From positions 1 to 28,687 of the IMG/VR virus record IMGVR_UViG_3300042304_001092: a DNA stretch of 28,687 nucleotides. One strand, given 5' to 3'. Made by a program: the position numbers and the translations under genes. The notes under the pieces were generated by a model that made no database searches, had not been told where the DNA came from, and saw only the letters and a program-made list of their open reading frames with translations. Source of the DNA: a virus. This document shows, one piece after another, positions 1 through 28,687 of this stretch. Every line of letters begins with the position of its first letter. Position 1 is the first letter of the stretch.

Positions 1-213
1 GTATAGCGTGACCTCGACCGTCCCCGGATCAATAGCGATGCAGTCGTAGCTCTTGACGATCCGCGTCCCGTCGCCAGAGCCGAGAATCGTCGACGTGATA
101 TTTGTACTCTCGACGAACACGGCAGTCCCTGGCGCTGCTCGCCAGCCAGTCACGCGGCCGAGCGAGGTTCCGGCGAAAGTGCAGGTCGATCCCTGGGAAC
201 TGGGAGTTGACAT
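1..213 (-). CDS. Tail protein, 3' end beyond window (partial)
   Basis: The reading frame is open from an ATG at base 213 to the window edge (71 codons seen). It begins MSTPSSQGSTCTFAG and contains a Gly/Thr/Ser-rich, beta-looking stretch (TNITSTILGSGDGTR). It follows two small tail-type genes on the same strand with only 21 bases between, so it is likely another structural gene, perhaps a tail-tube or minor tail protein. No family-defining motif is visible in the part seen. An overlapping alternative-frame ORF across the same bases looks like a shadow. Role is inferred from position. Confidence 0.6.
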   Translation of the reverse strand, partial: MSTPSSQGSTCTFAGTSLGRVTGWRAAPGTAVFVESTNITSTILGSGDGTRIVKSYDCIAIDPGTVEVTLY

Positions 214-234
214 GTCTTGCCCGCCTCCACGGGA

Positions 235-600
235 TCAGGAGGCGTAGTCGCTCGTGTAGTTGGCCGACCACTTCTTCAGCTCGCCGACCGTGTCGTCCCC
301 GGTGGAGTCCATACACTTACAAGTGAGTCCCTCGGCCGTGATCGTCGAGCCCTTCGTGGGCTTCGTGGCCCCGAGGCCCTCGATCGTGACGGTGACGATC
401 ACGCCCGCGCCGCCGGCCTGTCCGTTGTCGGTTAGGCCGGACTCGTAGGCCCGCGTCCCGCCGTTCGCGATCGACAGCGTGGACGCGTCGAGTTGCGGCG
501 TCACGTCGCTCTTTCGAGTTGCCTTGACGCTGACCTTCGTCGCGCCGCTCACGCCGAACGCGTTGAAGCCCTGGGAGCTTGTGAATGTAGGATCGGGCAC
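235..600 (-). CDS. Small tail protein (tail-tube-like, paralogue of next gene)
   Basis: This is a 121-residue protein rich in Thr, Ser, Gly and Ala with alternating hydrophobic residues, as in beta-sandwich tail-tube proteins. The start is a GTG at base 600, chosen because AAGGAG lies eight bases upstream. The gene sits directly downstream of a similar 113-residue protein. The two share a layout: an early K-x-D-V-T segment, a middle of Thr/Ala/Gly-rich strands, a Cys-containing turn, and a C-terminal VGxxxxWSAxxxS block (here VGELKKWSANYTS). I infer a structural tail role from this and from its place after the head-tail joining genes. It may be the tail-tube protein itself or a partner. No database family could be assigned by eye. 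Confidence 0.65.
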   Translation of the reverse strand: MPDPTFTSSQGFNAFGVSGATKVSVKATRKSDVTPQLDASTLSIANGGTRAYESGLTDNGQAGGAGVIVTVTIEGLGATKPTKGSTITAEGLTCKCMDSTGDDTVGELKKWSANYTSDYAS

Positions 601-612
601 GGATTCGGCTCC

Positions 613-954
613 TTACGATGTCGGATAAAACGAGAACTCCGCCGACCAGGTCGCATACTTCCCGACCTCGTAGTTTTTTTCGTAGCTCTCGCAGATCCAG
701 CCGGTGACCGTGGCCGCGGCCGTGAGGGCGAGCGTGGTGTCGCTCTTCAGGTTCCCGGACGCGGACACTGTCTTCGTAGCGGTCGCGGTGCCTGCCTCGA
801 CCAGTGGCGCGGCCGCATAGACGCGGGCCGTGTCGCCGAGAGCTGTCACGTCCTCCTTGGGCGTCGCGCCGGAGGTCTCGATGTCCTTGAGCGAAATCGT
901 CTTCGCCCCGGAGGGAATCGTCGGTCCCGGGCTGGTCAGCGTGGAAATGGGCAT
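613..954 (-). CDS. Small tail protein (candidate major tail protein)
   Basis: A 113-residue protein beginning MPISTLTSPGPTIPSG. It is rich in Thr/Ala/Val strands, with a C-terminal VGKYATWSAEFSF block that resembles the neighbouring 121-residue protein. GAGGAG lies eight bases before the ATG. In HK97-like genomes the gene after the tail-completion protein is normally the major tail protein, and this fits that slot. At 113 residues it is shorter than the usual 150-250, so the tube could be built from this protein, its neighbour, or both. Function is by position and composition. Confidence 0.65.
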   Translation of the reverse strand: MPISTLTSPGPTIPSGAKTISLKDIETSGATPKEDVTALGDTARVYAAAPLVEAGTATATKTVSASGNLKSDTTLALTAAATVTGWICESYEKNYEVGKYATWSAEFSFYPTS

Positions 955-1013
955 GCGGTCCGCTCCTCGTGGTTTGCTGGTCCGATTTTATGGACGCCCG
1001 GCGGGGCCGAATC

Positions 1014-1430
1014 TCACTCCGTCCAGCGGATCTCGACCGAGAGCTCGACGGTATAGGTCGGGGTCTCGCGGCCTTCGAGGTAGTCCGGCTGGCTGTCCCG
1101 CTCGTCGAGCACCAGGCAGTGCTCTATCGCCGTCCCGCTGGCGGTCCCGGCGAACTTGTGAATCGCGGGGGTGATCTGGCCGGCGATCGTCCAGGCCTGG
1201 ACGTAGTCGTCCGCGTAGATCGCCACCAGGAACCGGGCCACCGGGTTGATCTGGTCGGCCGACGGCGTGTCGTCGAACGTGTCGGCGAGGACCTGCTCGC
1301 GGCTGGTCGCCTCGCGGGCGTAGATCACGAACGGCGGGCCAGTGTTGCCGGTCATGCCGACCGGCCAGACCGTCGAGCCCGTCGCCGCTTCGATCGTCTC
1401 TCGGAGCCAGACGTGAGGGTAGCCGGGCAT
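1014..1430 (-). CDS. Tail completion / head-tail joining protein (DUF3168, gp17-like)
   Basis: A 138-residue protein with the length and order of elements of DUF3168 tail-completion proteins. It has an N-terminal helix (LRETIEAATGS), a central strand with ARFLVAIYADDYVQAWTIA, and a C-terminal strand ending VELSVEIRWTE. Such proteins cap the tail tube at the head-tail interface. GGAGG lies five bases before the ATG, and that ATG is one base after the stop of the gp10-like gene, so the two are translationally coupled. The position between gp10-like and tail-tube genes is exactly as in HK97-type operons. Confidence 0.75.
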   Translation of the reverse strand: MPGYPHVWLRETIEAATGSTVWPVGMTGNTGPPFVIYAREATSREQVLADTFDDTPSADQINPVARFLVAIYADDYVQAWTIAGQITPAIHKFAGTASGTAIEHCLVLDERDSQPDYLEGRETPTYTVELSVEIRWTE

Positions 1431-1431
1431 A

Positions 1432-1956
1432 TTATCCTCCGTATCCTGGGTTTTTGCCGGCCGCCAGCTCCGCGGCAGCCTTCTCCAGGCCGACCGCCAT
1501 CTCCTCGGCCAGCTTGTTCGCCGCCACCGGGCCGAACTCCTGGAGCGTCTTCTCCATCATGTTGTAGGCACGGACGCCGCCGGCCGTGCCGAACTGCAAC
1601 CAGATCGCTTTCCGCGACTCGAATCCTGCCTTGTACCCGAGCACGCCGTAGACGAATGAGTCGAACCCGCCGTTCTTTCCCGACTGCCCGGTCCTGACCG
1701 TGACGGCCCGACGAAGAGCGCCGGTCGACCGCTTCTTCTCGCCGGCCTTCCGGCGGCCTCGACGCGTGCTGAGTGGCGGAGTGTTCTTGCGCAGGATCGG
1801 GATGGCCGGCTTCATCACTCGCCGCATCGCGGCCTTCAGGTGTTTCTTTGCGATGTGATTCGGCAGCGCCTTGTAGCGAGACATCAGTCCTTGAATCACC
1901 GCGCTGGAGTCGAACGTGTTCGGCTCGAACGAGCTGTTCCATGAGAGCGAGATCAT
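1432..1956 (-). CDS. HK97 gp10-like head-tail connector / tail component
   Basis: A 174-residue, very basic protein. It contains AMRRVMKPAIPILRKN, a Lys/Arg-rich loop (RRGRRKAGEKKRSTGAL), and the YKAGFESRKAIWLQFGTAG segment typical of the HK97 gp10 / neck family. The ATG at 1956 overlaps the previous stop as ATGA. The same frame is open further upstream, but that extension is Arg-rich shadow sequence inside the neighbouring gene, so the overlap ATG is preferred. It would act in the neck between head and tail. Neighbours (gp16-like upstream, DUF3168 downstream) support the call. Confidence 0.78.
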   Translation of the reverse strand: MISLSWNSSFEPNTFDSSAVIQGLMSRYKALPNHIAKKHLKAAMRRVMKPAIPILRKNTPPLSTRRGRRKAGEKKRSTGALRRAVTVRTGQSGKNGGFDSFVYGVLGYKAGFESRKAIWLQFGTAGGVRAYNMMEKTLQEFGPVAANKLAEEMAVGLEKAAAELAAGKNPGYGG

Positions 1957-2285
1957 GTGGCCTGCTCCTCGACGGACAGCTCGAGGTCTTCGCGGTTGCC
2001 CTGCTCGACGACGGCCGAGATAAAGAGGAGCCGACCGCTGCGGGCCGGCCAGCGGAGCCGCATGTCGCCAGCGACCCCGGCGCGGTATCGGGTGTAGACC
2101 GTCGCGGAGATCCCGCCGCCGACCTGCCCGCGTCGTGCCTGCTCGGAGTAGGTCGTCGCCTCGTAGGAGCCGAGGATCGACGCCACGGTCTCCCAAGTCT
2201 CTACCGTGCCGCCTGCCGCGTTGCGCGTGCGGACGGGCCGCTCCAGGACGAAGAGCTCGCGATATCGGCCGGCGGGCTGCGGCAT
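1953..2285 (-). CDS. Head-tail adaptor (SPP1 gp16-like)
   Basis: A 110-residue protein starting MPQPAGRYRELFVLE. It has the pattern of the phage head-tail joining family: an N-terminal strand, a central TVETWETVASILGSYE strand, then EQARRGQVGGGISATVYTRY and MRLRWPARSGRLLFISAV. The start ATG overlaps the previous stop by one base (TGATG). A much longer open frame runs upstream through the neighbouring connector gene but reads as low-complexity Arg/Gly shadow. It would form the stopper or adaptor ring below the connector. Confidence 0.72.
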   Translation of the reverse strand: MPQPAGRYRELFVLERPVRTRNAAGGTVETWETVASILGSYEATTYSEQARRGQVGGGISATVYTRYRAGVAGDMRLRWPARSGRLLFISAVVEQGNREDLELSVEEQAT

Positions 2286-2845
2286 CACCAGCCCCCGTTC
2301 CACGAGCTCGCGGCGAGCAGCGTCTCGAAGGCCTGGGGCAGCTCGCCGCCGCCGTCGGTGTTGAGGACCCCGCGGTTCTCGAACTGGTGGTTCACGTAGG
2401 CCAGGAGGGCCGACCGGACCGTCGGCTCGATCACACCCCCCGGCGCGACGCCGGCCCAGTAGGTCACGACGACGCGCTCCGTCGTCGCGATGTCGAGCGT
2501 CACGGTCGCCGGGAATGCGTCCTGGTCGATCTCGTAGTCGCCAGCCGACAGCGCGACTCCGGCCACCGTGATCGCGATCGGGTAGGTGGCCGAGACCAGG
2601 ACAGGCGGGGCCGGCAGGTCGAAGACACTTCCGCCGTCCTTCCACGTCGCCCGGTACTGGGTCGCGACGAGCGTCACGGATAAACGCTTCTCGATCAGCC
2701 GGCGGGCGGCGGCGATCGCGTCGAGGAGAAACCGATCGTGTTCGTCCTGGTCCGGCAGCATGCCGACTTGAGCCTTCGCCGCGGTGAGCGAGACAGGCTC
2801 GACGACCGGCCACTGGAGAACGCGGATCGTGTGCGGCTTGCTCAT
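2285..2845 (-). CDS. Head-tail connector protein (gp6-like)
   Basis: A 186-residue protein. The N-terminal part (EPVSLTAAKAQVGM, then DRFLLDAIAAARRLIEKRL) is the helical core of the HK97 gp6 / SPP1 gp15 connector family. It is followed by a beta region with YRATWKDGGSVFDLPAPPV and a C-terminal helix VRSALLAYVNHQFENRG. These proteins form the ring that docks under the portal. It lies immediately downstream of the capsid gene as expected. The capsid-to-connector gap is 84 bases and holds a GC hairpin. Confidence 0.82.
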   Translation of the reverse strand: MSKPHTIRVLQWPVVEPVSLTAAKAQVGMLPDQDEHDRFLLDAIAAARRLIEKRLSVTLVATQYRATWKDGGSVFDLPAPPVLVSATYPIAITVAGVALSAGDYEIDQDAFPATVTLDIATTERVVVTYWAGVAPGGVIEPTVRSALLAYVNHQFENRGVLNTDGGGELPQAFETLLAASSWNGGW

Positions 2846-2875
2846 CAGTCCTCCGAGGGTCCGAATAGGCAGAGA

Positions 2876-2905
2876 GCCGGGGCCGGCATCCCTGCCAGCC
2901 CCGGC
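2876..2905 (-). terminator. GC-rich hairpin after capsid gene
   Basis: An inverted repeat has arms CCGGGGCCGGCA and TGCCAGCCCCGG around a 4-base loop; one pair in twelve is mismatched. It lies between the capsid stop codon and the connector start. There is no T-run on the minus-strand 3' side, so a classical intrinsic terminator is not supported. It could be a weak attenuator or an mRNA-stabilising end for the abundant capsid message. Confidence 0.4.
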
Positions 2906-2929
2906 CCCTGAGAGTCACAAGCCGATCGA

Positions 2930-4162
2930 TCAGCTAGTAGCCTTCGCCAGCCGACCGACGAACTCGGGGCCGTGGTTCAGAACGCCAAGGCGACTGGACC
3001 CGACGAAGAGCGTCTGACGGCTGCGGACGAGCAGCTCCTTCGCGACCGTGATCTGGAGGCCTTCCGCAGCGAGACCGACCGCAGTCGACTTCGCGAAGTC
3101 GCCGTAAAGGGCCAGCGTGGTCGCGGGCATGCCCTTGGCGAGATACACAGGAGCACCGTACACCGTCGGGACCACTCGACCGCCGCCGACCGTCATGGTC
3201 GTCTGTTGGGCGGCCCAGAGCTTCATCAGGTCGATGTAGCCGGCCTTGCTGGCAACCCACGCCCCGGTCCCCATGATGGTCTCGTCTACCTTGCCGACCA
3301 CGTCCGCGAGGTTCGCGGCGGTCGTCGAGGCGTTGAGGGCCACGGTGACGGTGTTGGGGTTGCTCGCGATCGCGGCGACCGCGGCCGGGAGGCCGGAGAT
3401 CGTCGGGCTCGACGAGTTGCCGGTGAGCCACTTCTGGTCATACCAGACAGCGAACCCGTAAGACATCCGGTCGACGAGCAGGCCAGCCACGTCGATCGGC
3501 GAGTCGGTGAGCAGCGAGTTTGAGATCGCCACCGAGCCGCCGGCCTCGTACAGGGTCAGAGCCGGACCGCTGGTCGAGAGATCCTGGTCGGTGAATGCCG
3601 CGTTCTCGGCGGCATACGAGACCGTGAACTCGCCAGACTTCGGGAGGTTGATCGTCTGGCCCTTCGGCCGGAAGACGCTCGCGAGCTGGAGGGCCACCGA
3701 CTGATACTGGAGGCGATTGATGATCGCATCATAGAGCTCGGTCACGACGTAGGAGTCGCCGTACCCCGAAACCGTCTCGCCCATAGCCCGCTTCTCGCCG
3801 CTGGCGAGACGGACCAGGAAGTCGCCGACATCGCCCGCGACCTTAGCCGAGCGGAACGCCCGGACACCGGCCCGGATGTCGGGACGACTGAAATCCTCGG
3901 GGGCCGCGGGGGCCTCGACATCACGCCTCGGCTCGCTGGCCGAAGTGTGGACGGCCCGCAGGGCTGCGAGCCGAGAATCGAGAGCGGTCTCCGACGCGGC
4001 ATCCGTGGCGACCTCGTCGGCCCGCTTCATCGCGGTCGAGAGTCGCTCCTCGATGCTCGCCTTCTCGGTGTCGTCCTTCGGCTCGATGGCCCGGAGGTCC
4101 TCGATCTGCTTCGACAGCGTGACGGATTCATCCTGGAGGCGGGCGAGCTTGGGCGACGGCAT
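2930..4162 (-). CDS. Major capsid protein, HK97 fold
   Basis: A 410-residue protein. Residues 1-100 are charged and helical (delta or scaffold domain), with EDLRAIEPKDDTEKASIEER forming a predicted coiled coil. After about residue 110 the HK97 fold begins. SYVVTELYDAIINRLQYQSV resembles the N-arm and spine helix region, VFRPKGQTINLPK and SYAAENAAFTDQD the E-loop strands, then MSYGFAVWYDQKWLTGN and the A-domain with YIDLMKLWAAQQ and TVYGAPVYLAKGMP. A prohead protease is encoded upstream and would cut off the delta domain. It makes the icosahedral shell. Hairpins lie on both sides of the gene. Confidence 0.93.
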   Translation of the reverse strand: MPSPKLARLQDESVTLSKQIEDLRAIEPKDDTEKASIEERLSTAMKRADEVATDAASETALDSRLAALRAVHTSASEPRRDVEAPAAPEDFSRPDIRAGVRAFRSAKVAGDVGDFLVRLASGEKRAMGETVSGYGDSYVVTELYDAIINRLQYQSVALQLASVFRPKGQTINLPKSGEFTVSYAAENAAFTDQDLSTSGPALTLYEAGGSVAISNSLLTDSPIDVAGLLVDRMSYGFAVWYDQKWLTGNSSSPTISGLPAAVAAIASNPNTVTVALNASTTAANLADVVGKVDETIMGTGAWVASKAGYIDLMKLWAAQQTTMTVGGGRVVPTVYGAPVYLAKGMPATTLALYGDFAKSTAVGLAAEGLQITVAKELLVRSRQTLFVGSSRLGVLNHGPEFVGRLAKATS

Positions 4163-4240
4163 GGGAGGTCCTCGTATGTTCGTGTGGTGTCCTTACCGCA
4201 CGTCACGATATGGCCGGCAGCCGCGGCAGAATCTCGCAGG

Positions 4241-4257
4241 CGTCCTACCGTAGGACG
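4241..4257 (-). other. Short perfect hairpin before capsid gene
   Basis: The arms CGTCCTA and TAGGACG are fully complementary around a CCG loop, immediately after the stop of the Cys-rich gene and about 80 bases before the capsid start. No T-run follows on the minus strand. It may mark an RNA processing or stabilising element that separates the capsid message from the inserted cassette. The rest of the 96-base gap shows no gene. Confidence 0.35.
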
Positions 4258-4258
4258 A

Positions 4259-4579
4259 TCAGCGGCAGGTTCCGGTCGTGCAGGTCACCGGCTTGCCCTT
4301 CGCCCGCTCCGCTTCGCACCGCTTGCACTTGCACGAGCAGCGCTGCTCGATCCGTCCGTCGGGCTTCCAGATCCCACGGACGCACGTCGACCCGCAGTCG
4401 CATGCCGTGGGCGTAGGCCCCGGAGGAGCCGGCGGGGACGGGGCCTCGGTGAGCATGGACGCCCGAGCTGCGGCGACCGCGGCCGCCGCCTTCGGGGCCT
4501 CGAGGTCGACGGCCCGCGGGTCGGCTGAGAGCCAGACCAGCAGGGCGACGAACGCGTTCCAGATACCAGAAAGCGACAT
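4259..4579 (-). CDS. Membrane-anchored Cys-rich small protein
   Basis: A 106-residue protein. Residues about 6-20 (IWNAFVALLVWLSA) form a hydrophobic segment. An Ala-rich helix and a Pro-rich linker (PSPPAPPGPTPT) follow. The C-terminal 45 residues hold nine cysteines (ACDCGSTC, RCSCKCKRC, TCTTGTC). This is the build of an exported, disulfide- or metal-stabilised protein tethered by its N-terminus. The start directly abuts the previous stop (TAA-ATG). It is the last gene of the inserted cassette before the capsid gene. A spanin-like or envelope-disrupting role is possible but not shown; no family recognised. Confidence 0.7.
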   Translation of the reverse strand: MSLSGIWNAFVALLVWLSADPRAVDLEAPKAAAAVAAARASMLTEAPSPPAPPGPTPTACDCGSTCVRGIWKPDGRIEQRCSCKCKRCEAERAKGKPVTCTTGTCR

Positions 4580-4834
4580 TTACCACCCCCTAGCGTTATC
4601 GACGATCGGGTAACCGTCTTCACCGACGCGTGCCGTGTGGGCGAGCCGGTGGTCCGGCTGCGGATCCTCGGGAGGCTTCTCCGCAAGTAGGGAAAACCAG
4701 AGCAGGGTCCGGGCTGCGGAAGCGATCCACCGGACGACCGGCCTTGGGGTGGGGTTCGGCGCTGCCGACGACGAGGCGAGCCAATAGCCTACGGCCAGGG
4801 CGACGACGACAGCGGTCACGAGACGGCGATCCAT
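4580..4834 (-). CDS. Small membrane protein of the protease cassette
   Basis: An 84-residue protein with an N-terminal membrane helix (LVTAVVVALAVGYWLA), a Pro-containing turn, a second hydrophobic stretch (IASAARTLLWFSLLA) and a hydrophilic C-terminal tail. ATG at 4834 is preferred because GAGGG lies five bases upstream. A GTG at 4846 overlaps the previous stop as GTGA and would add four residues. It lies between the C1 peptidase and the Cys-rich protein genes. It could be a holin-like or accessory lysis protein, or help export the peptidase; function unknown. Confidence 0.65.
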   Translation of the reverse strand: MDRRLVTAVVVALAVGYWLASSSAAPNPTPRPVVRWIASAARTLLWFSLLAEKPPEDPQPDHRLAHTARVGEDGYPIVDNARGW

Positions 4835-4842
4835 TGCAACCC

Positions 4843-5952
4843 TCACGGGGTAAGTGTGTCGGCGATAGTTTCAGGCGGAGCAGGTGCTAGCCAGTTGCCG
4901 TTATGAAGATCGCGCCAGCCGAAGCCGGCGACGGAGCCCACGGCGAAACTATCTTTCGCCCGGAGCATGGATTCCACGACGGACCGCTTCACCCAGAACG
5001 ACCCGTCGGGCTGGTCGGACGGAAACTTTCCCTTGTAGGTGAGCCACCGCGGGCCCCAGCTATTCAGGCACAGGAGAGCGTCCGAGGGGCTGCCGTTCTT
5101 CTGGTAGCGGACCGCCACGAAACACATCTGATGGGCCCACTGCCCGGACGCGGCCGCGTAGCCCTGGGCGTCGGTCTGCGACGCGAAGCCCTGCATGCTG
5201 GCGACCGGAATCGGGAACCCGGCCTCGATCGCGGCGGCGGCCTCGGCCCAGGTCGTGACGAGGGCGACGTGCCCGGCCGGGTGTTTCTTCGCGAGCGTGT
5301 CTAGCTTGCCGCCGTCGCCCTGCCCGCCGTTGCCGTAGGCTCCCCAGCTCTTCGCCCGTTGGGCGGAGTAGGCCCGGAGGTCGTGCCCTCCGATCTGCTC
5401 GCGGTAGACGACGCCCCAGTCGCGGACCCAGCGGGCCGCGGCGGCGCCGTAGGATCCGTCGGAGTAGCCGCCCACCGGGGACGAGCCGTCGCCCGATCGG
5501 CCGCGGGCCTCGACGCGAGACCCTCCGTAGATCGCTTCGGTACTCGGGAACGGCGGAGGCTGGGCCAGGCGGCCGGTCTCCCAGTCGATCGCCTGGGCGA
5601 TCCAGATTCCGTGAGCCCATCCCCAGGAAACACAATCCCCGATTCCCTGCCGCTCGACTACCCACGACCTCCCGTAGAGGGCCTGGTGTGCCTTCACGGC
5701 AGAGCGATAGAGGAACGTGTCGACGCCCTTGGCCTCGCGGACCGTCTCGGCCCCGGCCTGCCGGAACAGCGGCTCGGGCAGCTCGGCCAGGAACAGCTCG
5801 ACGCCTTGCGGGTCGGGCCGGTATCCGTAGTCCTCGCTGGCCGGCTGGCCGGCCAGGCGTGGGCCTCGGTCGAGACCGCCGACGATCGCGGCGACCGCGA
5901 GCCCGAAGAGCAGGGCGACAGCCAGCCAGCGGAGGGTCTTAGCGTGCGGCAT
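4843..5952 (-). CDS. Papain-family (C1) cysteine peptidase, membrane-anchored or secreted
   Basis: A 369-residue protein. Residues 7-25 form a signal or membrane helix (LRWLAVALLFGLAVAAIVGG). The C1 catalytic set is visible in order: Gln102 (oxyanion hole) and Cys107 in RQGIGDCVSWGW, His274 in WAHQMCFVAV, and Asn297 in CLNSWG. These are established papain-family signatures. ATG at 5952 has GAGGG nine bases upstream; a GTG eight codons earlier is an alternative. The gene overlaps the upstream membrane-protein gene by 14 bases and sits between prohead protease and capsid genes. The signal helix argues against a role in capsid maturation. An attack on envelope or surface-layer proteins, as a lysin or exit factor, is the inference. 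Confidence 0.88.
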   Translation of the reverse strand: MPHAKTLRWLAVALLFGLAVAAIVGGLDRGPRLAGQPASEDYGYRPDPQGVELFLAELPEPLFRQAGAETVREAKGVDTFLYRSAVKAHQALYGRSWVVERQGIGDCVSWGWAHGIWIAQAIDWETGRLAQPPPFPSTEAIYGGSRVEARGRSGDGSSPVGGYSDGSYGAAAARWVRDWGVVYREQIGGHDLRAYSAQRAKSWGAYGNGGQGDGGKLDTLAKKHPAGHVALVTTWAEAAAAIEAGFPIPVASMQGFASQTDAQGYAAASGQWAHQMCFVAVRYQKNGSPSDALLCLNSWGPRWLTYKGKFPSDQPDGSFWVKRSVVESMLRAKDSFAVGSVAGFGWRDLHNGNWLAPAPPETIADTLTP

Positions 5953-6487
5953 CGGCGGCAGCCCTCGCGATGTCACGGTAGGCGGAGATCCAGGCGGATC
6001 TCTGGGGCGGCGTCAGCGGGCCGCCGGAGATGCCGGCAGTCGCGTCGAGGTGTGCTTTGATCGCCTCGCGGGCTCGCGGGTGTTTCTCTCCGAGCGACAC
6101 TCCGCGACATCGCAGCTCGCGGGCCCGCTGGCGGAGGTCGTCGACCGCGACGCCTGTCCGGATGAGCTGCTCGGGTTGCATGCCGTCCCACTCGATCTCG
6201 GATGCGAGCTCTTCCATCAGGGCCGAAACGGTCGCGGCGTCGGCCGCGGCATCCGGACCGACGAACGTCCCGCGGAGATTCAATCCTCCGGGGGCAGGGC
6301 CGGGAGCTGGTGTCGGAGCCGGGGCCGGGCCTGACGAGCTCCATGCAACCGCGGCGGCCGCGAGCAGGGCAGCCCCGACAACGTGTCGCCGTTCCAGGGC
6401 CGGGAGCGACACGTCACCGATCAAGGCCTTCACGCGGTCGCCGGCAAACAAGTAGGCGGCCGTGGCGATCAGGAGGGCGACGATCAT
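5939..6487 (-). CDS. Two-helix membrane protein with Pro/Ala linker
   Basis: A 182-residue protein: hydrophobic helix at 2-15 (IVALLIATAAYLFA), second hydrophobic helix at about 36-50 (VVGAALLAAAAVAW), then a Pro-Ala-Gly linker (GPAPAPTPAPGPAPGG) and a mostly helical soluble C-terminal domain (65-182). Its ATG overlaps the previous stop as ATGA, and its end overlaps the C1 peptidase start, so the three genes are translationally coupled. It might be a holin-like pore former or an anchor for the peptidase. No family recognised. Confidence 0.72.
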   Translation of the reverse strand: MIVALLIATAAYLFAGDRVKALIGDVSLPALERRHVVGAALLAAAAVAWSSSGPAPAPTPAPGPAPGGLNLRGTFVGPDAAADAATVSALMEELASEIEWDGMQPEQLIRTGVAVDDLRQRARELRCRGVSLGEKHPRAREAIKAHLDATAGISGGPLTPPQRSAWISAYRDIARAAADAAR

Positions 6488-6861
6488 CGGGCGATTCTCA
6501 CGAGGGGAAGGAGCTGCTCGAGCACGCCGCCGGCCAGAGCGAGAACGAGAGAGCGGACCGCGGGCCGGGCCAGGATCCAGAGCGGATAGACCGCCAGCGG
6601 GACGGCCCGGTCGGCGACGGCATCGAAGAGTCGAGCGACGGCGTCGATCGCCAGGGCTTTTTTCTCAGCCCCCGAGAGCGTCGACACGGAGTCGAGAGCC
6701 GACACGACCAGGCGGAGGAGCGCGAGGAGCAGCTCACCGAACTCGGACCAGGTCAGGCCGTCGGCGGCCGCGACCTTCGCCGACGCTATGTAGCTCGTGA
6801 TCTTGTCCAGGAGGCCCGGGTGGTCGACGGCCTTGGTGATCGGGACGGTCGTGATGCTCAT
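6484..6861 (-). CDS. Amphipathic/hydrophobic small protein (holin candidate)
   Basis: A 125-residue protein. The N-terminal third is soluble (MSITTVPITKAVDHPGLLDK). Residues 40-60 (EFGELLLALLRLVVSALDSV) and 80-122 (PLAVYPLWILARPAVRSLVL, then LAGGVLEQLLPLV) are hydrophobic or amphipathic. The chosen ATG overlaps the stop of the zinc-ribbon gene as ATGA; an upstream same-frame extension is Arg/Pro-rich shadow. The size and the hydrophobic C-terminal half make it a holin candidate next to a secreted peptidase gene, but it matches no holin family I can name. A membrane-associated structural protein is the alternative. Confidence 0.68.
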   Translation of the reverse strand: MSITTVPITKAVDHPGLLDKITSYIASAKVAAADGLTWSEFGELLLALLRLVVSALDSVSTLSGAEKKALAIDAVARLFDAVADRAVPLAVYPLWILARPAVRSLVLALAGGVLEQLLPLVRIAR

Positions 6862-7016
6862 CGCGTTTTTCTTCTCCAGACCTGGGCGGCGGTGACGACC
6901 TGGCGGCGACGCTGGCGGCAGTCCTGACAGGTGACGTATCGGACCTGGCGGTCGCCGGCCCGCTTGCTCGACTCGACGCGGCATCGACCGCCGCAGCATG
7001 GGCACTCAGCCGGCAT
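6858..7016 (-). CDS. Mini zinc-ribbon protein
   Basis: A 52-residue protein, MPAECPCCGGRC at the start and TCQDCRQRRR in the middle. The CPCC...CQDC pairs, 23 residues apart, form a rubredoxin- or zinc-ribbon-type metal site like those in small phage transcription or DNA-binding proteins. The C-terminus is very basic (RRRQ, WRRKTR). Its start lies 11 bases inside the end of the protease-HAD gene, and its TGA overlaps the next ATG. It could bind nucleic acid, or be a translational relay between its neighbours. Function unknown. Confidence 0.7.
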   Translation of the reverse strand: MPAECPCCGGRCRVESSKRAGDRQVRYVTCQDCRQRRRQVVTAAQVWRRKTR

Positions 7017-7995
7017 GGATCCTCATCCTGGCGACGGCCGCCGCCGCCGCGGCCCGAGCCCCGAGGAGCGTCGAGACCTTGAACGATCGAGCGACATCGG
7101 CAGGCGACGGAGCCGCGACAATCCCCTCGGGGTAATCGTCGACCCACACGTCCACCGTCAGGCCGGCGGCGGCCGCGGCGTCGCGCTTCTGGGTGTTCGA
7201 CCCGCAGAGGATCAGGTCGGAGACCTCGAGGTCCGCGAACGCGAGCCGCAGCTCCTCGCGGTTGGCGTCGTCGTTCTCGCGTCGCGAGATACAGACGACC
7301 TTGTTTCCGGCGGCCGTTGCCATGCCCACGAACGACCGCCACAGGCCAGGGGCCGCGGTGAACGTCCGATCGTAGTCGAGGGAGATCAGCAGCCCGCGGC
7401 CCTCGGCCCTGTGCTGGAGTAGCCCTCGGGCTGCCTTCCAGGCAGACAGGGAGCGAAGGCCGACGGAGCTGGACGGGTAGGCGGCGTGCGTCACTGGCGA
7501 CACGTCGAAGATCGCGGCCTCGGTGATCGTCCGCGTAACGTTGCCGGTCGGATCCTCGTCCCACTGCTCGCCCCGGGCCTCGGTCAGCGCGAACGCGAAC
7601 GAAGACCCGAAGACGTAGCGGTCTCGGATCAGGGGCACGACCTCGGCCGTGGTCGGCGTGCCGACTGGCGGGGTCGCCCGGAAGACGAGGCCCTTGGCGT
7701 TCTCCTGGATGTCGAGCGTGCCGTTCGTGGTTCGCCCGAGGACCGCGGAGTCCATGTGATTAAACTTCGCGACCACGTCGGCCGGGCCGCGTGGGTCGTT
7801 CGGTGAGCGGTCGAGGTACTTGCGGAACGCCCCCGGCATGAACCGCTCCTTGAATCCGCCGAGGTCGACCGACCATTTGTTCCATGGAGGGGCGATCCCG
7901 ACGATCACGGGCCGGCCGTCGTCTCGGGTCTCCAGGCGGAGCTCGACATCGGGGTCGTTCGCCTGGGAGAGATATCGGGTTTCAACTTGCGACAT
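7006..7995 (-). CDS. Prohead protease fused to HAD-like phosphatase domain
   Basis: A 329-residue protein, against about 180-220 for ordinary U35 prohead proteases. Residues 1-185 are the protease: FKERFMPGAF, the catalytic His80 in KFNHMDSAVLGR, and the catalytic Ser at 131/132 in YVFGSSFAF. Residues 198-300 look like a full HAD domain. Motif I is LDYDRT (Asp207, Asp209), motif II Ser237 in VCISRR, motif III Lys270 in NTQKRD, and motif IV Asp286/Asp287 in WVDDYPE. ATG at 7995 has GGAG six bases upstream and overlaps the portal stop by 14 bases. The protease cleaves capsid and scaffold; the HAD substrate is unknown. The fusion is within one uninterrupted frame. Confidence 0.88.
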   Translation of the reverse strand: MSQVETRYLSQANDPDVELRLETRDDGRPVIVGIAPPWNKWSVDLGGFKERFMPGAFRKYLDRSPNDPRGPADVVAKFNHMDSAVLGRTTNGTLDIQENAKGLVFRATPPVGTPTTAEVVPLIRDRYVFGSSFAFALTEARGEQWDEDPTGNVTRTITEAAIFDVSPVTHAAYPSSSVGLRSLSAWKAARGLLQHRAEGRGLLISLDYDRTFTAAPGLWRSFVGMATAAGNKVVCISRRENDDANREELRLAFADLEVSDLILCGSNTQKRDAAAAAGLTVDVWVDDYPEGIVAAPSPADVARSFKVSTLLGARAAAAAAVARMRIHAG

Positions 7996-9565
7996 CGTTC
8001 TCTCCGTCAATGGGGCTGGCCGACAGTTCAGAGACTCGCTTTCCGACCGTGAACTCGGTCGGCTCGCCGTTCAGGTGGACGCGAATCGACGCGGCGGGGG
8101 CGTCGGGCGTGGCGACGATCGCGAAGGGCGAGCCCTCCACGCCGAGAACGCCGTCGGTCATCAGGTGCTCGATCGTCCCGTCGCCTCCGTCGAAGTAGAC
8201 GTACTGGCCGACGGTGAAGCCGCCCGCCTGGTCGACGCTCTCGCCGCCGCCGTCCTCGGGGACGGGATCTGCCGGTGCGGTCGTGGTGTCCGCGGCGACA
8301 GGCGGCGCGACACTCGCCTGGGCTGCCGCAGCGTCGAGCGTGGAGAACCCAAGCTGGACGAACGTCTCGTTCGCCGCTGGCGTTTCAAGTAGTGGGAAAT
8401 CCTCGCGGTCGCGGATTTCGTTCGGTGTGATCGCGCCCATGTTCCATAGGGACTGATACAGGGCAGCCCGGCCAGCGGTGTCGGCCCGAAGGACTCCGCG
8501 GGTGTCCAGCTTGCAGTACACGTCCTCGCCGTAGACCGGCTGGAGAGCCATGTCAATCGGCGACTCGATGCGCTTAGCCCACGGAAGCAGGCACCACACC
8601 TGAGCGCTCAGGTGTTCCTGTTCGACGTTCGAGTATCGCGCCATCTTCGCGTCGCCGAGCAGCGTCGAGGGGACGCCCCAGTGTCGACACACGTCGGGGA
8701 GGATCGCGTCCCGCAGCTCCTGAAACTGCGACGCCTCCATCGAGTTGGACTCGATCGGCTTAAGTCTCGTTTTCTTTGGCAGGACCGCGGCCTTTCCGCG
8801 GTTGCTCGCGCCGCCGTAGACCTCCGCGAGCATGTTCCGCAGCGCGTCGACCGCCTCGTCGGGGACCTTCTCGTCCGTCTCGAGGACCATGTCCGGGCGC
8901 GCGCTGTTATCCCAGAACGCGGTCGCCGCGGTGTCGAGCCGTTGGGCCAGCCGGATCGATGTCGCGCACATCTCCGAGGGCGCGTGCCCGACGATTCCGT
9001 TGTCTGAGATCCAGCGCCAGTGGAGTATCTGTTGCTGCGGGATCGGCTCCCACACACCGCGATCGTTCCAGAACTGGTACGTCAGCGAGTAGTCGGAGTT
9101 TTGCTCCACCTTGACGCGGCTCGGGTGTAACGGGATCAGGCTCGACATCCAGCCGCGATCGCCGGACAGGATCCTCGCGTAGCCGTTTCCGTGCAGCGCG
9201 GTCCAGTAGGCCTGGAGGACGTAGAAGTCGAACGCGCTCTGCCATCGATTCGGTCTCTTCCTGAGCGTGTAGGCGGCCGGCAGGTCGGCCTTTACTCGCC
9301 GCCCGGCTCCGTCCTCTCGCATTACCTGGAGCGGACAGATCGCGACAGCCTGGGCGATCCATCGGCAGACCCCGAAGATCGAGGACACGCGGACGGCCGT
9401 CTCCGGCCCGACGTAGCTGGTCGAGATCGCCCCGAGCGTGTTGGTCGTGCCCAGGCTCTCGGCCCGGAACGACACGACGCGTGGGGCCGCGGCGGCCTTG
9501 GCCGGAGTCCGGCGACGGCTGCCGCGGCCTCCGGAGGCTGCCGGCTTTTGGGGCTGCTTGCGCAT
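7982..9565 (-). CDS. Portal protein, HK97 family, with extra C-terminal domain
   Basis: A 527-residue protein. After a basic N-terminus (RGSRRRTPAKAAAA) come the HK97-portal landmarks: SSIFGVCRWIAQAVAICPL, YWTALHGNGYARIL with PLHPSRVKV, EPIPQQQILHWRW, FQELRDAILPDVCRHWGVP, and the stem/clip LWNMGAITPNEIRDREDFP. Portals of this family usually end soon after that last block (about 400-430). Here a further ~100 residues follow: a Pro/Ala-rich linker, then a compact beta-rich domain from about residue 445 (VGQYVYFDGGDGTIEHLMTD ... ASIRVHLNGEPTEFTVG). It forms the dodecameric DNA entry channel. It lies between TerL and the protease gene, as is standard. Confidence 0.92.
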   Translation of the reverse strand: MRKQPQKPAASGGRGSRRRTPAKAAAAPRVVSFRAESLGTTNTLGAISTSYVGPETAVRVSSIFGVCRWIAQAVAICPLQVMREDGAGRRVKADLPAAYTLRKRPNRWQSAFDFYVLQAYWTALHGNGYARILSGDRGWMSSLIPLHPSRVKVEQNSDYSLTYQFWNDRGVWEPIPQQQILHWRWISDNGIVGHAPSEMCATSIRLAQRLDTAATAFWDNSARPDMVLETDEKVPDEAVDALRNMLAEVYGGASNRGKAAVLPKKTRLKPIESNSMEASQFQELRDAILPDVCRHWGVPSTLLGDAKMARYSNVEQEHLSAQVWCLLPWAKRIESPIDMALQPVYGEDVYCKLDTRGVLRADTAGRAALYQSLWNMGAITPNEIRDREDFPLLETPAANETFVQLGFSTLDAAAAQASVAPPVAADTTTAPADPVPEDGGGESVDQAGGFTVGQYVYFDGGDGTIEHLMTDGVLGVEGSPFAIVATPDAPAASIRVHLNGEPTEFTVGKRVSELSASPIDGENDVAS

Positions 9566-9604
9566 GGAGCCAGTATCAGACCGGCCCCGCCGGCAGAATC
9601 TCTC

Positions 9605-11248
9605 CTAGATCAGCCGGATCTTCCAGTCGTCGAGGCTTGTGGCCCCTCCGGAATCCTCGTCCGTCGACGCCAGCGCGAGCGCGTTGACCAGGGCCGCGAT
9701 GCCGTCGATCTTCTCCGTCGACTTCGACTTGTCCGGTTTGATCGCCCCCGTGGGGTCGGTGTAGACGCAGACGTTGTTCGCGTTCCACTGGGCCACGGGG
9801 TTCGCGCCGTGCCTAAGCCGCTTCTCGACGACCAGGGCCTCGAGGAGCTTACAGGGCGCGTTGAGGTACGAGGTCCGCTGCGGGATGTCTTTGGTCGTGA
9901 TCCCCTCGCGCTGGAGCAGCGTCTCCAGGGCTCCGGCCTGCCACGGGTCGCAGCCGGCGGCCTTGATCTCGTGAGTCTGCCCATACGCGATGATGTCGCG
10001 AGCGACACACTCGTGATCGAGTCGGTGCCCGTCGGTGACGATCACCCAGCCGTCTCGGATCCATGAGTCATAGGGAATACCCTCGCGGACTCGGTCGGCC
10101 ACCGTCTCGCGTGGGACCCAGTAGCGCCACTCGACGGAATAGGACCCGTCGGATTCCTTGAACACGAAGGCGGCCGCGGTCATGTCGAGGTTCGACGCCA
10201 GGTCGACCCCGACCCAGCAGGGCCGGCCCTCGGTCGGGTCGAGCGGCCCGGCAGAACACTTCGACCAGTCGTCGCCGTGAAACCAGCGAGCGTCGGCAGC
10301 CTGCCAAACATTCAGGGAGTATCGGAGAAACTTGCTCATCTTCCGCGGGTCGGTCGTCGCGTCCTGGTAGTCGGCCGCGAACTCGTCTTCGGGGAACGCG
10401 ACCCCCATGGAGGGATTGGCTTTCCGCCAGACCTTCGGATCTGAGAAGTCGTCCGCCTCGTCCGCCGCGTAGATCAGACCGTAGAACGTCGGGTTCGCTT
10501 TCGGGTCGGCGAGAACGAGCTCGCAGTCCTGCCACCAGCGCCAACCGATTCCGTTTCGATCGGAGCCTGCCGTCGAGATCGAGATCACCATGCCGTTGGC
10601 CGTGCCGCGCGTCGCGTAGATCAACGCGTCGACCAGGTCCGGGGATCGGAAACTATGGATCTCGTCAAGGATCACCGATCCATTCAATCCCTCGTTCCGC
10701 CACGAGTCGGAGGATAGGCAGCGGATTTCTTTCCCGGTCTCTCGGTTCCGGATGATGCTCCGCGAGTCGACGACCTCGAGGAGCTTCGAGAGCGTGGGCG
10801 AGGCGTCGACCGACTGCCGAACCATCCGATACATGGTCCGGGCCTGGAGTCGGTCGTTCGCCGCGAGGAACACGTCCTGGGCCGGGGCGTGACAGGTCGC
10901 CATGTACTGGGCGAGCTGCGACATCAGCGACGACTTTCGATTCTTCTTCGGGACAAAGATCCCGGCCCGCCGAAACCTAAGGCGGCCGTCCGGTCGACGC
11001 CAGCCGAACAGCGGGCGAAGGACTCGCTCCTTCTGCCACTCGATCAACTCGACGTGTTTCGGATCGCCGCCTCGCTCGTCTGGGTGGCGGCAGAGCTGCT
11101 CGATGAACTCGACCGGGGCCTGGGCCGCCTCCTCGTCCCACTTGTAGCCGGCCAGGTATTCGGGCCGCTTCTTCGGGTCGCGCTTCTCAGCCGCGGACCG
11201 AGAGCCGGGCGAGGATCGCGGTTTCCGGGTCGGAGTCTTCTTTGCCAT
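9605..11248 (-). CDS. terL: Terminase large subunit
   Basis: A 547-residue packaging motor. The ATPase domain has a Walker A-like VPKKNRKSS (about 99-107) and Walker B VILDE (192-196) followed by IHSF. Coupling residues lie around SISTAGS. The nuclease domain carries Asp349 (GVDLAS), Asp434 (GCDPWQ) and Asp515 (EKIDGIAAL), the three-acid RNase H-like set. This matches the Terminase_1 / HK97-type large subunit. AGGA lies eight bases before the ATG, which is inside the end of the TerS gene (62-base overlap). With TerS and the HNH gene beside it, cos-type cutting is likely. Confidence 0.95.
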   Translation of the reverse strand: MAKKTPTRKPRSSPGSRSAAEKRDPKKRPEYLAGYKWDEEAAQAPVEFIEQLCRHPDERGGDPKHVELIEWQKERVLRPLFGWRRPDGRLRFRRAGIFVPKKNRKSSLMSQLAQYMATCHAPAQDVFLAANDRLQARTMYRMVRQSVDASPTLSKLLEVVDSRSIIRNRETGKEIRCLSSDSWRNEGLNGSVILDEIHSFRSPDLVDALIYATRGTANGMVISISTAGSDRNGIGWRWWQDCELVLADPKANPTFYGLIYAADEADDFSDPKVWRKANPSMGVAFPEDEFAADYQDATTDPRKMSKFLRYSLNVWQAADARWFHGDDWSKCSAGPLDPTEGRPCWVGVDLASNLDMTAAAFVFKESDGSYSVEWRYWVPRETVADRVREGIPYDSWIRDGWVIVTDGHRLDHECVARDIIAYGQTHEIKAAGCDPWQAGALETLLQREGITTKDIPQRTSYLNAPCKLLEALVVEKRLRHGANPVAQWNANNVCVYTDPTGAIKPDKSKSTEKIDGIAALVNALALASTDEDSGGATSLDDWKIRLI

Positions 11249-11666
11249 TCGTTGAGTCCTGCGGGATTCGGGCCGCGGAGGCTGCCGTCAGTCCGAAGTC
11301 GCGACACAGTGTGACGAAGTCGCGACGCGAGTCACGGAGCAGCTTCGCGACCGGGCTCGCGGCCTGGCCCTTGTCGGTGGCGGTGACGAAGCCCTCCGCG
11401 AGGACCTGGTCCTCGAGCTGCCGGATCTCGGCATGGAGCCGGCAGAGGATCGCGAACGAGTCGGCCTGCTCGGGGAGGAGCCTGGAGTCGGCGATCAGGA
11501 TCGGGGCGACGCGGGCCCAGTAGGCGGCGGCCGCCGGGACGGCCGACACGCTGGCCGGGATGTCGACCCGGCCGGCAGGCGCGGCCGATTCCTGGCGGTA
11601 CATGGTGTTTCTACGGCGTTTCGATTCGGAGCTGCCGGGCTTCGGGGCCGGACCTCGACTTCCCAT
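11187..11666 (-). CDS. terS: Terminase small subunit, P27 family
   Basis: A 159-residue protein beginning MGSRGPAPKPGSSESKRRR, the typical N-terminus of P27-type small terminases. The body has a helical DNA-recognition region (WARVAPILIADSRLLPEQAD, then LCRLHAEIRQLEDQVLAEG) and the SPVAKLLRDSRRDFVTLCRD block near the end. It recognises packaging sites on phage DNA and activates TerL. GGGGAG precedes the ATG by about ten bases, spaced by a short A/T tract. Placed between HNH and TerL genes as in HK97-like phages. Confidence 0.88.
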   Translation of the reverse strand: MGSRGPAPKPGSSESKRRRNTMYRQESAAPAGRVDIPASVSAVPAAAAYWARVAPILIADSRLLPEQADSFAILCRLHAEIRQLEDQVLAEGFVTATDKGQAASPVAKLLRDSRRDFVTLCRDFGLTAASAARIPQDSTNGKEDSDPETAILARLSVRG

Positions 11667-11755
11667 TTTTTAAAACTCCCCAGATATTCGCGCCGAGGCA
11701 CCATGGGGTCTTCCGTCCTTTTTTGGCCTGCCGGCCGACCCCACCCCCTTTTCGA
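11667..11755. other. Intergenic space HNH-terS, candidate cos region
   Basis: The 89 bases hold no convincing gene. They contain a G/C block with GGCC/GCCGGC palindromes (around 11727-11741), an A6 run and a T/A tract directly before terS. In HK97-like phages with an HNH gene next to the terminase, cos lies close to terS, so this space is a candidate. That is inference only: no 9-12-base cohesive sequence can be recognised by eye. Confidence 0.25.
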
Positions 11756-12052
11756 TCACAGTCGCCCCCTTCGCCGCTGCTCGGCCCTGGTCTTCGTTCC
11801 GTGGCACGACTGGCACAGGGTCTGTAGGTTCGCGTCCTCGTCCGTCCCGCCCTCCTCGAGGGGCTGGACGTGGTCGACGTGGGCGGCCTGGCCGTAGACG
11901 ACGCGCGAGCAGGCACGACACACGAACGCGTCCCGCCGGAGGATCCGCAGCCGCCGGGCCTTCCAGTCGGCGGTCCGGTAGTGGGCGACCTCCTTCGTCG
12001 CGGTCGTGCGGGCCATGGTATGCGGCCTCCAGCGTTCGACGCGGTCCGGCAT
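11756..12052 (-). CDS. HNH endonuclease (terminase-associated)
   Basis: A 98-residue protein with the full HNH fold: CRAC (first Cys pair), AAHVDHVQPLEEGG (the HxxDH core), the Asn of DANLQTLC, and CQSCHGTKT (second Cys pair plus the following His). This pattern matches the small HNH proteins beside terminase genes that help TerL cut cos in HK97 and related phages (established). ATG at 12052 has AGGA five bases upstream. ATG at 12016 has GGAGG nine bases upstream and would give an 86-residue protein; both keep the whole domain. Confidence 0.9.
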   Translation of the reverse strand: MPDRVERWRPHTMARTTATKEVAHYRTADWKARRLRILRRDAFVCRACSRVVYGQAAHVDHVQPLEEGGTDEDANLQTLCQSCHGTKTRAEQRRRGRL

Positions 12053-12059
12053 GGATGTC

Positions 12060-12383
12060 CTAGCTCACAGGGCTAGGAGACTCTGGCGGCAGGAGGGCGA
12101 GGGCGTCAGCCAGGGGCAGCACCTCCACCGCAGGCAGCAGCACCTCCATGTCGGCGTTCGCCCACATTTCATGCAGATACCCACCCGGCTCCGTTGCGAT
12201 CAGGATGTCGGCGGTGAGCATCAGTCGCCCATCGGAGAGCGGCACAGGCGTGGCACGGCAATCGGGCCTGCCGTGTTCCGCGTGGAGTTCCGCGAGGCGA
12301 GCCGCAAGGGCAGGGGCGAACACTAGGGCGTGCTCGCAGCCCCATTCGTAGGTGATGGGCAGTGTGATGTCGGAAAGTGTCAT
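12060..12383 (-). CDS. Acidic small protein after tail-fibre gene
   Basis: A 107-residue protein beginning MTLSDITLPITYEWGCEHAL. It is rich in Leu, Ala and acidic residues and ends in a Pro/Ser tail. The ATG overlaps the adhesin stop as ATGA, so it is co-translated. Small genes in this position after a fibre gene often encode fibre-assembly chaperones, but the sequence itself does not prove that. Its upstream same-frame extension is alternative-frame shadow of the adhesin gene. Confidence 0.65.
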   Translation of the reverse strand: MTLSDITLPITYEWGCEHALVFAPALAARLAELHAEHGRPDCRATPVPLSDGRLMLTADILIATEPGGYLHEMWANADMEVLLPAVEVLPLADALALLPPESPSPVS

Positions 12384-14746
12384 GCTCTGCCCATTGCTGA
12401 GTTGAAGGCGGCGAGGGCGGTGTTGTATTGGCCGACTTGCGTAGCGGTCATGGCAAGGCCGAGCGAGTAGCCGCCGAGCCTCGCGTTGGCGTAGGACGAA
12501 ACGACTGCGTTGCGGTTGTTGTAGGCAAACACATAAATCGGAAACGTGCGGCTCGCCGTTTCGTTCGGCTGGGCGACGGCAGAGCCTACTGAGGATGCCC
12601 CGACATACAGGTTGTTTGCCGTTGCGCTTCCAACGCCGCTCAACAAGCCCGGAGTGTAGGAGTTGCTGGAGTTGTCGGACTGACTTCCCGTAGTTCCGTA
12701 GTTGTACCAAACCCAGATTCGCGGAGTGGAGACAAACGAAACGAGTGCCTGGAAGAAGCGAGGCGAAACGCCGTCGCCGTTGGTGTCTGCCCCGATGAAC
12801 CCTGGATTGCCAGAAGTGACAGACGATACATACGAGGATAGATGGTAGTCGCGGATGTTCGTAAAGTTCATCGGCACGCCAGTGTTCAAATACTTGGTGC
12901 TGCCGTCGCCCCTCAACCCGCTGGCCTCATTGTAATCCGGCGCGACGAAGTTGTTGTTGTCATCGGTGGTGTTGCCGTACTGCGTCCCACCCAGCGACGG
13001 GCCGCGAAACAGCGGTGTCCTAACGGCAGCGAGGGAGGCATCGGAGTTGCCGCAGAACAGGTTGAGACGGTAGAAGCGATCCCGCAGCGAACCGCCCGGC
13101 GCGTTTTCGATGTCGGTACAAAACTGGTTCACCGCGTTCGCCGTCGCGGTACTCACCGTGCCGCCGTTGCTGTACACGCGATTGATCCAGTCCTGCGCGT
13201 CGGCGTTGGAGACTTGCGGGGCGAGGGTGATTCCCCAGCGGGCGGCTAAGTAGCGTTCAATGCGTGTGATATTCGCGGCTGGCATCGACGCGGCATACGT
13301 CAGGAACTCGCACCAGGAGGCAGTCCCACCGGCACCCTGCGCCGTATTTATTGCTAGCGTGCCGCTGGTGTCCGAATAGACGCCAGTGCAATCGGTCTTG
13401 CGAAGTATCTCTACACCGTCGCGACGAATGGACATGATCGCACCGTCGCGAAACGCACTGTACACATGCCCAACATTTTCGGCTTCATTGCCAACGACAC
13501 CGGTAAGCCTCGCTCCTGGGATCGCGCCAAAGTCAACGATGTGGCTGCCGGCAGAACCAAAGTCACTACAGTAAAAAATACGGCTGGCTGTGTTGGGGTT
13601 TGTTGGCGAGCCGTAGGCAATGAGTGCCCCTCCGCCTTCTGGCCGTGCAACGAACGCGAAGAACACTTTTGGTGAAGTGGTGGCGTCGGCAACATATTGG
13701 GCGACCGTAGCAGGCGACACTAGATTTTTTGTAGTTGCGTCAAAAGCAAGAGCCTTTCTGCTGCCTTGACTTGTCGCACTGATGGCACCGCGACTCCCCG
13801 CCGTCGCCTGCACCGCGTGCCTGCCGTTTCCAGACTTGTCGGCCCAGTACCCCACCGGATCGCTGCTCGCGGTGGCGGGAGCGTGGACGCCGGAGATGCC
13901 CCACTTGGCGGCGAGGTAGGATTCGACCGATGCGTACTCGGCTGCGCTCAAGGCGCGGTCCCATCGCACAACTTCGCAAAGAGTGATCCTAGCGCGATAC
14001 AGTGTGTCAACCGCGCCCGACTGGAATCTGCCGCCGATGAGAATGCCCGCTGCCGTCCCAGTGCTTGCTGACGCATTGACGGCCTGAGTGATTCCGTTGC
14101 TGCGAATCATCTGCCTGTCACCGGCAGCGATTTGCCTCCGCAGCGTGACTACCGAGATGGGCAGGGTTGATACGCCCGTCCAGTTCAAAGAGAACGCCCC
14201 TGAGTTTAGGCTGATTATGTTGTCGGATAGTTGAAGGTCGGCCACCCATCCATTCGCGTTTGCGTTGTCGTTTCCGGTCGCCGGGTAGTACGCAAACAAA
14301 CCGGCGTAGTTCACCGCCACATCCTCGCGAACGACCATGATGACAGTGTTGTCGCCAAGGGCGACTGAAGTCGCGGCCGACAGGAAGTCAGTGCCGTCGA
14401 ACGTCAGCGCGGATCGCCCGTTGACGGCGGCTGCGGCAGCGGTTGGCCTGGAGCCAGATGTTGGCTGGATCAGGTCGATGGCCGCAGTGCTTTTGTCTGC
14501 CCATCGCCCTACCGTCGTTGTCGCCAGCGTCGTTCCCGTGTCGGCAGCAAAGAGCGTGGACGCATCGCTCGCGTCCCACCAGCCCACGCACCCCGCGATA
14601 TCCAGCGGGCTCGCCACCGCCACCACCGGACCCGCGTCGGTGGTGTAGGTGGAGCCGGGATCAGAGGCGTCTAGCCACAGGGCTAGACCGGGGATGGATC
14701 GCGGTGTGAAGGCCGACCCCTTCAGTAGTCGCGGGCTTAGTGCCAT
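12380..14746 (-). CDS. Large LamG/concanavalin-like tail adhesin
   Basis: A 788-residue protein. Two LamG-like modules are visible. The first runs from VGWWDASDASTLF through GRWADKS and ALTFDGTDFLSA to YLAAKWGISG. The second runs from YWADKSGNGRHAVQ through KALAFDATTKNL to YLAARWGITL. A third beta-rich module follows (GLRGDGSTKYLNTG, YVGASS) and ends YNTALAAFNSAMGRA, a common end of phage concanavalin-type tail proteins. These modules bind surface glycans (family knowledge). ATG at 14746 lies three bases after the previous stop with GGAGGG upstream. The base composition looks lower in GC than the neighbouring head genes, suggesting exchange of the receptor-binding module. Confidence 0.85.
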   Translation of the reverse strand: MALSPRLLKGSAFTPRSIPGLALWLDASDPGSTYTTDAGPVVAVASPLDIAGCVGWWDASDASTLFAADTGTTLATTTVGRWADKSTAAIDLIQPTSGSRPTAAAAAVNGRSALTFDGTDFLSAATSVALGDNTVIMVVREDVAVNYAGLFAYYPATGNDNANANGWVADLQLSDNIISLNSGAFSLNWTGVSTLPISVVTLRRQIAAGDRQMIRSNGITQAVNASASTGTAAGILIGGRFQSGAVDTLYRARITLCEVVRWDRALSAAEYASVESYLAAKWGISGVHAPATASSDPVGYWADKSGNGRHAVQATAGSRGAISATSQGSRKALAFDATTKNLVSPATVAQYVADATTSPKVFFAFVARPEGGGALIAYGSPTNPNTASRIFYCSDFGSAGSHIVDFGAIPGARLTGVVGNEAENVGHVYSAFRDGAIMSIRRDGVEILRKTDCTGVYSDTSGTLAINTAQGAGGTASWCEFLTYAASMPAANITRIERYLAARWGITLAPQVSNADAQDWINRVYSNGGTVSTATANAVNQFCTDIENAPGGSLRDRFYRLNLFCGNSDASLAAVRTPLFRGPSLGGTQYGNTTDDNNNFVAPDYNEASGLRGDGSTKYLNTGVPMNFTNIRDYHLSSYVSSVTSGNPGFIGADTNGDGVSPRFFQALVSFVSTPRIWVWYNYGTTGSQSDNSSNSYTPGLLSGVGSATANNLYVGASSVGSAVAQPNETASRTFPIYVFAYNNRNAVVSSYANARLGGYSLGLAMTATQVGQYNTALAAFNSAMGRA

Positions 14747-14748
14747 AT

Positions 14749-15273
14749 TCAGCCAACCCTCCAACCGGCACTAGTCGCGTCATAGACCACGGGCGCCGAT
14801 GCCCCCGGAGATAGAACGTAGTCGCTAGCACCAGCGCAGATAAATCGATTTGCTGCCGTGCTAGATGCGCTCTGATGCCGTAGCGTAATGTCGAACGTGC
14901 CAATATTGACCAACAGCCGCGCGTCACCACCGACCGTAGCGACGATTCCCGTGATGCTGCGGGCGGCGCTACCGGATATCCGCTGGATGTCGCCAGATGC
15001 CAGCGCGTAGTTATTCTGATCGGCCGTCAACTGCGCCGGCGAGGCTACCGTGTTGCTGATGTCGCCTGATGAGAGAGTGATAACGCCGGTTCGGCCTGCG
15101 ACCGATGACACGGTTCCGGTGTAGGCGAGCGTAGACCACGCGGCCGATCCGTTGCCGATTTTGAACCGCTGCGGAGTGGTGTCTGTTTCCACCCCGATTT
15201 CGCCCGCCGCCAGAGTGGGGTTTGTGGCGGTCCAGTTTGCGCCGGTGTCCCGGCGCTGTTGCATTCGTGGCAT
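14749..15273 (-). CDS. Tail fibre with Mtd-type N-terminal module
   Basis: A 174-residue protein. The N-terminus (MPRMQQRRDTGANWTATNPT, then LAAGEIGVETD and FKIGNGSAAWSTLAY) is the short structural repeat found at the start of many phage fibres and major tropism determinants. The rest (SSVAGRTGVITLSSGDI, QRISGSAARSI, a Ser/Ala-rich beta region) looks like a fibre shaft and end. It would attach the adhesin to the tail. It ends two bases before the LamG adhesin start codon, so the two probably work as a pair. Confidence 0.82.
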   Translation of the reverse strand: MPRMQQRRDTGANWTATNPTLAAGEIGVETDTTPQRFKIGNGSAAWSTLAYTGTVSSVAGRTGVITLSSGDISNTVASPAQLTADQNNYALASGDIQRISGSAARSITGIVATVGGDARLLVNIGTFDITLRHQSASSTAANRFICAGASDYVLSPGASAPVVYDATSAGWRVG

Positions 15274-15282
15274 TGGAAACCC

Positions 15283-15873
15283 TTAAACCGTGGTTGCTGA
15301 TCCGCCGTCCAAAACGCCGCCGTCCGTGGTGCCGGCCGACCCGCCGTCGATCGATGTTGAAATCACGCTGGCCCACTGCCCATCACCTCGCAGGAACGTC
15401 GCCGCGCTTGCTGTTCCTGATGCGAGCCGCGCGGTGGCGATAGTGCCGCTGGTGATGTCGCCGGCCGCGTGAGTGTGAACGGCTGCGGCCTTTCCGGCGA
15501 TCGCATCACCGATCGACACAAGAACTCCAGGGAACTCGTTGTCTGTGTTGAAAGAAACGATCCCGAGATCGTCAACGAAAACGTCGCTCGCGTTGTGCCC
15601 GTGCGATGCGGTCGCCGCGCCGATGGCCCCCGGCGTGACGGCATCAGCCCCGCCCGTGCCGTGGCTGGCCGCATGGGTCGAGGGTGCGAACGTTGACGGC
15701 TTTTCGGTGATCCCAGCCCAGGTCGTCGTCCCAGCCGCCCCGGTGGCTCCGGTCGCGCCTGTGGCCCCTGTTGGCCCAGTCGCGCCGGTGGGTCCCGTCG
15801 GCCCGGCGGGCCCGACTCCACCGGATACCGTCGCGTTCACTACCTCGTCTGTCGTCGTTACTTGAATGGGCAT
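15283..15873 (-). CDS. Collagen-like tail fibre
   Basis: A 196-residue protein. A short N-terminal head (MPIQVTTTDEVVNATVSGG) is followed by a run of about nine Gly-X-Y triplets (VGPAGPTGPTGATGPTGATG and onwards), expected to form a collagen triple helix. A C-terminal trimeric-fibre region contains ASHGTGGADAVTPGAIGAA, AAAVHTHAAGDITSG, and FLRGDGQWAS. These are common fibre repeats. ATG at 15873 overlaps the previous stop (TGATG). Same-frame codons upstream belong to another gene. It is part of the distal tail. Confidence 0.83.
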   Translation of the reverse strand: MPIQVTTTDEVVNATVSGGVGPAGPTGPTGATGPTGATGATGATGAAGTTTWAGITEKPSTFAPSTHAASHGTGGADAVTPGAIGAATASHGHNASDVFVDDLGIVSFNTDNEFPGVLVSIGDAIAGKAAAVHTHAAGDITSGTIATARLASGTASAATFLRGDGQWASVISTSIDGGSAGTTDGGVLDGGSATTV

Positions 15874-16193
15874 CAGCGTCCGACCTCCATGATCCCCTCC
15901 AGGGCCGTCTGTGCGTTGCCTGCGGCCGGAGTCCAGACCAGCCGCCAGAGGTAGGTCCCGGCCGCCACGTTCGCCGCGTTGGCGGCCGATAGGCCGACGT
16001 TGATCTGACCGGTGGCGAGGTTGACGGTCGTCACGCTCAGGGCCTGGACGGTCGCGTAGGTGACGGCCGAGACGATCTCGGCCGAAAACGTGTAGCCGGT
16101 GAGGGCGATCGAGAAGTCCAGGAGCTGGGAGATAGCCTGGCCCTGCTTCACGATCAGGTTCAGCGTGCCGGGTGTCGCGGATACGGTTGCCAT
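15873..16193 (-). CDS. BppU-like fibre/baseplate attachment protein
   Basis: A 106-residue beta-rich protein: GTLNLIVKQGQAISQLLDFS, LTGYTFSAEIVS, and the C-terminal GTYLWRLVWTP ... ALEGIMEVGR. This order (strand, 'G-x-x-W' strand, then x-L-x-G-x-x-x-V end) is that of the short N-terminal domains that dock receptor-binding proteins to tails. It is the first of four distal-tail genes in a row. Family name is from pattern only. Confidence 0.65.
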   Translation of the reverse strand: MATVSATPGTLNLIVKQGQAISQLLDFSIALTGYTFSAEIVSAVTYATVQALSVTTVNLATGQINVGLSAANAANVAAGTYLWRLVWTPAAGNAQTALEGIMEVGR

Positions 16194-16202
16194 GCTGAAA
16201 GC

Positions 16203-16547
16203 CTACGCGGGAGGTAGCGGGGTGAATCTCGGGCTCCATCGTCCCGCCTGCTCGTCCTCGCTCCATCGCTCCGCCCGCAGCTCGGCCGCGCGTCTGTAGA
16301 TCTCCTCGACCGGGATGTCGACGAACTCTGGCTGGGGCGGATACTCGACTCCTGGTCGCGGCCCGTGCTTCCCAGGCGGCAGGTCAGCGAGCTCGGCATG
16401 GAGAGCACGGTAGACGCGCTTGACGGGCACACCCGCAGCGGCTGCGGATTCGGCTCGGGTCGCGCCGCGGGCGATCGCCTTCCGGACGATCTGCTCCTCG
16501 GAGGTCGTCAACACTCGCGGTCGCGTCTTCGGCCGGCGGCCGGTCAC
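16203..16547 (-). CDS. Helix-turn-helix DNA-binding protein
   Basis: A 114-residue basic protein. A helix-turn-helix is visible at about residues 17-45: SEEQIVRKAIARGATRAESA then AAAGVPVKRVYRALHAEL, as in homeodomain-like or recombinase-type HTH. The C-terminal part is Pro-rich with an acidic helix (FVDIPVEEIYRRAAELRAER). It starts at a GTG that overlaps the RusA stop as GTGA. It is the last gene of the early operon before the fibre genes, so a late-gene activator role is possible; that is inference. Confidence 0.72.
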   Translation of the reverse strand: MTGRRPKTRPRVLTTSEEQIVRKAIARGATRAESAAAAGVPVKRVYRALHAELADLPPGKHGPRPGVEYPPQPEFVDIPVEEIYRRAAELRAERWSEDEQAGRWSPRFTPLPPA

Positions 16548-16987
16548 GGTGGCACGCTCCGGATCGTGATCCCTGTCCGCGGCCCTTCCCCTCGGATCGC
16601 GTATCGCTTCAGGCACCGGCCCTCGACGACCTGGGTGTCGTCTTTCCAGACGGCCCCGGTCTTCGTGATCGCGTCCGCGACGCCCTTCGCGAGGTTGTCC
16701 CAGTCGCCGCACCGCATGCCCGGCCAGGCCGGGGCGGCCGCCCGCAGCTCGCCCGAGGTGGTCAGGTGTGAAGGCGGGCGGCCGAACACGCAAACGACCT
16801 CGAGGACGAACGCGGAGGAATCGTCCCGCGAGATCCTCCGCCGTGCCGCTTCGGCCTTCACGAGCAGGCCGACGGCCGCCTTAAACGCGACAATCCCATT
16901 GTCGGGCGTGTAGTGCCGGCCGCCGCGGGTGCTTCGGGCCCGCGGCTGGGGAACGGCGTCGCCTGGTATCTCGACGGCTATTTCCAC
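16544..16987 (-). CDS. rusA: RusA-type Holliday junction resolvase
   Basis: A 147-residue endonuclease that cuts Holliday junctions and branched DNA before packaging. The RusA catalytic set is intact: Asp95 and Asp97 in CGDWDNLAK, Lys101, and Asp116 in VWKDDTQV. The spacing of these residues equals that of E. coli RusA (Asp70, Asp72, Lys76, Asp91). Start is a GTG at 16987 with GGAGG six bases upstream. The gene lies at the end of the replication-recombination operon, as RusA often does in lambdoid phages. Confidence 0.92.
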   Translation of the reverse strand: MEIAVEIPGDAVPQPRARSTRGGRHYTPDNGIVAFKAAVGLLVKAEAARRRISRDDSSAFVLEVVCVFGRPPSHLTTSGELRAAAPAWPGMRCGDWDNLAKGVADAITKTGAVWKDDTQVVEGRCLKRYAIRGEGPRTGITIRSVPP

Positions 16988-17040
16988 GCTCCGCCTCCAT
17001 GCGGAGCGTTCACCGTAGGGGATCGGCTCCCCGAATCAAC

Positions 17041-17340
17041 TCAGCCGGCCAGGTGGATCTGGAGCCGGTGGGCCGCGAAGAACGTCCAGTCGTTGTCGTC
17101 CAGGAAAACGACGACCGACAGCTCCGCTTGCTTGAATCCGTATCGCTCCATCAGCCGGTCGCGAAAGTCCTGTAGCTTGTCGGCCCCTTTCCCGTTGAAT
17201 CGCTTGAAGACCACACGGATAAACGTGTGGTAGTCGTGGTAGTGGTCGACCCAGAGCTTTACCGGCACGGAGACCCCGTCGCCGAACACGGCGACGAACT
17301 CCTCCTCGAGCTGCTCGGTCGTCACATGTAGGCATGCCAT
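17041..17340 (-). CDS. Hypothetical protein, early operon
   Basis: A 99-residue protein, MACLHVTTEQLEEEF at the start, with aromatic and charged residues (WVDHYHDYHTFIRVVFKRFN, YGFKQAELSVVVF) and predicted alpha/beta content. GGAGG lies six bases before the ATG. It lies between the initiator gene and RusA and probably works in DNA metabolism; no family recognised. Confidence 0.7.
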   Translation of the reverse strand: MACLHVTTEQLEEEFVAVFGDGVSVPVKLWVDHYHDYHTFIRVVFKRFNGKGADKLQDFRDRLMERYGFKQAELSVVVFLDDNDWTFFAAHRLQIHLAG

Positions 17341-17407
17341 CAGTCGCCTCCGTGGTCAGTCTATGGCTCGTCGTCTGCGGGCGGATTCGGTAGCCGCGCG
17401 AGGAGCG

Positions 17408-17491
17408 TCAAGGTTTCTTCCGGAAAAACTTTGTCCCCGTTCGCCGCTTTGTCCCGATCCGGACAATCGACGATTCCGCGATGTCGCTCAT
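17408..17491 (-). CDS. 27-residue basic peptide gene
   Basis: The peptide reads MSDIAESSIVRIG followed by a basic end, TKRRTGTKFFRKKP. AGGAGGG lies six bases before the ATG, which overlaps the initiator stop as ATGA. This is as good a translation start as in the large genes nearby. The basic tail suggests nucleic-acid or membrane contact. The 67 bases after it hold no further gene. Confidence 0.5.
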   Translation of the reverse strand: MSDIAESSIVRIGTKRRTGTKFFRKKP

Positions 17492-18360
17492 GCTGCGCCC
17501 TCCTGGCGGAGCTTCTCCGCGAGCGCCCGCTTCGTGGCCTCGAATCGCGCCGCGTCGTCGCCGGCCCACGGGTTCGCGGGCGGTCTCTCGTCGGGGCCGC
17601 GGTAGCCGCCTCGGGCCGGGGCGTGGTCCCGCGCGTTGTCGAACTGGCCCCCGAGGATCTTGTCGACCCAGCCGGGCTCGACGAGCTGCGTCAGCGTCAC
17701 CGGGTCGCGGAAGTAGCGGCAGCGTGGCAGGGCCTCGATCGCCGCCAGGGCCTTCGGGAACCAGCCGGGCTCGGTGAGCCTGTCGGCGGCCTTGTCCGGC
17801 GGGTCCGGAAGATTCCACGGACGACCCTTGCCGGCCCTCCAGGCGGCCCGCAGGGCCTCCCAGTCGGCAGGCGGGGGCTCGGGGGCCCTGTCCTGGTCCC
17901 CTTGCGCAGCCTTTCCGTGGGAAGAAGAAGAACTTCTATCTCCTCTCTCTCTGGCGCTACGCGCCCCGGTCGGGGGCGCTACGCGCCCCCGCTGGGGGCG
18001 CGTGGCGCCCCCGAGCTTGTCGACCTGGTGCCGAACCGTCGCCAGAGACCGTGATTTAGCGGCTTTTGAGAACCGAGCGTCCCATCCGGGGATACCCACC
18101 GTTCCGTTTTCCGCGTCGATCACCAGCCAGCCGACATCCTGGACCGCGTACCAGAAGGCGTCGTCGCCCCCGCAGACCTTCGACAGGAGCCGGAGCGACA
18201 GCCGGGCCGACCCGTCGGAGCTGTTCAGGGCCGACCAGCCCCAGAGCATGACCAGCCGCCCGACGACCTGGTCGACCTCGAGGCCGGTCCGGTCGACGAG
18301 GTCCAGGATCTCCGGCTTCTGGGGTAGGCACACGTCGTAGGGGATCCACTCACCGGCCAT
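17488..18360 (-). CDS. Replication initiator-like protein (winged-helix, DnaD/phage O-like)
   Basis: A 290-residue protein. Residues 1-105 look like the winged-helix N-terminal domain of phage initiators: GEWIPYDVCLPQKPEILDLV, VVGRLVMLWGWSALNSSDGS, VGWLVIDAENGTVGIPGW. A low-complexity basic/Ser linker follows (about 115-160, including RSSSSSHG), then a C-terminal domain with WEALRAAWRAG, WFPKALAAIEALPRCRYFRD and VDKILGGQFDNAR, as in loader-interacting domains. It likely recognises the origin and recruits a helicase. The gene's middle contains three palindromic repeats listed separately, like lambda O with its embedded ori. Exact family is uncertain. Confidence 0.72.
   Translation of the reverse strand: MAGEWIPYDVCLPQKPEILDLVDRTGLEVDQVVGRLVMLWGWSALNSSDGSARLSLRLLSKVCGGDDAFWYAVQDVGWLVIDAENGTVGIPGWDARFSKAAKSRSLATVRHQVDKLGGATRPQRGRVAPPTGARSARERGDRSSSSSHGKAAQGDQDRAPEPPPADWEALRAAWRAGKGRPWNLPDPPDKAADRLTEPGWFPKALAAIEALPRCRYFRDPVTLTQLVEPGWVDKILGGQFDNARDHAPARGGYRGPDERPPANPWAGDDAARFEATKRALAEKLRQEGAA
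17950..18012. repeat. Three GC palindromes with 22-bp period in the initiator gene
   Basis: Two perfect copies have arms GGGGGCGC and GCGCCCCC around 3-base loops (17972-17990 and 17994-18012, start-to-start 22 bp). A shorter third (GGCGC-TAC-GCGCC, 17953-17965) precedes them in step. Just beside them is a strand-biased tract (17919-17952: GAAGAAGAAGAACTTC then a CT-repeat). A 22-bp period is not a multiple of three, so the repeat is kept at DNA, not protein, level. Candidate origin iterons or hairpins, or a small REP-like insertion. Confidence 0.7.
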
Positions 18361-18658
18361 CCGTAGCCCTCCTGTACTCGCACTCTCCCCGCCCGACCTC
18401 GCGGCCCGTCCGCTCGATCGCCCCGACCTTCCGCAGCTCGTGGAGCCGCCTGTTGACCTGAACGCTCGCCAGGCCCGACCGCTCCGCGATCTCGGTCTGC
18501 CCGGCCGGCCCGGCCGCCAGGGCCTCGAGGATCCGCCGGGCGTGGTCGCCGCGGATCCCCGGCACCGCGGCCGCGGCCTTGTGCGATGTCGCGGGATCGG
18601 CGCGACGCGCGGCCGCGAAGATGGGCAGGTCGTTGATCGCGTCCATGGTCGTCTTCAT
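18350..18658 (-). CDS. Winged-helix DNA-binding protein
   Basis: A 102-residue protein. After an N-terminal MKTTMDAINDLPIFAAARRA, the region HARRILEALAAGPAGQTEIA / ERSGLASVQVNRRLHELRKV / GAIERTGREVGRG is a clear MarR/ArsR-type winged helix-turn-helix (HTH helices then a wing). It could be a regulator of the replication genes or an initiator accessory. A second ATG 12 bases later is also possible. It overlaps the initiator gene by 11 bases. Confidence 0.78.
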   Translation of the reverse strand: MKTTMDAINDLPIFAAARRADPATSHKAAAAVPGIRGDHARRILEALAAGPAGQTEIAERSGLASVQVNRRLHELRKVGAIERTGREVGRGECEYRRATDGR

Positions 18659-18660
18659 GG

Positions 18661-18879
18661 TCAGTCCCCCGTCCATCGCTGGTGAATCACGCCTTCGTCC
18701 TGGATCTCCGCGTCGGGCGTCGTCTGCACTCGACCGAGGGCATAGAGCAGCGTCTCCGCGACCTGGAATCCGAGGATCTCGTCGACGGCCTGGCGACGCT
18801 CCACGAGGAGCCCCATCAGCCATTCCAGCGACGAGACAGACATCGGCATGGTGTTGGCGTAGCCTTCGATCCCTGGCAT
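18661..18879 (-). CDS. Hypothetical 72-residue early protein
   Basis: Begins MPGIEGYANTMPMSVSS and is mainly helical (LEWLMGLLVERRQAVDEILG, FQVAETLLYALGRVQTTPD). GGAGGG seven bases before the ATG makes the start secure; an upstream same-frame extension is His/Arg-rich shadow. It is the first gene after the 168-base intergenic space. Function unknown. Confidence 0.68.
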   Translation of the reverse strand: MPGIEGYANTMPMSVSSLEWLMGLLVERRQAVDEILGFQVAETLLYALGRVQTTPDAEIQDEGVIHQRWTGD

Positions 18880-19047
18880 CGTCCGTCCCTCCGTGTGTGG
18901 TGCGGCGTGTCGTGCCGCGGACGCCCGTCGCCCGTGGTGAAAGTGGCCCACGACGACGGGTGCCGGTGTTATGTCGCGACCGCCGGCAGCGCTCTCCCCG
19001 TGGCCGTGAAATGGCAGCCACTGCGGCCGGGAGCGGCCTGGCGATGA
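18880..19047. other. Intergenic space with stem-loop and operator-like repeat
   Basis: No gene is seen here. Near the SSB stop lies a small stem-loop (GGCCG, 4-base loop, CGGCC; 19025-19038). The repeat CGTGAAATG (19005-19013), shared with two upstream spaces, is present. No convincing -35/-10 pair was found. The space may hold transcription control that divides the early operon. Confidence 0.35.
19005..19014 (-). promoter_or_regulatory. Operator-like repeat, copy 3
   Basis: Reads CGTGAAATGG on the plus strand, sharing nine bases with the copies at 21565 and 21730. It lies in a space before a strongly translated early gene. Binding factor unknown; the HTH/MerR-like protein of this phage or a repressor outside the window are candidates. 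Confidence 0.35.
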
Positions 19048-19566
19048 TCAAAAGGGGATGTCGTCCCCCGGCATCCGAGACGACGCGTCGACCTGCTGCG
19101 TCGCCGTCCGCTTCACCAGCGCCCTCGAGGCCGGAGGAGCGACGGCCCGTTCGACCTGCGGCTTCGCCGTGGCTGTCTCGACCCGTGTTGCGTTTTCACC
19201 AGGCAGAAACGCAGCCACGTTGACGAACGTCCGGCCGTTCCCGGCCTTGTGGTAGATGCGAGCCGAGACGCGACGGCCGACTAGGTCGGTGATCTCGCCG
19301 GCGGCCCACTCTTCGCGTGTCATGCCGACGGCCTGCCGCAGCGACGAGAGAATCCGCTTCCCCCATCCGACCGCCTTCGGTGTCCTGGCGAATACCCAGC
19401 CGAAACGCTTGTCGTCGTGGGCGAGCCGTAGCTCGACCTTGTCGCCGTGGTCGATCACTTCCCTGATCTGGAAGGAGTGGTCGCCCTCCGGCACCAGCTC
19501 GCGTTCCGGCGGCCGCGAGTCGTCACGAACGACGCCGGTCATATCTTCGTCAAGTCCCCAGTCCAT
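19048..19566 (-). CDS. Single-stranded DNA-binding-like protein with SSB tail
   Basis: A 172-residue protein. The middle resembles an OB-fold core of the DUF669/SSB-like kind (ELVPEGDHSFQIREVIDHGD, KVELRLAHDDKRFGWVFART, VSARIYHKAGNGRTFVNVAA). A disordered Ala/Pro/Gln stretch follows, and the last six residues are GDDIPF, preceded by MP. This acidic-hydrophobic tip is the established SSB C-terminal tail that recruits partner enzymes. AGGAGG lies six bases before the ATG. It is next to the Sak4/RecA-like ATPase, a typical annealing pair. The exact family needs a profile search. Confidence 0.8.
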   Translation of the reverse strand: MDWGLDEDMTGVVRDDSRPPERELVPEGDHSFQIREVIDHGDKVELRLAHDDKRFGWVFARTPKAVGWGKRILSSLRQAVGMTREEWAAGEITDLVGRRVSARIYHKAGNGRTFVNVAAFLPGENATRVETATAKPQVERAVAPPASRALVKRTATQQVDASSRMPGDDIPF

Positions 19567-19819
19567 CGATGTCCTCCTTTTGCTGTGCCATCGCGGTCGC
19601 GTACTCGACGACCGCCACCAAATGATCCCGCCCATAGTGGAGGTGGCCGTAGTGGCGTCCCTCCGGCTTCGGCAGGTGTGCGAGGGCTTTCCGGACCTCG
19701 TATCGCGTCATGCGATACCCGGCGACCTGCGACGCGTCGACGAGGTCCGAGCATCGGAACCAGTCGCGATCGTGATCCGACCGAAGCCCCGAATACGTCA
19801 AGTGCTCGAGGCTGCTCAT
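19550..19819 (-). CDS. Hypothetical 89-residue early protein
   Basis: Begins MSSLEHLTYSGLRSDHDRDW. It carries a segment that looks like a DNA-binding helix pair (CSDLVDASQVAGYRMTRYEV then RKALAHLPKPEG), possibly a winged-helix fold, and ends in a helical tail. Its ATG overlaps the ATPase stop as ATGA, and its end overlaps the SSB start by 17 bases. It could be a loader or adaptor for the ATPase-SSB pair. No family assigned. Confidence 0.68.
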   Translation of the reverse strand: MSSLEHLTYSGLRSDHDRDWFRCSDLVDASQVAGYRMTRYEVRKALAHLPKPEGRHYGHLHYGRDHLVAVVEYATAMAQQKEDIDGLGT

Positions 19820-20772
19820 GTCGCGGCCTCCGTGCGGGGCTCGATCTCGTCGTGCCTGGCGTCCGCTGCGTCGGTCAGGGCCGCCCAGTCGTCGTCCGCG
19901 AGCTGGCCCTCGGACAGGAGGGCGTCCATCCGGTCGACGATCCTCGACAGTGTGCGGAGCGTCTTCGCCTCCGCGATGTGCCGGGCGATGAGCTGCCGCA
20001 GCGGCTCGGCGGCCGGGGCCTGTGCCGGCTCGGGGCCGACTCTTGCAGGCTGCGGCGCCGCAGCCACAGGCCCCGGGGCCGAGGTTCCGTTATTCAACCA
20101 CTCCGCGAGCTGCCGGCCGAGGTCCTCGCCGGCCTCGCGGATCACCGCGTCCTTCAGGAAGGCGGCCCGCGTCTTCGTCACGACGAGATCGTGATCCTGG
20201 GTCACGTCGCCGACGACGGTGAACTCGTACTCGAGGCCGTCACGCTGGACCGGCTGGAGCCCTACCTTCCGGACCTGGTTCCGGCCGCCGACGTTCTCGA
20301 CGACGTACTCGACCTTCGAGCGGAGCGTACAGATCACATGGACCGGAGCCCCGAGGATCGCGTCGACGAGCGAGTTATGTCTGGGAGTCGCGTCTCTCCA
20401 GGCCCCGAAGTTGCCGCCGCCCTGGTTCCGCTTCCCGGCGTTGTCGACGAACTCCAGGATCCCGCCCTTCCCGGACCAGGCGTGGGACAGCGAGTCGATA
20501 ACCAGCGTTGAGTAGCCGCCGCCGACCGCGGCCTTGATCGCCTCGACGAACTTCTCGACCTCGTACGAGGCGAGCTCCATCACGTCGAACTCCATCCCGC
20601 GCTCGCCGCTGTAGAGGCTGGCCGAGCCGCGTTCCGTGTCGACGACCGCCACTCGTCCCCCGAGGCCTTTGGCGATCCGTAGGGCCGTCATTGTTTTTCC
20701 ACTGCCGGCCGGGCCGACCAGTCCGAGCCGCAGCTTCGCGGCGGCCTTTGTTGCTCTCGTAAAACCACTCAT
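19816..20772 (-). CDS. RecA-like recombination ATPase (Sak4/AAA_24-like)
   Basis: A 318-residue P-loop ATPase. Walker A is GPAGSGKT (20-27), followed by VVDTERGSASLYSGERG, and Walker B is STLVIDSLSHAW (88-99). The C-terminal third is a Pro/Ala linker (APGPVAAAPQPARV) and a helical tail, which may bind partners. This build is that of phage AAA_24 / Sak4 proteins, which anneal single strands together with an SSB. GAGGAGG lies eight bases before the ATG, which overlaps the preceding stop as ATGA. The same-frame extension upstream is shadow. Confidence 0.85.
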   Translation of the reverse strand: MSGFTRATKAAAKLRLGLVGPAGSGKTMTALRIAKGLGGRVAVVDTERGSASLYSGERGMEFDVMELASYEVEKFVEAIKAAVGGGYSTLVIDSLSHAWSGKGGILEFVDNAGKRNQGGGNFGAWRDATPRHNSLVDAILGAPVHVICTLRSKVEYVVENVGGRNQVRKVGLQPVQRDGLEYEFTVVGDVTQDHDLVVTKTRAAFLKDAVIREAGEDLGRQLAEWLNNGTSAPGPVAAAPQPARVGPEPAQAPAAEPLRQLIARHIAEAKTLRTLSRIVDRMDALLSEGQLADDDWAALTDAADARHDEIEPRTEAAT

Positions 20773-21035
20773 TTCGAGTACCTCCTCACGGTTTCGATAT
20801 CGATCCATCCCGTCTCTCGGAACACCCGGAGAAGGGCATCGCGGTCCGGCTCCGCCGGCCGCGAGCACTCAGCACACTCCTTGCCGCCGGCTTCCCGCCG
20901 GCATCCCTTCCGGCCGCTCTCCGAGCGTCCGGTCGCCTCCATGCTGTTGACGTACATCAGCCCGACGATGGACAGGCCGACGCCCCCGAGGGCGAAGCCC
21001 ATCACCGCCCCGACGAAGATCGCGGCCGCGGTCAT
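20769..21035 (-). CDS. Small membrane protein, early operon
   Basis: An 88-residue protein with an N-terminal membrane helix (AAAIFVGAVMGFALGGVGLS then IVGLMYV), a cytoplasmic-type basic region with Cys pairs (KGCRREAGGKECAEC), and a C-terminal domain containing a helix (PDRDALLRVFRETGWIDIET). The ATG overlaps the previous stop as ATGA. Function unknown; early membrane proteins of temperate phages often act in host takeover or exclusion. Confidence 0.65.
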   Translation of the reverse strand: MTAAAIFVGAVMGFALGGVGLSIVGLMYVNSMEATGRSESGRKGCRREAGGKECAECSRPAEPDRDALLRVFRETGWIDIETVRRYSK

Positions 21036-21292
21036 TTCCAGACCTCCCCGGTGTCGTCCTGGAGGTAGGGCATGGCCCCCTCGAGGGCGATCCTGGCCCG
21101 CATCAGGACGACGCTGTTCAGCGGGCACCGGCACCGCTCGACCTCGTCGAGGACCTCCTGGAGAGCCCGGCACGGCCGCCACGCCGCGATCGCGAGGTGG
21201 CGGGCCAGCCGGGCACCCCGGGCCATCGGATGGCCGGCGTCGTGCTGGTTCCGGTGGTGGGCGGAATCGTTTCGTGAGGCCATGCGAGTCAT
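21032..21292 (-). CDS. Hypothetical 86-residue early protein
   Basis: Starts MTRMASRNDSAHHRNQHDAG and contains a basic His/Arg-rich N-terminus, then LARHLAIAAWRPCRALQEVL and DEVERCRCPLNS (three cysteines in all). The ATG overlaps the previous stop as ATGA; a second ATG lies three codons later. No family recognised. It is co-translated with its neighbours. Confidence 0.58.
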   Translation of the reverse strand: MTRMASRNDSAHHRNQHDAGHPMARGARLARHLAIAAWRPCRALQEVLDEVERCRCPLNSVVLMRARIALEGAMPYLQDDTGEVWK

Positions 21293-21549
21293 AAGGGCAT
21301 CACCTCCGCCGGGGTGACGGCGACCAGATCGCCGTCGAAGTCGACGAGGTAGACCCTGCCGGCGATCTGGCGGATCGACCCGCTGGCGGTCCTGCCGGCC
21401 GGCCATTCCTCCCGCCGCCAGGTGAGCCAGTCGCCGACGTACATCGTCCGTCCGTAGCAATCGTCGAGGCACGGCCGAGCGCGTGGCTCGCCGTAGACCT
21501 CTCGCATTCCTGCCGCCGCGCCTGCGGCCTCTCGTTCGTGGGCGTCCAT
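21289..21549 (-). CDS. Hypothetical 86-residue early protein
   Basis: Reads MDAHEREAAGAAAGMREVYG, then a Trp/Tyr-rich middle (YVGDWLTWRREEWP) and a beta-rich end (GRVYLVDFDGDLVAVTPAEV). This looks like a small SH3- or Tudor-like barrel. An operator-like repeat ends 16 bases upstream of the ATG. It is the first longer gene of the early operon. No family assigned. Confidence 0.65.
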   Translation of the reverse strand: MDAHEREAAGAAAGMREVYGEPRARPCLDDCYGRTMYVGDWLTWRREEWPAGRTASGSIRQIAGRVYLVDFDGDLVAVTPAEVMPL

Positions 21550-21564
21550 GCCGTTTCTCCGTAA

Positions 21565-21576
21565 CGTGAAATGATC
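21565..21576 (-). promoter_or_regulatory. Operator-like repeat, copy 1
   Basis: Plus-strand CGTGAAATGATC, 11 of 12 bases identical to the copy at 21730. It lies 16 bases before the start codon at 21549, where a bound protein would hinder transcription or translation. No promoter of good quality is seen directly next to it. Confidence 0.4.
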
Positions 21577-21585
21577 TGCCGCAAA

Positions 21586-21657
21586 CTAGCCGACAGTCCC
21601 GGCCGCAAGGATCCGAAACAGGACGACCAGCAGCTCGACCCAAAGTTCCGCGTTCAT
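21586..21657 (-). CDS. Possible 23-residue leader peptide
   Basis: The peptide is MNAELWVELLVVLF followed by RILAAGTVG. GGAGG stands five bases before the ATG; a same-frame ATG at 21669 would add four residues. It is hydrophobic in the middle, so it may insert in the membrane. It lies between the candidate early promoter and the first longer gene and could be a leader or a real micro-protein. Confidence 0.4.
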   Translation of the reverse strand: MNAELWVELLVVLFRILAAGTVG

Positions 21658-21713
21658 GTGCCCCTCCATAGGCTGATGACTCCGACCGTCGTGTCATCCA
21701 TGACGCGAGGCGG

Positions 21714-21743
21714 AATCTAGACACAGTATCGTGAAATGGTCAA
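21714..21743 (-). promoter_or_regulatory. Candidate sigma-70-type early leftward promoter
   Basis: On the minus strand TTGACC (-35, five of six) and TAGATT (-10, four of six) are separated by 18 bases. The region is richer in A/T than its surroundings. It points toward the early operon. The operator-like repeat copy 2 overlaps the -35 box and the spacer, a usual arrangement for repression. Not tested. Confidence 0.45.
21730..21741 (-). promoter_or_regulatory. Operator-like repeat, copy 2 (on promoter)
   Basis: Plus-strand CGTGAAATGGTC. It covers part of the -35 box and the promoter spacer. The copies at 21565 and 19005 share the core CGTGAAATG. The surrounding 258-base space (21550-21807) also holds a small dyad CACAGTATCGTG and no large gene. 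Confidence 0.45.
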
Positions 21744-21807
21744 GCCCACCTTGAGAAAGATTCTGTCGGGGGCGTTTCATGCGGGAAACGCGGGCTAGCG
21801 GGCAGTG

Positions 21808-22107
21808 CTAGCGGGCCTTCGCATGCGAGATCATGTCGGAGAGTTGGCCCTTCGACGCGCCCTGTGGGATCGCGATCCCAAGGTTTAGGGCGTAGGCGAT
21901 CTGCTTGTCGGTCGGAGGATCACGCCGCCACGCGTTGGGCCACTTGGGCCACGACAGCCAGCCGGCGACGATCATCACCCCGCCGATCAAGACGAGCATC
22001 CATCCGCCGCCATCGGCCCAGGTGGAGGAGAGCAGCGTCATAGCTCCGACTCCGCCCAGGAGAAAGGCCGCGACCGCTCGAACCAAAAACTTTGTCCACA
22101 GAATCAC
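21808..22107 (-). CDS. Two-helix membrane protein with KQIAYALNLGI motif
   Basis: A 99-residue protein: first membrane helix about 6-25 (TKFLVRAVAAFLLGGVGAM), second about 32-52 (GGWMLVLIGGVMIVAGWL). The C-terminal soluble part is PPTDKQIAYALNLGIAIPQG then ASKGQLSDMIS. That tail resembles a short 'x-KQxxYAxxLGI...S-K-x-x-L-S-x-x-I' module seen in other proteins. GTG at 22107 has GGGAGG five bases upstream; another GTG lies two codons earlier. Possibly involved in superinfection exclusion or prophage maintenance; unknown. Confidence 0.68.
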   Translation of the reverse strand: MILWTKFLVRAVAAFLLGGVGAMTLLSSTWADGGGWMLVLIGGVMIVAGWLSWPKWPNAWRRDPPTDKQIAYALNLGIAIPQGASKGQLSDMISHAKAR

Positions 22108-22122
22108 AGGCACCTCCCGCCA

Positions 22123-22368
22123 TTAGGCCGCGTCGGTTCCCTTCCGTGGGCGTCCTCCTCGCTTCTTCCTGGTCTCGGCCTTTTTCTTGTTCAGCCGCTC
22201 GACCTCTTCGAGATAGTAGTAGACGCGGCGTGGAGATTCCACGATCTGGCGTAGCTCGCCGCTCCTCGCCCAATGGCGGATATTGCTCGCGTCGATTCCG
22301 AGGATCGTCGCTACCTCATCGGCGGAGGCTATTGGCTTCCGGCTCTTGGCTTCGAGAAACACGCTCAT
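22123..22368 (-). CDS. MerR/excisionase-like HTH protein with AT-hook-like tail
   Basis: An 81-residue protein. The segment SADEVATILGIDASNIRHWA then RSGELRQIVESPRRVYYYLE is a MerR/Xis-type winged helix (residues 15-55). The tail KKKAETRKKRGGRPRKGT includes an AT-hook-like GGRPRKG. Excisionases and small repressors have this size. It lies directly next to the attP site and opposite the integrase, so an excisionase or regulator role is the best guess. GGAGG is only two bases from the ATG, so the exact start is not firm. Confidence 0.78.
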   Translation of the reverse strand: MSVFLEAKSRKPIASADEVATILGIDASNIRHWARSGELRQIVESPRRVYYYLEEVERLNKKKAETRKKRGGRPRKGTDAA

Positions 22369-22379
22369 GTCCTCCGCAG

Positions 22380-22424
22380 GGTAGAGCCCCAGCGGGGCGA
22401 ATCAACGCCCCGCTGGACTCTGCC
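22380..22424. other. Strong hairpin beside attP
   Basis: The inner arms CCAGCGGGGCG and CGCCCCGCTGG are perfectly complementary around a 6-base loop. A two-to-one internal bulge separates them from outer arms GGTAGAG/CTCTGCC (one G-T pair). This gives about 18 pairs. It lies between the tRNA-derived segment and the HTH gene, 12 bases upstream of the HTH start codon. Without a T-run it is not a classical terminator. It may insulate the leftward genes, or serve integration. Confidence 0.5.
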
Positions 22425-22458
22425 TTACCGACTGCCCTACGGTTCACCGCAGAGCGAA

Positions 22459-22505
22459 TACACCCCGCTGGGCTCGAACCAGCAACCTTCGGTTCCGTAG
22501 ACCGA
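22459..22505 (-). other. attP core: 3' part of a tRNA-Arg(ACG) gene
   Basis: On the minus strand this reads as a tRNA from the anticodon stem to the discriminator. TCGGT-CTACGGA-ACCGA is a perfect anticodon arm with anticodon ACG. AGGTT is the variable loop. GCTGG-TTCGAGC-CCAGC is a perfect T arm. GGGGTGT-A is the 3' acceptor strand with discriminator and no encoded CCA. The 5' acceptor ACACCCC is missing and the D arm (GCTCGGTACAGCA) is defective, so it is not a complete tRNA gene. Tyrosine integrases target just such 3' halves. With int and an xis-like gene on either side it is best read as attP. Confidence 0.8.
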
Positions 22506-22535
22506 TGCTGTACCGAGCCCTGGTCGGGAGGACAT

Positions 22536-22550
22536 GCCGATTATATCGGC
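22536..22550. promoter_or_regulatory. Palindrome between attP and int
   Basis: GCCGAT-TAT-ATCGGC is a perfect 6-bp dyad around TAT, about 100 bases before the integrase start. It is a possible operator or integrase/Xis arm site. The remaining 22551-22649 region has a G7 run and no recognisable promoter or gene. Confidence 0.4.
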
Positions 22551-22649
22551 GGTCCGGGGGGGTGGTGGGCCTGCCGTCGGAACGGAAACTGACGCGACCA
22601 AGCGCCGGACGGAGGGAAGGCTCCCCCGTATTGGCAGTGGAGTCGCACT

Positions 22650-23582
22650 ATGTTCCGCAAATCAGGACCCGAGACGCTGGGAGAGTATGCCCGCCTGGGC
22701 TACTCGCTTCTGCACGACGTGCGACCGTCGACGCTTCGCCAGTATGTGATCGCCGCCGACCTGGTCGAACGGTGGGCCGGTCGACCCGTCAGGCTCGACG
22801 AACTGGACGAGAGGAGCGTCTCGGAGTGGCTGCGGGATTACTCCGCGACCGTCGCTCCGTCGACCGCCAAATCGAAGAAGGCCGCGATCCTCGCGATCTG
22901 GAGGGCGGCCGCCGACGACGGTCTCGCTTCCGAGCCGGTCTCTCGCAGGATCCGACAGACCAGGGTCCCGGAGCGGCCCGTCGTCGCCTGGACGAAGTCG
23001 GAGGTCGAGCAGCTCCTCGAGGCCTGCCGGGACCTTCCACGCCGCCACCGCTGCGGCCTGCGGAGGTCGGCCTGGTTCGATCTCGCCGTCCGGTTCGCCT
23101 GGGACTCGGGCCTTCGCTGGGGCGATCTAGTGGCGATCCCCGTCTCCGCGATCCGTCCCGACGGGTCGTGTTCATGGACCCAGAGCAAGACCTCGAAGGT
23201 GATCGCCTTCGTGTTGTCAGAGTCGACGCTGGAGGCCCTGCGGTCGTCCCTGGCGGCCTGCCCGCGGCAGCTTGTGTGTCCGTGGCCGGCGAGCCACGAG
23301 ACGTTTGGCGATCAGGTGGAGCGGCTGGTCGCGAAGGCGAATGTCCGCGAGGGAACCTGGAAGTGGATCAGGAGGGGGTCCGGCACGGACGTAGAACTCC
23401 AGTCGAGAGGGAGCGGGCACGAGCACCTGGGAAACACCCGAGCCGTGTTCGACGCTTCCTACGGCGACCGATCGATCATCGGCCGCCAGGCCCCGGCGCC
23501 GCGCGAGCTGCTGGTCGCCGCGCTATCCCGTGAAGATAGGAAGACGGGGGGGGGGGTATCTCTCCGAGAGAATGCCGGATAG
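22650..23582 (+). CDS. int: Tyrosine integrase
   Basis: A 310-residue recombinase and the only clear plus-strand gene. Residues 1-105 form the SAM-like core-binding domain (TLRQYVIAADLVERWAG, STAKSKKAAILAIWRAAADD). The catalytic domain has Arg156 in SGLRWGDL, Lys180/183 in SKTSK, Lys238 and Arg241 in TWKWIRRGS (Lys in the place often held by His), His257/259 in GHEHLGNT, and the nucleophile Tyr271 in DASYGDRS. GGAG lies eight bases before the ATG. It inserts the phage at the tRNA-Arg site beside it. The C-terminus contains an 11-G run. Confidence 0.9.
   Translation: MFRKSGPETLGEYARLGYSLLHDVRPSTLRQYVIAADLVERWAGRPVRLDELDERSVSEWLRDYSATVAPSTAKSKKAAILAIWRAAADDGLASEPVSRRIRQTRVPERPVVAWTKSEVEQLLEACRDLPRRHRCGLRRSAWFDLAVRFAWDSGLRWGDLVAIPVSAIRPDGSCSWTQSKTSKVIAFVLSESTLEALRSSLAACPRQLVCPWPASHETFGDQVERLVAKANVREGTWKWIRRGSGTDVELQSRGSGHEHLGNTRAVFDASYGDRSIIGRQAPAPRELLVAALSREDRKTGGGVSLRENAG
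23546..23556 (+). repeat. G11 homopolymer in the integrase C-terminus
   Basis: Eleven consecutive G encode part of the KTGGGV segment, ten codons from the stop. One base fewer would continue as GYLSERMPDSRVRRSA before a stop; one more would end at a different, similarly short tail. This may be a real slippage tract or a sequencing length error. Confidence 0.75.
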
Positions 23583-23599
23583 CCGGGTGAGGCGATCGG

Positions 23600-23650
23600 C
23601 TTGACGTATGTCAAGTTCCCCCGGGTTCGCCTTGACCAGAACCGTCAAGG
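23600..23650. repeat. Two inverted repeats built on CTTGAC/GTCAAG
   Basis: CTTGAC-GTAT-GTCAAG (23600-23615) and CCTTGAC-CAGAACC-GTCAAGG (23630-23650) are perfect dyads of the same half-site. The first lies at the convergent ends of int and the diphosphohydrolase-like gene; the second lies inside the end of the latter. They may act as a two-way terminator or as protein-binding sites. Confidence 0.5.
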
Positions 23651-24129
23651 GGCGGCCGGCACCCCGGCCCGCGGAGTGTCCCCTCGTTCAGTTCCGGCCA
23701 CAGGGCCTCGGAGTGGATCGCCGCGAGTAGGCCCCAGGCCGCGTGGGCGAGATGCTCCTCGGAGCGGTCGCCTGCCAGGTGGCGGTAGATGTGCCGGAGG
23801 GCGTGGTTCAGGAGGTCATGGACGGGCATCCCGGCCTCCCAGTTGAAGTCGCTGTATTTCGCGGCCCCCTCCGCACACGTCCGGGCGACGGCCTCGAGGC
23901 CGATCGGTGAGATCAGATCGTAGCGGGTCGCCTCCGCGTCGCTCGACCTCACGGCCCCCGTCTGGAATCGCACCGTCCCGCCGTCCGTCGTCTTCATGGT
24001 TCGCTCCTTCAGCTCTCGGATCATCGCCAGAGCGAACGAGGCTAGAGTCCCTCCGGTGCCAGTCCAGCAGTTAGCCGGACCGATCCGGCGGCAGAGCTGC
24101 TCCGCGGCCTGGAGGTCGGCGTCAGTCAT
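23611..24129 (-). CDS. dATP/dGTP diphosphohydrolase-like protein (DUF5664)
   Basis: A 172-residue protein. From about residue 45 it is a DUF5664-type domain: MKTTDGGTVRFQTGAVRSSD, RYDLISPIGLEAVARTCAEG, AAKYSDFNWEAGMPVHDLLN, HALRHIYRHLAGD and EEHLAHAAWGLLAAIH, with conserved His and Glu positions. The family is annotated as the N-terminal domain of dATP/dGTP diphosphohydrolases. The first 44 residues (TDADLQAAEQLCRRIGPANC) form an extra segment. An internal ATG at 23997 has AGGAG six bases upstream, so a shorter product is likely too. The ORF start overlaps the previous stop by eight bases. It may adjust nucleotide pools. Confidence 0.8.
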   Translation of the reverse strand: MTDADLQAAEQLCRRIGPANCWTGTGGTLASFALAMIRELKERTMKTTDGGTVRFQTGAVRSSDAEATRYDLISPIGLEAVARTCAEGAAKYSDFNWEAGMPVHDLLNHALRHIYRHLAGDRSEEHLAHAAWGLLAAIHSEALWPELNEGTLRGPGCRPPLDGSGQGEPGGT

Positions 24130-24409
24130 GGATCCGATACCGGAGGGACCACAGAATCCGGGCCAGATCCCGGCCAGCGCCCGAGACGGTCTCCTCGGCC
24201 AGGTCCGGGAATAGCTGGTGGATCGCCTCGTGGATCTCCGTCTCCAGCCGGGCCCGGCCGCGGAGCCGATCGTCGATCAATACCTTCCGCTCGAGGTCGG
24301 GCCGCCGCTCGTCGGGCGTGATCGACCAGCCGGCGGCCCGGCCCCGGAGGCGGGCATACCTCCACAGGACGCGGAGGCCGCGGATGGTGAAGTGATGGTC
24401 GACGCTCAC
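24122..24409 (-). CDS. Mini HExxH putative metallopeptidase
   Basis: A 95-residue protein: VSVDHHFTIRGLRVLWRYAR at the start, then RKVLIDDRLRGRARLETEI and HEAIHQLFPDL (HExxH) followed by AEETVSGAGRDLARILWSLR. HExxH followed by a helix with Glu (AEE) is the minimal zinc-protease pattern. Small phage proteins of this build are known, but their substrate is not. It starts at a GTG that overlaps the phosphoesterase stop as GTGA. It could also be a metal-binding non-enzyme. Confidence 0.72.
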   Translation of the reverse strand: MSVDHHFTIRGLRVLWRYARLRGRAAGWSITPDERRPDLERKVLIDDRLRGRARLETEIHEAIHQLFPDLAEETVSGAGRDLARILWSLRYRIHD

Positions 24410-25596
24410 GCGAGCCTTCCGATCTGGAGGCGTGGGCCGGCGACGTGCATGGCCCGGAGCCCGCCGGCAGGATCGTAGACGAATAGCTCCATCGCCCGGC
24501 GGCTTCCCACGAAGCCCGACGCCGCGTGCCAATCGTCGGCAGGACCGAGGCTCGGAGCGATTCGCACGAGGACCCCGTCGATCGTCTCGATCGGCCGAGA
24601 CCATTCCGCCGACTGGTGGTGAAGGTGCCCGGTGTGGACCTCGCGATACGGACAGTCGGCCCACGCTGCCGCGGCTTCGTGTGCCATGAGCTGCGGAAGT
24701 CGTTTCTTTGCCCGGTGCCCATGGACGAAGCCCAGGAGATTCGCTCCGCTGCGGAGGTATTTCCGGGGCGTGTAGGTCTCGTCGACCGTGACGCGTTTCG
24801 ATTTAGCGTAGCGTTCGAGAAGGACCCGATGAAAGGCCCAGGTCAGCGTCTCGTCGTGGTTGCCGTTGACGACGAGCGTGTCGGTCGCGGCGACCGTCGA
24901 GGCCGCATCGATCACGCTTACGAGCGAGTCCGTCCCGACGGCGATCATCTTCTGGAGCCGGCCGTCCCGTTCGAGAGTTGTCCCCGAGGTCGTCGTCCCG
25001 CTCGGGGTGTCATAGTGAAACAGGTCGCCCAGGCCGGCGACGGTGATCCGTCCGGGGGCGTAGCCGCTCGCCGCCTGGAGCAGCTCCTCGGCCGCGTCGC
25101 GGAGGAGTTGGGCCGCGATGTCGAGATCGTAGTCGGCCTCCCCGGTCGACCGCGCCCAGGCGTATTTCCCGAAGTGGCAGTCGGCGACGACGAGCACCGC
25201 CCAGGGGCGGTCGCTTCGGGCTTTGGCTGTTCTCGAATCGCGAACGCGGAGTTCCCCCGAGGCCGCGCCGATCATCGCGGCGACGAGCTCCTCGACCTTC
25301 GGGCCCGCCCGGGGCTTCAGCCGCACGAAGACCCGGAATAGCTCTGTGACCACGGGCTCTCCGGTCGAGCGGTCGACGCTCATCCCTTCCCACTTCGTCG
25401 CCTCCGACGCGGCGACCTCGTAGCGTTCGAGATCCGCCTCGACGTGGGCGAGCAGGTCGTCGACCGTGCGGATGGTCCGCGAGACGCTGCGGGCCTCGAG
25501 GGAGTCGCCGTCCGTCTTTCGCGTGACGTGTTCGGCCTGCTCCGGGGGCGTCGGCAGATTGCCGGCGACCTCGGCCCTTAGTGTGCGTCGAGCCAT
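24406..25596 (-). CDS. Calcineurin-like metallophosphoesterase
   Basis: A 396-residue protein. The N-terminal 130 residues are helical and charged. The metallophosphoesterase motifs follow in order: Asp139-x-His141 in VADCHFGKY, Gly-Asp191 in GLGDLFHYD, GNHDE (Asn246, His247, Asp248), VHGH (His292), and HTGHLHH (His321-His324). This is the full metal site of the family, which includes SbcD-like DNA nucleases and phosphatases. Substrate is unknown. Phage versions may process DNA ends. Start overlaps the small gene upstream by 19 bases. Confidence 0.9.
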   Translation of the reverse strand: MARRTLRAEVAGNLPTPPEQAEHVTRKTDGDSLEARSVSRTIRTVDDLLAHVEADLERYEVAASEATKWEGMSVDRSTGEPVVTELFRVFVRLKPRAGPKVEELVAAMIGAASGELRVRDSRTAKARSDRPWAVLVVADCHFGKYAWARSTGEADYDLDIAAQLLRDAAEELLQAASGYAPGRITVAGLGDLFHYDTPSGTTTSGTTLERDGRLQKMIAVGTDSLVSVIDAASTVAATDTLVVNGNHDETLTWAFHRVLLERYAKSKRVTVDETYTPRKYLRSGANLLGFVHGHRAKKRLPQLMAHEAAAAWADCPYREVHTGHLHHQSAEWSRPIETIDGVLVRIAPSLGPADDWHAASGFVGSRRAMELFVYDPAGGLRAMHVAGPRLQIGRLA

Positions 25597-25838
25597 CGGA
25601 CCACCGTGTGAGAGGAGCCGGGCAGGTCGCGGGCGGCGAGGGATTTAGCGATCGCCATCCCCAGGCCTGTTTTGGTGACGCTCGCGCCGAACTTCCCAGC
25701 GAGCCAGTCGGCTTTTATCGAGGAGAGCTCGGCCTGGACATCCGCCGGGAGGGACTCCTCCCAGCGTAGTCTCGAATGGCTCGGCAGGAACGACCGGACC
25801 TGTTGGAGGAACGATCCTGGCGGCGGCGGCTTCGGCAT
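25578..25838 (-). CDS. Small predicted DNA-binding/regulatory protein
   Basis: An 86-residue protein beginning MPKPPPPGSFLQQVRSFLPS. The middle ADVQAELSSIKADWLAGKFG then ASVTKTGLGMAIAKSLAARD and the end SHTVVRWLDAH form three or four helices with a helix-turn-helix look, like small phage or transposon DNA-binding domains. GGAGG lies four bases before the ATG. No close family assigned. It leads into the phosphoesterase gene. Confidence 0.65.
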   Translation of the reverse strand: MPKPPPPGSFLQQVRSFLPSHSRLRWEESLPADVQAELSSIKADWLAGKFGASVTKTGLGMAIAKSLAARDLPGSSHTVVRWLDAH

Positions 25839-25893
25839 CGGGCCTCCGTGCTGGCGGGCGGCCGTCCGTGGCCGTGCTGGTCAGGCTATGCGA

Positions 25894-26223
25894 TCAGGCG
25901 GGCGGGTCAATCTTGGGGCCGGCCGTCGACCCGGGCGACATTCCCAGCCAGGCACCCGCGGCATTCATGGCCGCCTGTCTGCCGTCGCACCCACAGGGGC
26001 GGCCGACGACGGCGGAGACTCGCTCCTTCGTGACGCCGATCGCCGACAAGCCGGCGGCGACCATGTCGCCCAGGCCGGGCCTGGCTCGCGGATATGCCGG
26101 GTGCGTCTCGTCAACCGTGAGCGTGTCGCCGTCCTGCCTCACGATGCACGTTCGCACGCCGTGGAGCGTACATCCTCTTTCGCGGCAGCGTTGTTCAAGG
26201 TGTGAAATGTGACAGATGATCAT
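25894..26223 (-). CDS. Cys-rich small phage protein (CGC end motif)
   Basis: A 109-residue protein. N-terminal MIICHISHLEQRCRERGCTL HGVRTC gives four cysteines, then a beta segment (VRQDGDTLTVDETHPAYP). A helix (GLGDMVAAGLSAIGVTKERV) and CGCDGRQAAMN follow. The ATG overlaps the previous stop as ATGA. A tail-region or late-gene accessory role is suggested by context only. The 55 bases after it hold no gene. Confidence 0.66.
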   Translation of the reverse strand: MIICHISHLEQRCRERGCTLHGVRTCIVRQDGDTLTVDETHPAYPRARPGLGDMVAAGLSAIGVTKERVSAVVGRPCGCDGRQAAMNAAGAWLGMSPGSTAGPKIDPPA

Positions 26224-27104
26224 GGTAGCGGGTTTAGGTCACGGCACTGCCTCCGGCCAAACCGTATGGTCGTGGCGAAGGAGTCCGACAAACAGTCAAA
26301 GTTGCTTAGGCCGACCGAAAAAGAAGGGTCTCCGGAGTTGTTCGAGTTTTCGTCCAGCTCGTTCTCCCATGCGCCAAGGCTTGTCCCTGACTGCGAAACG
26401 GTCAGGTCGAGCGGAAAAAAATCGGCAGGAGGAAGTAGCCGGAGGGCAGTGTCGGAAACGAAGTCGCACTTTCTATCCAACTGCTCGACACCGCAAACCC
26501 TGTCTAACGGAAAGAGTAAACTTCGCGTGCGTCTACGAAAGTAAACTTGCCCTGCGCTCTGCCTGTGGATTGCCACAAACGTGATAATGCTAGCGAACAG
26601 GTCCATCTGAACTGTCGGAACACTTGGAATAAACCTACACTGTAATCCCGATATGACGGTGGCCCCGTTGTACCGAGCCTCTGGGTCTCCTGAACAGTTG
26701 GCGTAGCCAAAGCTACCCACCGCCATAGATAAACCGATCCCGAGGTTTCCCGTGGAAGTACCAAACCCTGCCTGGCTGTTTATGTTGGCGCTACTCAGTG
26801 TTTTCTCGCGGATTTCTATCAACCCTACGCCAAAACCATTGAGCGAACACGACGAGTCGCATGTGTCAAACCGACAAATGTCGTGAACGTGAGAGGTGTT
26901 GGTGTATGACTGCCCAGGACAGACTCCGTAGGTCTTATTAAAAAGCGTCGCGTTTTGTCCGTTGCAGGACTGATTTGCTGAAGCCCCCATCCAGACGCCA
27001 CTAGCCAGGACCTGCGGAGACAGAATCTGCATTGTGTAGCTACACCAGTCCGGGCAGTTTATGCAGACGCTCGGGCAGCACGCACACCCAGGCAGCAGCA
27101 CCAT
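26220..27104 (-). CDS. Cys-rich tail protein, low GC
   Basis: A 294-residue protein with a Cys-dense start (PGCACCPSVCINCPDWCSYT) and more Cys pairs (CRFDTCDSSCS, ANCSGD). Middle segments such as AGFGTSTGNLGIGLSMAVGS and GATVISGLQCRFIP are beta-rich. The C-terminus (FFPLDLTVSQSGTSLGAWEN, then ELDENSNNSGDPSFSV) resembles adhesin or minor tail domains. The Arg-rich segment YFRRRTRSLLFP looks out of character, so a frameshift or natural oddity is possible. ATG at 27104 has GGAG seven bases upstream. The A/T-richer sequence stands out from neighbouring genes. Confidence 0.68.
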   Translation of the reverse strand: MVLLPGCACCPSVCINCPDWCSYTMQILSPQVLASGVWMGASANQSCNGQNATLFNKTYGVCPGQSYTNTSHVHDICRFDTCDSSCSLNGFGVGLIEIREKTLSSANINSQAGFGTSTGNLGIGLSMAVGSFGYANCSGDPEARYNGATVISGLQCRFIPSVPTVQMDLFASIITFVAIHRQSAGQVYFRRRTRSLLFPLDRVCGVEQLDRKCDFVSDTALRLLPPADFFPLDLTVSQSGTSLGAWENELDENSNNSGDPSFSVGLSNFDCLSDSFATTIRFGRRQCRDLNPLP

Positions 27105-27105
27105 T

Positions 27106-27447
27106 TCAGCACTCCGCGGCGATCAGATAGTGGGACCCGTTCGCACCGCGAGCGACGATCACCCACTTCCCGGTCGCGACGGCGGCGAACTTGTTGACGC
27201 ATCCAGTCAGCGTCGCGCCGGTCGTCTGGGTCTCACTGCCGGGCGTCCCGCTTTCCCAGAGATTGATCGTGGCGAGCGTGCCCTTCGCCCAGGCGGCCGT
27301 CGTCTTCCCCAGTCGCACGGGCTCGCCGTCATCGGCGACCTGCCGGAACTTTACCGGCGACATATTCCGATTGCCGGCCTCGTAGGCCTTCGTCGCCGCG
27401 ATCACGCGGCGAGCGCCGTCGTCGTTGAATGCGACTGGCTTCGTCAT
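27106..27447 (-). CDS. Tail-region protein, unknown
   Basis: A 113-residue protein: MTKPVAFNDDGARRVIAATK at the start, beta-rich middle (LGKTTAAWAKGTLATINLWE) and end (FAAVATGKWVIVARGANGSH then YLIAAEC). Its ATG overlaps the previous stop as ATGA, so it is co-translated with the large tail gene before it. It has the look of a small structural adapter; no family assigned. Confidence 0.68.
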   Translation of the reverse strand: MTKPVAFNDDGARRVIAATKAYEAGNRNMSPVKFRQVADDGEPVRLGKTTAAWAKGTLATINLWESGTPGSETQTTGATLTGCVNKFAAVATGKWVIVARGANGSHYLIAAEC

Positions 27448-28334
27448 GATAGGAGAGCTGGACTCCCGAAGCCTGTCGTGAAGTTTGCCGTCGCGTAGAT
27501 CTCCACGCCGTCCCCGGCATTAATCACGGACGGCTTCACGCCGTCGCTTTTCTTCGTGCCGTTGGAGTTGAGCGCGACCGGTTGCTTCACGGCTTTCCCG
27601 TCGGAGCCGACGATCGCCTTCCGGGAGCCGCTCACGAGCTCCATGAATCCCACGTCCCACGGCATACACTTCCACGTCAGCGGTTCGTATTTGAACTCCC
27701 AGGTCGCCTCGATGAAGTCGAGTTTCGCCGCGTCGTCGGCCGCGTCGAGCTTTGAGACCGACACCTTCTTCGATCCGCGGAGGTAACACTTCCACGTTTT
27801 GGCGGCCCCGCCTGCCCAGGTCGCGTCGTTCACTTTGCCGGGATAGGCAGCCGCCGCAGCCGTGAACAGAGCCTCGGTCGCATACGTTTTCCGTAGCGTC
27901 CAGCCGAACTCGTGCCGCTCGCGTTCCAGGCCTTCCAGCGGATCTCCGGCCGCGTTGCAGATCGTCACGCCGTCCTTATCAACGAACAGAGGGACCGTCG
28001 TCGTTCCGCCGGCAAACTCCCAGAGGTTGCCGGGGATGCCGCTCTCGTTGGGGACTCGAGGCGGGATCGAGTATTTCACCCCCAAAACCCAGACCATCCC
28101 CTCCTTACCCTCGGGCGCGAGATCAAACTCCAGGGCCTTTAGGGCGGACATGTCTGGATGAGCAGCGCCCCACGTCAGGCCAGCGTTAAGGGCCATCTCG
28201 ACCAGGATCTCGTACTGGGACGTTGCTGGCGTATCAACGCGGATCCGCCACTTGAGCGCGGCCTGCATGCTCTCGCCGAACTTGCCCGAGAGCGTGGTCC
28301 CGTCGAGGATCCGCTGGTAGTTGACGACTGCCAT
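27444..28334 (-). CDS. Tail/baseplate structural protein, unknown family
   Basis: A 296-residue protein, MAVVNYQRILDGTTLSGKFG at the start. It has aromatic and beta-rich blocks: KWRIRVDTPATSQYEILVEM, AGLTWGAAHPDMSALKALEF, GMVWVLGVKYSIPPRVPN, and WEFKYEPLTWKCMPWDVGFM. The end FTTGFGSPALLS leads directly into the next gene. It follows the tape-measure-like gene after three bases, the position of a distal tail or hub protein. Function is by position. Confidence 0.7.
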   Translation of the reverse strand: MAVVNYQRILDGTTLSGKFGESMQAALKWRIRVDTPATSQYEILVEMALNAGLTWGAAHPDMSALKALEFDLAPEGKEGMVWVLGVKYSIPPRVPNESGIPGNLWEFAGGTTTVPLFVDKDGVTICNAAGDPLEGLERERHEFGWTLRKTYATEALFTAAAAAYPGKVNDATWAGGAAKTWKCYLRGSKKVSVSKLDAADDAAKLDFIEATWEFKYEPLTWKCMPWDVGFMELVSGSRKAIVGSDGKAVKQPVALNSNGTKKSDGVKPSVINAGDGVEIYATANFTTGFGSPALLS

Positions 28335-28337
28335 TGT

Positions 28338-28687
28338 TCAAAACTCCGCGACAGCGAAGCCCTCGTCGGACGTGTTGGCGGCGATCTCCTCAAGGACCCC
28401 GAGCTGCTGTTGCTGCACGTCACCAGCCCCGCCCCGCATGATCCGGTACATTTCCGCGATCCCCTCGCTCGTGCGAGAGTCGATCCCCTTGATCGCCTGG
28501 GCCACGTCGACGACGACCGTCTGTTTCAGCTCGACGGGCTTGTTCGACGCCACGTCGATGGTATTGGCCGAGGCCTCGGCCTTCGCGACCGACGCGTCGA
28601 GGGCCGTGACGAGCGGCCCGGCGATCGCCTGGCCGACCGTGCCAGAACTCTCCCCGAAGGCCCGGTCGAATCCCGCGTTCATCTGCT
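28338..28687 (-). CDS. Tape-measure-like protein, C-terminal part (partial)
   Basis: The frame is open at the right edge (CAG codon before the first visible Met at 28682), so this is likely the end of a longer gene. The visible 114 residues are helical and polar: MNAGFDRAFGESSGTVGQAI, VTALDASVAKAEASANTIDV, LKQTVVVDVAQAIKG, ending QQQQLGVLEEIAANTSDEGF. Helical Ala/Gln-rich ends and the place before tail-tip genes fit a tape-measure protein, which sets tail length and carries the DNA exit channel. The start and length lie outside. Confidence 0.6.
   Translation of the reverse strand, partial: QMNAGFDRAFGESSGTVGQAIAGPLVTALDASVAKAEASANTIDVASNKPVELKQTVVVDVAQAIKGIDSRTSEGIAEMYRIMRGGAGDVQQQQLGVLEEIAANTSDEGFAVAEF

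Follow-up and report, generated by a model that had tools for sequence, protein, structure and literature searches.

The closest described counterparts of the locus reported here are phage holin-endolysin(-spanin) cassettes, including those with SAR endolysins, in which a compact late module encodes small membrane proteins together with one exported enzyme. For a long time the planctomycete wall was described as a protein sacculus joined by disulfide bonds (cited in PMC2754498); it was later shown to include peptidoglycan, which is lysozyme-sensitive and contains DAP (PMC4432640). For one cultured phage of planctomycetes, exit from the host without lysis has been reported (PMC10945688). Here we describe a conserved block of five genes, HOL-TM2-PAP-SM-CYS, that is probably a lysis module of planctomycete phages, with an exported papain-like peptidase in place of a peptidoglycan-hydrolase endolysin.

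The window (the whole stretch of 28,687 nucleotides that was analysed) lacks only roughly 2 kb of its genome, in the tape-measure region, judged against the relatives G003 and G004. The original prediction placed a six-gene papain-type peptidase cassette between the prohead protease and capsid genes, and all six ORFs are present there on the minus strand (Table 1). HOL and TM2 overlap by 4 nt and TM2 and PAP by 14 nt, whilst SM and CYS are adjacent. Of about 80 relatives, nearly all have five of the genes in the same order, as expected of a set that co-occurs across phage genomes; small genes of distant loci may be miscalled by our home-made Python gene caller. The sixth, a zinc-ribbon gene with a weak Lar-like match (E 0.0011), did not hold as a cassette member: it is also found in relatives carrying the alternative, type B cassette described below, and is therefore assigned to the head side. 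Residues 204-305 of the neighbouring prohead protease match phrog_4256 (E 2.9e-15).

Table 1. Features of the peptidase module and its flanks, in window coordinates.
Feature	Position	Strand	Description
HOL	6484..6861	-	125 aa, hydrophobic/amphipathic; first gene of the module; common to cassette types A and B
TM2	5939..6487	-	182 aa; hydrophobic anchor at N-terminus, linker rich in proline, then a conserved exported domain
PAP	4843..5952	-	369 aa, putative papain-fold cysteine peptidase; predicted N-terminal signal anchor at residues 9-27
SM	4580..4834	-	84 aa, single TM; DGxxIxxxxGW-type tail at C-terminus
CYS	4259..4579	-	106 aa; hydrophobic N-terminus and nine-Cys repeat
Block swapped for type B cassette in L222/L290	4263..6513	.	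blastn and gene content
Zinc-ribbon gene	6858..7016	-	52 aa; flanks the module, outside it
Prohead protease S78 with fused C-terminal domain	7006..7995	-	upstream flank; PF04586, E 2.8e-28
HK97-type major capsid protein	2930..4162	-	downstream flank; PF05065, E 8.3e-24

Read from the ATG at 5952 (a GTG at 5976 is a possible alternative start), PAP carries the predicted catalytic set Q102-C107-H274-N297 with exact numbering, and all four residues are invariant in 27 aligned relatives. Across the wider family, sampled as 53 representatives at 70% identity, the catalytic Q, C and H are found in 53/53 and N in 49/53. Selection on the gene is purifying, with a dN/dS of about 0.16-0.22, similar to that of the portal. 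An AlphaFold2 model (pLDDT 76) adopts a papain fold whose best match is xylellain (3ois; Z 19.9 over 237 residues, Foldseek E 5e-8), with matches also to pro-papain (Z 17.1) and Cwp84 (Z 16.7). Neither the window PAP nor the members of our alignment A1 match PF00112 above its gathering score, and therefore PAP is filed as a papain-fold peptidase and not as a C1 member; a distant relative (L087) matches at E 0.0029, below the cut-off. The PAP profile found no match among PDB sequences, the relation being visible by fold comparison only. As modelled, PAP is a papain-fold cysteine peptidase of putative activity. By a simple hydropathy/lipobox rule, 23 of the 53 representatives bear an N-terminal export signal, and its type varies between phages (anchor, lipoprotein signal or none).

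The module can be replaced as a unit. A phage near-identical to the window phage, L222/L290, matches its flanks at 94% (1442-4262) and 91% (7019-12084) by blastn, and in it exactly TM2-PAP-SM-CYS is replaced by the type B gene set. This set includes an exported Trypsin_2 protease (E 6.7e-20) and PAP-B, which may be a second papain-like protein. Each of the 30 informative relatives has either the PAP cassette (type A, 25) or type B (5), never both in one phage, and 6-9 exchanges are needed on the portal tree. Two protease-bearing modules replace each other here, one for one. In PAP-B, Q76, C82, H234 and D252 are invariant in 19 relatives; its papain likeness lies in motif order alone (structure model pLDDT 31), and its profile matched neither PAP nor PDB sequences. 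A search of 392 planctomycete genomes, run without a positive control, returned no PAP-B.

Relatives of PAP numbered 594 and 447 in two viral-contig scans, which may overlap. PAP was found in 12/391 other Planctomycetota genomes against 0/397 comparison genomes, in agreement with the planctomycete-type hosts originally proposed. Cultured-phage records contained no PAP (50,697 records scanned), distant PAP or PAP-B, and the family matches almost no curated family. Nothing resembling the cassette was found in the papers searched on phages of planctomycetes or on endolysins of papain type, and a survey of viral lytic proteins published in 2025 mentions neither papain nor planctomycetes.

The prediction that the window holds no recognisable murein lysin stands as far as tested. 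Among 26 PAP-positive records of up to 221 kb, linear fragments that carry no completeness estimate, we found no Amidase_2, SLT, M15_3, Phage_lysozyme or NLPC_P60 and nothing above the cut-off for M23; lysins outside these six families, or too diverged, could have been missed. No classic spanin pair was identified, and PAP itself matches no known peptidoglycan-hydrolase family. One variant contained within the lysis-module reading would nonetheless make PAP a functional endolysin, a papain-fold endopeptidase of peptidoglycan cross-links comparable in role to NlpC/P60, CHAP and the pseudomurein endoisopeptidases. Other members of the papain-like clan do cleave peptidoglycan (PMC10318531), and the DAP of planctomycete peptidoglycan (PMC4432640) would fit. 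We put this variant forward only tentatively: the Q-C-H-N set at the PAP active site is that of C1 proteases and not that of NlpC/P60, and the alternative module encodes a secreted trypsin-like protease, of a family that acts on proteins.

The pairing of the peptidase with membrane or exported partners proved to be a conserved feature. The gene preceding PAP looks exported in 42/52 cases against 8/76 controls (p 2.7e-16), an exported Cys-rich/CxxC partner lies 3′ of PAP in 20/53 against 1/56, and a small TM protein is encoded up to five genes upstream in 29/44 against 24/67 (p 1.7e-3). TM2 lies directly upstream of PAP in 29/32 strict matches of its HMM, later rounds of which drifted onto CYS and SM and were discarded; distant versions (L085, L211) bear lipoprotein-type signals. 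The SM alignment (A12) takes in a Blastopirellula prophage. CYS, predicted to be membrane-anchored, is indeed hydrophobic at its N-terminus, yet the hydropathy measure used for HOL shows no clear transmembrane helix in it. Its slot is occupied by an exported thioredoxin-fold protein in Blastopirellula-type prophages, and thioredoxin matches were obtained for CYS-slot proteins in L083, L084, L085 and L148. The holin-like label given to HOL fared less well: it has two borderline hydrophobic stretches (41-59 and 96-114, mean hydropathy 1.64-1.69) and no Pfam or PHROG family match that would mark it as a known holin. Holin PHROGs were matched weakly, and only by neighbouring genes of distant phages (L148, E 0.0098; L143, E 0.08). 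HOL is kept in type A loci, in the B. marina prophage and in 72/83 type B loci; a holin role is one that we infer only.

Signal-anchored or lipoprotein enzymes with membrane partners, in temperate phages with an integrase, would also suit remodelling of the host surface or superinfection exclusion, whereby an exported protease, anchored by its membrane partners, would shorten receptors or other proteins on the surface of a lysogen or infected cell. That module types are often exchanged would, moreover, befit diversifying immunity functions. We consider this improbable: unlike optional moron genes, A or B is carried by every informative relative, the module lies in the late operon, its HOL gene is common to both types and no other lysis gene candidate was found.

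The lysis-module reading draws further on the genomic settings of the block, of which there are three: the HK97-type head operon of the window clade; a position after the tail genes, beside the integrase, in three phages with a GpA terminase and Phage_portal_2 (G009, G017 and G020); and a position upstream of TerL in Blastopirellula-type prophages. The three phages are lambda-type and unrelated to the window phage, and their block lies away from the head genes. Such recurrence marks the block as a module tied neither to head genes nor to virion type. Non-lytic release, in which the protease and membrane proteins let particles exit from a surviving cell, has a precedent in the cultured phage introduced above; yet nothing links the cassette to that phage, and multi-gene modules of membrane proteins and an enzyme, placed after tail genes or upstream of the terminase, look like lysis cassettes, so that we give this explanation little credence. 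Least probable is a packaged PAP that digests the envelope at entry or processes capsid proteins, which would fit its place between prohead protease and capsid in the window clade and the signal-less distant members adjoining scaffold/capsid genes (L090), but not the export signals, the exported neighbours, the dedicated S78 protease or the blocks away from head genes. As a capsid/prohead protease, PAP was ruled out by its N-terminal anchor, the separate S78 protease and its occurrence outside head operons.

Taken together, the papain fold, catalytic residues, conserved block, three settings, block swap, lack of matches to the six lysin families and hosts argue for a lysis module. The variety of PAP signals resembles that of endolysins and supports this reading. 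So does the position upstream of TerL, which matches that of the Mu endolysin gene, upstream of the terminase. Against it, HOL is not recognisable as a holin and there is no classic spanin pair, the main clade has the module inside the head operon, which is unusual for lysis genes, and the reported exit without lysis also weakens the case. Lysis itself, activation, substrate and the role of each partner are what we infer. HOL and the exported partners would be made from the late operon, and the signal anchor of PAP would insert it into the inner membrane, where it would be kept inactive. HOL and its partners would then disturb the membrane and free or activate PAP, which would cut peptide bonds of the load-bearing envelope, either wall or surface proteins or peptidoglycan stem peptides, whilst the Cys-rich or thioredoxin-like partner may handle disulfides of the enzyme or the wall. 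Since planctomycetes have lysozyme-sensitive peptidoglycan, a protease alone need not suffice for lysis, and the peptides of peptidoglycan are no less possible as its substrate than a protein layer. We therefore put forward only tentatively the stronger version, that a disulfide-bonded protein layer, and not peptidoglycan, is lysed by proteolysis with thiol-disulfide help, through at least two unrelated and freely exchanged protease modules.

If true, proteolytic lysis of a disulfide-bonded layer would be a principle undescribed for phages in the literature searched. Many uncultured planctomycete viruses have the block where other viruses have wall-dissolving enzymes, and the cutting of peptide bonds may be how they burst their hosts. 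Planctomycetota are abundant, and what must be cut for bursting is a direct functional test of the dispute over their wall. The family is large and matches no cultured phage, such that the lysis genes of a whole virus group may be unannotated. For a phylum that is hard to study by experiment, an exported enzyme of papain type that attacks planctomycete envelopes would also be a tool.

Among known proteins, CHAP, NlpC/P60 and PeiW/PeiP are likewise papain-like or related cysteine peptidases, comparable to PAP in its proposed lysis role, but they belong to other families with other active-site sets (NLPC_P60 had no match in the 26 records). Cwp84, the C1 S-layer protease of Clostridioides difficile, is similarly an exported C1-type protease at a cell-surface protein layer; it differs in being host-encoded, in building the S-layer and in lying outside any phage module. 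With peptidase family C1, including xylellain, PAP shares its predicted fold, the Q/C/H/N order and an NSWG motif, whereas it is phage-borne, has a dedicated exported partner (TM2) and lacks a Pfam C1 match. Its Q-to-C spacing is 5, that of papain being 6. Compared with holin-endolysin cassettes, the module, known here from sequence, has a papain-fold peptidase in place of a known peptidoglycan hydrolase, a Cys-rich or thioredoxin-fold partner, and neither a classic spanin nor a member of a recognisable holin family. It resembles them in its compact late layout of small membrane proteins around one exported enzyme, in an export signal that differs between phages (a signal anchor in some, a lipoprotein signal or none in others), in being exchanged as a unit and in its place upstream of the terminase in Mu-like prophages.

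All six ORFs of the original prediction, which had placed a possible protein-digesting lysis module between the prohead protease and capsid genes, were present as described, and residues Q102, C107, H274 and N297 of its papain-fold peptidase (PAP) were borne out, numbering from the ATG at 5952. These residues are invariant across 27 aligned sequences (64-86% identity to the window PAP), within RQxIGDCxSxG, WxH and NSWG-type motifs, and all 53 representatives at 70% identity have the catalytic Q, C and H. The dN/dS of PAP (0.16-0.22) is similar to that of the portal gene. Among relatives the N-terminus carries a signal anchor, a lipoprotein signal or neither. The window PAP has no Pfam match, and one distant relative matches PF00112 at E 0.0029, below that family's cut-off. 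An AlphaFold2 model (pLDDT 76, pTM 0.77) predicts a fold like that of papain-family structures, namely xylellain (Z 19.9 over 237 residues), pro-papain (17.1) and Cwp84 (16.7).

Conserved co-occurrence, the main test proposed, was upheld: the order HOL-TM2-PAP-SM-CYS of this type A module is nearly constant in about 80 relatives. TM2 lies immediately 5′ of PAP in 29/32 strict profile matches and resembles a lipoprotein in several planctomycete versions, whilst the DGxxIxxxxGW-type tail of SM is kept even in B. marina. In B. marina-type prophages the CYS slot holds an exported thioredoxin-fold protein; thioredoxin-fold matches were to PF13899 (E 5.5e-7, locus L084) and PF00085 (E 1.3e-6, L085; 3.6e-9, L148). 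Across the 53 representatives, the gene preceding PAP is exported-looking in 42/52 versus 8/76 controls, and an exported Cys-rich or CxxC protein lies downstream in 20/53 versus 1/56. DnaJ-like Cys repeats (CxxCxG...PCxC) are common to exported proteins of types A and B (L211, L214, L085, L222 and window 4259-4579), adjoining thioredoxin or trypsin domains; a binding domain or thiol exchange is conceivable.

One scan of viral contigs gave 594 PAP relatives and a wider profile gave 447, two sets that may overlap. None of 50,697 cultured phage records matched the window PAP or the four distant members tried. Host genomes carrying the family belong to Planctomycetota, including that of B. marina DSM 3645 along with several MAGs of planctomycetes. 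At a threshold of E 1e-15, PAP occurred in 12/391 other Planctomycetota genomes versus 0/397 from a comparison phylum, the one to which a MAG with Pseudomonadota in its title belongs. Many of the Planctomycetota matches have phage genes next to them inside contigs of megabase size, as is the case for integrated prophages. For the window's own clade, host assignment draws on kinship and on a single binned MAG contig (L082). Two viral contigs of 206-221 kb, 3300024509_000007 (L120, L130) and 3300024358_000009 (L123, L128), each carry two PAP loci; they could be large phages with two copies, or pieces of host DNA containing a pair of prophages.

A portal-based scan yielded 30 relatives with enough downstream sequence, of which 25 have PAP. 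The other five all retain HOL, followed by a different gene set before the capsid gene (type B, see table). Locus L222 matches the window at 94% (1442-4262) and 91% (7019-12084) identity in the flanks of the swapped stretch; that stretch covers window 4263-6513, beginning at the stop of CYS and finishing where HOL ends. Type B occurs at 95 or more viral places, and no locus combines types A and B. The portal-protein tree (73 sequences; 50 A, 23 B) requires at least 6-9 changes of type. Constant presence of a function, from either of two interchangeable modules, is as expected of an essential late function. In PAP-B the order Q76-C82-H234-D252 is kept in 19 relatives; its papain likeness is only a lead, because the structure model failed and its profile did not match PAP.

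Genes of the type B module
Feature	Location	Length (aa)	Properties
Cassette (seven genes and HOL)	L222 10472-13626; also L290, L294, L297, L340		
Gene		91	
Gene		79	TM
Gene		125	exported
PAP-B		289	
Gene		258	exported; Cys-repeat and Trypsin_2 (E 6.7e-20)
Gene		106	TM
Gene		102	TM and coiled coil

The predicted absence of a canonical lysin also stood. No peptidoglycan hydrolase was among the Pfam families listed (up to 25 per list) for the window, for relatives G003 and G004, and for proteins without a match from eight further genomes; families beyond those listed were weak or few. Six lysin families gave nothing above cut-off in 26 PAP-bearing records of up to 221 kb, the lone signal being a sub-threshold M23 stretch in G819, whilst control genomes matched. 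The window takes in all 28,687 bases of an IMG/VR virus record that is probably a fragment; besides an integrase and replication genes it has an HK97-type late operon on the minus strand. By comparison with G003 and G004 its ends (1-213 and 28338-28687) flank the tape-measure region; therefore roughly 2 kb of a ~31 kb circle seems absent, and the record resembles a near-complete genome in circularly permuted form. The C-terminal extension of the prohead protease (7006-7995) spans residues 204-305 and matches phrog_4256/4919 (function unknown); its DxD-type start (SLDYDRT) resembles HAD phosphatases. A 95-aa protein without Pfam match (24122-24409), kept in G003, G004, G015 and G001, has an HEAIH zinc-metallopeptidase-like motif. 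Towards the end of the tail region the window encodes a Cys-rich protein (26220-27032), and G016 and G012 have Cys-rich proteins in a comparable position.

We infer that the module serves lysis: PAP would be exported and then activated, HOL would act as holin and the CYS/thioredoxin partner would have a redox role. Co-occurrence and lysin absence support the original prediction, whilst its zinc ribbon, its account of HOL and its certainty over substrate required correction. Two candidate substrates fit, protein or peptidoglycan peptides. Newer work demonstrates lysozyme-sensitive peptidoglycan in planctomycete sacculi (PMC4432640), and a papain-fold endopeptidase could cleave its peptides; the type B trypsin-like enzyme leans, not decisively, toward protein. 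Non-lytic release by the module is possible, with a precedent in one planctomycete phage reported to be released without lysis (PMC10945688). Surface remodelling or a virion-borne entry role is also possible.

The module is not a head function. Three genomes of an unrelated virion type (G009, G017 and G020; GpA terminase, lambda-family portal, Phage_capsid_4) hold the five genes 3′ of the tail genes, adjoining the integrase, and in B. marina-type prophages they lie upstream of TerL and portal. This position matches that of the endolysin of phage Mu, which likewise sits upstream of the terminase and portal genes.
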